64,000 nucleotides of DNA. It comes from Cliona cf. orientalis (lineage: Eukaryota; Porifera; Demospongiae; Clionaida; Clionaidae). The notes beneath the pieces were generated by a model, which worked only from the letters and a program-made list of their open reading frames with translations, did not search any database and was not told the DNA's origin. This document shows, one piece after another, positions 1-64,000 of this stretch. The stretch is from the NCBI GenBank assembly GCA_963930775.1, contig OZ005699.1, positions 4,981,501 to 5,045,500 of the forward strand. Direction: 5' to 3'. How positions within the stretch are numbered: position 1 is the stretch's first letter; every line of letters begins with the position of its first letter. A program made the translations under genes and the position numbers.

Positions 1-32
<32 letters not shown>
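1..32. repeat. (TG)n microsatellite
   Basis: Uninterrupted TG dinucleotide run at the window edge. It belongs to the tail of the dispersed repeat that follows, since the same repeat at 53.9 kb carries a CA/CT-rich run at the equivalent place. It may extend left of the window. Confidence 0.9.
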
Positions 33-413
33 TGTTATCACGCCAGCTGCTACATACCTGGTTAATACGATGCAAACAAGGTGTCATTAGGCTTTTTACG
101 CCATTTTCAAGGTCTGAATTGTGTGGATTTCGTTGAAAACGCTTCGTTCAAAAGTTCTGGCAACATTTGCTGACCACCATGGCCTTCTTCACTTCTTGAT
201 GAGCTCTCAATCGATGAAAGAGACAGCGATGGCTTCATTTCAAGATTAGTAGTGTGTAGCTCTAGCGATAGTTCTTAGAACTTGACTGACTCTTCACCGA
301 TCTCAGTAGGCTATCAACTATGCTTCTTAGCTTTACTTTGTATACTAGATCTACCGATCTGGCATGCACGTGGTACTATTACGTAATACCGTGCAATCCG
401 CATTCTTGTGGCT
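33..413 (-). repeat. Dispersed repeat B, left part, split by the TAGTCT transposon
   Basis: This stretch is the minus-strand counterpart of a repeat at about 53,400-53,950 (for example the GTATGTAGCAGCTRGCG and CCAAGAAGCRTAGTTGATAG words). The remainder of the same copy continues at 6766-6850, so one repeat copy was cut in two when the 423-6756 element inserted. The half-copies are joined by the 9-bp target duplication ACTCTACAA. I see no coding capacity in it. Confidence 0.75.
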
Positions 414-422
414 ACTCTACAA

Positions 423-500
423 TAGTCTTGCGTGCCAGCCCCTCCTACGCAAAGAGAGAGAGAAGGTCTGGTGAATGAACCTACTTCCGTTTGTCCCTTT
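423..500 (+). repeat. Left terminal inverted repeat of the DUF6589/RecQ transposon
   Basis: Matches 6420-6498 in reverse complement with only small differences in the GAGA run and a 12-bp insertion. The same architecture (TAGTCT, GC-rich stretch with GCCCC, GAGAGA, AAGGTCTGGT) recurs at 63,664 and in the MITEs at 39,681 and 52,747. Confidence 0.85.
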
Positions 501-704
501 GGAATGTATATTACGTCACTTATGTGACGTAGTACCTAACCACATTGCACTTTGCGATGATAATAATAAGTGCGTGTGCACATAAGATTGCTGTATTCAC
601 GCACGCGTAGGAGGGGCTGGCGTCTCTGCGGTCACGATCAGCTGACGAGTTTGAGATGGCTGCAGCTGGAAGATACTGTACGTCTTGCTTGTGGACAAGC
701 AGCG

Positions 705-3700
705 ATGGCCAATAATAGACGTTTGTTGAGTAGTGAGTCTTCAATCAGTGTGCATAAAGCGTGGAGAAATCTAGTTGATGAGAGGCTGAAAGAAAATGAA
801 ATGGAACTGGACATGGACTTGGTAGAGAAAATTTCAGCACCCACTTACATGTACAAAAATGCCATAGATCGTATGAAGCATTCTGTGAGAGGAAAAGTCA
901 GCTATTGGAAAGATTAAATCCAGCTACTGAGAAAATGCTTAGTGTTCATAGTTCATCTCACCAGTCAGGTCACACCATCCCATCGCGTAAAAGCTGTCCA
1001 TTCTCGCATCCTTAACGCAGAATCAAGTATCCAAGGGTGTCAATCAGTGAATCAGATATGGATTGTAGTTGCGCATCTCCAGGAGTTGAGGTATTAAAAT
1101 TGATTTCAGCGATTATATTTGCATACCATTTACTACATACATAATATGTAGTAGTACAGCTACTTACTATAGCCTCGTCCCTAGCCCCCTCCCTGCTACT
1201 TACCTACTAACCTCCTGGTCTCACATCAGCCACTCAATATCATAATAATATTATTATTATTGTTATGATGTCTTCCAAATATTTGTACAGGTCATTATAG
1301 GACATAAGTCAAAGCCAAAGGCAATAACACTCACACACCCACTAGAAAAGTACTTGCCAAACGCCTTGCTCGTGGGAGTGCGGTCTCTGTTGCTGTTGAG
1401 TGCGTATGAAATAAAAGAACACAGAAGCATGTCATCACAGCCCTTGCTCAGAACATCAGAAAGGAATTGAAAGAACTTTGTTCTCGCCGTGTCATGTCGC
1501 TTCAGAGAGCTCGTGATTCCAGCACACTCCAGGAGTTTAACTGGGATGCCATTGTCGATGAAGCAACAGAACATGCTCTGAACTTGGTTCAACTCCTAGC
1601 TGAATGTACAAAAAGAAAAAAAATCAGAGACGACACAAAATCAATAATTGGAATGTTGTTATCATTGTTGTGCAAGAATCGTAATCCCAAGATGACTCTA
1701 TTTCAAAGAATGATCTCTCTTGTCCTGTATGCTGGCCACTCTGCAAAAGGTTAGAACTTGTTAATTATCATTAACTACCAGGTGCTAACAGCAAAGCTCA
1801 GACGTGTTGATATTTAATAATTATAGTATACACTGTGTGATACCGTATAGCGGGAAATTTTCGTTGGTGCTAATTTTCGTATGATTGACCAAAATACCCT
1901 TAGAATAAATTTTCGTATTTTTTAATTTCGTATGCTTGCTGTGGGAGATTGTGCGCATGCGCAGCTGCTAGCGCTCGCACTATACGGTAACGCTAGCATC
2001 ACTGGCTTCCCCTTGATCGTAGTGGAGCTAATCAACGTCCACTGGGATCAGGAAGGTCACTCCATTTCGACGCCTTGGCAAAGAACGGATAAAGAGACAT
2101 TGTTCAGTGAGCTAGCCTTGCAATGATTTAGCATCCGCCGCTTGCGCTAGCGACCGCATGTGGCCGTGGTAGGCCTATTGGTCGAAGGTCACGCACGAAA
2201 GAAAAAAGGTTCGCACGTTCAAATTTTCGCAGTTTTTATTTTCATATAAGGGATGGAGCATACGAAATATACGAAAATTGGCACCATACGAAAATTTCCC
2301 GCTATACGGTAGTCATGCCTTGACATAGGTGTATACCAGGCTTCATAAGCTACACTTGTGTGCAAGTCATCGTGACACCCTAACAATACTGGATATTCTA
2401 GGAAAAGGATACGACACAAAAAATGATGAAATGGAGCAATGCACTCACTTTAAGGATCAATTCAAACAATGTATGATTATATGTTTTTTTGTACTTTTTT
2501 TTCTTGTATTACTGTTTATCTGCCACCAGATTCCAGAGATTGGTATGGATCAGATTTCTCGAGAATCAGTTTCCAGAGCATTTGGAGGTCAAGATGAAGC
2601 AGATCTATCATCACACAACTACAGTATGGAGCTCGAGTTTTCTTTTGATGAATTATAGACACAGCCAATAATGTCTCATGAATCCCAATGAAGTGTCCTA
2701 ACACCTCTGATATTCAATCAGAAATGTCTTCGCCTGTATCTTTTCAATCACCCAGTTATTCTCCAGTCTCTATTACAGATTCACTTGAATGTTCCCATTC
2801 TCAGAATGAGATGCCAGAACAAGAACAGACACCTAGCTGCTTTGAAGTCTCCATCACTGGATGGTAATAGTCAACAACAATCGAGTCAAGTGAAGGAGTC
2901 AAGATTGTCGGTGATAATGTAGACAAAAATGTCAAAACTAGATTCATGCGCATTGACCGACAGGGAAAATTATTGCATTATTTCCATTGTTATGCCACTC
3001 AAGATATATTTGATTTGTCTATGCCAGAAGATTATCCAGATGTACCAGCTAATCCAAAGCTTGAAGATCTATTACCATCCAAATCAGATATATCAGAAAT
3101 GAAATATTTTTTTCCATTCATGTAGCAAAAATCCTGTGCAAATACATGCCATTCTTTATCGAAGACTTTAGCGATGTGATCCCAGAACAACTTGAGCACC
3201 CTATATATGTCATCACAAGTGAGCCAAAAATCAGATGTGGTGAGCATTGTACTCCATAAAATCAACAGTTATAATATAGTTACTATGCAAAATAATGTTA
3301 AATTTAAAATTAATATTATAGGTCCCTCTAGGAGTGTATCTTAAGGACGAGAACAAACTGGATGAGATGGTAGATATCTTGCACGAACTGCATAGATATG
3401 TTCCAGCCAAGTCAGAGACTACAGAAGTACCTGTACCTGACAGCACTGAAGTTCAGCCATTGTCTGAGATTGCTTTCCATCGCCTATTATTTGGTGGCCA
3501 TCAGTTAACAGTGAAACGTGCCAGAGCTGGAGTAAGGATTAGAAACAACTCCACCAACAGTGCTGACCGACTAGAAGGATTGCTACCAGTTACCGAAGAC
3601 TGGAACGCTAAAGTTGTCTTCCTTGAGGTATGTATATAGAATTATTATCTGATCTTTTGTAAACAATCCCAAGAATTTTATTACATTAAACTTGGTTAAA

Positions 3701-4774
3701 CAGTCATAATTATAGTTTATGTTAAATCTTACCAACATAAACCACCACATACATAATATTATAGGTGATATGGAAATGATTATATAAGATGAGCTCAGCA
3801 TCAGATAGTGGAACTCCCTTCCAGCTACGAAACCTTCTCAACAGAAAGAATATTGGTATCTCACCTAAGAAAGATGTCAATTCTCGTGAGGACTTTTTCC
3901 ATCTCGTAGTTGGTGCTCATGTCTTAGTTGCTGCTATGGAATTTCTTGGAATGGACAGCCTAGACGACAATCCAAATGCAGAAATTTCAAAGAGGAGCGG
4001 AAAGAAATCCTACTGTCAGTTTGTGGTAGCATTGTCAAAGAATTCACAGACATTAGCACAATCAAACCCAAGCAGAATTTTAACACTGTTAATGAGCCAG
4101 AAAATTCCAACCACCATAAGAGTGAAGACAACGATTTGGTGTTATCTTATGCCAAGGAAGTCTTATCTTTTGGTCTTTTGTATAAAGAAGTTGTAGCTGC
4201 AGTCCGTGGAGGTGGCGGTGTGAGAGTACTGAGTTGGTGGCATTTCATGATGTTGATATTTGAAGAGTACTGGCCGTGTTAACTATAGCATCGAAGCCTT
4301 TATACTGCTAGCCCAGTACAAGTTCTTCTTACTCAGTTCAAGGGAAAAAACACATATAGTCGATTCATCAATATGCATGGCCTTGCAGGTAGGAATATAG
4401 GTCGTGATCTGTACATGGAACACCTGAATCGATTATTGAAAGATGTGATCAATGCACTGGGTGCAAACAAGACTCCAAAAGCAATTGAACGACTGGGAAA
4501 ATGCATAGCCCCACTAGGAGAGGTACTGGATACATACGACAGAGTTCATGGTGTTGAGTCCCAACTGTCTGACCATAACCCACCCAGCGTTGATAAGGAT
4601 TTGACCGCTCTTGTTAATGAACTATTTAAAGCCAATGCGTTCAATAGCAGTCCTGGACGTAAGCATTGTGCATATAGTACTTTCGTCAACAATCCAGTGT
4701 CATTATTAGACAAAGATGAGATCAATACATGGATGAAAATTCAGTGGACAAAATTAATAGCAGGACTACTTTAA
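705..4774 (+). pseudogene. DUF6589-family gene (putative transposase), decayed
   Basis: A spliced gene spread over about six exons: about 705-897, about 1450-1751, from 2329, about 2880-3235, about 3322-3627 and about 3765-4774. Family hallmarks in order are the CHMT-like block LCKNRNPKMTLFQRMISL with VLYAGHS, a GDNVDKNV...LHYFHCYA block, the FGGHQLTVKRARAG and DRLEGLLPVTEDW core (GDQLT in relatives), FQLRNLLNRKN, and a C-terminal MHGLAGRNIGRDLYMEHLNR followed by GANKTPKAIERLGKC. These blocks match the uncharacterised DUF6589 proteins I know from cnidarian and sponge genomes. Biochemistry is unknown; transposase is inferred from its place inside a TIR element. Breaks: a T-run frameshift near 3110, a stop at the start of the last exon (about 3776), and a frameshift near 3990. 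The H in GGHQLT replaces the usual D, a possible loss of a key acidic residue. Confidence 0.75.
1841..2311. mobile_element. TA-flanked MITE (TACCGTATAGCGGG ends) inside a DUF6589 intron
   Basis: TACCGTATAGCGGGAAATTT at 1841 is mirrored by AAATTTCCCGCTATACGGTA ending at 2311, and inner words (CATACGAAAAT) are also inverted. TA is the likely target duplication. It lies wholly between the donor at 1752 and the acceptor at 2328, so it need not affect the mRNA. Relatives: 50,378-51,739 and 54,250-54,473. Confidence 0.85.
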
Positions 4775-4781
4775 TAATATA

Positions 4782-6340
4782 TTATGCAAACAATACTTGA
4801 TTTTCACAATTTCCACAATCGCAGCTTATGCTACAGACATCACAACACATACATCCTTTGTTTTCAGGATCATGTATGTAAGTATCAAAGTCATAAAACA
4901 ACACTTTTCGGCGACACATATCACTACTTTCACAATAGTTCATCATCCCATCGCCAACAAATCTTTTCAGTCCTTTGTCATAAAGCATCACTGCATGAGA
5001 CACATTTCCATCTCTTCCTGCCCTTCCAGTGGCTTGAACATACTGCTCTATGTCTTCAGGTGGTCCCCAGTGAATGACATAGCGAATGTCGGGAGTATCT
5101 ACACCCATACCAAAAGCAATAGTAGATATCACAATATGCAAAAGGAGACCCAGGCTGCAGAAATGCTTTCAGCACACCATCCTTCACTGATGCATGTGTT
5201 GCACTAGTGAAATAGTCAAACAATTGAAATTCTGGCAGGTCGGGGGCACCAACTGGATCAACTCGCTCCTCCCTTAGAATAGAATGTAGAGCTGTGCACA
5301 CTTGGCCTGGGTTTGGCAGTAGACTATAGTCCTCGGCATTTTTGTCCTTTCTCTCCGTAGTGCTTGTATCATATGGTTGAAGGAGGTCTCAAGTGACTCA
5401 AAAGGAAGCACAGAGTAAATGATATTTCTTTTGTTGATGTTTTCACTAATCATAAGTGTGTTGTGCATTCCCAGCGTTTTGATTACACATCTCCTCAATG
5501 ATGCTGTAGCAGTAGCTGTCATTGCCAAGATGTTCACACTTGATGGTAAAATACTTCTGAGCTCTCCCAAGCGTGAAAATTCCCTCCTAAAATCACTTCC
5601 CCTGTGTACATAAAGGTGATAAAATTAATAATCAATAATTATCATGGGTAAGGGGACGAAAAAATAGCGTCACTATGACATGCCCCCTCGTGTCATGGCA
5701 AGAGTAAGTCCAGCTCAAGGCCAAAGGATAATCAAAATTCATGCTAAGGTTAGCATCACAGTCATGGCACACCCCCCGGCCCCCCCCCCCCTCTGTTAAA
5801 TGACATACGTATTTTAAAGTGTGATAATTATGCACAGTAACTAACCGTTTCTTGACACAGTGGGCCTCATCAATCACAAATGCAACCAATTTCTTAGTGT
5901 ACATTTGTAACTCTCAGATAGACACATTGTACGAAACTTGGGATTTCCAATTAACTGCTCTGGACTAATGAACACCAGCTGGCACTTCCCTTGTATCACA
6001 TCATCTTCATACATTCTTTGTCTGTATCCGAAGTAACATAAGCACTAGTAACACCCTTCTTTCTAAAAGTTTCTACTTGGTCCTTCATGAGCGCTGACAA
6101 CAGTGAAACGATGATAACAATAGACCCTTGGGACGAACGAAGGCTATCAAACACACCAGGCAGGCATCCATAGCACAAACTCTAGCCATAACCGGTAGGT
6201 AGTGCAGCAAAAACGTCAGAGCCAGATACAAAGTTTAGGATAACCTCTTTCTGTTTGTCCTTGATGGTAGTGTAGCCTAGTTCAGCACAAGCACGCTCGA
6301 TAGCTTGTTCGATAGTAGGAGTAGTAGCACTCGCATCCAT
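4782..6340 (-). pseudogene. RecQ-family DNA helicase gene of the transposon, decayed
   Basis: Reads leftward from ATG 6340. Visible SF2 motifs in order: an N-terminal lead (ELGYTTIKDKQ), motif I ALPTGYG whose Lys codon is now a stop (about 6181), motif Ia region VSLLSALMKDQVE, VFISPEQLIGNP, motif II DEAHCVKK, motif III AMTATATA, IVYCQTQ (motif IV), STIAFGMGVD (V), QATGRAGRDG (VI), then a Cys-rich RecQ zinc-binding end (CRRK...CMCCDVC...CDCGNC). A U2-type intron lies at about 5617-5848 (donor GTTAGT, acceptor ACACAG). Frameshifts lie near motif Ia/II and before motif V. The protein ends after the zinc module, so no RQC or HRDC domain is present. It converges on the DUF6589 gene. Confidence 0.85.
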
Positions 6341-6498
6341 AATCATACATGCCGCGTGAATTATACGCGTGCACGTACATTAACTGGTCACATGATATGA
6401 TTCTGCAATCTCATTGGTAGTTCCTATATCGTACCTAGGGACAAACGGAAGTACCTCTCTCTTTCTCTTTGCGTAGGAGGGGCTGGCACGCAAGACTA

Positions 6499-6745
6499 TT
6501 GTAGAGTAGCCACAAGAATGAGGATTGCACGGTATTACGTAATAGTACCACGTGCGTGCCAGATCGGTAGATCTAGTATACAAAGTAAAACCAAGAAGCA
6601 TAGTTGATAGCCTACTGAGATCGGTGAAGAGTCAGTCAAGTTCTAAGAACTATCGCTAGAGCTACACACTACAAATCTTGAAATGAAGCCATCGCTGTCT
6701 CTTTCATCAATTGAGAGCTCATCAAGAAGTGAAGAAGGCCATGGC
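6499..6745 (+). repeat. Inverted duplicate of the left flank inside the right end of the transposon
   Basis: Starting right after the inner terminus at 6498, the sequence TTGTAGAGTAGCC... is the reverse complement of the left flank 178-422, including the target duplication, at about 97% by eye. It ends at 6745, followed by an 11-bp second terminus (GTGCGAGACTA) and then the direct-repeat target site. This suggests an aberrant insertion or repair with template switching into the flank. Confidence 0.8.
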
Positions 6746-6756
6746 GTGCGAGACTA

Positions 6757-7262
6757 ACTCTACAACTACACTAAAGAGTACCACCGTTGCTTGTATATAC
6801 CTTGCAAATTTGCAACATGCAGACTAGCATTGCTATTGCGCCAAGGGTTTTGCACTATAGTGCCTCATGTATTAGGCTGGACTTCGAATAGTCTACGTAA
6901 GATCAATAACTAACATGCTAAACAGCCGTAAAACTAGCTTTATGCCACGTTTCAGCACAAATAAACAGCTAGCAATCGTAGCCATACCCACTTAATACGG
7001 CTGCACTCAACGACACATGGTGAAGTATCGTGGCTGCCCTTGCTCTGGATTGGTAACCGTGCTTGAATAAGCCTGAAATCAATAGTAGCCACTGCTACTA
7101 TTCAAATTATGATGCTAGCGTGGGTAACTTACCTGGGCGCTCTTTCGCGTATAAACGTGATACTGATACCTCGAATATCGGCCCATCCCCCAATCTTGGC
7201 CCAGTGTAAGGTGCACTGCCCATGGGCCCTCTTTCGCGAGGGTACGGTATATGTAGGTTCTA
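6757..7262. repeat. Dispersed repeats B (remainder) and C
   Basis: 6757-6850 carries the remainder of repeat B (CTTGCAAATTTGCAACATG, also at 53.4 kb inverted). 6850-7262 matches the repeat at 18,030-18,360 and 41,280-41,550, sharing GGGCCCTCTTTCGCGAGGG and TATCGGCCCATCCCC. No gene is seen here. Confidence 0.7.
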
Positions 7263-7282
7263 CTGCAATAAATGTAACTCAC

Positions 7283-7379
7283 CATATAATCAATATCATC
7301 CACTTCAAATCTTTTCCTGAGGTCATGAAACACTCTTGGGCAGTATTCCTTGAACTTAAAGTGACCAGGAAGATTTTCC
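7283..7379 (-). CDS. PIP4K2-like kinase, exon 3
   Basis: Encodes 32 residues including [17 protein letters not shown] and [11 protein letters not shown], close to the [17 protein letters not shown]...RERFGIDDQDY block of animal PIP4K2 kinases at the start of the catalytic domain. Acceptor GATAG and donor GTGAGT frame it exactly. Its one-base 5' overhang fits the two-base overhang of the exon at 19,269-19,366. The ATP-binding lobe and catalytic exons must lie left of the window, beyond the DUF6589/RecQ transposon. Confidence 0.9.
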
Positions 7380-7464
7380 CTATCATGATATATAACATAC
7401 TGTATACATGCACACAATGTACACACTGTATTACATGTATGGCAACAGAGAGTCCATATCATAG

Positions 7465-7660
7465 AGTTGGTAGACTCCATAAGTAGGGATGCCCAGATAC
7501 TCCATTATATAATACATTACAAATACCCAAATATCTTAAAACAGGTAACTTTATGAAATTTGTAAGTGTAAAAATCGGAATCTCCAGCAAATTACATGTA
7601 TCTATCTAATAAGACCAAGATCATTCATCAAAACAATAATATATGCCAGAACCAGATGTA
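7465..7660 (+). repeat. Dispersed repeat D2 (TAAGTAGGGATG family), fragment
   Basis: Contains AGAGTTGGTAGACTCCATAA, TACATTACAAATACCC and AAGACCAAGATCATTCATCA. The same ordered words occur at 20.0, 20.6, 25.0, 44.5 and 45.5 kb. Confidence 0.75.
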
Positions 7661-7699
7661 AAAAAAAAAAAAATAGCCATTTGTCAACATTCAATAAGC

Positions 7700-7832
7700 G
7701 CATGATAATCGAGAAAGCAAGCGTAGGGATGTATAGTGAATTTGACTATTCCTACAAATCTTGTTTGTGTACTTTTTTGACCCTGCCATCCCTACTTCGT
7801 CCATCAATTTTATTTTATACTTATATGGTAAC
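7700..7832 (+). repeat. Half copy of TIR element D (GCAAGCGTAGGGATGTA arm)
   Basis: Matches the right arm of the complete elements at 21.9, 24.3 and 42.9 kb: GCAAGCGTAGGGATGTATAG, then TTGTTTGTGTACTTTT and CCCTGCCATCCCTACTTC. The left arm is missing. Confidence 0.75.
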
Positions 7833-8584
7833 ACTTTGCTTGGCATGTCTACCTCTCTTAAGTTGACTATAAGCTAGAGGTCATGTATAACACGAGCACT
7901 CTTGTGGCTGGTCTGTACGTATATATGTACGTAACTGCTACTGTGCCAACTCTAATTTTCTGAATGACCAAAAATAATTTATAACATCGATATCATTGTT
8001 CAGATAGAAAATGAAAAAAATTTTAACTAATGGCTTGCTGGCATCTAAGAATGGAAAGGGAACATGGAATCACTGACCATTATTTTGTGATTGCTATCAG
8101 CATAGAAATATTATAATATTGCATCATTTCTATCCTGCAAGTGTTGGTGTAACAAGATCAAACATACTTGCTATGCTGTTTCTTCATCACTAGCACTTTC
8201 TCCATATTTTATCCCACTGATGCATGCTCAATAGTGTGAGATACAAAGAAGACATCCTAGCTATCCAAGGACTGAGTTTGCTATTTTAAATTAATGGCCT
8301 ATGGGATGAAGCTCTTATAAGAGTATGGTGTTTGGAATACCAGGCTTATGCTGGGCCTCTATGGTGCTCTAGCTACTGACTCAACGTTTGGAAAAGATGT
8401 GATAGCCACACTCTACTACAAACGAGGAAGCTACATGTAGCTAAGCTCTAACCGCTGTATTGAAACTGAATTCTGAGTTGTGCTTCTCAAGCTCCCGCTA
8501 TGCTATGTATGATTGAGGTGAACCTGAGAGAGCCCCACATAATGGTACTGCACTGCACGAATGAGACTGATATATTATTATACA
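7833..8584. other. Non-coding interval, nothing recognised
   Basis: AT-rich sequence with frequent stops in all frames. I see no family domain, no TIR pair and no tandem array. It lies in a PIP4K intron. Confidence 0.5.
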
Positions 8585-8870
8585 TGTACATGATTCACAG
8601 GGGGTAAAGTAATCAGTGGTGTTGTCGTTGTGAGAATAATCGCTATACTTCGAGACCTAGGTATCTGATTGACTCGTAAGCACAATGAATCAGTCGAATT
8701 TGGCGAAAACTGGCTTCAGTATATATATATTTCAAATCGAGAGACACGATGCATGAGCGTCACAAGTAGTGCCTCATTGTTGGCTATTGCAGCCACACCT
8801 ATCAACAATGCTGGTCATGTGCTTTCTGCTCATGCGCACAACTATATGTACAAGTAAGTGGCCTAGTATA
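8585..8870 (+). repeat. Dispersed repeat E
   Basis: GGGGTAAAGTAATC, TCGAATTTGGCGAAAA, TTTCAAATCGAG and CACACCTATCAACAATGC recur in the same order at 46,290-46,540, and in diverged form at 60,850-61,100 and (minus) 40,990-41,240. No coding capacity. Confidence 0.75.
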
Positions 8871-8962
8871 TATGTACATGTATATGAACTGGTAAAGATC
8901 GTCGAAATGTTCTAATTAAATGCTTTGCGAGTGATGTTTGCATATACAACATATATATAGTA

Positions 8963-9653
8963 TACTGTAAAGTCTGGTTACTAAGCGCACATGCTTATTA
9001 ACATATTTTTTTATAAGCGCATGTTTCCCTCCTGTTATTGTCTAATAAGCACATGCGCCCAATAAAAAAATGACAGTAATCTTCATTGTTTGATCAAGAG
9101 TTGTCCATGCTCTACATGGCTAGAATTAATTTACTACCTATTTTCGGATAGCCAGCTGCACAAGATTGGCTATACCGTAAAAGTTTTAATTACAGTGCCA
9201 CTCTAATGTAAGCGCCATTTAGCATTGGACAATATCATTGTCGTTCTAATTATAGCGCCAAAGTACAGTCAGAGATACAAAAACGTTCTAATCGGAGCGC
9301 CAAGCGCAGTTCTGAACAACTTTTACGGTACTCAACACTGCGATGTACTACTGAGATGGGTTCGGACTCTTGACCTTGATTTTGAAGTGAGTCTCACCAA
9401 AGAAGTCGGCTATTTTTCCATGGTTTTCTTCCTGCGATGGCTTCCGATCATACTCCCATGAACTATTACAGAGCTTATTCCAAGAATGGCTGTGTTCATA
9501 ACTTGCTAGCTTTGTGATTGAGCGCTCAAATGTGCTGGCAATGGGTGGGGTCAAAACTTCACTCTCTATTAAGCACACATTGTCTAATAGGCACATGTTT
9601 CCTTACCACCAAGAGTGATAAGTGCATGCACTTATTAACCAGACTTCATGGTA
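8963..9653. mobile_element. TA-flanked MITE (TACTGTAAAGTCTGGTTA ends) with a nested MITE
   Basis: TACTGTAAAGTCTGGTTAC at 8963 pairs with AACCAGACTTCATGGTA ending at 9653. The subterminal stretches repeat 'AAGCGCATG' and 'AATAAGCACATG' words in both orientations. A second element is inserted at 9173-9330. Confidence 0.8.
9173..9330. mobile_element. Nested 158-bp MITE (TACCGTAAAAGTT ends)
   Basis: TACCGTAAAAGTTTTAATTA is mirrored by CAACTTTTACGGTA. The interior carries repeated 'TCTAAT..AGCGCCA' words. It lies inside the 8963-9653 element and is therefore younger. Confidence 0.8.
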
Positions 9654-10425
9654 TCGTTTGGCTGAAATGCGAAGCCCTATAAAATCGAATCTTTCACAAG
9701 TATCTGTAAAATTGCAAAATTCATGAAAAGTTTCCCGCTATACGGTAAATTGTGCAATGTGCACACAGGGTACATGTACGTGCTCTAAGAGTTCTAGTTT
9801 AATTTTTAGACAGATATTTTTCTTATATTATAGTCTGTGTCCTAACCTGGAGGGTGTAAAAGATGCGCTCTCCTACAAGTTCAAAAGGCTCATGATTGAT
9901 CAGAATTGTTGCGCCAATGAGGGTGTCGTAGGGATGCATTCTCAAGTGAATGGTACATAGCGCCAAGCGTTTCGAGAGAGATGCTCAGTAGGCCATGTCA
10001 GTTCTTTGTCATAGTCTGGTGGTACGTAGATTCAACGAGAGAAAATGTGGTCATGATGAGTTTGAGCAGCTGCTCTTGGCCTGCAGTGAGGGGTGTGGTC
10101 TACACCATAATACGTAGCATAGGCTCTGAGCATGCGCATTGTACTAGCTGGAAATTGGGTACTGTCAGTAGCTCATGCACATTATCCCATGGTTGTGACA
10201 TCAAACATACTTGTATTGTACGTTGGTCATATTCCGTATATTATGAATAGTATAGATCTATTAGCCATTCTCTGAGTTTTTTAAATAGTGAAACTACATG
10301 TAGTTCGAAGCTACCCGACTGTCTTCTATTCATGGAAAAGCACTGGTTGATTCAACTAGCCATGGTTCCGTGGGGGTCCCAGTGATGTCAGCCAAAAAAG
10401 TACTCAGACTCCCTCTCTGCATATA
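9654..10425. other. Repeat-rich non-coding interval left of the Ngaro-like element
   Basis: Includes a TTTCCCGCTATACGGTA terminus at about 9730 (single end of the TACCGTATAGCGGG family). 9830-9960 is related to 30,485-30,620 (GTGTCCTAACCTGGAGGG, ATGCGCTCTCCTACAAGTTC). No host exon is seen. Confidence 0.6.
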
Positions 10426-10675
10426 TATTTTCTTTCGATTGAGTGCAACGAATTAGACAGAAAATTAAGCTCCTGTCGGTGCGTCTGCAGAGTGCATGTT
10501 TCAGGGCTGCTGTTGTGGGTACTATGCTTGTTGGCTTGTATTCAGGGCTATTGGACTGGTCCAATGGGGTTGATGCATAGGGATGATGTCATGTCAGTGT
10601 AGCCAGTATTTAAGGTAGTGTTTAGGTAAGTTTGTCACTCTCGGCAACATTACACTGCCAACCAAAACAAAATTT
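10426..10675 (+). repeat. Ngaro-like split direct repeat A1
   Basis: Matches A2 (17,373-17,613) almost base for base, from TTTTCTTTCGATTGAGTG to CCAACCAAAACAAAATTT, with one short indel after GTCCAATGG. Confidence 0.9.
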
Positions 10676-10800
10676 GCTAAGTTTTCGTCCTGAGACAGCT
10701 GACAGTTTCTCTCTCCCGGTGTCATAAGAGCTGCAGTCAGCTTAACCATCCATAGCATTCGCTATTAATAGTTTAGCTATTTCCGTCGAGTCGTGCAGTA

Positions 10801-11548
10801 ATGTCATCAGGAGAAGGCAGTTCTTCCGTCGCTGGTTCCGGCGCGGCTGCAGTTACTCAAGCCCAGTTTGACCAGCTCTTGTCAGCTATGAATAACGTAC
10901 AGAGCCAAATGGTGCAGATGAAGCGTGAGCTGTCGGATGATCGTGAAGCTGCGGATGAGTGGTTAATAAAGAAGATGCGACTGGATAAGGGGCTGCAATT
11001 CAAGAAAAAGTCGAATGAAAAGCAGCATCAGTTCAATGAGACGGTGCAGGACAAGCTTGAGTCTGCCCAAAAGAGTTTGAGCTCCACCCCTCCGGCCATT
11101 GAGAAAGCTAAAGAAGCACTCAAGGAAGGTGAGCAATTGATTAGGGATAGGCAGAAAATGATAAGAATAGCAGACAGATCTGAATATGGATGGGCTACTG
11201 TAGCTGAGTACGAGGAGGACGAGCTGGCTGATGGGTCAGATGACGAGAAACGCTTGTACAAAGCAGAGTTGCGTGCGGGTAAGAAGGTTAAGGCTGGGAA
11301 GGCCAAGAAAAACTTGCTAATAGGAAAGATTGGTCGTCTTGGAAGCCTAGATGGCAGCCTCCAAACACTGCTTCTGCGGCGGTATCACCTCAGCCGTCCT
11401 CCTCTAGTGTGGTTAAGCCTTCTCCCGTGGGGAGACAAGCCCAAAATAATACGCTGGGCCCATGTTTTGAATGTGGGAAAATGGGCCACTTAAAATCTTC
11501 GTGCCCGGATTTTCTGCTAAAGAATTTAATGAGTAAACAAATGAAGTA
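10801..11548 (+). pseudogene. gag-like ORF of the Ngaro-like element, fossil
   Basis: Begins with a Ser/Gly/Ala-rich stretch, followed by a long charged, helix-prone region (about residues 30-170) that could form a coiled coil. A CCHC zinc knuckle (CFECGKMGHLKSSC) follows near 11,470-11,510 in another frame. This matches the gag-like ORF1 seen before the RT in DIRS-order elements. Broken. Confidence 0.65.
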
Positions 11549-11701
11549 GGACTGGTGTGGAGTGTCTTAATAACTCTGATGTATACTTGTATAATCTATG
11601 CCACTGTTGTATTCAATAATATTTATATAATAAGTGAATTTGTCGGTCTTGATGTATTGTGTGTGTATGACATGTGGCCATGGTTGCACTACAGGTGCAG
11701 C

Positions 11702-12029
11702 GATGTCTGAGAACGCAGTTTCAGTCCCTAGTGATTCACTGTTTGTCTTGGATGCCATTGAGGTGGTGGCGGAGCATCTACTAGAGCCTGTGCCTGTCCA
11801 AGATTCTATGCCACTATCTGTTCAGGGTAGATTGTGCAAGCATGCAAATTTTTGGCTAAATGAGCTGGATGCTTCTAGTTTTGTCAGAGAGATTGTGACC
11901 CAAGGTTATCGGATACCTTTTCTTAGGTTACCATGGCCTGTGTTTAAGTCTAATCACTGTTCAGCCTCGGGCGATTTTCAATTTTGGGCCCAGTTCGTGA
12001 GGTCAAAGGTTATGGAAGATGCTCTTTAA
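11702..12029 (+). pseudogene. N-terminal part of the pol region, Ngaro-like element, fossil
   Basis: Includes LCKHANFWLNELDASSFV and GYRIPFLRLP, the lead-in seen upstream of the RT in DIRS-order elements. It ends where a TTAA-flanked element has inserted. Confidence 0.6.
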
Positions 12030-12979
12030 CCCTCTTCACGCTAAATTTTGTACTTAAATTCTGGCCCACATATATAGGCACTGTATCTTTGAAGATAAAG
12101 AGCTCAGGAGGTAAGATGCCCACTTGTGATATTTAATAGGGTGATATAAACGCAAAATAATGCCTGCATATAATAATAATATTATGGCCTTTCTCATTTA
12201 ATTTTAGAATACTGTGCCAAATAATTTAGCAGTAGTATAAAGCCTGAGGTATTTCTTTGAGGCCCCAAATTTTAATTTTGTATGCATGGCAACTCCTTTT
12301 TAAAATCAATGAATAATAATTTATAATCATTTTTCCCAACAAGCTAGGAAATCCTGCACAGTGCCGTGTTTATAGAGGAGCTCACCGAGTTCAGGATTGC
12401 AAAATTGCCGCCTTCCGAAGGCTACTGCTGCAAGCAATGCAACCATTTATCCGTATGATGCAACGCAAATACTTTTCTGTATTGTAGCTATCATCCATCA
12501 CACAAAATATTCATATGCACACTTTGAACAAGTATCTGTTATTGTGTTAATGTTATACGGTATGCTTATTCTATCGGATTGACATTGATTGTACCATAAA
12601 CTGCTCGGAGTCAGTTCTGTACTGTGTACCATAGACTCGGGATTAGATAATCTATTAATTTATATATAGTAAACTGTATCAGAACAAAATAAACATGGAA
12701 CTCCCTAGCTACAATGAGTTTTGAGGAATAGTCTGGCGTAGCGAGGGTCGCAGCTACACCAGACTAGCTGAAGGGTTTATCTCAGGCTTGTAAAATGATT
12801 GAAGAATTTTGAATGCATGAACTTATTCCTAGTTAATAATATACGTAACAGGCCAAAATTATAACACGCTTAGTGGACAAAGGGTCCAAATTTAAATGTT
12901 TATTTCAAAGGGTACAATATTGATTCTTCATTGCACGCACGCGTATATACGCGTACTTACGCATTGGGTTTCGAGCGGG
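12030..12979. mobile_element. piggyBac-like non-autonomous element in the retroelement
   Basis: Flanked by TTAA at 12,026-12,029 and 12,980-12,983. It begins CCCTCTTCACGC and ends GAGCGGG, so the outer ends read TTAACCC/GGGTTAA as in piggyBac elements. The interior has no transposase; a 40-bp TAGTCTGGCG...CCAGACTA palindrome at 12,729-12,770 looks like a tiny relative of the TAGTCT family. Confidence 0.65.
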
Positions 12980-12993
12980 TTAACTGAATCGAT

Positions 12994-14828
12994 GTGACCT
13001 TTGACCCCACCAACTGGGCCCAAAATCGAAAATCGCCATTGGAGCATCACGATTTTGTCTCTTCGGCAATTCGAGAGCTAGTGGATTCAGGTTGTGTGTT
13101 GCCTACTGGGACTTGTCCCACTGTGTGCAGTCCACTTTCAGTGGTAGCCAATGCTAAAGGAAAGCTTCGTTTAGTGTTGGATCTGAGATATATCAATCAG
13201 TTCCTCCCTGAGCGGAAATTTAAGTATGAAGGCTTGGGCCTGGTCCCTCAAATGTTTAGCAAGGGAGAATATTTCTTTACCTTTGACCTTAAGTCAGGAT
13301 ACCACCACGTGGATATCCATCCCGATTGCTGGGGATACTTGGGATTCTCATGGGGTACAGGTGGAGACAGGAAATATTTCATGTTCAGAGTTCTCCCATT
13401 TGCCCTTGCTTCTGCATGCTATGTATTTACAAAATTACTCCGTCCAATAGTAAAAAGATGGAGGAGTAAGGGCATCAGAGCTATAGTGTATATCGATGAC
13501 GGGATTGTTGCTTCTAGAACGGAAGAGCAATGCCTACTAGACAAGGCGGTTGTTACAACTGACCTTGAGAGGGCTGGCTTTGTGCTTAATGTACAGAAGT
13601 CTCATTTAGACCCACACCAGCTAGGTAGATGGTTGGGTTTTATTATCGACCTTAGTGAGGGCAATTTTCGTGCCCCCGAAGAGAAGCTAGAGAGCCTTAA
13701 AGATTCCATTAAACAGGCTTATACTCAACCTAAGATACCTGTCAGATGCTTGGCCAGTATTGTGGGAAAGATAATATCAATGTCCCTTGCGATTGGCAAT
13801 ATAGCACGCCTAAGAAGTAGAGCATTGTATTCTGTTATTAACAGTCGATACTCGTGGAATGATTGCTTAGCCTTGCCTCAGAAGGCCAGAGAGGAGCTAG
13901 AATTCTGGTTCAAGAATGTGGAGTCTTTTAATGTTAAACCTATTTGGTTCAGTCCTGGCGCTACAAGAATAGTTCATTCTGATGCTAGTGATACCGGCTA
14001 TGGGGGATACATGGTGGAACTGGGCCCAACGGTTGCTCATGGCCTTTGGTCAGAAGCGGAAGCATCGCTTAATTCCACGTGGAGAGAACTAAAAGCCGTA
14101 TATTTAGTGCTGCAATCTTTTGCCCAGAAGCTGGCGGGTCACAGAGTAAAGTGGTTTACAGATAATCAAGGTGTTATGTATATCATTCAGACCAGTTCCA
14201 AGAGGGAGTATTTGCAGGAAGGGGCACTAGAAATTCACCATATTTGCTTGGCGCATATAATATCAAATTGGAGGTAGAGTGGACCCTTCGTCGTTCTAAT
14301 GAGTACGCTGACTGCATTAGTCGCATCATTGACTACGATGATTGGAGTCTGGATCACAATATATTTCTGCTTTTGGATGCGACATGGGGTCCTCATACAG
14401 TTGATTGCTTTGCAACACCGCAAAACACACACATCCCGAGATTCCATAGCCGGTTTTGGTCCCCAGGTTGCGAAGCAGTAGACACTTTCACTGTAAATTG
14501 GCATGATGAAGTAGGTTGGTGGGTGCCACCAATCTACCTAGTGTGTCGCACGATTAGTCATGCCCGTAGCTGTCAAGCAAAAGGTACCCTGGTCATACCA
14601 ATGTGGAAGTCAGCCCCGTTCTGGCCCGTCATCTGCCCAGATGGCAAGCACCTGGCACCATTTGTTCATTCATGGTGGCCCATTGAATTTTATCCGGAGC
14701 TGTTTGTACATGGCCGTAGTGGTAACAGTTTAGGTGATTCTCTAAACGCCGACTCCAAGGTACTGGCCCTATTTATTGATTTTTCAGTGCAACCTAGACT
14801 TGGTAACCTTGGATTTCACACTCGCTAA
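12994..14828 (+). pseudogene. Reverse transcriptase/RNase H region, Ngaro-like element, fossil
   Basis: RT motifs: LRLVLDLRYIN, FTFDLKSGYHHV, FMFRVLPFALASA, and the catalytic IVYIDDGIVAS. RNase H follows (RIVHSDASDTGYGG, WRELKAVYLVL, WFTDNQGV). The downstream part (DCFATPQN, RFHSRFWSPG, DTFTVNWH, SAPFWP) is the characteristic extension of DIRS-order pols. Broken about once. Confidence 0.85.
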
Positions 14829-14954
14829 CAATATTATTATTTGTTATATTAGCTCCCTATAAGAGTTCGAATGGTCAGCTTGTGATGTTGTCAGCATGTT
14901 AGAGTGGAAGGGAAGGGGGGATATGGGATACTGAGTGGGGACCTGTGGGGTGGA

Positions 14955-15480
14955 GATGTCTTAGGTCAACCTGGTGTATGCATGGTGTGGATTCTCATGG
15001 GACCATGGCCTAAGTAAGGGGCATGGGGTTACTTGATCCAAGTTTTCTGGTCAACCTGGGTGGTGTAAGATCCCCCGTGAGCACCTGAGGGCCGATATAC
15101 ATTGGAGATTGTGGATTTATTGATCCTATCCAACCTAGGTGGTTCTAAATGTCGTGGAATCACGAGTGCCCAAGTAAGGGATCTCTTGATCCCAGACAAC
15201 CTAAGTGGTTGTAGACTCACAAGCGCCCAAGAAAGAGGCTGTGGATCTATTGATCCTGTTCAGCCTAGGTGGTTGTGGATTCTCCTGAATCACAGATGCC
15301 CAGGCTTGGGGCAGTGGATCTTAGTCAACCCTAGTGGTTGCAGATTCCCCTGAATCATGATTGCCCAAGTAAGGGGCGTGGATCTGTTGATCCTGGTCAA
15401 CCTCATTGGTTGTTAAATTTAAGGAGTTGCGAGCGCCCGAGTAAGGGGCGGTGGACATTAGGTCCTGGTTTAACCGGAAT
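14955..15480 (+). repeat. Degenerate ~70-bp tandem repeat between RT and recombinase
   Basis: About seven diverged units built on 'GGTCAACCT.GGTGGTTGTAG', 'ATTC.CCTGAATCA', 'GTGCCCAAGTAAGGGGC' and 'TGGATCTRTTGATCCTG'. It occupies the gap between the RT/RNase H region and the recombinase of the Ngaro-like element. Confidence 0.8.
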
Positions 15481-15639
15481 GGTGATGGATTCCTAGGGAA
15501 TCCGGGATATACTTATATACAAGTACATAATAAGAGGGTGTATTAAGTGGTAACGATTAGAAATGGTGGTGCCTTTGGTCCTTATTCCTATGTCTAACTA
15601 GCTACAATAATATTATTCTGATATATTAGACCTTTTCAG

Positions 15640-17200
15640 TGAGAGTGCTGTCTGGCAGGAGCTCCAAGCATTCGACGACCCTGAGCTTAAGGAGCTGGCC
15701 AAAGCCCTCCCCACTGTGGTGCTAAGAAGCAGAGCTCCTTCTACTGTAAAAAAGTACAGTGGAGCGTTCCTGCGCTGGAAGACGTGGGCGCAGCAAAAAT
15801 ATGAGGTACCGTACTTCCCAGCTAGCCAAGTGTAAGTTTCGCTTTATCTAACTTATCTAATTCAAAAATCATCTACCAGCTCCCCAGTCGAAGAGGCAGT
15901 TAACGCCATATCCTGGGCCCACCAAATAGCATTAGTAGACGACCCAACCCAATCAGACCTCATTAAACAGGTGCTGGCTGGGGCGAAGCGGATGCTAGCC
16001 CACAGAACAACCAAGAAAGAGCCATTCACCCCAGAAATCTTGGTGCAGCTGGTAGATAAATTCGCTGGTACAGACACTGACCTTGGCGATTTGCGTGTTG
16101 TCACTTGGTGCCTCGTCGGATTTGCAGGCTTTCTTAGGTTTAACGAACTGTCTGCTCTAAAAGAGTCTGACCTTCAAATTTTTCCCGATCACATGGAAAT
16201 CTTCATAGAGTCGAGCAAGACTGATCAGTATAGAGATGGGGTTTGGGTAACAATAGCACGTACTGGAACAAAGACCTGCCCTGTCAAATTAAATGGTTGA
16301 GCGTTATGTTACCCTCGGTGGGGTCGGTGCCTCCCCAGACCTCTACAGTGGTCCCTCCTTTGAGAGACCCCTCTAGTGAGAGACCACCTCTTATTAAGAA
16401 CCAAAAATTGCATGCACAAAACCACTCAACATACAAACAACCCTCTGATCAAAGACCACCTCTAGAACCCAACCAAAGACCACTAATTATATGGAAATTA
16501 AAGACCATCACTGATCTCAACTAGAGCTCGATCTGTAGATCAAATACCCCACGTGCACATTGCACAATCTGTAGATCTACTTTGGAATGGAATTTTGCCA
16601 CAGTAAAATAAATGCACCCCTGGAAAGAGAATAGGTCTCATATTGGAAGAGGAATGATTCATCGGGCTAAAAATATCCCTGTGACTGGTGGTTGAAAAGT
16701 AGTAAACACTCATTTCTTTCTTGTGAATACGGGTACCAAGCAACTACATGTAATTTTCATATAAATTATGTACGGCATAATACAACCCACTCTTGCAAAG
16801 CTCCACCTATTGCTCCACCCTCCTCTGGTGGAAGACCACCTCATTTGGGAGACCATTTTTATTTGAATTCAAGTGCGGTCTCTCAAAAGAGGGACCACTG
16901 TACTTATTTCGGGGCACAACACGTTCTAAGAATGGCGTTAAGCTTAGGCTGCAAGGTGGCCTAAGTTATAGTAGAATGCCAGATCTACTGTTGGAGAAAC
17001 TATCAGCAGTTGGGCTGGACGCCAAGAAATATGGTTTTCATAGTCTTAGAGCCGGTGGAGCCACTGCTGCAGCAAATGCGGGAGTACCGGACAGGCTGTT
17101 CAAGAGACATGGCCGGTGGCGCAGTGAAAACGCCAAAGATGGCTATGTTAAGGATTCCCTGAAGAATAGACTGTCAGTTTCCAAGAACATTGGATTGTAG
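15640..17200 (+). pseudogene. Tyrosine recombinase region, Ngaro-like element, fossil
   Basis: An N-terminal SAM-like part (RAPSTVKKYSGAFLRWKTWA) is followed by the catalytic domain: FAGFLRFNEL (first Arg), then HSLRAGGATAAANAG and GRWRSENAKDGYV carrying the H-x-x-R, (H/W) and Tyr signatures of tyrosine recombinases. A MITE at 16,344-16,902 interrupts it. This enzyme replaces the DDE integrase in DIRS-order elements. Broken. Confidence 0.85.
16344..16902. mobile_element. TA-flanked MITE (TACAGTGGTCCCTC ends) in the recombinase
   Basis: TACAGTGGTCCCTCCTTTGA at 16,344 mirrors CAAAAGAGGGACCACTGTA ending at 16,902. The interior repeats 'AGAGACCACCTC' words in both strands. TA target duplication. 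Tc1/mariner-like ends. Confidence 0.85.
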
Positions 17201-17372
17201 TGTTGGTGCAGCTGCACCTGTTGCTTAAAATCGAGGTAGCTATTATAGGCCAGTTCACATACTACCAGTACAGCTATCTTCCTTTGATCTCTCGCACGTT
17301 GCCCACCACCCAACTAAGGTGTTCTGCATGCGTCATGCACGTCACATGCGCATGCAGCTTAGACAGGAGATG

Positions 17373-17613
17373 TATTTTCTTTCGATTGAGTGCAACGAAT
17401 TAGACAGAAAATTAAGCTCCTGTCGGTGCGTCTGCAGAGTGCATGTTTCAGGGCTGCTGTTGTGGGTACTATGCTTGTTAGCTTGTATTCAGGGCTATTG
17501 GACTGGTCCAATGGATGGGGATGATGTCGTGTCAGTGTAGCCAGTATTTAAGGTAGTGTTTAGGTAAGTTTGTCACTCTCGGCAACATTACACTGCCAAC
17601 CAAAACAAAATTT
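17373..17613 (+). repeat. Ngaro-like split direct repeat A2
   Basis: Second copy of A1, placed directly after B1 (17,294-17,370); B2 follows at 17,956-18,031. The B1-A2-B2 order is diagnostic for Ngaro-type elements. Confidence 0.9.
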
Positions 17614-18031
17614 TACTTTGTTAACAATTTGGTGTGAGTCTCTCTGCTACAGATAATTCCTGCAAGAACAGGCTCTACCTACTGGACTGATAGGTTCTGA
17701 ATGGCATACTTCGTAGTGGGGTGCTGCTGTCAAATCTGGTTTTTCCCCTCTATTTTTCTCAAAATGAGTTTTTTGAGGGTTTTTTTCCGTGAGTGCGCTG
17801 GCCACATGCTCTAAATAAATGTTTTGTTAGTAGGGCCCACCCCAGAAACACTTGAAGTTTATCTCTTCTTTGTGCTATATACTTTATTCTATTTAAGTGC
17901 CTAGTATGTGCTTGCTGTGCTACTTCAGTATAATCAGTTCTGGCAGTGCGCTTTTGCATGTTGCCCACCACCCAACTAAGGTGTTCTGCATGCATCATGC
18001 ACGTCACATGTGCATGCAGCTTAGATAGGAG

Positions 18032-19240
18032 CTTATATTAGGTCAAGATTTGGGGATGGGCTGATATACAAAGGTATCGGTATAGCATTTACATTGTAGC
18101 GATCATTCCTTTGTCCTGAAACACTGTATAAAGCTAGATAGGCTTAGTTTTTTTACGGCTGTTTGGAAGGTTATTTATCGATCTTACATAGACTATTCGA
18201 AGTTCAGTCCTCATAAACCAGCCATTTGAGCTGCATTTTCAAGGGCAGCTACACATGGGCACATATTCGAGTAAATATTAGACCTTAGCAGAAAATTGAG
18301 TCCAAAGTGGGGAGTGGGCCGATATTCCATAGTGGGCCCTCTTTCGCGAGGGTACGGTACAAGTACAAGCTTAGCTAGCCAGAGATCAAAAGGGTACCAC
18401 AAGAATGCACGTGGCACAGCAGCAAAACATGCCCTTAGAGTTGAAATGAAGCCACCATTGGCTGCATCTGTCAAAAACTCGCCAGTGAGCTGAATGAAGA
18501 AGGGGGCAGCAGTAATCATGCAGCATCGACAATTGTTGCAACCGTGTCTCAAGCACATGCACCGAGGGCTAATAGCATGACGTTGTACATACTGTATAGA
18601 GTACACGACACACAGTGTTCTATTTATACATGTACATAAAGTCATGCTACCGCTAATTAAGCTGGGAAAGTCAAGATACTTAGAATCAGCAAATGTCAAC
18701 AAAACTGATGAATAAAGTGTTTTGAAATGCCATAAGGAACCTTAAACACTGCACTTTAGACTCACAAATGAGGTATATGTACATGTATGTATGATGTACA
18801 TGTACATGCATATAGCAGCTAGCTTGACAGACACAGAACAATTACTGTAATCCTCTGGCGCATGCACCAAGGGTTTAAAATGCAGACATTGTGCATCCAT
18901 GAAACATGCACTGGCTAGTAGGGAATCACAAAGACATACACGTATACAGCTCAGTGGAATCCCTCTGTTCAGGACAATCGAACAGCTTTAGATATTAGAT
19001 GTCCTGATTAAAGGATGTGTCCTCATTTCATTTATATACTTCTCTATGTTGTCGGGACCATAATGTGTGGTGTCCAAATTAAGTAGCTAGGGCATCCTTA
19101 TTATAGGGTATCTTATAGAGAGGTTCAACTACATGAAATCAATGTTACTGATGTATTAAATATATACATGTACATGTCAGGTGCACAGACGAGATTTCTT
19201 ACGATTTACTCGTACATTCTCTTGTAAGTAAACATGTACA
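18032..19240. repeat. Repeats C and B-like, no gene
   Basis: 18,036-18,360 matches repeat C (6850-7262 inverted; GTGGGCCCTCTTTCGCGAGG). 18,370-18,880 resembles the tail seen at 47,760-48,140 and 53,620-53,950 (AAGAATGCACGTGG, CAACAAAACTGATGAATAAA, TAGCAGCTAGC). The rest is AT-rich with many TACATGTA octamers. Confidence 0.6.
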
Positions 19241-19268
19241 TGTATACCATACGTACACGTACACTTAC

Positions 19269-19366
19269 TTGTTAAAATATTGATTTTCTACTCGTATCTT
19301 GCTAAAAGCCTTAAAGTCTTCCGGCAGCAATAGGCTAGTTTCTGGAATCATAGTCAGTTCATTAAT
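19269..19366 (-). CDS. PIP4K2-like kinase, exon 2
   Basis: Encodes INELTMIPETSLLLPEDF and KAFSKIRVENQYFNK, matching the [33 protein letters not shown] block of PIP4K2. Acceptor GTAG and donor GTAAGTG bound it. Its 98 bp leave two bases for the joint with exon 3 (AA|G, Lys), giving the conserved NKENLP join. Confidence 0.92.
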
Positions 19367-19369
19367 CTA

Positions 19370-20019
19370 CATGTACATAAAATATGCAAATAGGAGTACT
19401 AAACGGTCCACAGGTAAAATACCAGCACATACATATAACTATAATATAACTATACCACAATAACATTATAGCCTAAAATTTTCGAGGTTGAATATTTTTG
19501 CAGTTTTCACAGATCAGAGATAGGATCAATAATTTATGGGCATGGCTGTGCAATAATACTCAGCATGAGCTGAGTTTTCTTGGTTCTATAACTAAACAGC
19601 TGGTTAATGTCACTTATATATAGCCATATCATAGTGCTCACGTCTCTTCTAAGAGTGCTTCAAGCAAGCTGACAGTAGGCCACTACCCTACTACTGGCCC
19701 ACTATCCAGGATGATGGCATCATGCCATTGACAGATTGAGGCACCCTGGAGAGCACAGGGGTCACTTGCATTCCCGCTCTCTACTTCTCAAGGTAAAGCT
19801 TGTCCAATGACACTGTCCCACACATCTTGTCGATGCAACAGACTCTCGAATAATGCTACTGCATGCATGTGATGATCTTTGAGGGGCTCAACAACAAAAA
19901 TTTGCTTCTGAGCAAAATTTGGCAAAAGTGCTACTTGATCATGCATCCAAATAATGTCATGTGCATGTAACTACTGTATTAATAAGGGTTGAGAAACAAA
20001 AGTGGGCTAACCCACAAAT
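19370..20019. other. Non-coding PIP4K intron 1, nothing recognised
   Basis: AT-rich, stop-dense in all frames. No TIR pair or family domain is seen. Confidence 0.5.
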
Positions 20020-21260
20020 GTTGACTTAGCCCCCACCCAATCATAAAATGCGCTGACCAAAACCAACCATTATGTACATGTAACTATCATAACATAAAAC
20101 TAGCATGCCATGGACCAGCGCACTATAAAATGGAATGGATTTATATGACGTGATCATGGAGTCTTGAGTTAGTCCTGGAAATGAAAAAGAAAGAAAGAAC
20201 GATTGGCAATGTTTTTTTTTTCAATTTTAAAAACAGCTCGTTCAGGCATGCATACCTGATGGATGTGTAGGGGATGGATAGATAGATATTCTGGCATACA
20301 GATCATAAAGTTAAACATTTAAGCCATCCCTACAAAGTTTATAGTCTACCAACTCTATGATTATTATAATGTATGCTGTATCTATAGATGCTCAGCAGGG
20401 ATTAATTTTGTAGATGGAAAGTCTAGTGTGCGGTAGCATACTCAAACTTAGGGGGTCTGGGGGCATTCTCCCCATTAAAATTTACAATCTCTGAGACTGC
20501 TTCTGAGGCCACATATACACAAAATTGTATGAACTAGCATGCTTTATATACATATAAGCATGGCCTAGGGAGACTGATCATAAAGGAACAAAAAGTAAGC
20601 AATACAATTTAATGTTTTTTTTATACAAGATGAGCAATTATCATAGAGTCAGTAGACTGTATAAGTAGGGATGGCATGGACACTCCCATATAATATGTAA
20701 TGCATTACAAACACCCAAATGTCTCAAAACGGGTAATTTTGTGAAATTTAAGTGTCAAAGTCAGAATCTCCAGTAAATTATCTATCAAGACCAAGATCAT
20801 TCATCAAAAACAACTGTACATGCCAGAACCAGTTCAAGACTGCCTCCATCTTTCATATTAGTTTGAGTATACATGTAAATTCATTCCATTTTGGAACGTG
20901 CCGTACAGTTATGTAATAGTGGGCATGTACAGCGCATTGACAATATAATTGGGTGTTTCTGATAAGCCATTTTGTGATATAATTATATAATGCACATGCT
21001 TAGAATGTGTTGCCATGGTGACAGTGACCTGGCCCTAGGCACTAGCACGTGCAGCGCTAACCCTCTGCTTGATCGATCATGGATATGAAGATGCAAAGCT
21101 AGAGGAGCGGTAAAGTGCTAGGCATAGGCGACCTACATGTACTCGCTAGCACGCGCAGCACTAGTGCTCCACTAGATCGATCATAGATATGAAGGTGCAA
21201 GGCTTGAGCTCGAGGAGTGGTAACATACAGATCATAAAATTGTGGTAGCTGTTGCCAACA
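20020..21260. repeat. Two arms of repeat D2 in opposite orientation
   Basis: 20,020-20,350 (minus) ends in TCTACCAACTCTATGATTA. 20,636-21,060 (plus) begins TCATAGAGTCAGTAGACTGT and runs through AAGACCAAGATCATTCATCA to TTGCCATGGTGACAGTGACC. Together they behave like an inverted pair of one family. No coding content. Confidence 0.7.
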
Positions 21261-21541
21261 ATAAAACTTAGAACTTAGTTTTCTCTCTGAACGGAAGTCT
21301 CATCGCTACTTGGGCTGCCTAAAGCAGCAGCCTTTGTCAGCCTGCTTCATTACATAGGCATATGAAAGCAAGTTAACGAGGGGTGTGGCTACTAATTTTG
21401 CGAACTTTGGAACCTCCCATCTTCTACTTAATTACACTGGACCACTGACAATTGAGTGAGCAAACCATCTAAGATGGCATTGATGAATTATACTGAGAGC
21501 AATAAAAAAAGAACAGAAACAAGTATAAAAACAATTGAATA

Positions 21542-21914
21542 CTAGAGCTCTATAGAGCACATACCCCGCGCGCGCTGCAGCATCGATGTCAGAGCTTATC
21601 TATGGTAAGACGGAGCTCGATGATGCGAGCAGCCTGTTGACGACCTTTACCTACATATTGTGCCAGGTTGTATGCATGAGCAGAGAGCACATAGTGGGCA
21701 GTGTCCATAGGTGTAGCCAACAAAATGCAGTATTTGCAACACTCCTGGGCCTTGCCAAACGATTCAAAGCATACTGAAGGCAGTTTTTTGATGATATTGA
21801 CGGATGTGTTGTATTTGTGAGTCGCTCAGGTGCCTAGATCTCCAGATCTGGCGATTTTTGTGCTAACGACAGATAAAACCAATTATATTACCCCTTGTGC
21901 ATGCACGCGGGGTA
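21542..21914 (+). repeat. Dispersed repeat F (CTAGAGCTCTATAGAGCACA)
   Basis: Starts CTAGAGCTCTATAGAGCACA and ends GCATGCACGCGGGGTAA. Near-complete second copy at 29,622-30,014. Ends carry inverted GC-rich words (ACCCCGCGCGC / GCGCGGGGT). Confidence 0.75.
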
Positions 21915-21916
21915 AA

Positions 21917-22227
21917 AATTGAAGGGAGAAGAGTAGGGATGGCAGGATCAAAAGTACACAAACAAGATTTGTAGGGATAACGTATCACATTCACCATACA
22001 TCCCTATGCTTGCTTTTCTCAATCATACACTTCTGATTCAGTATGTAAAGTGTCAATATACATTTTATAATACTGATTGTCTATTCCTGCATGTGCCCCA
22101 TACATACAATGTATGACATTGTATACACAGCTACTCAAAAAGCAAGCGTAGGGATGTGATACGCCATCCCTACAAATCTTATTTGTGTACTTTTTAACCC
22201 TGCCATCCCTACTTCACCCTTTCAATC
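21917..22227. mobile_element. TIR element D, copy 1 (~310 bp)
   Basis: Arms of about 100 bp: ATTGAAGG..AGTAGGGATGG, TACACAAACAAGATTTGTAG, CCCTATGCTTGC, mirrored by GCAAGCGTAGGGATGTGA ... TTTGTGTACTTTT ... CCATCCCTACTTC. The loop is about 90 bp. No ORF; a MITE. Confidence 0.8.
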
Positions 22228-23254
22228 TTATTCAATTGTTTCTGTACTTGTAAGTAATGGTTTAAGTATAGGGATGAAAGAGCCAGAAGGTTGACAAACA
22301 AAATCGAGCTGCAAAGAGTGACGACTAATGGGGTGCACTCTTTGAAGAAACCTATGAAAATATGTACATGTAGAAATGTACGTACCTACATGTATATGTA
22401 CTTGGTCATCATGGCCCTTGCTTGCTAATTTCTTGGCACTTTTATCCACACTTAGTCATGCATGCCACTGAGTATATAACCCAGTAGTGAATGATTGCCA
22501 CTGCCTAGTCTCCCCTTTCATGTACGTGAAAGGGGGCTGGGGACAAGACTAGCCACTGCCATGGCTCCAACTCTAGATGAATAAAAGCACTCTTGGTAAA
22601 AGACTATTTTCAAATGTTGCCCAATTTAGGACGTCTACAATGCAGCCTTTACTGTCCTTGAGCCATGCTGTATTCATACATGTACCTTTCAACCTCAATG
22701 ACGATGACCTTTACCAGCCATGGTCTAACCCGTGGTGTTTGAGTACATGTACAAATACATGCATGTACTGTATTTAGTAGCCATGACTACTATTAATTTC
22801 AGTCTTGTTGGAGTGAAGCTACTAATCGAGTGCGGCTTTTGTTTGATTTGTAGCAATACCTCTTGATGATATTAAGACGATAGGCTTGCATTTCAAGACT
22901 GACTATGGAATCATTGAGATGATATTATGATTGAGAAATAAACAGCAGAATTTAGCCAGGGAATTCTCTGCCATGTTTTTGCCTCAAACTAACGATCATT
23001 CGTGGCCTGTGATTGTGGCCACACTCACTTAATTGTGTTTGCACATGAGTGCGGCTGCTACATGTATTTGAGGGTGGCTACTCTATTCGAATAAATACAA
23101 TAAATACACACGTACACAGCTTCCAGTTTCTCATAGGTTTGTACGAGTCTTGATTCAAATTTCTGATCTTTTTTTGTTTTGGGGGGGGGGGGGGGGGGGA
23201 GGGCTGCCTCCCCACACACTATCAAATTTTACACATGTAGCTGAGATTGCTTAC
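22228..23254. other. Non-coding PIP4K intron 1
   Basis: No gene or TIR pair recognised. Contains a long G run at 23,180-23,200. Confidence 0.5.
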
Positions 23255-23389
23255 GCTATGTTGAACTCCCCACATCAGTACAGCAAGGCTAGGATCCTTG
23301 CTACGGAATACTCTTTTCTTCTGCTGTTTGGCTTTAAAATGTTTCTTTGGCTTGAGCCCAGCTCCACCCTTGCCTCCTCTTCCTGGCAT
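23255..23389 (-). CDS. PIP4K2: PIP4K2-like phosphatidylinositol-5-phosphate 4-kinase, exon 1
   Basis: Start ATG at 23,389. Encodes 45 residues: a basic Gly/Lys-rich N-terminus ([18 protein letters not shown]) then [19 protein letters not shown], matching the FRASDPLLSVLMWGVNHS signature of animal PIP4K2A/B/C. Donor GTAAGC follows. The enzyme phosphorylates PI5P at the 4-position to give PI(4,5)P2, in cytosol and nucleus. Exons 1-3 supply the first 109 residues or so, that is the dimerisation and early catalytic part; kinase-lobe exons are off the left edge. The vertebrate paralogue cannot be told apart, as expected for a pre-duplication lineage. Introns of 3.9 kb and 11.9 kb are filled with mobile DNA. 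Confidence 0.92.
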
Positions 23390-23499
23390 TGCAGCTGTCT
23401 CTTTCTTACTAAATAGATGCAATAACAAATTGATATCAATGTACATATTATACTATACACATATATACCCACCCTGCATACATGTACATATTATTATTA

Positions 23500-23581
23500 T
23501 ACCGTTATTCGGGATATTTTCACCGGTAAAATATTTAGCTTGTAAAAATTTTTAATGGCGAGAATTTCGCGATCTACGGTA
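23500..23581. mobile_element. 82-bp TA-flanked mini-MITE (TACCGTTATTCGG ends)
   Basis: TACCGTTATTCGGGATATTT at 23,500 is imperfectly mirrored by CGCGATCTACGGTA ending at 23,581. It sits about 110 bp upstream of the PIP4K start codon, so it may lie in the 5' UTR or promoter. Confidence 0.55.
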
Positions 23582-23589
23582 TAAGCCTC

Positions 23590-24215
23590 GTGCTCATTCA
23601 AAGTTCTTGCATAGGTATTTGTCTTGTGCCCAAGTGCATTGATTTCCTCAGCATTGTATATACGTACATGTGTACAAGAATAGGCTGGGGATAAGGTAAA
23701 TGCTTGATAAACGAAACTCAACAGGAAAATTTCACAGCACCTGAGATAGCTTCATCAATTTTAGGGAAGGTTTCTGAGAGAGGGTCCAGGGTTCCCCCAT
23801 GCAGTACTGATATCACCAGCATATTTAGCTTGAGCATCATGAGTAGTCACAATGCGATTAGCTTGAATAGGTGTGGTCAGGTATGTACATGTAATGGCCG
23901 GTGCAGCTAATCCAACTGGTATATAAACAAGCTCTAGTAATAATAGTTTGATACTACCCAGATTATGACTAAGTAAGGAGAAAAACATTCAGAACACTTC
24001 GTTGATATATTTATCCTCAGTATATACTATAAAAATATTTGTGGAATTTCTTTTGTTATATGCAACAGAGAAAGCAATTGGGCAATGACAATGCTGTCGA
24101 TGAAGTGCTTTAGACCATAGATCATATAGACTACGTAAACGTCAGCGTCGTACTCTGGTTCATAAAGAAGGGCTGACTTGAGAAACTCTCTGGTTGATGT
24201 TTGACCCATCTACAG
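23590..24215 (-). other. Possible unrecognised coding exons upstream of PIP4K
   Basis: Minus-strand open stretches look more protein-like than their surroundings: EEINALGHKTNTYARTLNE (near 23,600-23,660), TTPIQANRIVTTHDAQAK (near 23,820-23,880) and REFLKSALLYEPEYDADVY (near 24,130-24,190). Splice-like boundaries exist (TTAG at about 23,970; CTGTAG at about 24,211), but I cannot chain them in one frame and I do not recognise the family. They could be a decayed gene, an unknown host gene or chance. Confidence 0.25.
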
Positions 24216-24305
24216 GTCCCAGGAAAGTTCTACAAGAAAAATCCACGACCCACCTACAAGTCAACTCAGAAAACCTGCCCAGTTCATGCTCCATACTATT
24301 ATAAC

Positions 24306-24673
24306 GAATAAAATTGAAGGATGAAGTAGGAATGGCAGGGTCAAAGAGTAAACAAATATGATTTATAGGGATAATCACATCCTTTATACTGCACATCCCT
24401 ACGCTTGCTTTTCTGCACATATATTGATGTTGACTTGTTTGTGCTGTCCAATGAGCATTCTTGACTTGCATGTGGGAGTTTATAATTATTGTCCCCTGTC
24501 ACTGATGGCTTGGGATAGTCAGTTTGGATTCAGTCGCATTATTACTACTTTTGCATCCCCTGCATATAGCTACTCAAAAACGCAAGCATAGGGATGTATA
24601 GTGGATGTGATTATCCCTACAAATCTTGCTTGTGTGCTTTTTGACCCTGCCAATTCCTACTTCATCCTTCAAT
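24306..24673. mobile_element. TIR element D, copy 2 (~370 bp)
   Basis: AATAAAATTGAAGGATGAAG at the left, mirrored by CTACTTCATCCTTCAAT at the right; inner arms CATCCCTACGCTTGC / GCAAGCATAGGGATG. No ORF. Confidence 0.8.
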
Positions 24674-25004
24674 GAAACTATTTGGTTTGGGGAGAAATTT
24701 TAAGTACATGTAGTTTCACTTTAATTTTTAATTTTATCATCTATCTTTGTCACTGAAGTACTGAGCAGGCTGACTGCTGAATCAAGGGGCTGCGCCTAAG
24801 GAGTGGCCACTCCTCAAGCTGCTATGATCGATTCAGCGCAACACCAGCACTACACTAATACTATAGCCTAGCAGTCGCTCCGCATGTGTGCGTAGTGAGT
24901 CGACTGTTAGCTGCTAGCTACCACACTCACATTGGCCTAGCGCGCAAGCACCTGACTAGGCCACAGATACTGATCATGAGCTGGATCATGGATGCAGTGG
25001 AGCA

Positions 25005-25440
25005 CGCTATCACCATGGTAACACATTTGAGCATGCGCATTATATTACGATAAAATGATGTATCAGACACACCCAACCGTTAATGTGCCATATACATCTG
25101 TACACCCACAATTATGTAACTGTCAAGATAATGCAAAATTAGCGGCCACTGCACTGTGTGTTATATACTGGAGTGGATTATGCTCAACTTAAGATGAGAG
25201 GTCAAGGCAGTCTTGAGTTAGCCCTGGAAATTCAGTGAAAGATGTTTTTGAATATCTGGTTCTGATGAATGATAGATAGGTAATTTGATAGATAGATAAT
25301 TTGCTGGAGATTATGACTTTAAACTTAAAAAAATTCACAAAGTTACCTGTTTTGAGATATTTGGGTGTTTGTAATGTATTACATATATGGGAGTGTCCGT
25401 GCCATTCCTACATGTACTTATAGAATCTACCGACTCTAAG
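25005..25440 (-). repeat. Dispersed repeat D2, minus copy
   Basis: Runs CCATGGTAACACATT ... GTCTTGAGTTAGCCCTGG ... GGGTGTTTGTAATGTATTAC ... TCTACCGACTCTAAG, the reverse complement of 20,636-21,060. Confidence 0.75.
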
Positions 25441-26230
25441 ACACTATGACCAAATCACTAGTGAGTTATATCTTGAGTCATTATCATGCTAAGCCTTTCT
25501 TTGATAAATAGATCTGGAACAAGCATAACTGAAGCCCATGCCCATCATCTATCTGTGCGTATACTACATCACTGTAGGCATATTTTCGTGGATGAAATTT
25601 TCGTAATTACCAATTCAATCACAAAATTAAAGAAAATTAGCATGCCACAAAATTACAGCCCCCTAGTGCTCCTTTTTTACCCCAGAATTGAAATGCAACT
25701 GGTTTGTATAAGTGTCCTACCCTCCCCCACCTTTTAATCCTCAGAGAAGACATGGTCAGATATTATGCTGTTGCGCAGCGTGTTCACACGTGTACGTGTT
25801 CACACATGTACGATTTGTGGGTTGTCAAGCGGGTGTGGCATCAAAATTTTTGTACGGATTGCTCAATACCCCCCACCCTTAATTTGCCTAATCTGATCAT
25901 GACCATTCACCCACATGCAAACTAATAGTACAGGGCCATAGGAAGGGTTTTACAACTGGGGAGGCTCTAGGTATGAAGAGCTTTGTGATAACTAAGCCGC
26001 GCAAAGTGTGCGCGCAAAATCTTTAAGCCATGCCCAAAAATAATTAAACCACGCCCAAAATCGCACCGTTCCGCGATTGTGAGCAACTCTATAGGCTTAT
26101 CACCTATCGCAGGACTGTGGCTTGCGCTCATACCTAGATCGACGAACTTGCTGAATCAGTACCAGCTGTTTTGCGTGCGGTTTGCATACTAATCGTGCGC
26201 ATGTGCGTACATGCATATGTCATAATGATA
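25441..26230. other. Intergenic, nothing recognised
   Basis: No conserved exon or TIR pair seen. Confidence 0.45.
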
Positions 26231-26239
26231 TGGTGTTGA

Positions 26240-27130
26240 AATGGAAGGCACAAAAAGTGGGGCGGCTCAAGCCGCCCCTGCCGCCCCGCCTCCGACGGCC
26301 ATGTAGCAAACAGTTCCCCTGGATATTGAAGGTCCCCCTTCTCAACATCAGTGCATGGATAATGCAGCAGCATCTGTGCCTGCCACAAATAGTCCCCCTG
26401 GACATTGATCGTCCCCTTCTCAACATCAGCGCATGGAAAACGGTACTTTATACAGGTAGACAGAGCAGTAATGAAGCTATAATTATGATCTTAGTCAGTT
26501 CTACTGATGATTCTTGCTTCTCCTGCTGCAAATCGCCATCTCGCTAGCCATACCCTTCAATCTCAAGGGGTGTGGCACGCGAGAGATGCAATGATGGCCC
26601 ATCCTGGCTTTATGGCAGTGGCAACCATTGCCCATTTGAGCAAAGATAACGCTGCAGTTTGATACACATTAACCTCATCTTTGTATCACGCTCAACCTTT
26701 AGCCTTTTGGGTGGGCTATGTATTGCGCATGCTCTAATGCTTGTGCAAGGGGGACCGTCTGTGACTATGGGGGTCCAATTTTAGTGGAAATGGACAGTCC
26801 GGGGGGACCTTTTATTTCATGACAGTGTATCCATAATCACATCATATAAATTTGGCTAGTTTGACCAGCAGTTTTTTGGGCGCACATATGTACATTTTGT
26901 AGCTTCATCCCCAGACCTTCTGGGGACCAGGCTACATAGCACAGATGCCCATGCACTGATGTGAGAACATCAATGTCCAGGAACTGCATGTGGCAAGCAT
27001 AGACGCCGCTATAATATTATCCATGCACTGTCAGATGTTGAGAGGGGGACAGGTTGTTCAGGCACCAATGGTCCGGGGACCATTTATTCCCGATATGGAT
27101 GGTCCAGGGGGACCATCGATAGCACGACAA
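26240..27130. repeat. Cluster of GGTCCCCC/CATGCACTG words, direct and inverted
   Basis: Two direct copies of 'CCCCTGGAYATTGAWSGTCC..CTTCTCAACATCAGYGCATGG' at about 26,310-26,435, and inverted counterparts at 26,945-27,120 (CCATGCACTG..AGATGTTGAGAGG, GGTCCAGGGGGACC). Looks like a diverged TIR element with tandem subterminal repeats. No gene. Confidence 0.55.
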
Positions 27131-27778
27131 TACCAATACATGCAGGCACTCTCATGATATTATTGGTATCATGTAGCCTAGTTCGTCCCCAGGCAGGACT
27201 ATTAAGAGATCTTGCCTCCTAATAGATAGGCGACAAGGTGTGAAGGTCTGGCTTACAGGATTAACTGTACGCACGGGTTAACTATATTATTATTCATTTT
27301 ATTCCCTCTGATCACATACTAAACGCAGCATAAACAGCGATCTAGCTTACCTTCAGCCCCCAACTTCGCGTAGTCTCCAACGTAGATCGGGAATGAGGTT
27401 CATACATCACGATCATGTCACGTCAGTTCTGGGCTCTAGTCCCCAGACCCCACCTATGCTCCGCCCATGCCCCAGGCACCGGGAAAATCTCGAGGACAGC
27501 CGATATGCGATCCCCTCGGCCTCGGATCGAGGAAATTTTTCTGGAGGGGCTCGCGCGCGAGCTGGCTCGAGGACAAGCCCTGCCATACAGACCCTGGAGT
27601 CTAACATATAAATAAGGACCTTTGAGACTAACCCAGGCCCCATTCCCCTGATCTTCTCATAAATGGCGGGGGGGGACTCATAGTAGGCGACGACCTTTTC
27701 CCTGTTTTTCCACCCCTGCACTGCACAGGAGGACATACATGTATAATCTATGGTCTGGAGACAGCTAGCTAGCCGAGA
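27131..27778. other. Upstream region of TAMM41
   Basis: GC-richer than its surroundings (27,400-27,600) with CTCGCGCGCGAG palindromes. It ends at the TAMM41 start and presumably contains its promoter and 5' UTR. I see no clear TATA box. Confidence 0.4.
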
Positions 27779-27901
27779 ATGACAATGAAGCTACATTTGA
27801 TGAAGGAGGTCTGTATCAAATTGTTGCGATCGCATTTTCCTCCAGTTGAATTTGCGTTTGCATATGGATCGGCAGTATTTAAACAACATAGTAGGACTAA
27901 G
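27779..27901 (+). CDS. TAMM41: TAMM41 exon 1
   Basis: 41 codons from ATG 27,779. Two later in-frame ATGs (codons 3 and 8) could also start the protein. Carries [20 protein letters not shown], the N-terminal nucleotidyltransferase strand and G-S loop. Donor GTACAA is weak but phase 0 fits exon 2. No long mitochondrial presequence is seen, as in other Tam41 proteins. Confidence 0.92.
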
Positions 27902-30900
27902 GTACAAAGTCTTATTGCTACCAGCGCCACTTGTCATTGGATATTAATATTATTGTCATTCTAATTATAGCGCCCAAGTACAGTTATCATTGGGTGTCCA
28001 GAATACCTACCCAGACTACAATACGTAGAGTTGGCAAACTCGACAGTGCATGTTTTGCTGGAAACAGTTATCCAAGACTAGCCCCTTTATAAGAGAGGAA
28101 GGGTCTGGTGCAGTTCACATCAATGACTTGTTCTAAATAGACCAGGCTTGAGGGGGGGGGGGGTATTGTATTAAAAATGTACCATCAGGGACAGTGGAAG
28201 CATTTTTTAGTTGGTCAGGCCAGATATTTGGAAGATAATGGCGCATGAAGCGCACCGTGAAATTTTTACCCTTTTAATAATATTCATGACCATGACGTCA
28301 TCGATGTAATACAGCTGTGGTGTGCGCACTTGCCTAGTGCCTGCATTCGACAGTGCGCTGTATTGTACACAGACACCCGCATGCACGAAATATCCAACAT
28401 GGCTACACCCCTCATTTTCAACTAGAATTGTGGGCTGGCTCTATGAATAAATTATCCTGCCAAAAGTGGTCTGGACCAGCTGGACCGGCAATGCTGCCCC
28501 TGACCATATAAAATAAAGGTCCAGATTTACTGCAGTTGATCGCCACAAGCTGTTTAATTTGATAAAAGCGTGTATAAGTTTACGCCGAGTTGAACACCTG
28601 ATAGGAGTCAACAGATTAAATATATACGACATATTGCAAGGTGGTTCGGGGCCACATGACTTGTGTATTGTACTTGTTTTTACAAGCATAGGGCATGTGC
28701 TCCTGCATGGGCAAGTATGTTATTAAAATATAAGGCTTTCATTATCCTGCGTGCATGGGAAAATTTTTTTCTGCTTAGTGTGTCAACTTGCTTGATTAAA
28801 AAATTTCTATAGTTTGAAAATCGTCCCTAACTAGCACTGCAATACGTAACTCAAGGACACAGATAAGAATATGACTCCTTACCAAACTCAACTTGGGCTG
28901 CTATCATTGACCAGCATTAAAGTACGTACCAACTAGCAGTGGCGTCCCCAGGATTTAAGGGAGGGGGGTGCTAAGACATTCACGCGCAAAGCGCGCGCAC
29001 GCAAAAGATTTAGCCACGCCCCCAAAACGTTGACCACACCCCTAATTAAACGCGTTCTTGAAGGTAGCTGGCTGACAAAGAAGGCTGTTTTAGGCCAAAT
29101 CGCGACGAGAAACTGCAGTTTTGGGAGCGAATTTAGAAGCCAGTAAGGTTATTATTGGTAGTAGCCTCCAGTCATCGATTATCTGATTCAGTAACAATAT
29201 TAAATTTTGTTACTGAGCTACTGAACTGGCTGTTGTGCCAGCATGGTGCCAGAGCTGATGGGGGTGCTCCAGCACCCTGAGCACCTCCCTGGGTACGCCA
29301 CTGACTAGGGTGGGGGAAAGGCTATGTACATGTACATATGTATATACACTGATTACGAATATCAGAGGAACTTTAAGTTACTGTTGACGTATATACATGT
29401 ATATGAAACAGTTGATCACATCCCCAGTAGCCGCATAGGTCTGATGGTGCAGTAAAAATCATCAATGTACCGTACTCGCTGTACTGTTCTCGTTTAGCTT
29501 AACCGACACAGCAATGTACAGAATGAATGATACAACACAAAATGCATGATTTTATACCCAGGTACTAATAAGATAATACTTCCTGTACAGTTACATAACA
29601 CTATACAAAGATAACCACTAACTAGAGCTCTATAGAGCACATACCCCGCGCACTCTATAGCCACGTACTGTAGCGTAGTACTGCAACACTGCAGCAGAGC
29701 TGTTTTATGACCTGACGACCCTTTCCAATACTGAGCTTGAGCATGCGCAGTCGCATCAGTATGCTAAAAGAGTGGGTGTGGTCAATAAACCACAGGCATG
29801 TTGAACAGAAAATGCACGATTTATAGCACTAGTAAGCCTTTTTGAGGAATTCGAAGCCCGTACAAACCAGTTTTTCACCGATATCTATCGATTGGTTATG
29901 CTTATAGCACGCATAGACACCTAGAACTCGAGATCTGGCGATTTTCGTGCCGACGACGACAACGACGACAGACGGACAAACCGATTGCTTTACCCCTTGC
30001 GCATGCGCGCGGGGTAATTACAAAAACATTACATAACATGTCCTCACATCTCCAAGTCAATTATTAGAAACAGTCATAAGGCTGTCTGGCGGTTTTGAAA
30101 CTCGCGAGGTATGTTCCTGATCCAAAAATGGATGAAAATTTCCATATAGAATCATCCAAAAATGTTTCTTGACATCAGTTCCTGGATGAAATTTGTATGA
30201 TGCAAGTAGCATCCATTATTGGATATTTCTTATCATCACTTTCTGGATGAAAGTTACATAATACAATTATCATCCATCATTGGATGTTTCTTTGTATCAA
30301 TTTTTGGATGAAAGTTGTATAATAAATTTAGCATCCATTTTTGGATGTTATTTGTTATCAGTTTCTGGATGAATTTTCATTCTGTCATAATCACCAATGT
30401 TTAATATTGTGTAAGTTGAAACAATGAATAATTATAATTATACTATATACAACAAAAAATATTTTTCAGATGATCAATTTTCTTATATAGTCCGTGTCCT
30501 AACCTGGAGGGCATAAAAGATGCACTCTCCTACAAGTTCAGAAGAGGTCAGAATTGTTGTGCCGTGTGCACAAACAAGGTTGCCAGGGCCTAGGGGCCAT
30601 AGAGATGCATTCTCGAGCTCGACAAGTGAAAAAAAATCAAAGCATAAAGCTAGATTTGAACCCGCTACTATTCCACACGCAAGAGCCCCAACCACTACAC
30701 CACCGCTGTGTCGCTGCTGCCAATCATTATTCCCCCCCTTCATTTAGACAAACCCTAGAGACTAACCCTGCTAACCATTGGCAACCCATCCCCAAACCCC
30801 CAGCCCCTCCCCCCTTTCATACACAAACCCTAGAGACTAACCCTGCTAACCATTGGCAACCTATCCCCAAACCCCCTAGCCCCTCCCCCCCTTTCATAGA

Positions 30901-33900
30901 CAAACCATAGAGACTAACCCTGCTAACCATTTGCAACCCAACCCCACCCCCAGCCCCTCCCATCCATGCGCACGTTTTGCGCCGATGTTGCGTGCGCCTC
31001 CCTATGGCCATTCCAGCACGGAGCCATTGTGGCACGCTACACCTACATCAGAATAAACGAAGATTCTTTTCGGACAATTTAACTGTTCGGTAAAACTTGC
31101 CGACGTTTCGACTAGATGCTCTAGTCATCCTCAGGGCAAAAGTGAAGCGAGGTGCGAAAAGGGTGGTGCTCTTATAGGCGTGGCTACTGCGATCGCGCGC
31201 CCATGCGGCTGGGTGCAGAGGGTGGAGCGCCGGCGCAATTAGTGCTAGCGCGGTTACCCCCGTCCCCTAGTTTCTTCATCATTGCGATCCAACAGCCTGG
31301 TAGCTCGTAGCCCCCGTCTCGATTAAGCCTGTTGTTTGCTGGGGTCTTCTCGATGTGTAAGGCTTCCTCTACCTTTAGCTGGACAGGTCTGGCAGCCCTG
31401 TCCAGCACTCTGGTTGCATCCCAATCCACTTGGTGTTGCTGGTCCCACTGGTGCTCGGCTATGGCAGACTTTCATGTGTCCCCCTTGTTGCATGCATCCC
31501 GATGCTCTTTGACTCGCGTCTCTAGGCGCCTCTGCGTTTCCCCAACGTACACTGGCAGGGGGATCTGGTAGACCACACCTGCCAGTTTCTCCTTGGGGAG
31601 GGGGTCCTTCACTTTGGTGAGCAGTGAGCGGAGAGTTGGGCCCGATTTGAAGACAACCCGTAGGTCGAGCTACTCACAGGCCTTCCTGATCCGCTCACTC
31701 ACACCGCTTACGTATGGGATGACTGCCAGTGGTGGTTTCCTCTCATCCTCCTGGGATCGTTTGTCGTCTGATTCCTCATCCAACTCCTCCGGTGGCGTTG
31801 GTGGTTCCTGTATGGAAGAGGAGATGGCACGGATGAAGGTTAAGGGTTCTGTTTGAAAGTGGTGGTGAGGTGGGGGCGGGGGCAACCGCGCTAGCGCTAA
31901 TCGCGCCGGCGCTCCACCCTCTGCACCCAGCCGCATGGGTGCGCGAGCGCAGCAGCCACGCCTATAAGAGCACCACCCTTTTCGCACCTCGCTTCACTTT
32001 TGCCCTGAGGATGACTAGAGCATCTAGTCGAAACGTCGGCAAGTTTTACCGAACAGTTAAGTTGTCCGAAAAGAATCTTCGTTTATTCATGCAGAGCAAC
32101 TGAGAACGATGTCACTTCATACACCTACATCTATTTTTCCTCTTTTATCCATATTTGAAACTGCAAGAAATAATTTAAGGTACCATTAAATTGCGTGGGC
32201 GTGAGGTGGGGGATATGACACCTAAACCACATCAAAGTCATTAGTGAGGTGCATGTTGTGTAACCACGCCCTTTTAATTGCACAGGTCTCAGGGGTGTGG
32301 CTGATAGAGCCGGAAGTGTTCATTTAATATCCTCCATGGACCGGAAGCCGAGCCGGAAGGGAGGGGCCAGGCCACGCCCAAAACAGCCCCACCCTGTTCC
32401 CCAAGGACCACCATTCTCAATCAAGTGCCTACTAACCACCGGATGTCCACCGGAAGCCCACAATCAATCCCAATTAAAACACACAGCTTCCTCAAGGCCA
32501 AAACACACACAAACACTTGGAGGCCGTTCTGCCACACCGCCCACGCAAGAGCTCACCTCATTTCCTGTGTGGGCGGAGTGACAACACGTCATCGCAACCA
32601 CATCCGCTTCAAACCATCGTCAGCTTCCGTCCAGCCGTACGGGCCCCTCGATCGCACCGCCGTACAGTGCCTCATTAACAGACATGGCCTCACCTTTGAC
32701 CTCCTGCCACGCCCCCAAAGCCTCCTCGCGGGGTTCAAAGGTCACCACCGCTTCCGGGACACGCCCACCTATCGCCGAGGCCAAGTCCCAGGCGCCGATG
32801 TCCAAGCACTGGCCCGTGAAGCCACGCCCAATCGGAAGCAATAAAACCTGCATTAACGCACACGCACACACTCCACACAGTGCCAGGAACACGCCCACAT
32901 GCTTAATTAGGCCTAATAAACTTTTTTTTTTTTTTTTTTTTTTTTTTAAGTCGTTGCGGTTAATAGTTAAGAAAGAATGCTTTGATCTTGCTTTGATGTG
33001 GGCAATTACCGGCCTTTTCTTTAGGGGCCACTTCCGGTCGCTAATTACACGCGCATAATCATCCCTGGCCGATTCTGGACACGCCCACCTTCGACCAAAA
33101 GCACTCGTATGGCCTCTTCGGCCACGCCCCTTCACGATTCGCTAATTGAATTAGCCATTCCTGACGCTCACGCCCACGCAATTAAATGGTACCTTAACCT
33201 GAAGCATAAAATTCTCAAACAAGATAACATCCAATAGTGGATGATAATTGTAAGTTTCATCCAGAAAATGATGGCAAGAATCATCCAGTAAGGGATGATC
33301 GTTTCTTTACATAATTTTCATCCAGAAAGTGATGATAAGCTACATCCAACAATGGATGATAATTGAACTGTATAAGTTTCATCCAGAAAATGATGACAAG
33401 TTGTATCCAACAATGGATGATAATAATATTATACTGTATAAGTTTCATCCAGAAAGCGATGGCAAGAATCATCCAGTAAGGGATGATCGTTTCTTCATAT
33501 AATTTTCATCCAGAAAATGATGACAAGTTACATCCAACAATGGATGATTATTGTATCATATAAGTTTCATCCAGAAAGTGATGATAAATAACATCCATCC
33601 AACAGTGGATGATTATTGTATCATATAAGTTTCATCCAGAAGTGATGACATAAAGCATCCAATAATGGAAGAAAAAGGCCACATCCAATATTGGATGAAC
33701 AGAATCATCCAATATTGGACGATTATAGATGACATCAGCCTCTCTATAGAGAGAGCTATGTAATAATCATCCAAATATGGATGATTCTGACATACCCGTA
33801 AATAATCATCCAAACATGGATGATTTTATATGGAAATTTTCATCCATATTTGGATTCTGACTATACCTGAACTCGCCCACTTCGGGTAACTCGACCATCA

Positions 33901-36900
33901 GATTCTCGTTGTGATCGTGACTCAGTCTTCTCGGATGTTTGTTCGTCTTGGGAGTCGTCTGTGTTTGGGAGTGAGATTAAATCTCTACGATTCCTCCTGA
34001 GTGCACCTCGTGGTGTTTGCACTCGATAAGACCTTGGATGTGTTTCTTCTATCACAGTACCGGAAGTTTCAAATTCCAGAATCCAGACTTCAACTCCCTT
34101 CTTCAAGCTCGGTAGTGTTACCACTTTATGACGCTTATCGAAATTCTCCTTCATTTTCTGTTTCAATTGTTCTTCTCTCTGTTGCACTGTCTCTCTGTCT
34201 GGAATGGATGGCAATAACTGTGCTTCTGTCATAGGGAGAGTGATTCTGATTTTCCTGTTTATCAGGAGCTCTGCTAGGGAGAATCTATTCTCCAGAGGTG
34301 TAGATCTCAGTATCAACAATGCCATATACTGGTCTTCATTCTTCTCAAACATACTCTCAACTGTTTTCACAGCACGCTCGGCAGTACCGTTTGATTGAGG
34401 GTATCTCGGACTAGAAGTCACATGTTCGAATCCATATTCGGCTGCAAACGACTTGAACATCTCTGAGGCATACTGAGGACCATTGTCAGATATCACTTTC
34501 TCAGGAATACCATGTCTAGCAAAAATTGACTTTAGACAGGTGATCACAGTACCGGCAGTTTTATTCACAGGGAGTTTTGTTACTTCCACATACCTGGAGT
34601 AGTAATTGATAACCAGTAGGTAGTCCACTCCTTTCCTCTCGAATAGGTCTGTTGCTACGACTTGCCAAGGGTACTTCGGGAATTGAGATGGGATTAGGGG
34701 CTCTGGTTTCTGTTTCCTGAGTTTACAACAAGTTGTACATTGATACACAACTTCCTCAATTTGTTTCCTTATCCCAGGCCACCACACTGACTGATTTGCT
34801 CGTTCCTTGCATTTAGTAACACCTTGATGGACTGAATGAAGCTTTGACAGCATTAGCTCTCTCAGTGAAGTAGGAATAATCATCCTTTGACCTCTCATCA
34901 AAATTCCGTTGACTACATTTAACTCGTCTCTCACTGGGTAGTACTGCTTCAGTGTTCCTCGCATCGTGTCCCAGGTAAGTTTTCCTTTTTCACACAGCTC
35001 TTTCAATCGAGAGCATTCTGGATCCTTCTCTTGTTGTTCTTTGATGTTCTCCAACCGCTATTCAGATGCTGGGAGACCAGTGACGATCATCTGGACGTAC
35101 GCATGCACTTCTTTGCGAAACAGGTCGTCCATTTCTCCCAGTAGAGCTCTTGAGAGTGCATCGGCAGTATGGAGCTCCTTCTCAGGCACATGGATAATCT
35201 CAAAGTCAAATCTCATCAATCTGAGACGAAACCGCTGTACTCTGATTGGAACTTGATGAAGAGTTTTCATTGACAGCAAAGGGACCAGAGGTTTATGATC
35301 AGTCTCAATGCTGAACTTTGCACCTATGAGATAGTGTTGAAATCTCTCACAGGCACAGGTGAGTGCAAGGGCTTCTTTCTCTGTTTGTGCATATCGTTGT
35401 TCAGTGTTGGTCATGGAGCGTGATGCATAGGCAATTGGTTTCAATGTTCCATTCGGTTGTTTTTATTGAAGGACCACTCCGAGTCCATATGAGGAGGCGT
35501 CTGCGGAACAATACTTTCTCAATTGGGGTCGTAAAGACCCAAAGTAACGTCGGTACTCAAAGATTCTTTCAGACGATCAAATATTTCCTGGTGAACTGGT
35601 GTCCAGCTCCAGTGATTCTTCTTTGCTTGAAACATCTCGCAAGGGTTTCTTGTTTTCGGCCAGGCTAGGGGAAAATTTACTTTGTTGGTTGATCATCCCT
35701 AAAAATCGTCGTAGCTCACTAACGTTTCGTGGTGGGGGCATTTCCTGTATGGCCTTAACCTTATCCGGGTCAGGTCTGATACCGTTGCAATCGACCATTT
35801 GACCTAGAAACTTAACACTGGGTCACATTTCTCTAGACCCAGGGTGAGACCAGCTTTCTCTAGTCGAGTGAGAACTTGAGTAAGGCGGCAGTCGTGTTCT
35901 TCCTTTGTCTTGCCCATGATCAGTGTGTCATCCACCAGGACTACTACTCCCTCAATGCCTTGGAGCAGTTTTAGCATACGACGTTGAAAATGTTCTGGAG
36001 TAGAAGTATGCCGAATGGCAAGCGATTAAACCGGAATCTTCCAAATGGTATTATGAAGGTTGTGAGCTTTGAGGATTGCTCATCTAGCTCGATCTGCCAA
36101 AAGCCAGAGTTAGCATCAAGTTTCGAAAAATGCTTGGCATCTCCTATCTGAGCTAGTACTTATTCTACGGACAGAAGTATATGACGCTCTCTACAGATTC
36201 AGTTTCGTGAGGTCCACGCATATCCTCACTTGTCCATTTGCCTTGGGGACAACTACCATCCCCGCACACCACTCGGTAGCTTCTGTTACTTCCGTGATAA
36301 CCCCTAAGGATTGCATTCTTTCCAGTTCCTGTTTTACTTTAGGCATTAGGGGCAGGGGCACAGCGACTCTTCGTGGGGTTGTAAGAGCGTAAGGGGTTGC
36401 ATTTTCCCGTAACTTGATCGTATAGGCCCCGTCTAACTTCCCCAGTCCGTTAAACAATTTGGGAAATTTCTCTCAGACATTTTCACTGGTAATCGATTGG
36501 ATATTTAGAGTAATGACTTGTAAATCTTCGATAGCAGGTTTACCCATTAAAGATCTGGTCAAGCCCCGCACAACATATATATCTTGTATTGTGTGCTCAC
36601 CTCCACGTTTGATGTAACCAGAGATCTTTCCCAGGACTTTCAACTCATTTCCGACTAGACCACTAAGCTTTCTCGTGGTAGTCTCAAGTGCTCCATCTCT
36701 GCCTGGTTGATAATTCTCCTCCGGTAACACCGTTACGTGGGCTCCCGTATCCACCTTGAACTCCAAATCTCGGTTATTGAGTTGTACATTTATCAGCCAT
36801 GGAGTGCCACTAACAACTGCATCCACACTGTCTAAGAATTCCACTGTCTCTGTACTGGTAGTATCAGTGGTTTCCCCAGATTCCAGTGTTATCTCGTCAA

Positions 36901-39900
36901 TCTTGCATTTGGTTTTGCAGTATCTGGCATAGTGACCTTTGAGATTACATTTGTGGCAAATAACATCCTTAGCTGGGCACTTGTCTCGGTGGTGCGGTGG
37001 AGCCTTCCCACACCTGCCACAGTGTTGGCTTGACAACGGCTGTTTTGAAGTCCCGATGGTTTCCTCCGTTGGCTCGTAGATGGTTTGCTATTTCCACAAC
37101 TGATGCTTGCACCAGGGCGACTGTGCAATTTATCGATATTGACCTCATCACGGACTACTTTCTGTTGCGTCGTCACAGACTCGCTCTGTCTAGCTCGTGT
37201 CACAGCAGCTTCCAGAGTTAGACCCGAGGTTAGTTGTAGCTTCTCAGGTAGCTCACTATTGCGTAGACCGACTACAATTCGATTGCGCACCAACTCGTCC
37301 TGTAGATCGCCGTACTTACAGTGTTCCACCAAGCGATAGAGGTCTGCGATGAACTCATCTACTGTAACAGCTTCTCCTTCCTGCTGCACTCGGCAGTTGA
37401 ACTTGGCTCGTTCGTAGATAGTGTTTCGGCTTTTATTGAAGTGGTCTTCGAAGCACTTCAGGACTTTGTCGTACTTTGCGGCATCTTCATCCGACATCTT
37501 GAAGGACTGTAGCAGATCTTGTGCTTTATCTCCAAGCGAGTATATCAGAGTGCTGATTTGCTCCTCATCTATCTTGGACTTGAGCCCAGATGCAATTCTA
37601 AAACGCTTAAATTTCCTGATCCAGGTTTCCCACTGTTCAGGTTTTGCAAAATCGAATTTTTCGATTGCTGCAATTCTGTAGGATGCCATGAGATCCCGAC
37701 TGACACCATATACTGTTCTCGTTTAGCTTAACGGACACAGCAATGTACAGAATGAATGATACAACACAAAATGCGTGATTTTATACCCAGGTACTAATAA
37801 GATAATACTTCCTGTATAATTACATAACACGATACAAAGATGACCACTAATTACAAAAACATTGCATAACATGTCCACACACTTGCTATACATGTATACT
37901 GTATTTTCTCGTTATTAGGCGCATCTCGCTTATAAGCGCATGCCATTTTCCTGACCAAAGTACTCGTTATTAGGCGCATTTTGTGTATAAGTACATATGT
38001 GACCATTGACCTCGATATCTGCATGCTTTCTTGCTAGCCAAAGGTTCCAGCCGTTTCAGGTTACTCGAAATCACAATGGCTGCTATCGATTTTGAGGTTC
38101 TTCGAGCTATGAGCGCCATTTCGAGCTGGGCGGAATGCAGCAACACGAATGATTGTGCGATCGATCGATTGGCCATGCCCCTAAATGAAACCGTGAACGT
38201 GTGTGCATTCTTGGATGCAGCTATTCTTTATTAGGCGCATCTCGCTATTAGGCGCACTTCGCTATTAAGCGCAGGTTTTCTTCCTGTGGAGATAAAAGCG
38301 CATGCGCTTAATAGTGAGAAAATACAGTATTACAGTGCAAGGCTAGCTTTACATGTACATGTATTTATCCATGGGATTACGTCAGCCAAGAGAACGTGTG
38401 AAGTTCGGCCAGCGGTACTTGTCAGAGAAAGTAGCACTCAGCTTTAAATGGGATACAGATATCAGATACTCTTCATACTTACCAATTTTCAAGTCCCCAT
38501 TGAGGCCCTGAATTTTCTCATAATTTAATTTAAATCATAGATTGCAACCATAGTTACCTCATAACCACAGAAAAAGTAAATTGCCACTGGGGATATAATT
38601 TGTATCCCACCTATAACCTACATGTACATGGAGATCAAAGCTACCACCAGGGCTTGTACTGGATGTTGCCCTGTGGTTAGGAGAGTATCATGATATTGCC
38701 TTGTGGTACAGCTGACTACTATAGGTACATGTCAGACTCAGATACCACACCCTATTAGTGCTGTATGGAATAATGGACTAGTGCGTAAACACTTTTAGCC
38801 AGTTACTACATGTATAGCTAAGGTCTACAAGGTCTACAAGGTACTGTATATATGATACAGCCCCTCCTTGTAGGATTCATGTCCATATGTTTACTATTGT
38901 ACAGTTCCTGAGGGCCAGGGCAAACATTTATACAATTCTTGAGGGCTAAAATTGGTAGAGCATCACACCGGAGATGCGAGTGTGTGGGTTCAATCCCCAC
39001 TCGAGTCCTGAGATTTTCTTTTCCTGGAAAGAAAATCTTGGGACTTATGTACAAGTGCTACAGCAATATTTATTGTATCCAAGGAAACAATGGGCTAGAA
39101 ATTTACCAATCCCTTGCTTCGTATGCAGTATAGAAGCGCTTATCCCTCAGGCTTTACCCTCGGGATTTGTGCTTCTACTGCATACAGTTGGTCAATATAA
39201 CTATTACATACAGCCCCCGGGCAGGGTAGTGTACATGCCAGGGATTTATGGCAACATAAACCGCCCTTGTCGTTGTACGCCCTCGGACTTGGTTGATTTA
39301 CCGTCATGAATCCCTGGCCCCGTGCTGTAACTATAACATGTACATGTACATGTACCTTTGCTGTAGAAATTATGCAAGAGCTGCTCGAGCTAGACCTTTT
39401 TTGCCCGATGACCTTTACCCAGACTAGAGCTGCTCTAAATCTGATATCTTGCAGCTTGTGTACATGTATGTGTATAGCTGCCAACAAGCTCTGTCAATTT
39501 TGCTATGTCTGTTGTACATGTGGCTATAGAGCTCGATCTGTACCTACATTCGTACCTGGTATTACTGATCTATTTTTGTGTGCATGATTATAATTAAATT
39601 TGTGATAGGATCTGAGAAGAGGGGTAATTTCGCGCAAAACGGTAAATTTTGACATTTTTCAAGTTGCCACCACTCAAAGGTAGTCTCGTCCACACACCCT
39701 CCAGTGCACGAGAAGAGAGAGGGAGGGTCTGGAACATAACCCCAGGTGGAGGTATCCCGAAGGTAGAAATTCCGCAACAGGTGTTGATTGGCCACAGTAC
39801 AGGTATGAAGCCGCTATACTCGAATGGACGCAATGGCAAAGCAGCAGGGAGCAGATCGATGCCTTGCACGTATGATTTGTTGTATGCGTGCGAAACCACA

Positions 39901-42900
39901 GAAGCCTAGCCAGACTACGCGTTATTATTACGTACCCGCAATATTGGTTAGGGACACTTTCGCCCGGGGTTATGTTCCAGACCCTCCCTCTCTTTTTTTG
40001 TGCACTGGAGGGTCTGGAGACGAGATTACATGTAACTCAAAGGCACCAAGAGCCATTGGCTTTATTCCTGGTTTATAAGCACCCCAGCCCTTCTACTAAA
40101 GAAATCCAACATTAGAAAGCCTAGCTATGTTCTTACCTGAAATGGTGGAGCTCCGAAGTGAGGCATAAAATAGCCAATTTTCAACCGTGTGCGATACCAG
40201 CGATTGCCATGCCTAGGCGGGTGCAAAATTTTCAGGGAGTATAGAGCAATGATTGGAGAATCATTGTACCAGGTTAGAAGACTGTAGCTACTACATCCTT
40301 AAAGTTATGCGCGATTTAAAATGAAAATTCGGCCTCCGCGCAAAATTACCCCTTTTCTCAGATCCTACCACATTTTGTGAATTTACATGTACAGTGTTAG
40401 TGGAAATGTGTACAATGATGAATCTGATTCAGTTCCATAGGGCCACACATTTGATAATCTCAGTCAGCAGATAGCTAGCAGCCAAATAGTATAATTATCC
40501 CTATACAGATGTCACAAGCATTATTTAGATTTCAACAATCTTTACCAGTTCACATACCGTAGAATCCTGCAAATACGCCCCCCCCCCCTTGCGTATAAGC
40601 CTCCCCCCTGCAATTTTAGCTCAAGTTCCTGCATAGGTAGTTTTGTCTCGCGTATAAGCCCTGCCCCCTGACTGTAAAATGTAAATAATTATTAGAGTCC
40701 ATAAGCCAATGAAAACAGTAGCTACAGCTAACAAACTAGCTATTTGTGCCATAGTATGCCTTACTTTGTTGATTTTCTCGAGTTTTTCCCATCAAGTAGT
40801 CAGAGAAAGTCCAGAGATCGCGTGCCCACGTGGCATTCAACGGTCGGTAATGGTTGTCACATGGAACTGTAAGGATTCCACGTATAAGCCTCCTCCCCAT
40901 GCACTTTTGCCCAATGCTAGTATGCACAAAGGGGGGGGGGGGGCGAAATCGCAGGATTCTACGGTACTAACTAGGCTACTTATACATGTATGTAGAACTT
41001 TGTGCGCATGAGCAGAATACACATGGTGCCATGGCATGTGTATATTGCATGGGTAGGAACTGTTGATAGGCGTGGCTACATTGGCCAACAAAAAGGTACT
41101 ATTTGTGACACTTGTAGTCCGTGTCCCTCGATTTGAAGCGTATTGAAACCACTTTTTCATTGTGCTTATGTGTCGCTCAGTGGTCATGATGATAATTATA
41201 ACGACGACGACGGCACAACCAATTACATATACTTCACCCCCTTGCACGGAAACCCACATAGTACATGTACAGTTACCATACAGTGGAAGCAGGCCCCCCT
41301 AACCCCCCACTTTGGGCTCAATTTCCTGCTAAGGTCTACTGTTTACTCGAATATGCGCCCATGCATGTGTAGCTGCCCTTGAAATCGCAACTCAAATGGC
41401 TGGTTTATGAGGACTAGCGTGGATAACTTATCTGGGCGCTCTTTTGCGTCTAAACGCAATACTGACACCTTGAATATCGGCCCATCCCCCAATCTTGGCC
41501 CAATGTAAGGTGCACCGCCCATGGGCCCTCTTTCGCAAGAGTATGGTAAACTACTTAAACTTGCCGTTCGGGCTATTAGAATGCTCGAATAATTAGAGTA
41601 AGTACGGTAAATACGAAAAGGTTATCATTGGGGTTCCAGGGAGCGTTTGAGACTACAATACGCAGAATGGTTCAAATAACGAACTTTGATCGAGAGACCT
41701 TTTTTATTCACACCTTAAAACTAAAGTTATGGCTCAATCTTTGAAGTTTGTATAGGAAGCCATGCATTTGCCTAAAAAATTTTACGGGTATGTGGTATGT
41801 TGACGACCATTCTGTAGTTCATACAATATAAGTACTATGCAATCATGTGATGGACGGGGCTACACGTGCACATAAACATGACGACCTTCACTTGATTTGT
41901 TCAAAATGAACGTCTGGGTCGACATTCCGTAGTGGGCCCTCTTTCATGAGGGTACAGTATTTCCTTCCTAATTCATCAAACATCTTGGATTTCTAATTTT
42001 CTCACCCGTTCTAATCAATCAAACGGCCATGGTACGGCATGGCAGGAGCTCTAGACTCTTCCACGTTCATCGAAGAGTACGTGTACCACATCTTGGATAG
42101 TGTTTAAGAGCGGCCGGAGGTACATGTACAGTAACACGGACTGTCACTGATGGCAATCAGTTTGCGATTGCTCAGAGTACAGTGACACTAGAGCTGACGA
42201 CGATAAACCTCGAACAAGCCATTAGCTGAATTTATTTACTTTCTATTTAACGCCGAACGACGATATAAATAATTATTTTTGGCCGTTCAGATAATTAGAG
42301 CAAGTACGGTAGTGTATAATTATACTAGGCTAGCCATAACACCCACTCACTATAAATAGTTACATTGGAGTATACAGAAAGAGTATACATGTACATGTAT
42401 TATTAATTATGTCCCTCTAAGATAGTCAGCTACTTACTCTGGAGCGCTAAAGATTTCTCCAATCTGCAAAGCAGATATGATTGCACCATTGAGAGCTGAC
42501 TGTGAATACATGTATGTGTGGTGGGATTGCATGCATGTATATAGAATTAGAGTGATGACTCATTATACCTCGAAAAAAAGTGTGCAAGTTTAATTAAAGA
42601 TACCCTGATCAATTAAAAAGAAATATTAATTACAGGGGAAGATGCTGGATTTGATATTTGCTGTTGATAGTCCACTGGAGTGGCATGAGGAAAACCTTAA
42701 AAGAAATAGGGATCACTATTCATTTATGCGACATTTGGGCAGCAAAGGAATCACAAGTCTACAGAAGTTGTCAGCTGGTGTTTACTACAATACATTAGTT
42801 ACAGTTGATTCACAGGTATGCTATAGAATAAAGGGCACTCATGAGTAGTTTCATAGAGATGGTAGACTCTATAAGTAGGGATGACACAAACACTCCCATA

Positions 42901-45900
42901 AAAAACAATAAAATTGAAGGATGAAGTAGGGATGGCAGGGTCAAAAAGTACACAAACAAAATTTGTAAGGCATTATAAGCATCTGCTATACATCCCTTCG
43001 CTTGCTTTTCTTGATTATTATGCACCTATTAATATTGATGTATTTGTCGAGTGCAGCATGTGGGAGACATTCAGGTTGTTCTCTGGTAGCGATTCCGGGC
43101 TATTTCTAAAAGTGGTAGAAAACATCTCAATGATATAATGAAATGATTTGTTATCCAATTGCGAGTCTAATAGTTCTTATTTGGTAAAAAATGGTTGAGT
43201 AGATCCTGAGATATTCACGATTTTGTGATCAAGGTAGGGCAAAATATTCTGCCAAGTTTCCGTAGTAAAAATGGTACACTTTCAAGAACTTTCATCCTAG
43301 TTTTCAGGCCATATCTCAGCAACACAGTGGAATTAAGAGATGGTTCTTGCGCCAAAATGTTCCGCTGAACATGGCGATTACAGCCACACCCACAATGGCT
43401 TGCAATAACAATAATTGTAATTTTCGATATCTGGGTACTAGTATTTCACCTCCTATAGTTTTGTATTGGAAGTTTTTCTTGCAGGTACTAGCAATGCTTC
43501 AAATAATACACTTTTGGTGATTCTTTGTACTATTTGGCACGAGAAAGTGAATGGTAACTGTTTCCACATGAAAGGAATAAATCGTAAACCACAACGTAAT
43601 ATTTAAAGAATTTAAAGTGGAATTTCCGGTAGAACCATTGCTCCATTCTCTGGGAAACATAAATTTTTGGAATTTTCTATCTTTTCTGTTTCTGAAACAC
43701 TATTTAAGTATAAAATTTGGTTGGAGTGAGTGCCTGCAAGAAATCGTTTTATTATGCCACTTTTCTGTACCATTTTTCCCTATACAAATGCACGTATAAA
43801 ATTTTGCCGATTTTACAAACTTCCGGAATCACTATCTCTGGTTGTCACAATAGTTCAGGATAGTCAGTTTTGATTCAGTTGCATTATTTTTGCACCCCTC
43901 AAAAAGCAAGCATAGGGATGTATAGCAGATGCTTAATATGCCTATAAATCTTGTTTGTGTACTTTTTGACCTTGCCATCCTTACTTCATCCTTCAATTTT
44001 ATTGTTTTTTATACTTGTTTCTGTTCTTTTTTATTGCTTTTAGTTAAATTTATCAATGCCATCTTATATGGCTTGCTCATTCAACTCTCAGTGTAATTTA
44101 GTAGCTAGTAGATGGGAGGTACCGAAGTTCGTGCGTGCGCGCAAGTCTTAGCCACGCCCTTCAAGGTTGCTGACAAAGAAGGCTGCCCAGGTAGCGGTGT
44201 GTCTCTTCAAGTTGTGAACTGACTGTTATGCTGACTGCTGAGGAGCCTCTTGATCGTGACCTAGTTCACTGTATAGCGCTCAGCTCGCACTGGCCTAGTT
44301 AACTAAGTTAGCGCAGGAGAGCCTGGCGCCTAGCTCGAGGCTAGAACTGAGCGCCGTGAGTGTCTGAGCGGCTGAGCGATTGAGCCAGGCCAGTTATATT
44401 GCATTATACGCGGTCCAGTTCATGCTGCATCGCGCGCGCCGCACCCCTGACCATAGCTATGGTCACATGATTTCACCATGGCAACACATTCCGAGCATGC
44501 GCATTGTATGACAAAATGGCGTATCAGACACATCCATTAGTTAGTGCGCCGTACACATGTGCCCACCATTACATAAACTGTCTAGATAACGCCAAACAAA
44601 CGTGCCATGGACCTGCGCGCTACAAAATAGAGTGGATTAATTGATACGAGAACTAAGGCGAGTGATCAAGACAGTCTTGAGTTAGCCTGATAATGAAAAA
44701 GAAAGAAAGAAGAAAGAATGAGAAATGGGCTATTTTTCAAACATCTTGTTCTGGCATGTACTAGCTATTGTTTTGATGAATGTTCTTGGTCTTGCTAGAT
44801 GCACAATTTGCTGGAGATTCTGATTTTCACACTTAGAAATTTCATAAAATTACCTATTTTGAGATATTTGGGTATTTGTAATGTATTACGTATATGGCAT
44901 ATCCGTGCCATCCCTACTTATTGAGTCTACCGACTCTATGATTAAGACCAAGATCATTCATCAAAACAATTGTATATACAGTGTAGTCCACTTAATTAGA
45001 ATTTACAAATCCACCCAAATAATTTGAATTAAAGGAAAATTTGAATTAAATGTACAGCAACATCCACTTAATTCAAATTTTGCTCATATGAATAATTTTG
45101 AATTAAAGGGATAATAGCTGCCACACATAATAATAATCTTTACATATTCAGATGCATCAACCTTTTTCTTCTTCTCTGGAGGCAGACTGTCCACTCTATC
45201 TACTATTTCTAGCTTTCTTTTAACAGTTTAGAGCCTGACACCGCTAGATATAGCTACTTCTGGCTAGTGCAGCTGCACTCAGCTGTAGCTATGTGGTGCC
45301 CACATGATCTATGTTCCATATACTATATGTGCATGTCTGTATACTAGACCTTGTGCGTGTTCTAATTAAGCGAAAGTGACATTTCAAATTTATGTATTAG
45401 CTCTAGCTATGTGGGGAATTGGAAAGACTTCGAATTAGAAGAAAATTCGTGGTATGCGGATTCGAATTAGATGGACTACACTGTACAAGTACATGCCAGA
45501 ACCAGATGTTAAAAAAATATCCATTTGTCAATCTTTCTTTCTTTCTAGTTTCTTGGGCTAGCTCAAGACTGCCTCCACCTCTCATCTTAGTTTGAGTATA
45601 AATCCATTCCATTTTATAGCGCGCAGTGCAGTGGCATGCTAATTTTGTTATCTTGACAGAACTTGACGTAATAGTGGGTGTGTATGGTGCATTGACAAAT
45701 GGGTGTGTCCGATACGCCATTTTGTGATACACCATGTTTATGTTAATAGACGCCTGCTACATGTAAAAAATAATTACGATTTTAAATTTTGCTCGGTTTT
45801 CTGGTAAAGGTTGTCATGTAGTCCATTAAGATACACTGTGAAAAATCCTAGAACACCAATTTCTTGCGCTAATTAGATCCTGCATTTTATTAGCATAAAC

Positions 45901-48900
45901 ACGGGAATGTGCATGCTCAGAAGTGTGTTGCCATGGTGAAGTCATGTGATAGTGCCCTGGCCCCAGCCCTAGGCGCTAGGCATGCAAAGGCGAGCTACTC
46001 GCTAGTGCGTGCAGCACTAATGCTCCGCTGGATCAATCATGGATATGAAGATGCAAAGCACGAGTAGCAGTAAGGCGCTAAGCATAGGCGAGCTACTCAC
46101 TAGCGCATAGTGCCCATGGGCCTTCTTTCACAAGAGTATGACATGCATACACAAAGCTAAAATTTAATGATAGTCCATTATGGAGTTATTTATCAGAAAT
46201 AAAATAGTTGCAGTGGAAAATGAAATACATGTAATATTGTAGGCATAGGCAATGGAGAATTTTTATTCAATCGTATTATTACCCTGTGCGCATGTGCAAG
46301 GGGGTAAAGTAATCGGTCGTGTAGTTATTGTGAGCACAAAAATCGCCATATATCGAGATCTACTATTGCACCTGAGCGACTCGTACGCATCTTGAATCAA
46401 TCGAATTTGGCGAAAAACTGGCTTCAATAATATTATGTTTCAAATCGAGGGACACGATCCACGAGCATCAGAAATAGTGCCTTTTTCTTAGCCATCGTAG
46501 CCACGCCTATGAACAATGCCTACTCAATGCATAATGCATGCAGGTATGTTCTTTCTACTCATGTACACAACTAAATGGCCTACTTATGTGAACAGGTATA
46601 GATCGTCGACATGTTCTAAATAATGCTTATGACAATGGCTGCTGTTCATTGACTGAAATGTGAAGCCCTGTGGAACCAAATCTGACTGTAAGATAGCATG
46701 TATAACTAGAGCTCTCTCGAGCACAAAACCCTCGGCGCATGGGCGGATCTAGGGTAGTTCACAGGGTGCCTGTGAACCCCCCCCCCCCTCCAGCCCTTCA
46801 CTGATTTAGAATGGCAAATGACTTGCTAGATTTCTTACTTATGAATCCAAGGCTTCAAACCAATAAGATATACTACATATCTGATAAATATTCTGTACTA
46901 TATCAGACTAAAACAACCTGAAAAGTTGAGTTTTCATGATTCTCTAGCAGTTTGTCACCATGCAGTGGTACTTGCTGCCCGTTTGTGGGCGTGGTTTTCC
47001 GAAAATGGGCGTGGTCCTGTATTATCGCGCATGCGCACCCAAGCAGTGAACCTCCTCCCAGGAAATCCTGGATCCGCCCCTGCGGCGCGTTGCATGATAT
47101 TAGCTACATGCTTTAATTAACAGTTACGTGCAGAAAAGGGGTAGCTAAAGGGCTGGGGCTGGAGCGAGACTGGGATGAGGCTAATGTTATACTTGCACAG
47201 CAGTGTTATTCAAGATTCAATGGCTCATAGCAACAATCCTAGTGTGTTGTATCGAACTCCAAACTCTGGTGTCGACATGAACTCAACTTTCCTCACTGTA
47301 GCCTAACCTCCAATTCTTTGGGATTAGCTAGCTACATCTTAACTTGAAGGACTATGATGCAAGCCTTGGCACAAGACTGCAGAACATTGTCCAATATGAA
47401 CTCATTTGGGTACAAGCACTGTAATGCCATGCATGCATAAAAGCCAGAGAATCAAAGTGTGCCACAAGAATACAGGCAGCTAAAGCCCCATTTACATGTA
47501 GGCCTTAACTCGGGTCAGGATCCGCGTTAAACTAACTCGCTTATGTGTAAACGCGCTAATCCACTTGTAAACCGAATTAGTTGACCCCGGGTTGTAACCC
47601 ACATCCTGATGTGGATTAGAAGTGGGTTACATGCATAGTAGTGGGCTATGAATATCTCAACACGGGTCAAGCGCACGCGTGTAAACGTGGTTTAATCCGG
47701 TTCAGTCTAAACTGGTTTGGTACGTGTAAACGGGGCTTAAGCCTTAGAAGTTGAAAAGAAGCCACTGTCAGTGTCATCCCACGAGCGTCAAAAGCTCACC
47801 AGTGGACATCAAACTGAGTGGCGGGATTGATGCAACCGCGCATGCGCTGAGGGTTAATAGACGTACATACCATATATAGCGCGCAACCTATTTGTACGTT
47901 AAGTCATGCTATCGCTAGCTCGGGCAAAGTCAAGAAGCTTAGAATCGGCAAATGATGCCAAAACTGGCGAACAAAGTGTTTATGAAGAAATCCACACAAA
48001 TCATGCGTTTGGAACGCCAGAGCCTTACAATACCGCAAATTGGACTCGCAAACAAGGTATGTAGCAGCTAGCGTGGTAACAGACAGACAGACAGATAAAC
48101 CAACTACAGTAACCCTTGCGCATGCGCCGAGGGTTAATAATGCAACAAATCTAGGTAGTAGCAGTTCATGTTAAATTTTTCCTAGTCTAGATCTGAAGCA
48201 GAGAGAGAATCAGTGATTTTTTTGGCTGATATCACTGAGGCCCCATACAACCAAGCCTGAGCATTTTTATACTTTTTTAACCATGCACACAAAGTAGATC
48301 TACAGATTGCGCAATGTGTGCACAGGGTATGTGCTCTACAGAGCTCTAGTTATCATATATACTATTTTATCACAGTCACTAAAATATGGAGTAATATCCG
48401 TCAGTGATCTCCTGGATGATTTGATCAATTGGAAGTGGCTGTATGTTAGTGGAAGACTTCACAAACCTGTGCGTTTATGAATGTGATCTGTTATGTTAAT
48501 CAATCAGCTTGTAATTTTCAGGTTCTCATCTTTACTGACATTGATGATCAGATTCAAATAGCGCTGGATTCTAATCTAAGAAGTGCAATTTTATGTGGCC
48601 TTCTTTGTATGAAAAGTTCACAATTTAGTGCTGAAGAGTTATACATGACCATCGCAAATTTATCATATCAAGGTGCAATACTTCATGGCTACCTACATGT
48701 AATGCTATACTTTATACTATTTTGTATAAATCAGGTGATTTTAGAATGATTGTTGGAGAGGATAGAAATAAAATCAGGAACATTGTGTTGCCAAACTTAC
48801 CACACTTCTCTGAACTGTATAAGCCGTACATTGATAGCTTCTTGGAAGAAAGTGCAGATGGTTTACTATACAGGGTATGGTACCTGTCAGGGGCAGATAC

Positions 48901-51900
48901 TGGGCTATTAGGGGGATGGCACTGTACAGATTCATGCTAATTGCATATTTGCAAACACTTGACCACACCCACTTCAGTATCTCACGAAAGCAGATGACTC
49001 TTTCATTAGAAATCAGTGAAATTGCTATTATCAGGAGTGAGCTGATGTATAGTTATTTTGCATAATTCATTGAAATAGCTATTATCAGCAGTGAGCTGAT
49101 AATTATTTTACCTAATTCTAGAGAACTACATATAACTGGGCTTGGAGGGAGGGGGATGTGCCCTGTATTCCCTAATCCTGGATCTGCCTCTGTACATTAT
49201 GTAATAGCAATCTCTTAATTATAAGGGGGACGCAACCATACTTCTAGCTCCCTTGATTTCCTGTTACTGAGTACACACTGTAACAAGCATGCACATATCA
49301 CCAGTATCACTGTATAGCAGGTAATGTATTTTGTGTATCTAACCAGAATACTGTAATAGATGGTACTCTTTACATGAGAATAAGCCCTTGATGAAAGAGA
49401 GTTCTTGACTAGGGGTGATCACATCTAGATACCTAGATACCATGATAGTATTCTTGTTTTGCAGTCTGGTTGAGCCTATTATGTACTTCAAACATGAGGC
49501 AGCCACTAAGAATCTAAGAGACTGGATAAGGATTGCCATACATAACACAATAGTAGTACAGTACACTATGGTATCTCCCATAATACTGTTTCAGAAAAAG
49601 TGCTTCAGCGTGGATGATCTACCTTTTCATGTTCAACAGGGCTTAAGAAAAGGAAGATGTGTTGAACGTGGTAAATAATATTATATTATTATAATATTGT
49701 ATAATATGTTCCATCTATCACACTATCTGCATGTAATTACCACCAAGTGTACAATCCAAAAAGCTACATACAATATTGTGACCATGCAGTACTGGCAGAA
49801 TTCTTAGAAAAAAAATCACTTCTCAGTTTATGGTATAACTTTACCCTGCATTTATGTTCCCAAAAGGCAAATGTAGGGTATTATCAGGAGTAGATTAGAT
49901 AGGAGTGTTGAGTAGATAATATGCGAGTAAATGATCTGAGGTCATGTAGGTGAGTAGAGCAGGTGTGTCCCACCCGTAGTACCAGCTGCAGTATAGTTGT
50001 ACAGCTGGAGTCTGGGTTTACGTAACACCCATTTAAAGTACAGGATGTTGATAGTACATGGCAGCCTTGATTACAATTAATTTTGTCTATGTCATCCTAC
50101 CGGAACGCTATTACTACTATGTTAGTGAAATCAAGTCCTGATAATTAATTAATAGTAATAATATAATGTTATCTCTTCTTAATAGTATTGCACTGCTAAG
50201 CATTACAGTGCGTGGGTGTGAGTGTGAGGATCAGCTAATTCAATTAGCAAATCGTGAGGGGGCGTGGCCGAGGCCATACAAGTGTTTTTGGTCAGTGGTG
50301 GGCGTGTCCAGAAGAGCCAGGGATCATGCATGCACATGTAATTAGTGACCGGAAGTGGCCTCCGAAAAAAAGACTGGTACCGTATAGCGGGAAACTTTCG
50401 AGGGAGAAAACTTTCGCAAGTTGGTGAAATATAAGATTTCACAGAGAAAACTTTCGTGGATCTATGTTTCTGCATGGGTGTGACTATAAACTGAGCATGA
50501 CCACCTATGGCCACACCCACAGTTATCAGCTGGAAGCTTCGAAGCAAGCAAGTACTATTATAAACAAGATCGTAATAGTCTGCCTGATGAGCACCTACAC
50601 TGTAGAGACCATCGTTTGTGGCTACCATGTCTACCGGAGTAAAGTGTTCATACGGTCCACGCTTGGAATTCTTTTCAGGCTTTGTCTAGAACTTGTTTCA
50701 CCTCTTTGTTAGTGGCAGCAAGGGGTGGTCTCTCCTATACCCATTGTGATTAGATCTGCGACCGGGGTCACAATTTGTGACCGCCAAAATTCGGCTGTGA
50801 CCTCGTGACCGTGCTTAAAATTCGGCTGTGACCTAGTGACCACGCTTAAAATCGTCGGCTATTAGCACTAGCTAGCTATAGTATAGCATAGTATAGTATA
50901 GTAGTAGCCGCGCGGGCCGCGCGCGCTCACGTGAACATAATTATTAAATGATATTAGAAACGTAGCTAGCTAGCTGTAGAATGTCGAACCAGAACATGTC
51001 ATGTGGATATGGAACGTTTAAAGGGCGAGTATATGTGACCAGCTCTGAGAAAAGGGACCATTTGGAATTCGTGTTTGTTGTATATATGTAGCTCGTAATA
51101 GTGTGTAGGGAATAATAATAAGCTGTATCCGCTGTATGTTGGGGTCAATACCCTGATACAAGTATATTTACTATACTACATTAATTTTGTAGAAAGCAAG
51201 TTGGTCATTGTCATGATAAAATTGGTCGTGTTTCATACTCAGTCTACTACTGCGAACGGTCCCTTTTCTCATAGCAGGTCACATATCATCTCTGAATATG
51301 TACCTACGTATTATTTAGCTAGTATTTGACATGTCTGACAACCTCGTCCATGTTTGTGCTCTGTGACTGCGGAATAGCAATTTTAGCGCCGTGACCTGGT
51401 GACCACTTACGAAAAACCTCGGTGACCCAGTGACTACCCCGTGACCCCGGTCGCAGATCTGACCACACTGGGTATAGGAGAGACCACCCCTTGGGCAGCA
51501 ATACTGGAACTGGAAGGACAGCGTAACGGTAGATAGATGCCCTTCAGGCTTTGGTAGCATGGAGCTCGGCTGAAAGTACTTCAACAGGGACATCGCACTT
51601 AGCTAGCGGTGTAGCCACCTCAATATATATGACACGCGATGTATGCCACACCTCTTTAGGTATGCCACGCCCCAAATTTCGCGGAGAAAACTTTTGCTGA
51701 TGGTCAAAAATCTGCGAGAGTTTTCCACTATACGTGGTAATTGCCCACATCAAAGCAAGAAGCATTTTTAACCATTAACCATGCACAAGTAGAAAAAAAA
51801 AAAAGATTTCCGTTATTGGAACTTTGGGACAGTAACTTTTACATGGGCATGCAGAAATAACGAACTTTGATCAAGAGCTTTTTTGATTCACAATTTAGAA

Positions 51901-54900
51901 TTAAAGTTACGCCTCTTGAGTGTTAATATATTATAGGGAAGCCATGTATTTGCAGCCCTGGTGTACATTATTTAGGATTATGTGTGTTCTTTTTGAGAAA
52001 TGCTCCCTGCTAGCATTGTATGGCTCTCTACTCTGCAATCTGGGTGTACTATGGAAGTTTCCAGACATTTTTTTCTGCTTAGTGTGTCGGCTTGCTTGGA
52101 AAACAAAGCTAATTAGGCAAGTAATGGACATGCTCCAGGCAGTGTGCATAAATTAATGTTTTATTGCCTCCAGTTGGGCATGGCTTCGTATGTAGGCCAA
52201 TGCTTAATTGGCCATATCCATTGGGCCATGGAGCGTACAATTGGGCTGTGGCGATAGGTGGGTGTGTCCCGGATTATTGAACCCCACGGACACGTGCATG
52301 GGGCATGGCAGGAGGTCAAAGATGAGACCATGCCAGTTAGTGAGGGATTTCGTTATGTATAGAGATCCTACGAGAACTTGGAAGAATTTTGAGAAGTGAA
52401 AAAAAATAAGAGTATAAAGCAAGATTTGAATCCGCTACACTCTGTTTGGCACACAAGCCCCTCCCATCCATACTGCATATAATATTACCGTAGTATCCCG
52501 GGTAAGCGCCCATGGGTGCTTAAACATAATTAACTCACGATTTTGGCCCACATTGGCGATATTATTTCCATGTTTGTATAAGCTGTTACAATGACCCCAT
52601 GAAATGTGCTACGTGGGTGTTTGCCCGGGATACTACGGTATTATATATACATTATACACACATGTGATTGTGTCACAACCGTGTGCCAATAATCTAATTA
52701 GGATCTCTGTACGTAACGATTTCCATTTTTTGGGCCCACTTTTGACTAGTCTTGTGCCCAGCCCCTCCCTAGCTACACAAAAGGGAGAAAGGGTCATGGT
52801 GAAAAGGGTTGCACTACCGTGTCCCCACGTTGAAAATCGTACCTGGCCAATCAGATTGCAGTAGCGTAGTCACATGACTATTGGAATGTAAATATCTGTT
52901 GCATGCATGCGTACGTGCGCCCGACCGATAGCTATGCGCGCGCAAGGTATGGTTTATTTCTTATTTAATGCACACCAAAACAACAATTATATTGCATTCT
53001 GGACGGACACGGTAGTGCGACCTTTTTCACCAGACCCTTTCTCCCTTTTTGCATAGGAGGGGCTGGGCATGAGACTAACTTTTGACATAGACTTTCGCAG
53101 ATCGATTCCAGGATTAAAGGTCACGGAGAGTGAGTTTAATTTGCTAATGCAAGTGAGCCTGCAGCATAAACTTTGACCTTGCATGACTATAAAGCAATTT
53201 TAAACTGTTTAATTTTGGTACCTCTGATTGAGCAGCAAGAAAGGATTTAACTTGTGATGATCAGTCGGGCCACAAATATATGCAATCAGTGAGGCCTTTT
53301 GCCCGTGCAATTTGCATAAAGGTTATGTGAACTATCGGCTAAATACTTCTATAAATGAACACCATTGGTGCTAATTAAACCCTTGGCACTGTGAGATTTA
53401 TTGCAGTAGTGACTAGTCTACATGTTGCAAATTTGCAAGCTAGGCCTGCAGCACTATTGCTGTTAGCAGTGTTGTAGAGAGTAACTATAACCACAAGAAT
53501 GCATTACTGATTGCACAGTATTACGTAATATTACCACGTGCATGCCAGATCAGCAGATCTAGTACAAAGTAAAGCCAAGAAGCGTAGTTGATAGCCTACT
53601 GTGAGTCAGTCGAGTTACAAGAACTATCACTTGAGCTACACACTAATCTTCTTGAAATGAAGCGGCTACTGTATCTTTCATCGAGTGCTCAGAGAGTTCG
53701 ACAAGAAGCAAAGAAGGCCGTGGTGGTCAGAAAATGTCACCAGAACTTTTGAACAAAGCATTTTCAACAAAATCTACACAATGAATATATTGTATCTACA
53801 ACGAAAAGCCTATTGGCACCTCGTTTTCAACGTATAAAACAGGTATGTAGCAGCTAGGTATGTAGCAGCTAGCGCGGTAACAGACACACACACTCACTCA
53901 CTCACACACAGAACGACTACCGTAACCCTCGCGCATGCGCTGAGGGTTAATTAAGTCCAATTACCCCCCCCCCAAACTTAGGACCAAACCTTTAATTATT
54001 TTGGAAAAGCAGCCATTTCGTGATAAGTCTAGTCGAGGTCATACAGCCCCCCCCCCCCCCCCCCCCCCCCCCCCGTGTTGCACTGGCGTCAGCAAAGGGT
54101 TAAATACATGGATTTAATCTTTGACCCTGAAGTTCGTGAATAGTCTAATTGAAAGTGGGCGCGCAAAAAATTCACCTATAATGTTGTTGGTCCCAATGGT
54201 ATCTACTGTAAATCTTTATTTGCTATATTACATTTTATGCATAGCCTAATACCGTATAGCCGGAAATATTGGCAGGAATTAAATTTGGCGGTTGAGCCCC
54301 AAATTGCTATTACAAGAATATTGGCGGATTTAAATTTGGTGGTTCAGTATGGGATTGCCGTACATATATATGTGAGTAGGAAAAATGGCGGATTTTAATT
54401 TGGCGGTTGTAATATTTATAGACCACCAAACCGCCAAATTTAATTCCCTGCCAAATTTTCCGGCTATACGGTAGCATGGTTTTGAAATTGTGGCACAAAA
54501 AGCACTGTCATTGCTAAAAGCAAATACTGCTGGACTTTAAGGTACGTAGCATCAAAGTTTGTGGGCGTGAGGTGGGGGATTCAACACCTAAACCACATCA
54601 AAATCATAAGTGGTGTGCATGTTGTATGACCACATGCAAGTGCATATGTCTCAGGGTGTGGCTGCTATAGGAGGATTCCACGTAAATGTGTGAAGGAATT
54701 TTAATGATATGCAAATGATATTCAGCACCCTTTCAGAAAGTTCCGGCCAGGTTCTTGTCACGCCCATTGGTGGGAATCGAACGTATTGCGCCCTATGGGA
54801 ATAGCGTGCATTTTGGAGGCTGCATAGCTAGAGGTTTAGGGTAGGTACTGAAAAACGGCGCTAGCTCTAGGGTACCGTACACTATGTAGCTGAGGCACTT

Positions 54901-57900
54901 TTTCAAGAGAGCAACTATTCACTTGGCTAGCACGATTAATGCATGCTATTCCCATAGAGCGTAATACATTCGATTCCCACCAACAGGCGTGACAGGAACC
55001 TGGCCGGAACCAAGGGTGCTAATATCATTTTCATCTCATCAAAATTCCTTCACATGTTTGCGTGGAATCCTACTATAGCCGGAAGTGTTCGTTTAATGTT
55101 CTCAATGGACTGAACGCTGAGCCGGAAGAGAGGGGCCAGGCCACGCCCAAAACAGCCACCACCCTGTGCCTCAAGGACCACCATTTTCAATCAACTGTTG
55201 ACTGGCCACTGGATGCCCACAATTAATCGCAGTTAAAACACAGCTTCCTCAACAAACACTTCAAGGCTGTTCTGTCACACCGCCACACAAGAGCTCACCT
55301 CATTTTCTGTATGGGTGGATTAATGCCACCTCACCGCAACATACCACATCCACTTCAAGCCATTGTCACATCTAGTCCTGTTTTACGGTCCTCTTGATCG
55401 TACCGGCGTACAATACCTCATTAACGGATATTGTTATGTACAGAGATCCTACGAGAACTTAGAAAAATTCGAAAAGTGAAAGACTTGAACCCGCTACATT
55501 CCGTTCTGCACACAAGAGCCCCAACCACTACACCACTCACTGCTGCCAATCATTATTTTACCCCTTTCATAGACAAGCCCTAGAGACTAACCCTGCTACC
55601 ATTGGCAACCCATCCCCACACCCCCAGCCCTCCCATCCATACCAAGTATATTATACGTTATACACGCGCGTGATTGCGTCATATATGTGTAACCACATGC
55701 CAATATTCTAATTAGGATTTCCAATTTCGAAAACATTCGCCTGCTGTAGCAAGTGGTTGATCACGCCCCTCCTATAATTGCAACCAGCTATGATAAAATA
55801 CGACTGTGGACGACGAAAAGACCATATTGATGAAAGTTCTCGACTGACAGCTCCTAAGCAAGAATTGGAGACATATTTAGGCTTTATTGTAGCTATTGGT
55901 TGCTGAAACTGACAGATTTTAATGGTGGGTGTGGCTATATATAGCTAACTGGCCATTATACGAGGTCGTCCATAGATTTATGCTATTGCACAGGCTCAAA
56001 TGGAACCAAAGTAAGCGAAATCGTGTACAGAGATCCTAATTAGATTATTGGCGCGTGGTTATGATGCAATCATGCACGTGTACAATGTATAACAATATAC
56101 ACGGTATGGATGGGAGGTGCTGGGTTACCAATGGTATAGCAGGGTTAGTTGGATAAAACAATGATGGGATAAAACAATGATTGGCAACAGTGACAACAGC
56201 AGTGTAGTGGTTGGGACTCTGTGTATGGAACAGAATGTAGCGGGTTCTAATCTCGCTTTAATTTAGGATCTCTGGACATAACGAGATCCCAAAGTAAGTG
56301 TCCTTTACTTGGAAGAGCAGGGTGTCCACTGTTGAGGGGGTTTAAAGTCTATGGAAATACAATCTGGACATTCAGAATTGTCTGTTATATTGCAGGCGGT
56401 GGGATTCCACTGTACTGATGCTGTTTTCTATTAATAGCATTTTGCCAATCTAGTGTGCTATTTTACTATTGAAAACAGCAAGTCGGCAGCATAAAAATCA
56501 ATGGCAAAAACAGCATACCAGAATGTGTATCGCTGAAGAAGTCTCACTGAGTGGAAACTATCAATACCTTAACCGTGTAAATTGCTATTGCTGCCAGTTT
56601 GTATAATGCCAAAAAATTAAGCGTCCAGAATTGCTACTAAAGTGTGAGATATTGATCCCTTTGGGTGTAGTGCAATATTGATTACCTTTAAGGTGTGCAC
56701 ATCGAGGTAATAGAATATGAAATATAATACCGTAAATGAAATTTGTTGCATTAAAGTCATGCGGTTGATTATCACTTTGATCAAATTAAAATTGATGTCA
56801 TCAAAATCATGTGAATTTCAACCTTGAAATACTTGCACAGAGTAACAAATTGGTCACTAATTTCACTGATTTTTTTCAGGATTGGATACATTTATTGCTT
56901 CTGTACTATCAGTTTCATAGGCTTCAACTGTCCCTGAATCTCTGGGACAGTCCCAGATTTTTAGCAACTGTCCCATGTCCAGAAGGCTCTACTATAATTG
57001 TATTATTGGTCCCAGAAGAGGTCCAGACACTGGCATAAACACTGTAGTAGTAGTGCAACTAATCACTTACTGGTGGTAAATGAACAAGCTGCTTGTGATA
57101 GTGCCTTACAAAACTTTGGTTTTTGCAGTAGCAACACTACAGGAAGTTTACTAGGCTTGCAAATTCATGCTCTAGAAAGTACAGTGCAACCAAGCAAGAG
57201 AGCAAAACTTTTCAAAACCATATTAATTTTTTGGGCTAAAAACTACACAGACAAACCTACTTGGTATCAAAATGGCCACAACAATCATTTTTATTGTGTT
57301 TTACAAAATTGCAAATTTCCCATATTATATAGCTAATACAGAAGCCACATAATATTATGTGCGGGCCAGTTTTTATACATTTTTCACTGATTTTAGATAG
57401 AAGTGGCCATATCTCGGAAGTGGTAAGGAGTTAAGGCTTCCTATTTGGGATTTAGTAACTTTATTACAAGTGTTATCAGCCCACCAAGTGGAATTTCTTA
57501 ACTAGAACTAAATAGGAAAATATGTGCCTAACATATTTGGCGCTCCGAAAGGGATTTACAGATAACATCTGGTTAGCAATGCACTGCACAGCTTCTACAC
57601 CCATGTCAAATTAACTTCATATGGATGTGCATGACTGGGTAGAGCACACACTCTTAATCGAAAATAATACTCATTTAATGTGCCTAACATATTTTGGAGA
57701 GCCATGTTATCTTATGAAGCCATAAAAATGGAAGTAATCATGGTTGCATCCCATAACTCTCAAGTCTATGTAGAGTTTATGTTGAAGAAGATTGGTACCA
57801 AATTTCAAACTCTTGTCTATAATAGATTTTATTTTTATGAGCCAAAATAGGCTCCAATTCTGAAATAAAAAAGTTTTGCTCTCTTGCTTGGTTGCACTGG

Positions 57901-59249
57901 GCATTGCGGTCATCAAATTCAATCACATTGGGTGTGGTGTGGGTGGAGTTTTAATTAATGATGGGCAGGCTAGTGGGTGTGGTCTATATCCCTGGAGCTG
58001 TTCAGGAAAAGTTGGAGCCTATGCAGTTTACTGCTGATATTCATTTACTAGCCGCCTCTGTTTCTCTCTGCCTGATTCCAGTATGCTCACATGGGGCAGA
58101 GCTTCCTTTTTAAAACACTAGCAAACTCCTAATCAGTAGTGCTGGTAGACTCCACTAGCTACAACACACTAGCATGCATTGGTGTGTGACCATGTGGTAA
58201 ACCACTGGCGCATGGGTGTGGGTAATAATTGCATTGGTTTAAATAATGTAAATTTTTTATTCATGCCCCTAAGCCATACCATGCATGAATAAGATACACC
58301 ATTAATTTCTTGATTTACCATAGGTGGAGAGAGAATATGTTTTCCCCAGTTAAGAATCCACACACTACAGCTAACTATTATATCAGCAAGGGTATATTAT
58401 GATCCATATTTCCCTCCCTCTGGCTATTACTTTGACCAATCAGAGTCAGTTTTAGTTTACACAAGCAGTGCCAAGTCACATCATCATGCCTACTATATAT
58501 TATTTGCGTGTGCGCATCAGCACTACTTTGTATTGCAGGGTTGATTGCACCATGGCTATATATATACACTACACTTTGTGCATACAACATAAGGCAATAG
58601 TCTCATTGTTTACACTTAAGACATTTAATCTGAACTGTTTTATCTATAAAATTAGCTCCCTTTTGGTACAGTGCAGTACAGGATCATAGACAGATACATG
58701 ATTGTGAGAGTATCATAACAGGTGCATAATAATTATGAGCATACATCTACAATAATAATTGAAAAATAAACTGCAGAGATGTCCAATACTAGCCTCAATA
58801 CACTGATCTAGCTAAACTTACAGGTAAAGGCAATGGTAGTGGGTGCTATACTCTAGAAAGTGCAACATACCATGCATAGTGCAGCCAATTGGCATACTGT
58901 TTCAAACTTCCATAATTTATAATATGGCAGTTTCTTATTTGGAGTATACCACACATTACCCTATCGGCCAAAATCACCGTTATTTTTTATAATTATCATC
59001 ATCCCTACTGCACTGACAATATACTGTCATAATTGACTGAATATTGTATATCCTTTTTCATGTGTGCAGTGATTACCCAAATAGTCTCTAAAAGCAGCCT
59101 AAAACAAAGTGCAAAAGGAGTTTTAACAGCTGGTATGTTGGTTTGATTAAACTGTCACCAACAATAATTTATGATTATTTTCTACAGGATTGATGAAGAG
59201 CACTTTCTACAGCTTTCAGAAATTGTACAAAATGGCAAAAAGTTATTGA
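27779..59249 (+). CDS. TAMM41: Mitochondrial phosphatidate cytidylyltransferase (TAMM41/Tam41), 8 exons
   Basis: Tam41 makes CDP-diacylglycerol from phosphatidic acid and CTP at the matrix side of the mitochondrial inner membrane, the first committed step to cardiolipin. Exons: 27,779-27,901; 42,636-42,815; 48,376-48,468; 48,522-48,672; 48,735-48,874; 49,595-49,670; 59,070-59,132; 59,188-59,249. All have AG/GT borders, and the total is 888 bp (295 residues plus stop), near the family's usual length. Matches: [10 protein letters not shown] (nucleotidyltransferase G-S motif), [65 protein letters not shown], and C-terminal [14 protein letters not shown]. The middle (exon 6) is shorter and more diverged than in vertebrates. 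Introns 1 (14.7 kb), 2 (5.6 kb) and 6 (9.4 kb) are packed with transposons; the others are 53-720 bp. Confidence 0.95.
27902..28936. other. TAMM41 intron 1, 5' part
   Basis: Non-coding. 28,095-28,130 carries a single TAGTCT-family end (AAGACTAGCCCC, then GAGAGGAAGGGTCTGGT). A G run lies at 28,152-28,164. Nothing else recognised. Confidence 0.5.
28937..29303. mobile_element. hAT-like MITE (CAGTGGCGTCCCCAGG ends)
   Basis: CAGTGGCGTCCCCAGGATTT at 28,937 mirrors CCTGGGTACGCCACTG ending at 29,303; CAGTGGCG ends are typical of hAT elements. ACTAG flanks both sides (28,932-28,936; 29,304-29,308), shorter than the 8 bp expected, so the outer bases have probably drifted. No ORF. Confidence 0.75.
29482..30048 (-). 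repeat. 3' LTR of the gypsy element with an inserted repeat F
   Basis: Outer parts 29,482-29,621 and 30,015-30,048 match the 37,711-37,881 LTR. A 393-bp repeat F copy (29,622-30,014, CTAGAGCTCTATAGAGCACA...GCGCGGGGTAA) interrupts it, so repeat F moved after this insertion. Confidence 0.85.
29622..30014 (+). repeat. Repeat F copy inside the LTR
   Basis: Matches 21,542-21,914 in length and at both ends. The interior has GACGACGACAACGACGACAG, a short trinucleotide-like run. Recent activity is implied by its young host LTR. Confidence 0.8.
30485..30735 (-). repeat. tRNA-headed SINE-like unit (family H)
   Basis: On the minus strand, 30,735-30,652 reads GGTGTAGTGGTTGGGGCTC (Pol III box A) and, about 35 bp on, GCGGGTTCAAATC (box B), the head of a tRNA-derived SINE. 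The same head occurs plus at 56,200-56,256 and minus at about 55,480-55,550. Confidence 0.65.
30738..30960 (+). repeat. Three tandem copies of a 73-bp SINE-associated unit
   Basis: Unit: 'CATAGACAAACCCTAGAGAC', 'TAACCCTGCTAACCATTGGC', 'AACCCATCCCCAAACCCCC', 'AGCCCCTCCCCC'. The copy at 55,560-55,640 has the unit once, so it was triplicated here. Confidence 0.85.
31051..32089 (-). mobile_element. Penelope-like element remnant with inverted terminal repeats, fossil
   Basis: Two inverted arms of about 210 bp, 31,051-31,262 and 31,880-32,089, nearly identical (AATAAACGAAGATTCTTTTC, GACGTTTCGACTAGATGCTC). Between them on minus is the end of a GIY-YIG endonuclease ([20 protein letters not shown], then [20 protein letters not shown]) as found at the C-terminus of Penelope-like proteins. 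The RT part is absent; the copy is 5'-truncated and broken. Confidence 0.85.
32004..32040 (+). ncRNA. Hammerhead-ribozyme-like motif in the Penelope-like terminal repeat
   Basis: CTGAGGAT-GACTAG-AGCAT-CTAGTC-GAAAC: a CTGANGA-like box, a 6-bp hairpin and a GAAAC box in the order of a hammerhead core, repeated in the other arm (minus, about 31,100-31,136). Terminal repeats of Penelope-like elements are known to carry hammerheads. One extra T after the first box makes activity uncertain. Confidence 0.4.
32179..33193. mobile_element. TTAA-flanked TIR element (family G), ~1.0 kb
   Basis: TTAA at 32,175-32,178 and 33,194-33,197 flank inverted ends GGTACCATTAAATTGCGTGG / CCACGCAATTAAATGGTACC followed by GCGTGAGG/GCTCACGCC. 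TTAA targeting recalls piggyBac, but the ends lack CCC. The interior is GC-richer, with a 24-T run at about 32,924-32,947; no transposase. Partial copies: 50,205-50,377, 52,160-52,350, 54,541-55,430. Confidence 0.75.
33861..35054 (-). pseudogene. gypsy integrase region, fossil
   Basis: H2C2 zinc module ([20 protein letters not shown] then [10 protein letters not shown]), followed by the DDE core ([45 protein letters not shown]). The C-terminal tail is basic and Ser/Arg-rich, with no chromodomain. Confidence 0.9.
35058..36460 (-). pseudogene. gypsy reverse transcriptase/RNase H region, fossil
   Basis: RT fragments on minus: [20 protein letters not shown] near 36,250, the [11 protein letters not shown]-type catalytic block near 35,935, and [16 protein letters not shown] near 35,700. 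RNase H at 35,444-35,058 includes [13 protein letters not shown] and HTADALSRA. Broken in several places. Confidence 0.85.
36473..37036 (-). pseudogene. gypsy zinc knuckle and aspartic protease, fossil
   Basis: [20 protein letters not shown] and [14 protein letters not shown] zinc knuckles, then the protease signature [13 protein letters not shown] with a [15 protein letters not shown] flap-side block. Confidence 0.88.
36889..37689 (-). pseudogene. gypsy gag region, fossil
   Basis: Starts near 37,689 just inside the 5' LTR. Retrotransposon-gag blocks [52 protein letters not shown] and [10 protein letters not shown]. It overlaps the next frame. Confidence 0.88.
37711..37881 (-). repeat. 5' LTR of the gypsy element
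   Basis: 171 bp, TGTG-starting on minus, ending about 20 bp before the gag start. Near-identical to the outer parts of 29,482-30,048. Confidence 0.88.
37897..38329. mobile_element. TA-flanked MITE (TACTGTATTTTCTCG ends)
   Basis: TACTGTATTTTCTCGTTATT mirrors AATAGTGAGAAAATACAGTA. Subterminal 'TATTAGGCGCATCTCGC' and 'TAAGCGCATG' words repeat several times on each side. No ORF. Confidence 0.88.
38330..38940. other. TAMM41 intron 1, nothing recognised
   Basis: AT-rich, with several TACATGTA octamers. No TIR pair seen. Confidence 0.5.
38941..39012 (+). repeat. tRNA-derived SINE head
   Basis: AAATTGGTAGAGCATC (box A-like) and GTGGGTTCAATCCCCAC (T-arm, five paired bases around TTCAATC, box B). 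The acceptor stem does not pair, so this is a tRNA-derived element rather than a working tRNA. It also explains a spurious minus reading frame of the GIEPT...CDALP type. Confidence 0.65.
39606..40367. mobile_element. TIR element (TAGGATCTGAGAAGAGGGGT ends) hosting a TAGTCT MITE
   Basis: TAGGATCTGAGAAGAGGGGT at the left mirrors ACCCCTTTTCTCAGATCCTA at the right; GGTAATTTCGCGC continues the arm. The TAGTCT MITE 39,681-40,034 lies within. Confidence 0.8.
39681..40034. mobile_element. MITE of the TAGTCT (DUF6589/RecQ) family
   Basis: TAGTCTCGTCCACACACCCT...GAGAGAGGGAGGGTCTGGAAC mirrors GTTCCAGACCCTCCCTCTC...GGAGACGAGATTA. A 9-bp direct repeat ACTCAAAGG flanks it (39,672-39,680; 40,035-40,043), with CATGTA extra at the right end. 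About 75-bp TIRs; no ORF. Confidence 0.85.
40555..40966. mobile_element. TA-flanked MITE (TACCGTAGAATCCTGC ends)
   Basis: TACCGTAGAATCCTGCAAAT mirrors GCAGGATTCTACGGTA. Subterminal 'GCGTATAAGCC.CCCCC' units repeat, and a C run and a G run form mirrored homopolymers. Confidence 0.88.
40967..42635. other. TAMM41 intron 1, 3' part: repeats E and C, no gene
   Basis: 40,990-41,240 is repeat E (minus), 41,280-41,550 repeat C, and 41,930-41,960 another repeat-C end (GTGGGCCCTCTTTCATGAGG). The last 600 bp before the acceptor TTACAG show nothing. Confidence 0.6.
42636..42815 (+). CDS. TAMM41: TAMM41 exon 2
   Basis: 60 codons, phase 0 at both ends: [20 protein letters not shown]...HYSFMRHLG...[15 protein letters not shown]. 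The Asp of MLDLIFAV belongs to the metal-binding acidic residues of this nucleotidyltransferase fold. Acceptor TTACAG, donor GTATGC. Confidence 0.95.
42901..44010. mobile_element. TIR element D, copy 3 (~1.1 kb)
   Basis: Arms of about 110 bp (AAAAACAATAAAATTGAAGG...CGCTTGCTTTT and inverse). This longest D copy has an 870-bp interior without homology to the short copies and without a transposase, so it may be closer to the parent. Confidence 0.8.
44455..46100. repeat. Repeat D2 inverted pair around a MITE
   Basis: 44,455-44,950 (minus) and 45,486-46,100 (plus) are opposite arms running from CATGGCAACACATTC to the GACTCTATGATTAAGACCAA centre; the MITE 44,977-45,485 split the plus arm. Confidence 0.7.
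44977..45485. mobile_element. TA-flanked MITE (TACAGTGTAGTCC ends)
   Basis: TACAGTGTAGTCCACTTAAT mirrors ATTAGATGGACTACACTGTA. 'TTCGAATTA/TAATTTGAATTAAA' words repeat in both arms. Inserted in repeat D2. Confidence 0.88.
46275..46560 (+). repeat. Dispersed repeat E, second copy
   Basis: AAGGGGGTAAAGTAATCGGT ... TCGAATTTGGCGAAAAACTG ... GCCACGCCTATGAACAATGC, in step with 8585-8870. Confidence 0.75.
46738..47082. mobile_element. hAT-like MITE (CAGGGGCGGATC ends)
   Basis: CATGGGCGGATCTAGGG at the left mirrors CCTGGATCCGCCCCTG at the right. CAGGGGCGGATCCAGG ends are common to hAT MITEs in many animals. The target duplication is unclear (CGGCG on both sides). No ORF. Confidence 0.65.
47083..48375. 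other. TAMM41 intron 2, 3' part
   Basis: 47,490-47,730 forms a loose inverted pair (CATTTACATGTAGGCCTTAA...TTAAGCCTTAG with 'GTAAACG' words), probably a MITE. 47,760-48,140 matches the repeat B tail. No other gene. Confidence 0.5.
48376..48468 (+). CDS. TAMM41: TAMM41 exon 3
   Basis: 31 codons: [20 protein letters not shown] then YVSGRLHKP, matching [29 protein letters not shown] of the human protein. Phase 0 at both ends. Confidence 0.95.
48522..48672 (+). CDS. TAMM41: TAMM41 exon 4
   Basis: 50 codons plus one base: [17 protein letters not shown] and [16 protein letters not shown]. The 53-bp intron before it is the shortest here. Ends in phase 1. Confidence 0.95.
48735..48874 (+). CDS. TAMM41: TAMM41 exon 5
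   Basis: [20 protein letters not shown] then [16 protein letters not shown], the most conserved C-half block of Tam41. Ends phase 0 at LLYR, donor GTATGG. Confidence 0.95.
49595..49670 (+). CDS. TAMM41: TAMM41 exon 6 (diverged)
   Basis: 25 codons plus one base: [19 protein letters not shown] then GRCVERG. Placed by the LP..xQQ similarity to LPKTLQQQI in vertebrates, and because its phases (0 in, 1 out) fit both neighbours. Acceptor TTTCAG, donor GTAAAT. The surrounding open frame upstream to 49,415 is probably not coding. Confidence 0.75.
49671..50377. other. TAMM41 intron 6, 5' part with a family G fragment
   Basis: Mostly unrecognised. 50,205-50,377 is the reverse complement of the right end of family G (GCGTGGCCGAGGCCATAC, ACCGGAAGTGGCC). 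Confidence 0.6.
50378..51739. mobile_element. TA-flanked element (TACCGTATAGCGGGAAA ends) with nested hAT-like MITE
   Basis: TACCGTATAGCGGGAAACTT mirrors AGTTTTCCACTATACGTGGTA; 'GAGAAAACTTTCG' words repeat in the arms. It interrupts a family G copy, which resumes (TAATTGCCCACATCAAAGCA) right after 51,739. Confidence 0.82.
50722..51493. mobile_element. hAT-like MITE (GGGGTGGTCTCTCCTATACC ends), nested
   Basis: About 50-bp TIRs (GGGGTGGTCTCTCCTATACC...CTGCGACCGGGGTCAC). An 8-bp direct repeat GGCAGCAA flanks it (50,714-50,721; 51,494-51,501). Subterminal GTGACC words occur in clusters. No transposase. Confidence 0.82.
51740..52351. repeat. Family G fragments and unrecognised DNA
   Basis: 51,740-51,790 continues family G after the nested element. 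52,160-52,350 is another minus G fragment (CATGGCAGGAGGTCAAAGA). 51,800-52,150 is unrecognised, apart from similarity to 41,690-41,780 (AATAACGAACTTTGATC). Confidence 0.55.
52352..52717. mobile_element. Family H element with nested MITE
   Basis: GTTATGTATAGAGATCCTA at the left mirrors TAGGATCTCTGTACGTAAC at the right. A TACCGTAG MITE (52,486-52,640) lies inside. Confidence 0.7.
52486..52640. mobile_element. 155-bp TA-flanked MITE (TACCGTAGTATCCCGGG ends)
   Basis: TACCGTAGTATCCCGGGTAA mirrors TTGCCCGGGATACTACGGTA; GCGCCCATGGGTG/ACGTGGGTG continue the arms. Confidence 0.88.
52747..53077. mobile_element. MITE of the TAGTCT (DUF6589/RecQ) family
   Basis: TAGTCTTGTGCCCAGCCCCT mirrors AGGGGCTGGGCATGAGACTA; arms extend about 85 bp through AAAGGGAGAAAGGGTC and GCACTACCGTGTCC. 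A perfect 9-bp target duplication ACTTTTGAC flanks it (52,738-52,746; 53,078-53,086). Internal CCAATCAGAT resembles the region next to the second RecQ terminus. No ORF. Confidence 0.92.
53400..53955 (+). repeat. Dispersed repeat B, intact copy
   Basis: Contiguous version of the repeat split at 423/6756, from CATGTTGCAAATTTGCAAG through ATTACGTAATATTACCACG to CGCATGCGCTGAGGGTTAA. It shows what the target looked like before insertion. Confidence 0.75.
54048..54074. repeat. Long C homopolymer
   Basis: About 27 consecutive C, the longest mononucleotide run in the window. Length is likely uncertain in the assembly. Confidence 0.9.
54250..54473. mobile_element. 224-bp TA-flanked MITE (TACCGTATAGCCGGAAA ends)
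   Basis: TACCGTATAGCCGGAAATAT mirrors AAATTTTCCGGCTATACGGTA. The unit 'GGCGG.TTTAAATTTGG' repeats four times in alternating orientation. Confidence 0.9.
54541..55430 (+). repeat. Family G copy, split by a nested TIR element
   Basis: Starts after TTAA at 54,537-54,540 (GGTACGTAGC...GGCGTGAGGTGGGGGAT) and parallels 32,179-32,690. A 404-bp element (54,670-55,073) with about 150-bp inverted arms (GGATTCCACG / CGTGGAATCC) sits inside, flanked by TATA. Confidence 0.75.
55433..56282. mobile_element. Family H element with inverted tRNA-like arms
   Basis: GTTATGTACAGAGATCCTA at the left mirrors TTAGGATCTCTGGACATAAC at the right. Each arm has a tRNA-like head (plus strand 56,200-56,256: AGTGTAGTGGTTGGGACTC and GCGGGTTCTAATC). 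This could be two SINE copies in opposite orientation or a TIR element with captured heads. Confidence 0.65.
56283..57179. other. TAMM41 intron 6, nothing recognised
   Basis: AT-rich, stop-dense, no TIR pair or family motif found. Confidence 0.5.
57180..57900. mobile_element. TIR element (TACAGTGCAACCAAGC ends)
   Basis: TACAGTGCAACCAAGCAAGA mirrors TCTTGCTTGGTTGCACTG, continuing through GAGCAAAACTTTT. The right-hand TA is lost. The interior has no ORF with homology. Confidence 0.8.
57901..59069. other. TAMM41 intron 6, 3' part
   Basis: No exon or complete element recognised before the acceptor at 59,069. Confidence 0.5.
59070..59132 (+). CDS. TAMM41: TAMM41 exon 7
   Basis: [20 protein letters not shown] matches SAIVRPSSIRQSTKGIFTA of vertebrates. 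Acceptor TGTGCAG; phase 1 in, phase 1 out; donor GTATGT. Confidence 0.93.
59188..59249 (+). CDS. TAMM41: TAMM41 exon 8 and stop
   Basis: [20 protein letters not shown] then TGA, matching GLKKSVIYSSRKLNKMWKG at the vertebrate C-terminus. Confidence 0.93.
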
Positions 59250-59360
59250 GTGATAGTCGTCGTACTTGTATGCATGTTGAGAAGGCTACGGATTGGTTAC
59301 CAGACTACTGCTAGTGTTTTGGTGATACCGACACAAGGCTGGCTGGCATGCAAGACTAGG

Positions 59361-59437
59361 TAGCCTTGTCCCCAGGCCACTCCCACGTTTTCAATGTTGC
59401 ACAGAGAAAATGTGGGAGTGGCCTGGAGATGAGGCTA
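59361..59437. mobile_element. 77-bp foldback element
   Basis: TAGCCTTGTCCCCAGGCCAC / GTGGCCTGGAGATGAGGCTA with CTCCCACGTTTTC / GAAAATGTGGGAG inside: about 33-bp arms and an 11-bp loop. An 8-bp direct repeat AGACTAGG flanks it (59,353-59,360; 59,438-59,445). It lies between the convergent TAMM41 and POLD1 3' ends and could act as a hairpin in read-through RNA. Confidence 0.85.
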
Positions 59438-59712
59438 AGACTAGGTGGAAGCATGCCAAGTGAATCAAGTCTAAACTATCTCTTAGACCTGGCTTCTTAC
59501 TGTGTAAATTAGTTGGTATAGTCTACTAGCATTCAAAATTAATTACTGTGGGCCCCACTTAGCAGTGTTGTTGAAAAGATCAGGGAGCCTGGGGATGAGG
59601 TTACAGAGAGTACATTAGAGTGAACCCCAACAGATATATTATATAAACAGCAAATAATGTACATAACATGTTGATGTATAATGCAGCAGTTGGTCAGCAT
59701 ACACACACATGG

Positions 59713-59809
59713 CTACCAGTCAGCAGTTCCAAATCTTTGTATAACTTTGTCTTGCTCAGCGAGATCTTTTTGCACTTTCTTTCTCATATAGAATATCGGA
59801 CAATCACGG
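59713..59809 (-). CDS. POLD1: POLD1 last exon
   Basis: The previous exon's AG plus C completes Ser of CTSRDC; then [19 protein letters not shown] and ...RFGTADW, stop. Confidence 0.95.
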
Positions 59810-61583
59810 CTACATACGTAAGAATATCCAACAATAAGCAACATGTTCTATTAATATTATATGCTGCCATATGTACAAACTTTGACTATAAGTTTCTCAT
59901 TAATTTTAGCAGGGATTAATGCCAGGGGGGCACCCTAGCTGGTAGCAATTTATTTTTCTGTGGTTATTAGGTATGATTATGAGATAACCAATGTTGTGAC
60001 AATAGGAAATTCAGGTCCTTGATAGAGCTCTTGAGACCTGAAATTCTAGATTGACTTGCACCTATATCCAGTGAACACCTTAAAAGTTCCATGTTAACAA
60101 GTGCTGCCCTTGAAACTCTGTGAGTTTTCAGGGCTGACGAAAGGTATAGCGCTATACATAGCATATGCATGGTAGTGTGCACGCTAACCATTCTATTCGC
60201 GTCACAGCCGATCTGTACTGCGCTATCGAGTTTATTTCTGTTATTAAAGCATCCAGACTTGTATACTAATACATATTGCAGAGTGTGATAAATTAATATA
60301 CAATAACTTCTTACTTGTGTAGATGGTTTCAGAAACAGTCTCAGGGATCATAAATTTCCTGGGGGAGCATGCCCCCAGACCTTCTAGTTTGGGTATACGC
60401 TAGAATTTCCCCCCTCCACGCATTAATCCCTGTTTAGAGTGATTACCTTAATGCAACCTGTATCTAAATGAAATACTCAGAGTTCACATTGACTACATGT
60501 TGTTTACACACCTGGTACACAGTACATCTTCATGGAGACTTCCTGAACAACGTTGACACTGAGTCCAAAGCCGAGAGAACTTTTCTTCCAGTGCAGAAAA
60601 ATGAGAAATTTCTTTCTGATAAATTTCTGATTCTCGACTCTTACAATGCCTGCACACGGCTTCATCTACCAGTACAATAAATATACTAGAGTGATGTACT
60701 GCTACATACTGGCACATACATAAGTACAGCAGATTTCTCATAGTACTGATTAGTAGTGTTTATCAAAAGGTAAGGCAAGTGTAATATCTAATGTTATAGA
60801 AGGCTAGAAAAGCACCTTAGCCTAAATCGTCAACCTCAAATGTAATTACCCTGCGTGCATGTGCTAGGGATAATTTAAAAGCAATTAGTTCTGCCCATCT
60901 ATTAATTTTGTTTGTCTATCAAATCACCAGATTAGGATATGTACGCATCTGAGCGACTCACAAGCACAACAAAACCGTCACAAAGCTGGCTTCATTGTGC
61001 TTCAAATTGTTTGGCAAAGCCCACAAGCATCGTAAATACGGCATCCACACCTATCAATTCCACCCTACTGCAGGCCATGCACTTGCTGGTCATGCACACA
61101 ATCTAACGCAATACTATGTAGGTAAAGAGGTGCATGCTGTAGCTATCAACTCCAGGCAGCTCAGATGCAACGCACACTTGCTCCAGTTATTCGTTTAGAC
61201 AGTACGCTAGTTTCCTATCCGGGACTGCCACAGAGTATATGCAATTAATGATATTACAATAATAATACTTTACCATCACAATCTAATACTGCCCTGCATC
61301 CAATACATGTGTTCTTCTTTTTTGCAAATTTAGCTAACATGCCATGTCCACTTGATGAAGTTACTGTCCTAGACATGGTATGAGTTCCCTCTAGATGACA
61401 GTACAAATAAATTATTATCAATACATTAGTGCACCACCTGTGTAGCTTACTAAGTAGTTCTTGTTTGGCTCTACTGTCACCAAGAATAGGTTCAAATATT
61501 CTCAAAAGTGGTTTTGATAGTTGATTCTCCAGGTAGTAGGATGTGTCTATTGGTATACTATGTTCCAGTACATAAATGGGATC
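59713..61583 (-). CDS. POLD1: DNA polymerase delta catalytic subunit, last four exons
   Basis: Replicative B-family polymerase, nuclear, lagging-strand synthesis with PCNA. Minus exons: 61,583-61,451; 61,390-61,274; 60,665-60,512; 59,809-59,713 (stop TAG). All borders are GT/AG and phases chain. The C-terminal domain reads [20 protein letters not shown]...[12 protein letters not shown], then CysA (CIGCRAVL with VCRHC), [20 protein letters not shown], and CysB (CQRC...CTSRDC) which in this family binds the Fe-S cluster and the B-subunit; the end is [20 protein letters not shown]. All eight cysteines are present. The polymerase and exonuclease exons lie to the right, beyond the window. The second RecQ transposon (63,664) probably sits in one of its introns. 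Confidence 0.95.
60512..60665 (-). CDS. POLD1: POLD1 penultimate exon
   Basis: [20 protein letters not shown], then [20 protein letters not shown]. Holds the second half of CysA and the first half of CysB. Confidence 0.95.
60850..61200 (+). repeat. Repeat E, diverged, in a POLD1 intron
   Basis: CTGAGCGACTCACAAGCAC and CAAAGCTGGCTTCATTGTGC follow the order of 8585-8870. Confidence 0.5.
61274..61390 (-). CDS. POLD1: POLD1 antepenultimate exon
   Basis: [20 protein letters not shown] then [18 protein letters not shown]. Confidence 0.93.
61451..61583 (-). CDS. POLD1: POLD1 fourth exon from the end
   Basis: 44 codons plus one base: [40 protein letters not shown]. Acceptor CTGTAG, donor GTAAGC. 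Confidence 0.95.
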
Positions 61584-62464
61584 CTACAGAATATTTAAAA
61601 ATAGTAGTGCAAAACATGACCATACCTAACATAGTACCATGATGCTGGCTATCAACAGCATCTTGCTGTTAAGTCAATGCATACTGCGCTGCATATTAAT
61701 TTTAACAAACCACCCAATTAGAGACAAATATCACTTTTGTCAAGTCAGTTTGGTCTCTGCATCGTTGAAATTATTTCTTATGCTTGTGCAAGTATTAATA
61801 ACCACAAAGTAAATGCTAACAACCACAGTAAAATATCAGCTATTACATAATAATACTACTAACATGTACTATTTCATCCTACAATGTATGTACCTAGTAA
61901 ACACACCAATCAATAACAAATACTTAAGAAAACATTTGAGTGTAGTGATGGCAGTGCCAAAAACGTATATAAACATAGGGATAACTTATCACATCCACTA
62001 TACATCCTACACTTGCTTTTCTTGATTGGAAACAGCTCACATGAACAATACATTTTGCATAGAAAGATGGATGCTCACTCCGTGTTTGAGTTGAGGTCGA
62101 TGGCTTTATCGGTATTACATGCATTGGTATTGAAGTTACAAAAGCTCCAAGATAGTAGAATACTACCAGCAAGTCTTGTAAGCTACACAGGTATCTGTGC
62201 TTTCACTGTTGTGGCCAAACAATGTGCTCTCGTTTCTTGCCGTCTTTGGTGAGAGCGAACAAGAGGAAAATGCTTTGTAGGACTACGTTGAATTGTGTAA
62301 GGACCACAGCCACAAAAGGGTGGTAAGGGCAAAATCACTGTATAATAAGCACTTCTTGATGGATGCACTATCTAGCAATCAAGGGCTAAAAAAGTAATCA
62401 ATCTAGTGTCAATTAGCAAAACGGTAGAGGAAGACTGTAAAAGTTGGAAGTAGCAGGTGTTTGC
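61584..62464. other. POLD1 intron, with a half copy of element D
   Basis: 61,935-62,020 matches a D arm (GATGGCAGTGCCAAAAACG, ATACATCCTACACTTGC). A plus open frame at 62,013-62,252 has no recognised homology. No POLD1 exon is seen here. Confidence 0.5.
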
Positions 62465-62819
62465 TAGGGACACGCACATTATGCTTTTTAAAGTTCCTAT
62501 TATGCTATGCTCTAATTCCCAACACCAAATTAATTATGCTCATTGTTTTGTACCTATTATGCTCTTGGTTCTCTCAATTTTTTGTATTTTGAAACTAATT
62601 TCATTCGAAAATTTGTACCTTATGAAAGCTTTATTTCATAGAAAAGACAAGCTACGGACATACTAGACTACCTTACTCACTAAACGTTAGAAAAGTACTA
62701 TGTACTTGGTCGATTACCTGACTGCCTTATATTTTAATCCTATTATGCCAGCATTATGCCGGCATAACAAAACCACCTATTATGCCCAAAGCAATGCCAG
62801 CATATTGTGCTTGTCTCTA
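62465..62819. mobile_element. 355-bp hAT-like MITE (TAGGGACACGC ends)
   Basis: TAGGGACACGCACATTATGC mirrors GCATATTGTGCTTGTCTCTA. A perfect 8-bp direct repeat GTGTTTGC flanks it (62,457-62,464; 62,820-62,827). 'CCTATTATGC' is repeated in both arms. No transposase. Confidence 0.88.
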
Positions 62820-62827
62820 GTGTTTGC

Positions 62828-63663
62828 GGATCATCCAAGCTCAATCCCTCACAGTCTGGCGTAGCCAACCCTCGCAGGAAGAGGAGGGTCTGGTCAAAAG
62901 CCTATACTATGCTCACATAGGACAGTCAGAATCTGACTATCCCCACAAGGATGCAAATGTGGGTGATAAAAATAAAAAAACTGCCAACCACTATGACATA
63001 AACAGTAGGAGGAGCATGCGAGAGCGCAACTATACACACGCGCTTGCCCTGCGCGTGTGCGCATGGCAATGATGTGATTGCTAAGTGTGGTTGAAACATA
63101 CCAGGAGCATATGAGCCGCCCAAAGGGCAGCGAAGGAGCGTCCGACTGAGTATTAGATGTGTTACGCGAAGTTCATTAGCATTGCTTTACCTATGGAGTG
63201 GCCAGCTGCAGGGTATTTCCATCTGTCCATAGTGATAGACCATACTACATAGTCTACAATCACACTACAGACTAAGTCAATTAGCTAGTACAGTGTGGCA
63301 TGTACAAAACTCCAAATCAATTACTTATTTCTCACCTCCCCCCCCCCCTCTTGATTTTCGCCCGCATGTATTTCCATCAGCACCAGCACAATACAAAAGT
63401 ATACTGCTTCAATATTTGGACTGCCGAATTTACGGTTTTGATGACCATTTCCCATCAAACTTGTGATTAAATGACCATTTCCAGCCACCCGCCCGCATAA
63501 ATTTTTGGGCTCAGGGGGGATGAGAAACAATGTATTAGATGTGTTAATTTGGAGTGGCCTAATCTGCTATGCACTGCAGCAGCTGCACGTTCCAAGTAAC
63601 AAAGTGTAGTGTTAAGTACTTCGCCTAAAGCCAACCCTACGGTAGTCAGACGTTCCTTTGTCG
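62828..63663. other. POLD1 intron, with a lone TAGTCT-family end
   Basis: AGTCTGGCGTAGCCAACCCT ... GAAGAGGAGGGTCTGGTC at about 62,849-62,895 resembles one terminus of the TAGTCT family without a partner. Nothing else recognised. Confidence 0.5.
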
Positions 63664-64000
63664 TAGTCTGGGGTACCGGCCCCTTCGTAAGAGAGAGGAA
63701 GGGTCTGGTAACATCCCTATACCCGTGTTGTGCTCATGTCTGGAATGTGGACATGACCAATCAGATCACAGTGTGGTTTAGCGCGTTAATTTCACCGCGT
63801 GAATCGCGTATATTTCTCTGAACAAAAATTTTGTGCCATGGATTTGCAGTTGAGAGAGATCATTTCGGCCACCGTTGGAGCTCTTGGCTACGACTCCATA
63901 AAGCCAGAGCAGGAGTTAGCTTTGCTATCCTTCCTGCAAGGGCATGATGTGTTTATCGCTTCTGACAGGTTACAGAAAGAGCGTTTGTTACGCTGCCTTG
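63664..64000 (+). mobile_element. Second DUF6589/RecQ-type transposon, RecQ end (runs off the window)
   Basis: TAGTCTGGGGTACCGGCCCC TTCGTAAGAGAGAGGAAGGG then TCTGGT aligns with the 6498 terminus read inward. The helicase ATG follows 174 bp later (158 bp in the first copy). Same orientation logic: helicase 5' end next to the terminus. The other end is beyond the window. Confidence 0.8.
63838..64000 (+). pseudogene. RecQ-family helicase, start of second copy
   Basis: ATG at 63,838 opens MDLQLREIISATVGALGYDS then IKPEQELALLSFLQGHDVFI, parallel to the lead of the first copy (ELGYTTIKDKQKEVILNFVSGSDVF). Motif I follows in the neighbouring frame (LLTGYRKSVCYAAL for LPTGYGKS...), so a frameshift lies at about 63,960, unless this is a sequencing error. 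The Lys and Ser of motif I are kept; Pro and the last Gly are changed. The rest is outside the window. Confidence 0.75.

Follow-up and report, generated by a model that had tools for sequence, protein, structure and literature searches.

A decayed TAGTCT-ended transposon in a Cliona genome pairs a DUF6589 gene, a likely DDE transposase, with a RecQ helicase gene and is most likely AcademH

The window, the entire 64,000-nucleotide stretch of Cliona cf. orientalis DNA analyzed here, contains at 423-6756 a TAGTCT-ended unit enclosing a DUF6589 gene on the plus strand and a RecQ gene on the minus strand in convergent orientation, which raises the question of what kind of element this is and what each gene does in it. 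The reading that we regard as likely is that of a decayed cut-and-paste DNA transposon, most probably AcademH, with DUF6589 as its DDE transposase, RecQ as an accessory, and a right end that has been rebuilt.

With at most one mismatch allowed, the first 8000 bases of the window revealed a single TAGTCT...AGACTA pair with an 8-10-bp duplication, that at 423/6756, whose flanking copies of the target duplication (TSD) at 414-422 and 6757-6765 are identical (0/9 mismatches). The extents of both genes, obtained by tblastn from the better copy L010 (DUF6589 exons 684-4771 on the plus strand, RecQ exons 6316-4788 on the minus strand), place the beginning of each gene near one terminus and a tail-to-tail junction near 4780, bearing out an earlier note in which the genes start near opposite termini and meet in the middle of the element.

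414-422, no strand: left copy of the target duplication, ACTCTACAA, 9 bp
423 (start), plus strand: left end, TAGTCTTGCGTGCC, as read in the window
423-497, plus strand: left terminal inverted repeat (TIR; TAGTCTTGCGTGCC...), 91% to the 77-bp TIR of L010
684-4771, plus strand: DUF6589 gene, several exons, broken; candidate transposase (Pfam, and tblastn against L010)
4788-6316, minus strand: RecQ-type helicase gene, broken (Pfam, and tblastn against L010)
6756 (end): right end, GGCGTGCGAGACTA, as read in the window
6757-6765, no strand: right copy of the target duplication, ACTCTACAA, 9 bp

The presence of both families inside the unit was confirmed by Pfam. On the plus strand, DUF6589 (PF20231) matched at 3322-3636 (E 3.9e-7) and 4289-4771 (E 5.6e-9), with a weaker match at 3890-4279 (E 0.027); the N-terminal exons had no match in the first-look Pfam scan. 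On the minus strand, 4785-5168 matched Helicase_C (E 4.4e-11) and, at 24.5 bits just short of the cut-off of 25, RecQ_Zn_bind (E 4.8e-5). The RecQ gene has its DEAH at 5860-5871 and its Walker A at 6185-6193, both on the minus strand, the latter followed by a stop in place of the expected ATP-binding Lys, and the genome search found three stops within the C-terminal match. As read from its sequence, the window copy is dead, both genes being inactive pseudogenes. A pair of 24-nt perfect inverted repeats (TACCGTATAGCGGGAAATTTTCGT), 423 nt apart, lies within the DUF6589 gene at 1841-2311 and is probably a small mobile element.

The earlier note had described one TIR unit with a 9-bp duplication; its ends and the exact ACTCTACAA duplication stand, but the right end is rearranged and not simple. 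A 287-nt inverted repeat, 98% matched, links 177-463 to 6458-6744, with the following features at or near the two ends.

177-463, no strand: left arm of the inverted repeat, comprising left flank and the element's first bases, 287 nt
6453-6498, minus strand: inner right TIR end, copied from the left end; after it comes the target duplication in inverted form (TTGTAGAGT), from comparison with L010
6458-6744, no strand: right arm of the inverted repeat, comprising left flank and left end, inverted, 98% matched
6743-6756, minus strand: what remains of the original right TIR, 14 bp (TAGTCTCGCACGCC inward), 13/14 as in L010

The inner TIR end at 6498 is followed by the inverted left flank with its TSD, by the 14-bp TIR remnant at 6743-6756 and by the outer TSD. 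Two independent repeat insertions would be too simple an origin for the inverted arms, since the left-flank repeat continues across 177 in L042 and L039, which makes 177 a breakpoint and not the end of the repeat. An assembly fault may lie behind the arrangement; our preferred explanation is repair with template switching from one end of the element to the other, which probably rebuilt the right end. The left flank (61-430) itself consists of repeat DNA; further copies lie in L042, L039, L043, L008 and at 53509-53782 of the window.

Copies were sought in the 216.8-Mb genome that contains the window. L010 (C1) is 6023 bp long, with TIRs identical at 77/77 positions and a perfect 9-bp duplication, CGTTTTTAG, on both sides. 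Its DUF6589 gene is split into six exons by GT-AG introns and reads open over 1111 aa; the encoded protein matches PF20231 at 585-1046 (E 4.5e-59), its sole Pfam match at E up to 0.05. The RecQ gene of L010 has DEAD, Helicase_C and RecQ_Zn_bind matches in Pfam and carries one stop and one frame break. Comparison of L010 with L039 or L040 gave, for both genes, pN values of 0.12-0.21 and pS values of 0.78-0.91, the latter near saturation; comparison with the close copy L038 gave dN/dS values of 0.2-0.9 over short pieces, a weaker signal that is compatible with decay. As judged from substitution rates, both genes have been under coding constraint. A 272-bp repeat with inverted ends occupies the RecQ intron of L010 (L010:1742-2013) and recurs at 37 further places at 85-96%.

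The duplication is not peculiar to the window. Among two-ended elements with both genes, it has no mismatch in the window, L010, L040 and L041 and one in L038, so that the TAGTCT ends and 9-bp duplications expected around the pair were found at all five. L039, which has both genes, is without a left TIR, yet carries a perfect duplication, ATGGCGACC, at 3279 and 7673. The loci read contain 26 distinct places bounded by two TIRs; with the ends allowed a 1-base shift, 19 of these had at most two mismatches per 9 bp and 16 at most one, with four to seven in the other 7; by our own arithmetic, about 0.3 would be expected by chance against the 19 observed. This count uses the outer end of the window element (the inner end gives 4 mismatches) and leaves out L013, L018 and L022, which are the same places as L006, L005 and L002, as well as the spurious pairings L030:500-6731 and L041:7120-8490; it includes L016 and L017, which share flanks and may therefore be one insertion copied. 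Further places beyond the 26 showed a single end only. Empty sites were identified for the L011 insertion (uninterrupted in L028 and L035) and the L017 insertion (uninterrupted in L030 and L035), each uninterrupted repeat copy holding a single 9-bp target that differs by at most 2 substitutions. The duplicated sequences vary between elements.

DNA searches with stretches of the DUF6589 gene, and not with RecQ, identified 17 places, and RecQ lies within a few kb of DUF6589 at 15 of them. The two were read side by side at ten (the window, L010, L038-L041 and L044-L047); L047 has rearranged DUF6589 pieces, and there RecQ reaches only the edge of the stretch read, its body being placed by coordinates. 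At C7:1970509, C13:7716202, C13:4275599, C13:1839827 and C4:11306639, RecQ is convergent within a few kb by coordinates, and at C9:1242179 and C9:3875501 no nearby RecQ was found among the matches listed. By our own arithmetic, RecQ would fall within 3 kb by chance at well under 1% per place (151 matches in 217 Mb, host helicases included). The earlier note had named, as the outcome that would count against the pairing, genes lying mostly apart and outside TIRs; at the 17 places they lie mostly together. At least 151 genome matches to the element's RecQ fragment were recorded, many with long open frames.

Many TAGTCT-ended elements in the loci read are short and without either gene, as might be expected if host genes had been caught by chance between such elements. 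This explanation is extremely improbable, since the pair keeps its convergent order in copies whose proteins are only 39-45% alike, inside paired ends with perfect duplications. Fifteen further left-end loci (L023-L037) had no DUF6589, and in one of them, L026, RecQ matched weakly over 61 aa. At L041:8880-9364 and about 30 places in the genome, short derivatives have kept the TIRs together with some 118 bases from the start of the RecQ gene, which indicates that deleted forms of the L040 type are widespread. In L011, an 8.2-kb TAGTCT unit with a perfect duplication, a Transposase_21 (tnp2) gene at L011:4645-8003 (E 5.5e-18) probably represents a nested element from a different family.

Database relatives of the window DUF6589 protein that carry a name come from Ephydatia, Amphimedon and Dysidea, all sponges; the bivalves Pinctada and Argopecten are among more distant ones. 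Pfam returned DUF6589 in 34/35 relatives and otherwise scattered weak or single matches; NCBIfam gave no match for three DUF6589 proteins, and a PDB profile search with DUF6589 returned three unrelated rows only (best E 0.15). In the alignment of relatives, the N-terminal Cys 4, 7, 56 and 59 of the relative P0015 are kept in 17/17, 16/17, 18/19 and 22/24 sequences, respectively, and the L010 protein has Cys at 3/4 of the aligned columns.

AlphaFold models of two distant DUF6589 proteins, P0015 and P0056, gave P-element, Hermes and RAG transposases as best matches, all from the second-look aligner only; Foldseek found no PDB match at E 0.001 or better for either model, and alignment of the P0015 model to the matched transposases gave 6-12% identity. 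The likeness to the P element, hAT (Hermes) and Transib/RAG1 resides in a predicted RNase H-like core that is interrupted, ahead of the last acid, by a large helical insertion. The D, D and E candidates are invariant in the DUF6589 alignment, including both E813 and E856 of P0015. Counting back from the last aligned residues to the known Glu, which we take to be Hermes E572, P element E531 and RAG1 E962, gave 855-857 in model 1 and 523-524 in model 2, which points to E856 of P0015 and E523 of P0056 as the third acid, assuming no intervening gap. The preferred candidate triad is thus D434, D606 and E856 in P0015, corresponding to D535, D702 and E994 in the L010 protein, with E813 (NYxxE), initially favored, as the alternative third acid. 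The corresponding codons in the window are as follows.

2913-2915, plus strand: first candidate catalytic Asp (motif GDNVDK), kept; D434 of P0015
3499-3501, plus strand: second candidate catalytic Asp, replaced by His (GGHQLT in place of GGDQLT); D606 of P0015
4293-4295, plus strand: alternative third Glu (NYSIEA), kept; E813 of P0015
4418-4420, plus strand: preferred third catalytic Glu (EHLNR), kept; E856 of P0015

These models make DUF6589 most probably a DDE transposase whose predicted fold, an RNase H-like core bearing a helical insertion, comes closest to those of the P element, Hermes (hAT) and RAG1/Transib. Of the features that the earlier note suggested looking for, the RNase H fold is predicted and three conserved acidic residues are present as candidates, and its proposal that DUF6589 is the recombinase gains support from the modeled fold, the invariant acids and the context of TIRs and duplications. 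It is very unlikely that RecQ is instead the mobility enzyme or a selfish passenger and that DUF6589 is a partner without catalytic function, for instance a DNA-binding protein: RecQ helicases are not known to cut DNA, the exact 9-bp duplications need staggered strand transfer, and a non-catalytic DUF6589 is at odds with invariant D, D and E candidates in a predicted DDE-like fold. What speaks for it is that the fold evidence comes from models only and that, according to PMC9587614, RecQ-type helicases accompany other transposase families such as KolobokH, making RecQ a recurrent partner.

Among known systems, the P element and hAT both have 8-bp duplications, as against 9 bp here, also at empty sites, and Transib/RAG1 has 5 bp; none of these elements is known to carry a helicase. 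Pfam families of hAT and the P element were absent from the L010 protein (E up to 0.05) and from the families shown for the 35 relatives. Kojima 2020 (Mob DNA 11:15) is reportedly the founding AcademH paper. PMC10045372 and PMC10799480 describe AcademH as helicase-encoding with 9- or 10-bp duplications and cite a title that places it in animals and fungi, and PMC9587614 lists Academ among the DDD/E superfamilies. The present element is like AcademH, as so described, in its DEAD/Helicase_C-type helicase, its 9-bp duplications (9 or 10 in AcademH) and its animal host, and it departs from AcademH in none of the features compared. Because AcademH is reported to combine a helicase with duplications of 9 or 10 bp, the element is filed as a probable new AcademH family, a placement by helicase and duplication length. 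The earlier note knew of no described superfamily with this pair and allowed for another name; the kind has probably been described already, as AcademH.

AcademX is presented in PMC10045372 as the sister lineage of AcademH, an Academ with a nuclease and 3- or 4-bp duplications, and the differing duplication lengths are suggested there to relate to the helicase and nuclease; it differs from the present element, with 9 bp (also at empty sites) and RecQ. KolobokH, a Kolobok with RecQ, is reported in PMC9587614 from no hosts other than fungi, and its RecQ gene lies downstream of the transposase gene. It shares with our element a RecQ helicase beside a DDE transposase, a likely one in our case, whereas here the two genes lie on opposite strands. 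The Kolobok target duplication is TTAA, and KolobokH is ruled out by 9-bp duplications of varied sequence.

The literature search on DUF6589 and PF20231 found no paper on DUF6589, PF20231 only in one unrelated paper, and no DUF6589-transposase link in print. The lack of any paper naming DUF6589 in that search would suit a distinct superfamily, in which DUF6589 transposase and RecQ form their own lineage and share only the helicase and 9-bp duplications with AcademH; this is unlikely, as that combination is the one reported for AcademH (PMC10045372), which is also said to occur in animals and fungi. Quite unlikely is the bolder version, that DUF6589 of sponges and bivalves is a P/hAT/RAG-fold DDE transposase with RecQ in a superfamily separate from Academ, that RecQ acts in transposition and helps set the 9-bp stagger, and that such elements may lie behind a large share of this genome's RecQ-like expansion. 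Should the AcademH name prove correct, the element class would already be known, and the DUF6589 link and the fold assignment would be what is added here.

Under the AcademH reading, the DUF6589 protein would bind the TIRs, perhaps via its N-terminal Cys4 module, cleave the element at its two ends and join these to the target strands at a 9-bp spacing. RecQ, encoded by the element itself, may unwind transposon ends, strand-transfer intermediates or the donor gap, and the gene-less short elements with TAGTCT ends would have been moved in trans. As the earlier note supposed, RecQ is most likely an accessory of the DUF6589 transposase; its retention beside DUF6589 is observed, and from this conservation a role in mobility is suggested. 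DUF6589, a family of 'unknown function', thereby acquires a likely identity as the transposase of RecQ-bearing elements, which possibly accounts for the frequent DUF6589 and RecQ-like copies in some sponge genomes. The predicted P/hAT/RAG-like fold points to residues for mutation, and the near-constant pairing offers a testable case of a eukaryotic DDE transposase carrying its own helicase.

Two further TAGTCT-type ends, from this family or a related one, are located on the minus strand at 53025-53081 and near 59358 of the window, where no partner ends were found for them. The motif GCGTAGGAGGGGCTGGC occurs three times in the window, at 434-450, 605-621 and 6471-6487; the copy at 605-621 is subterminal and inverted and is possibly an extra binding site for the transposase.
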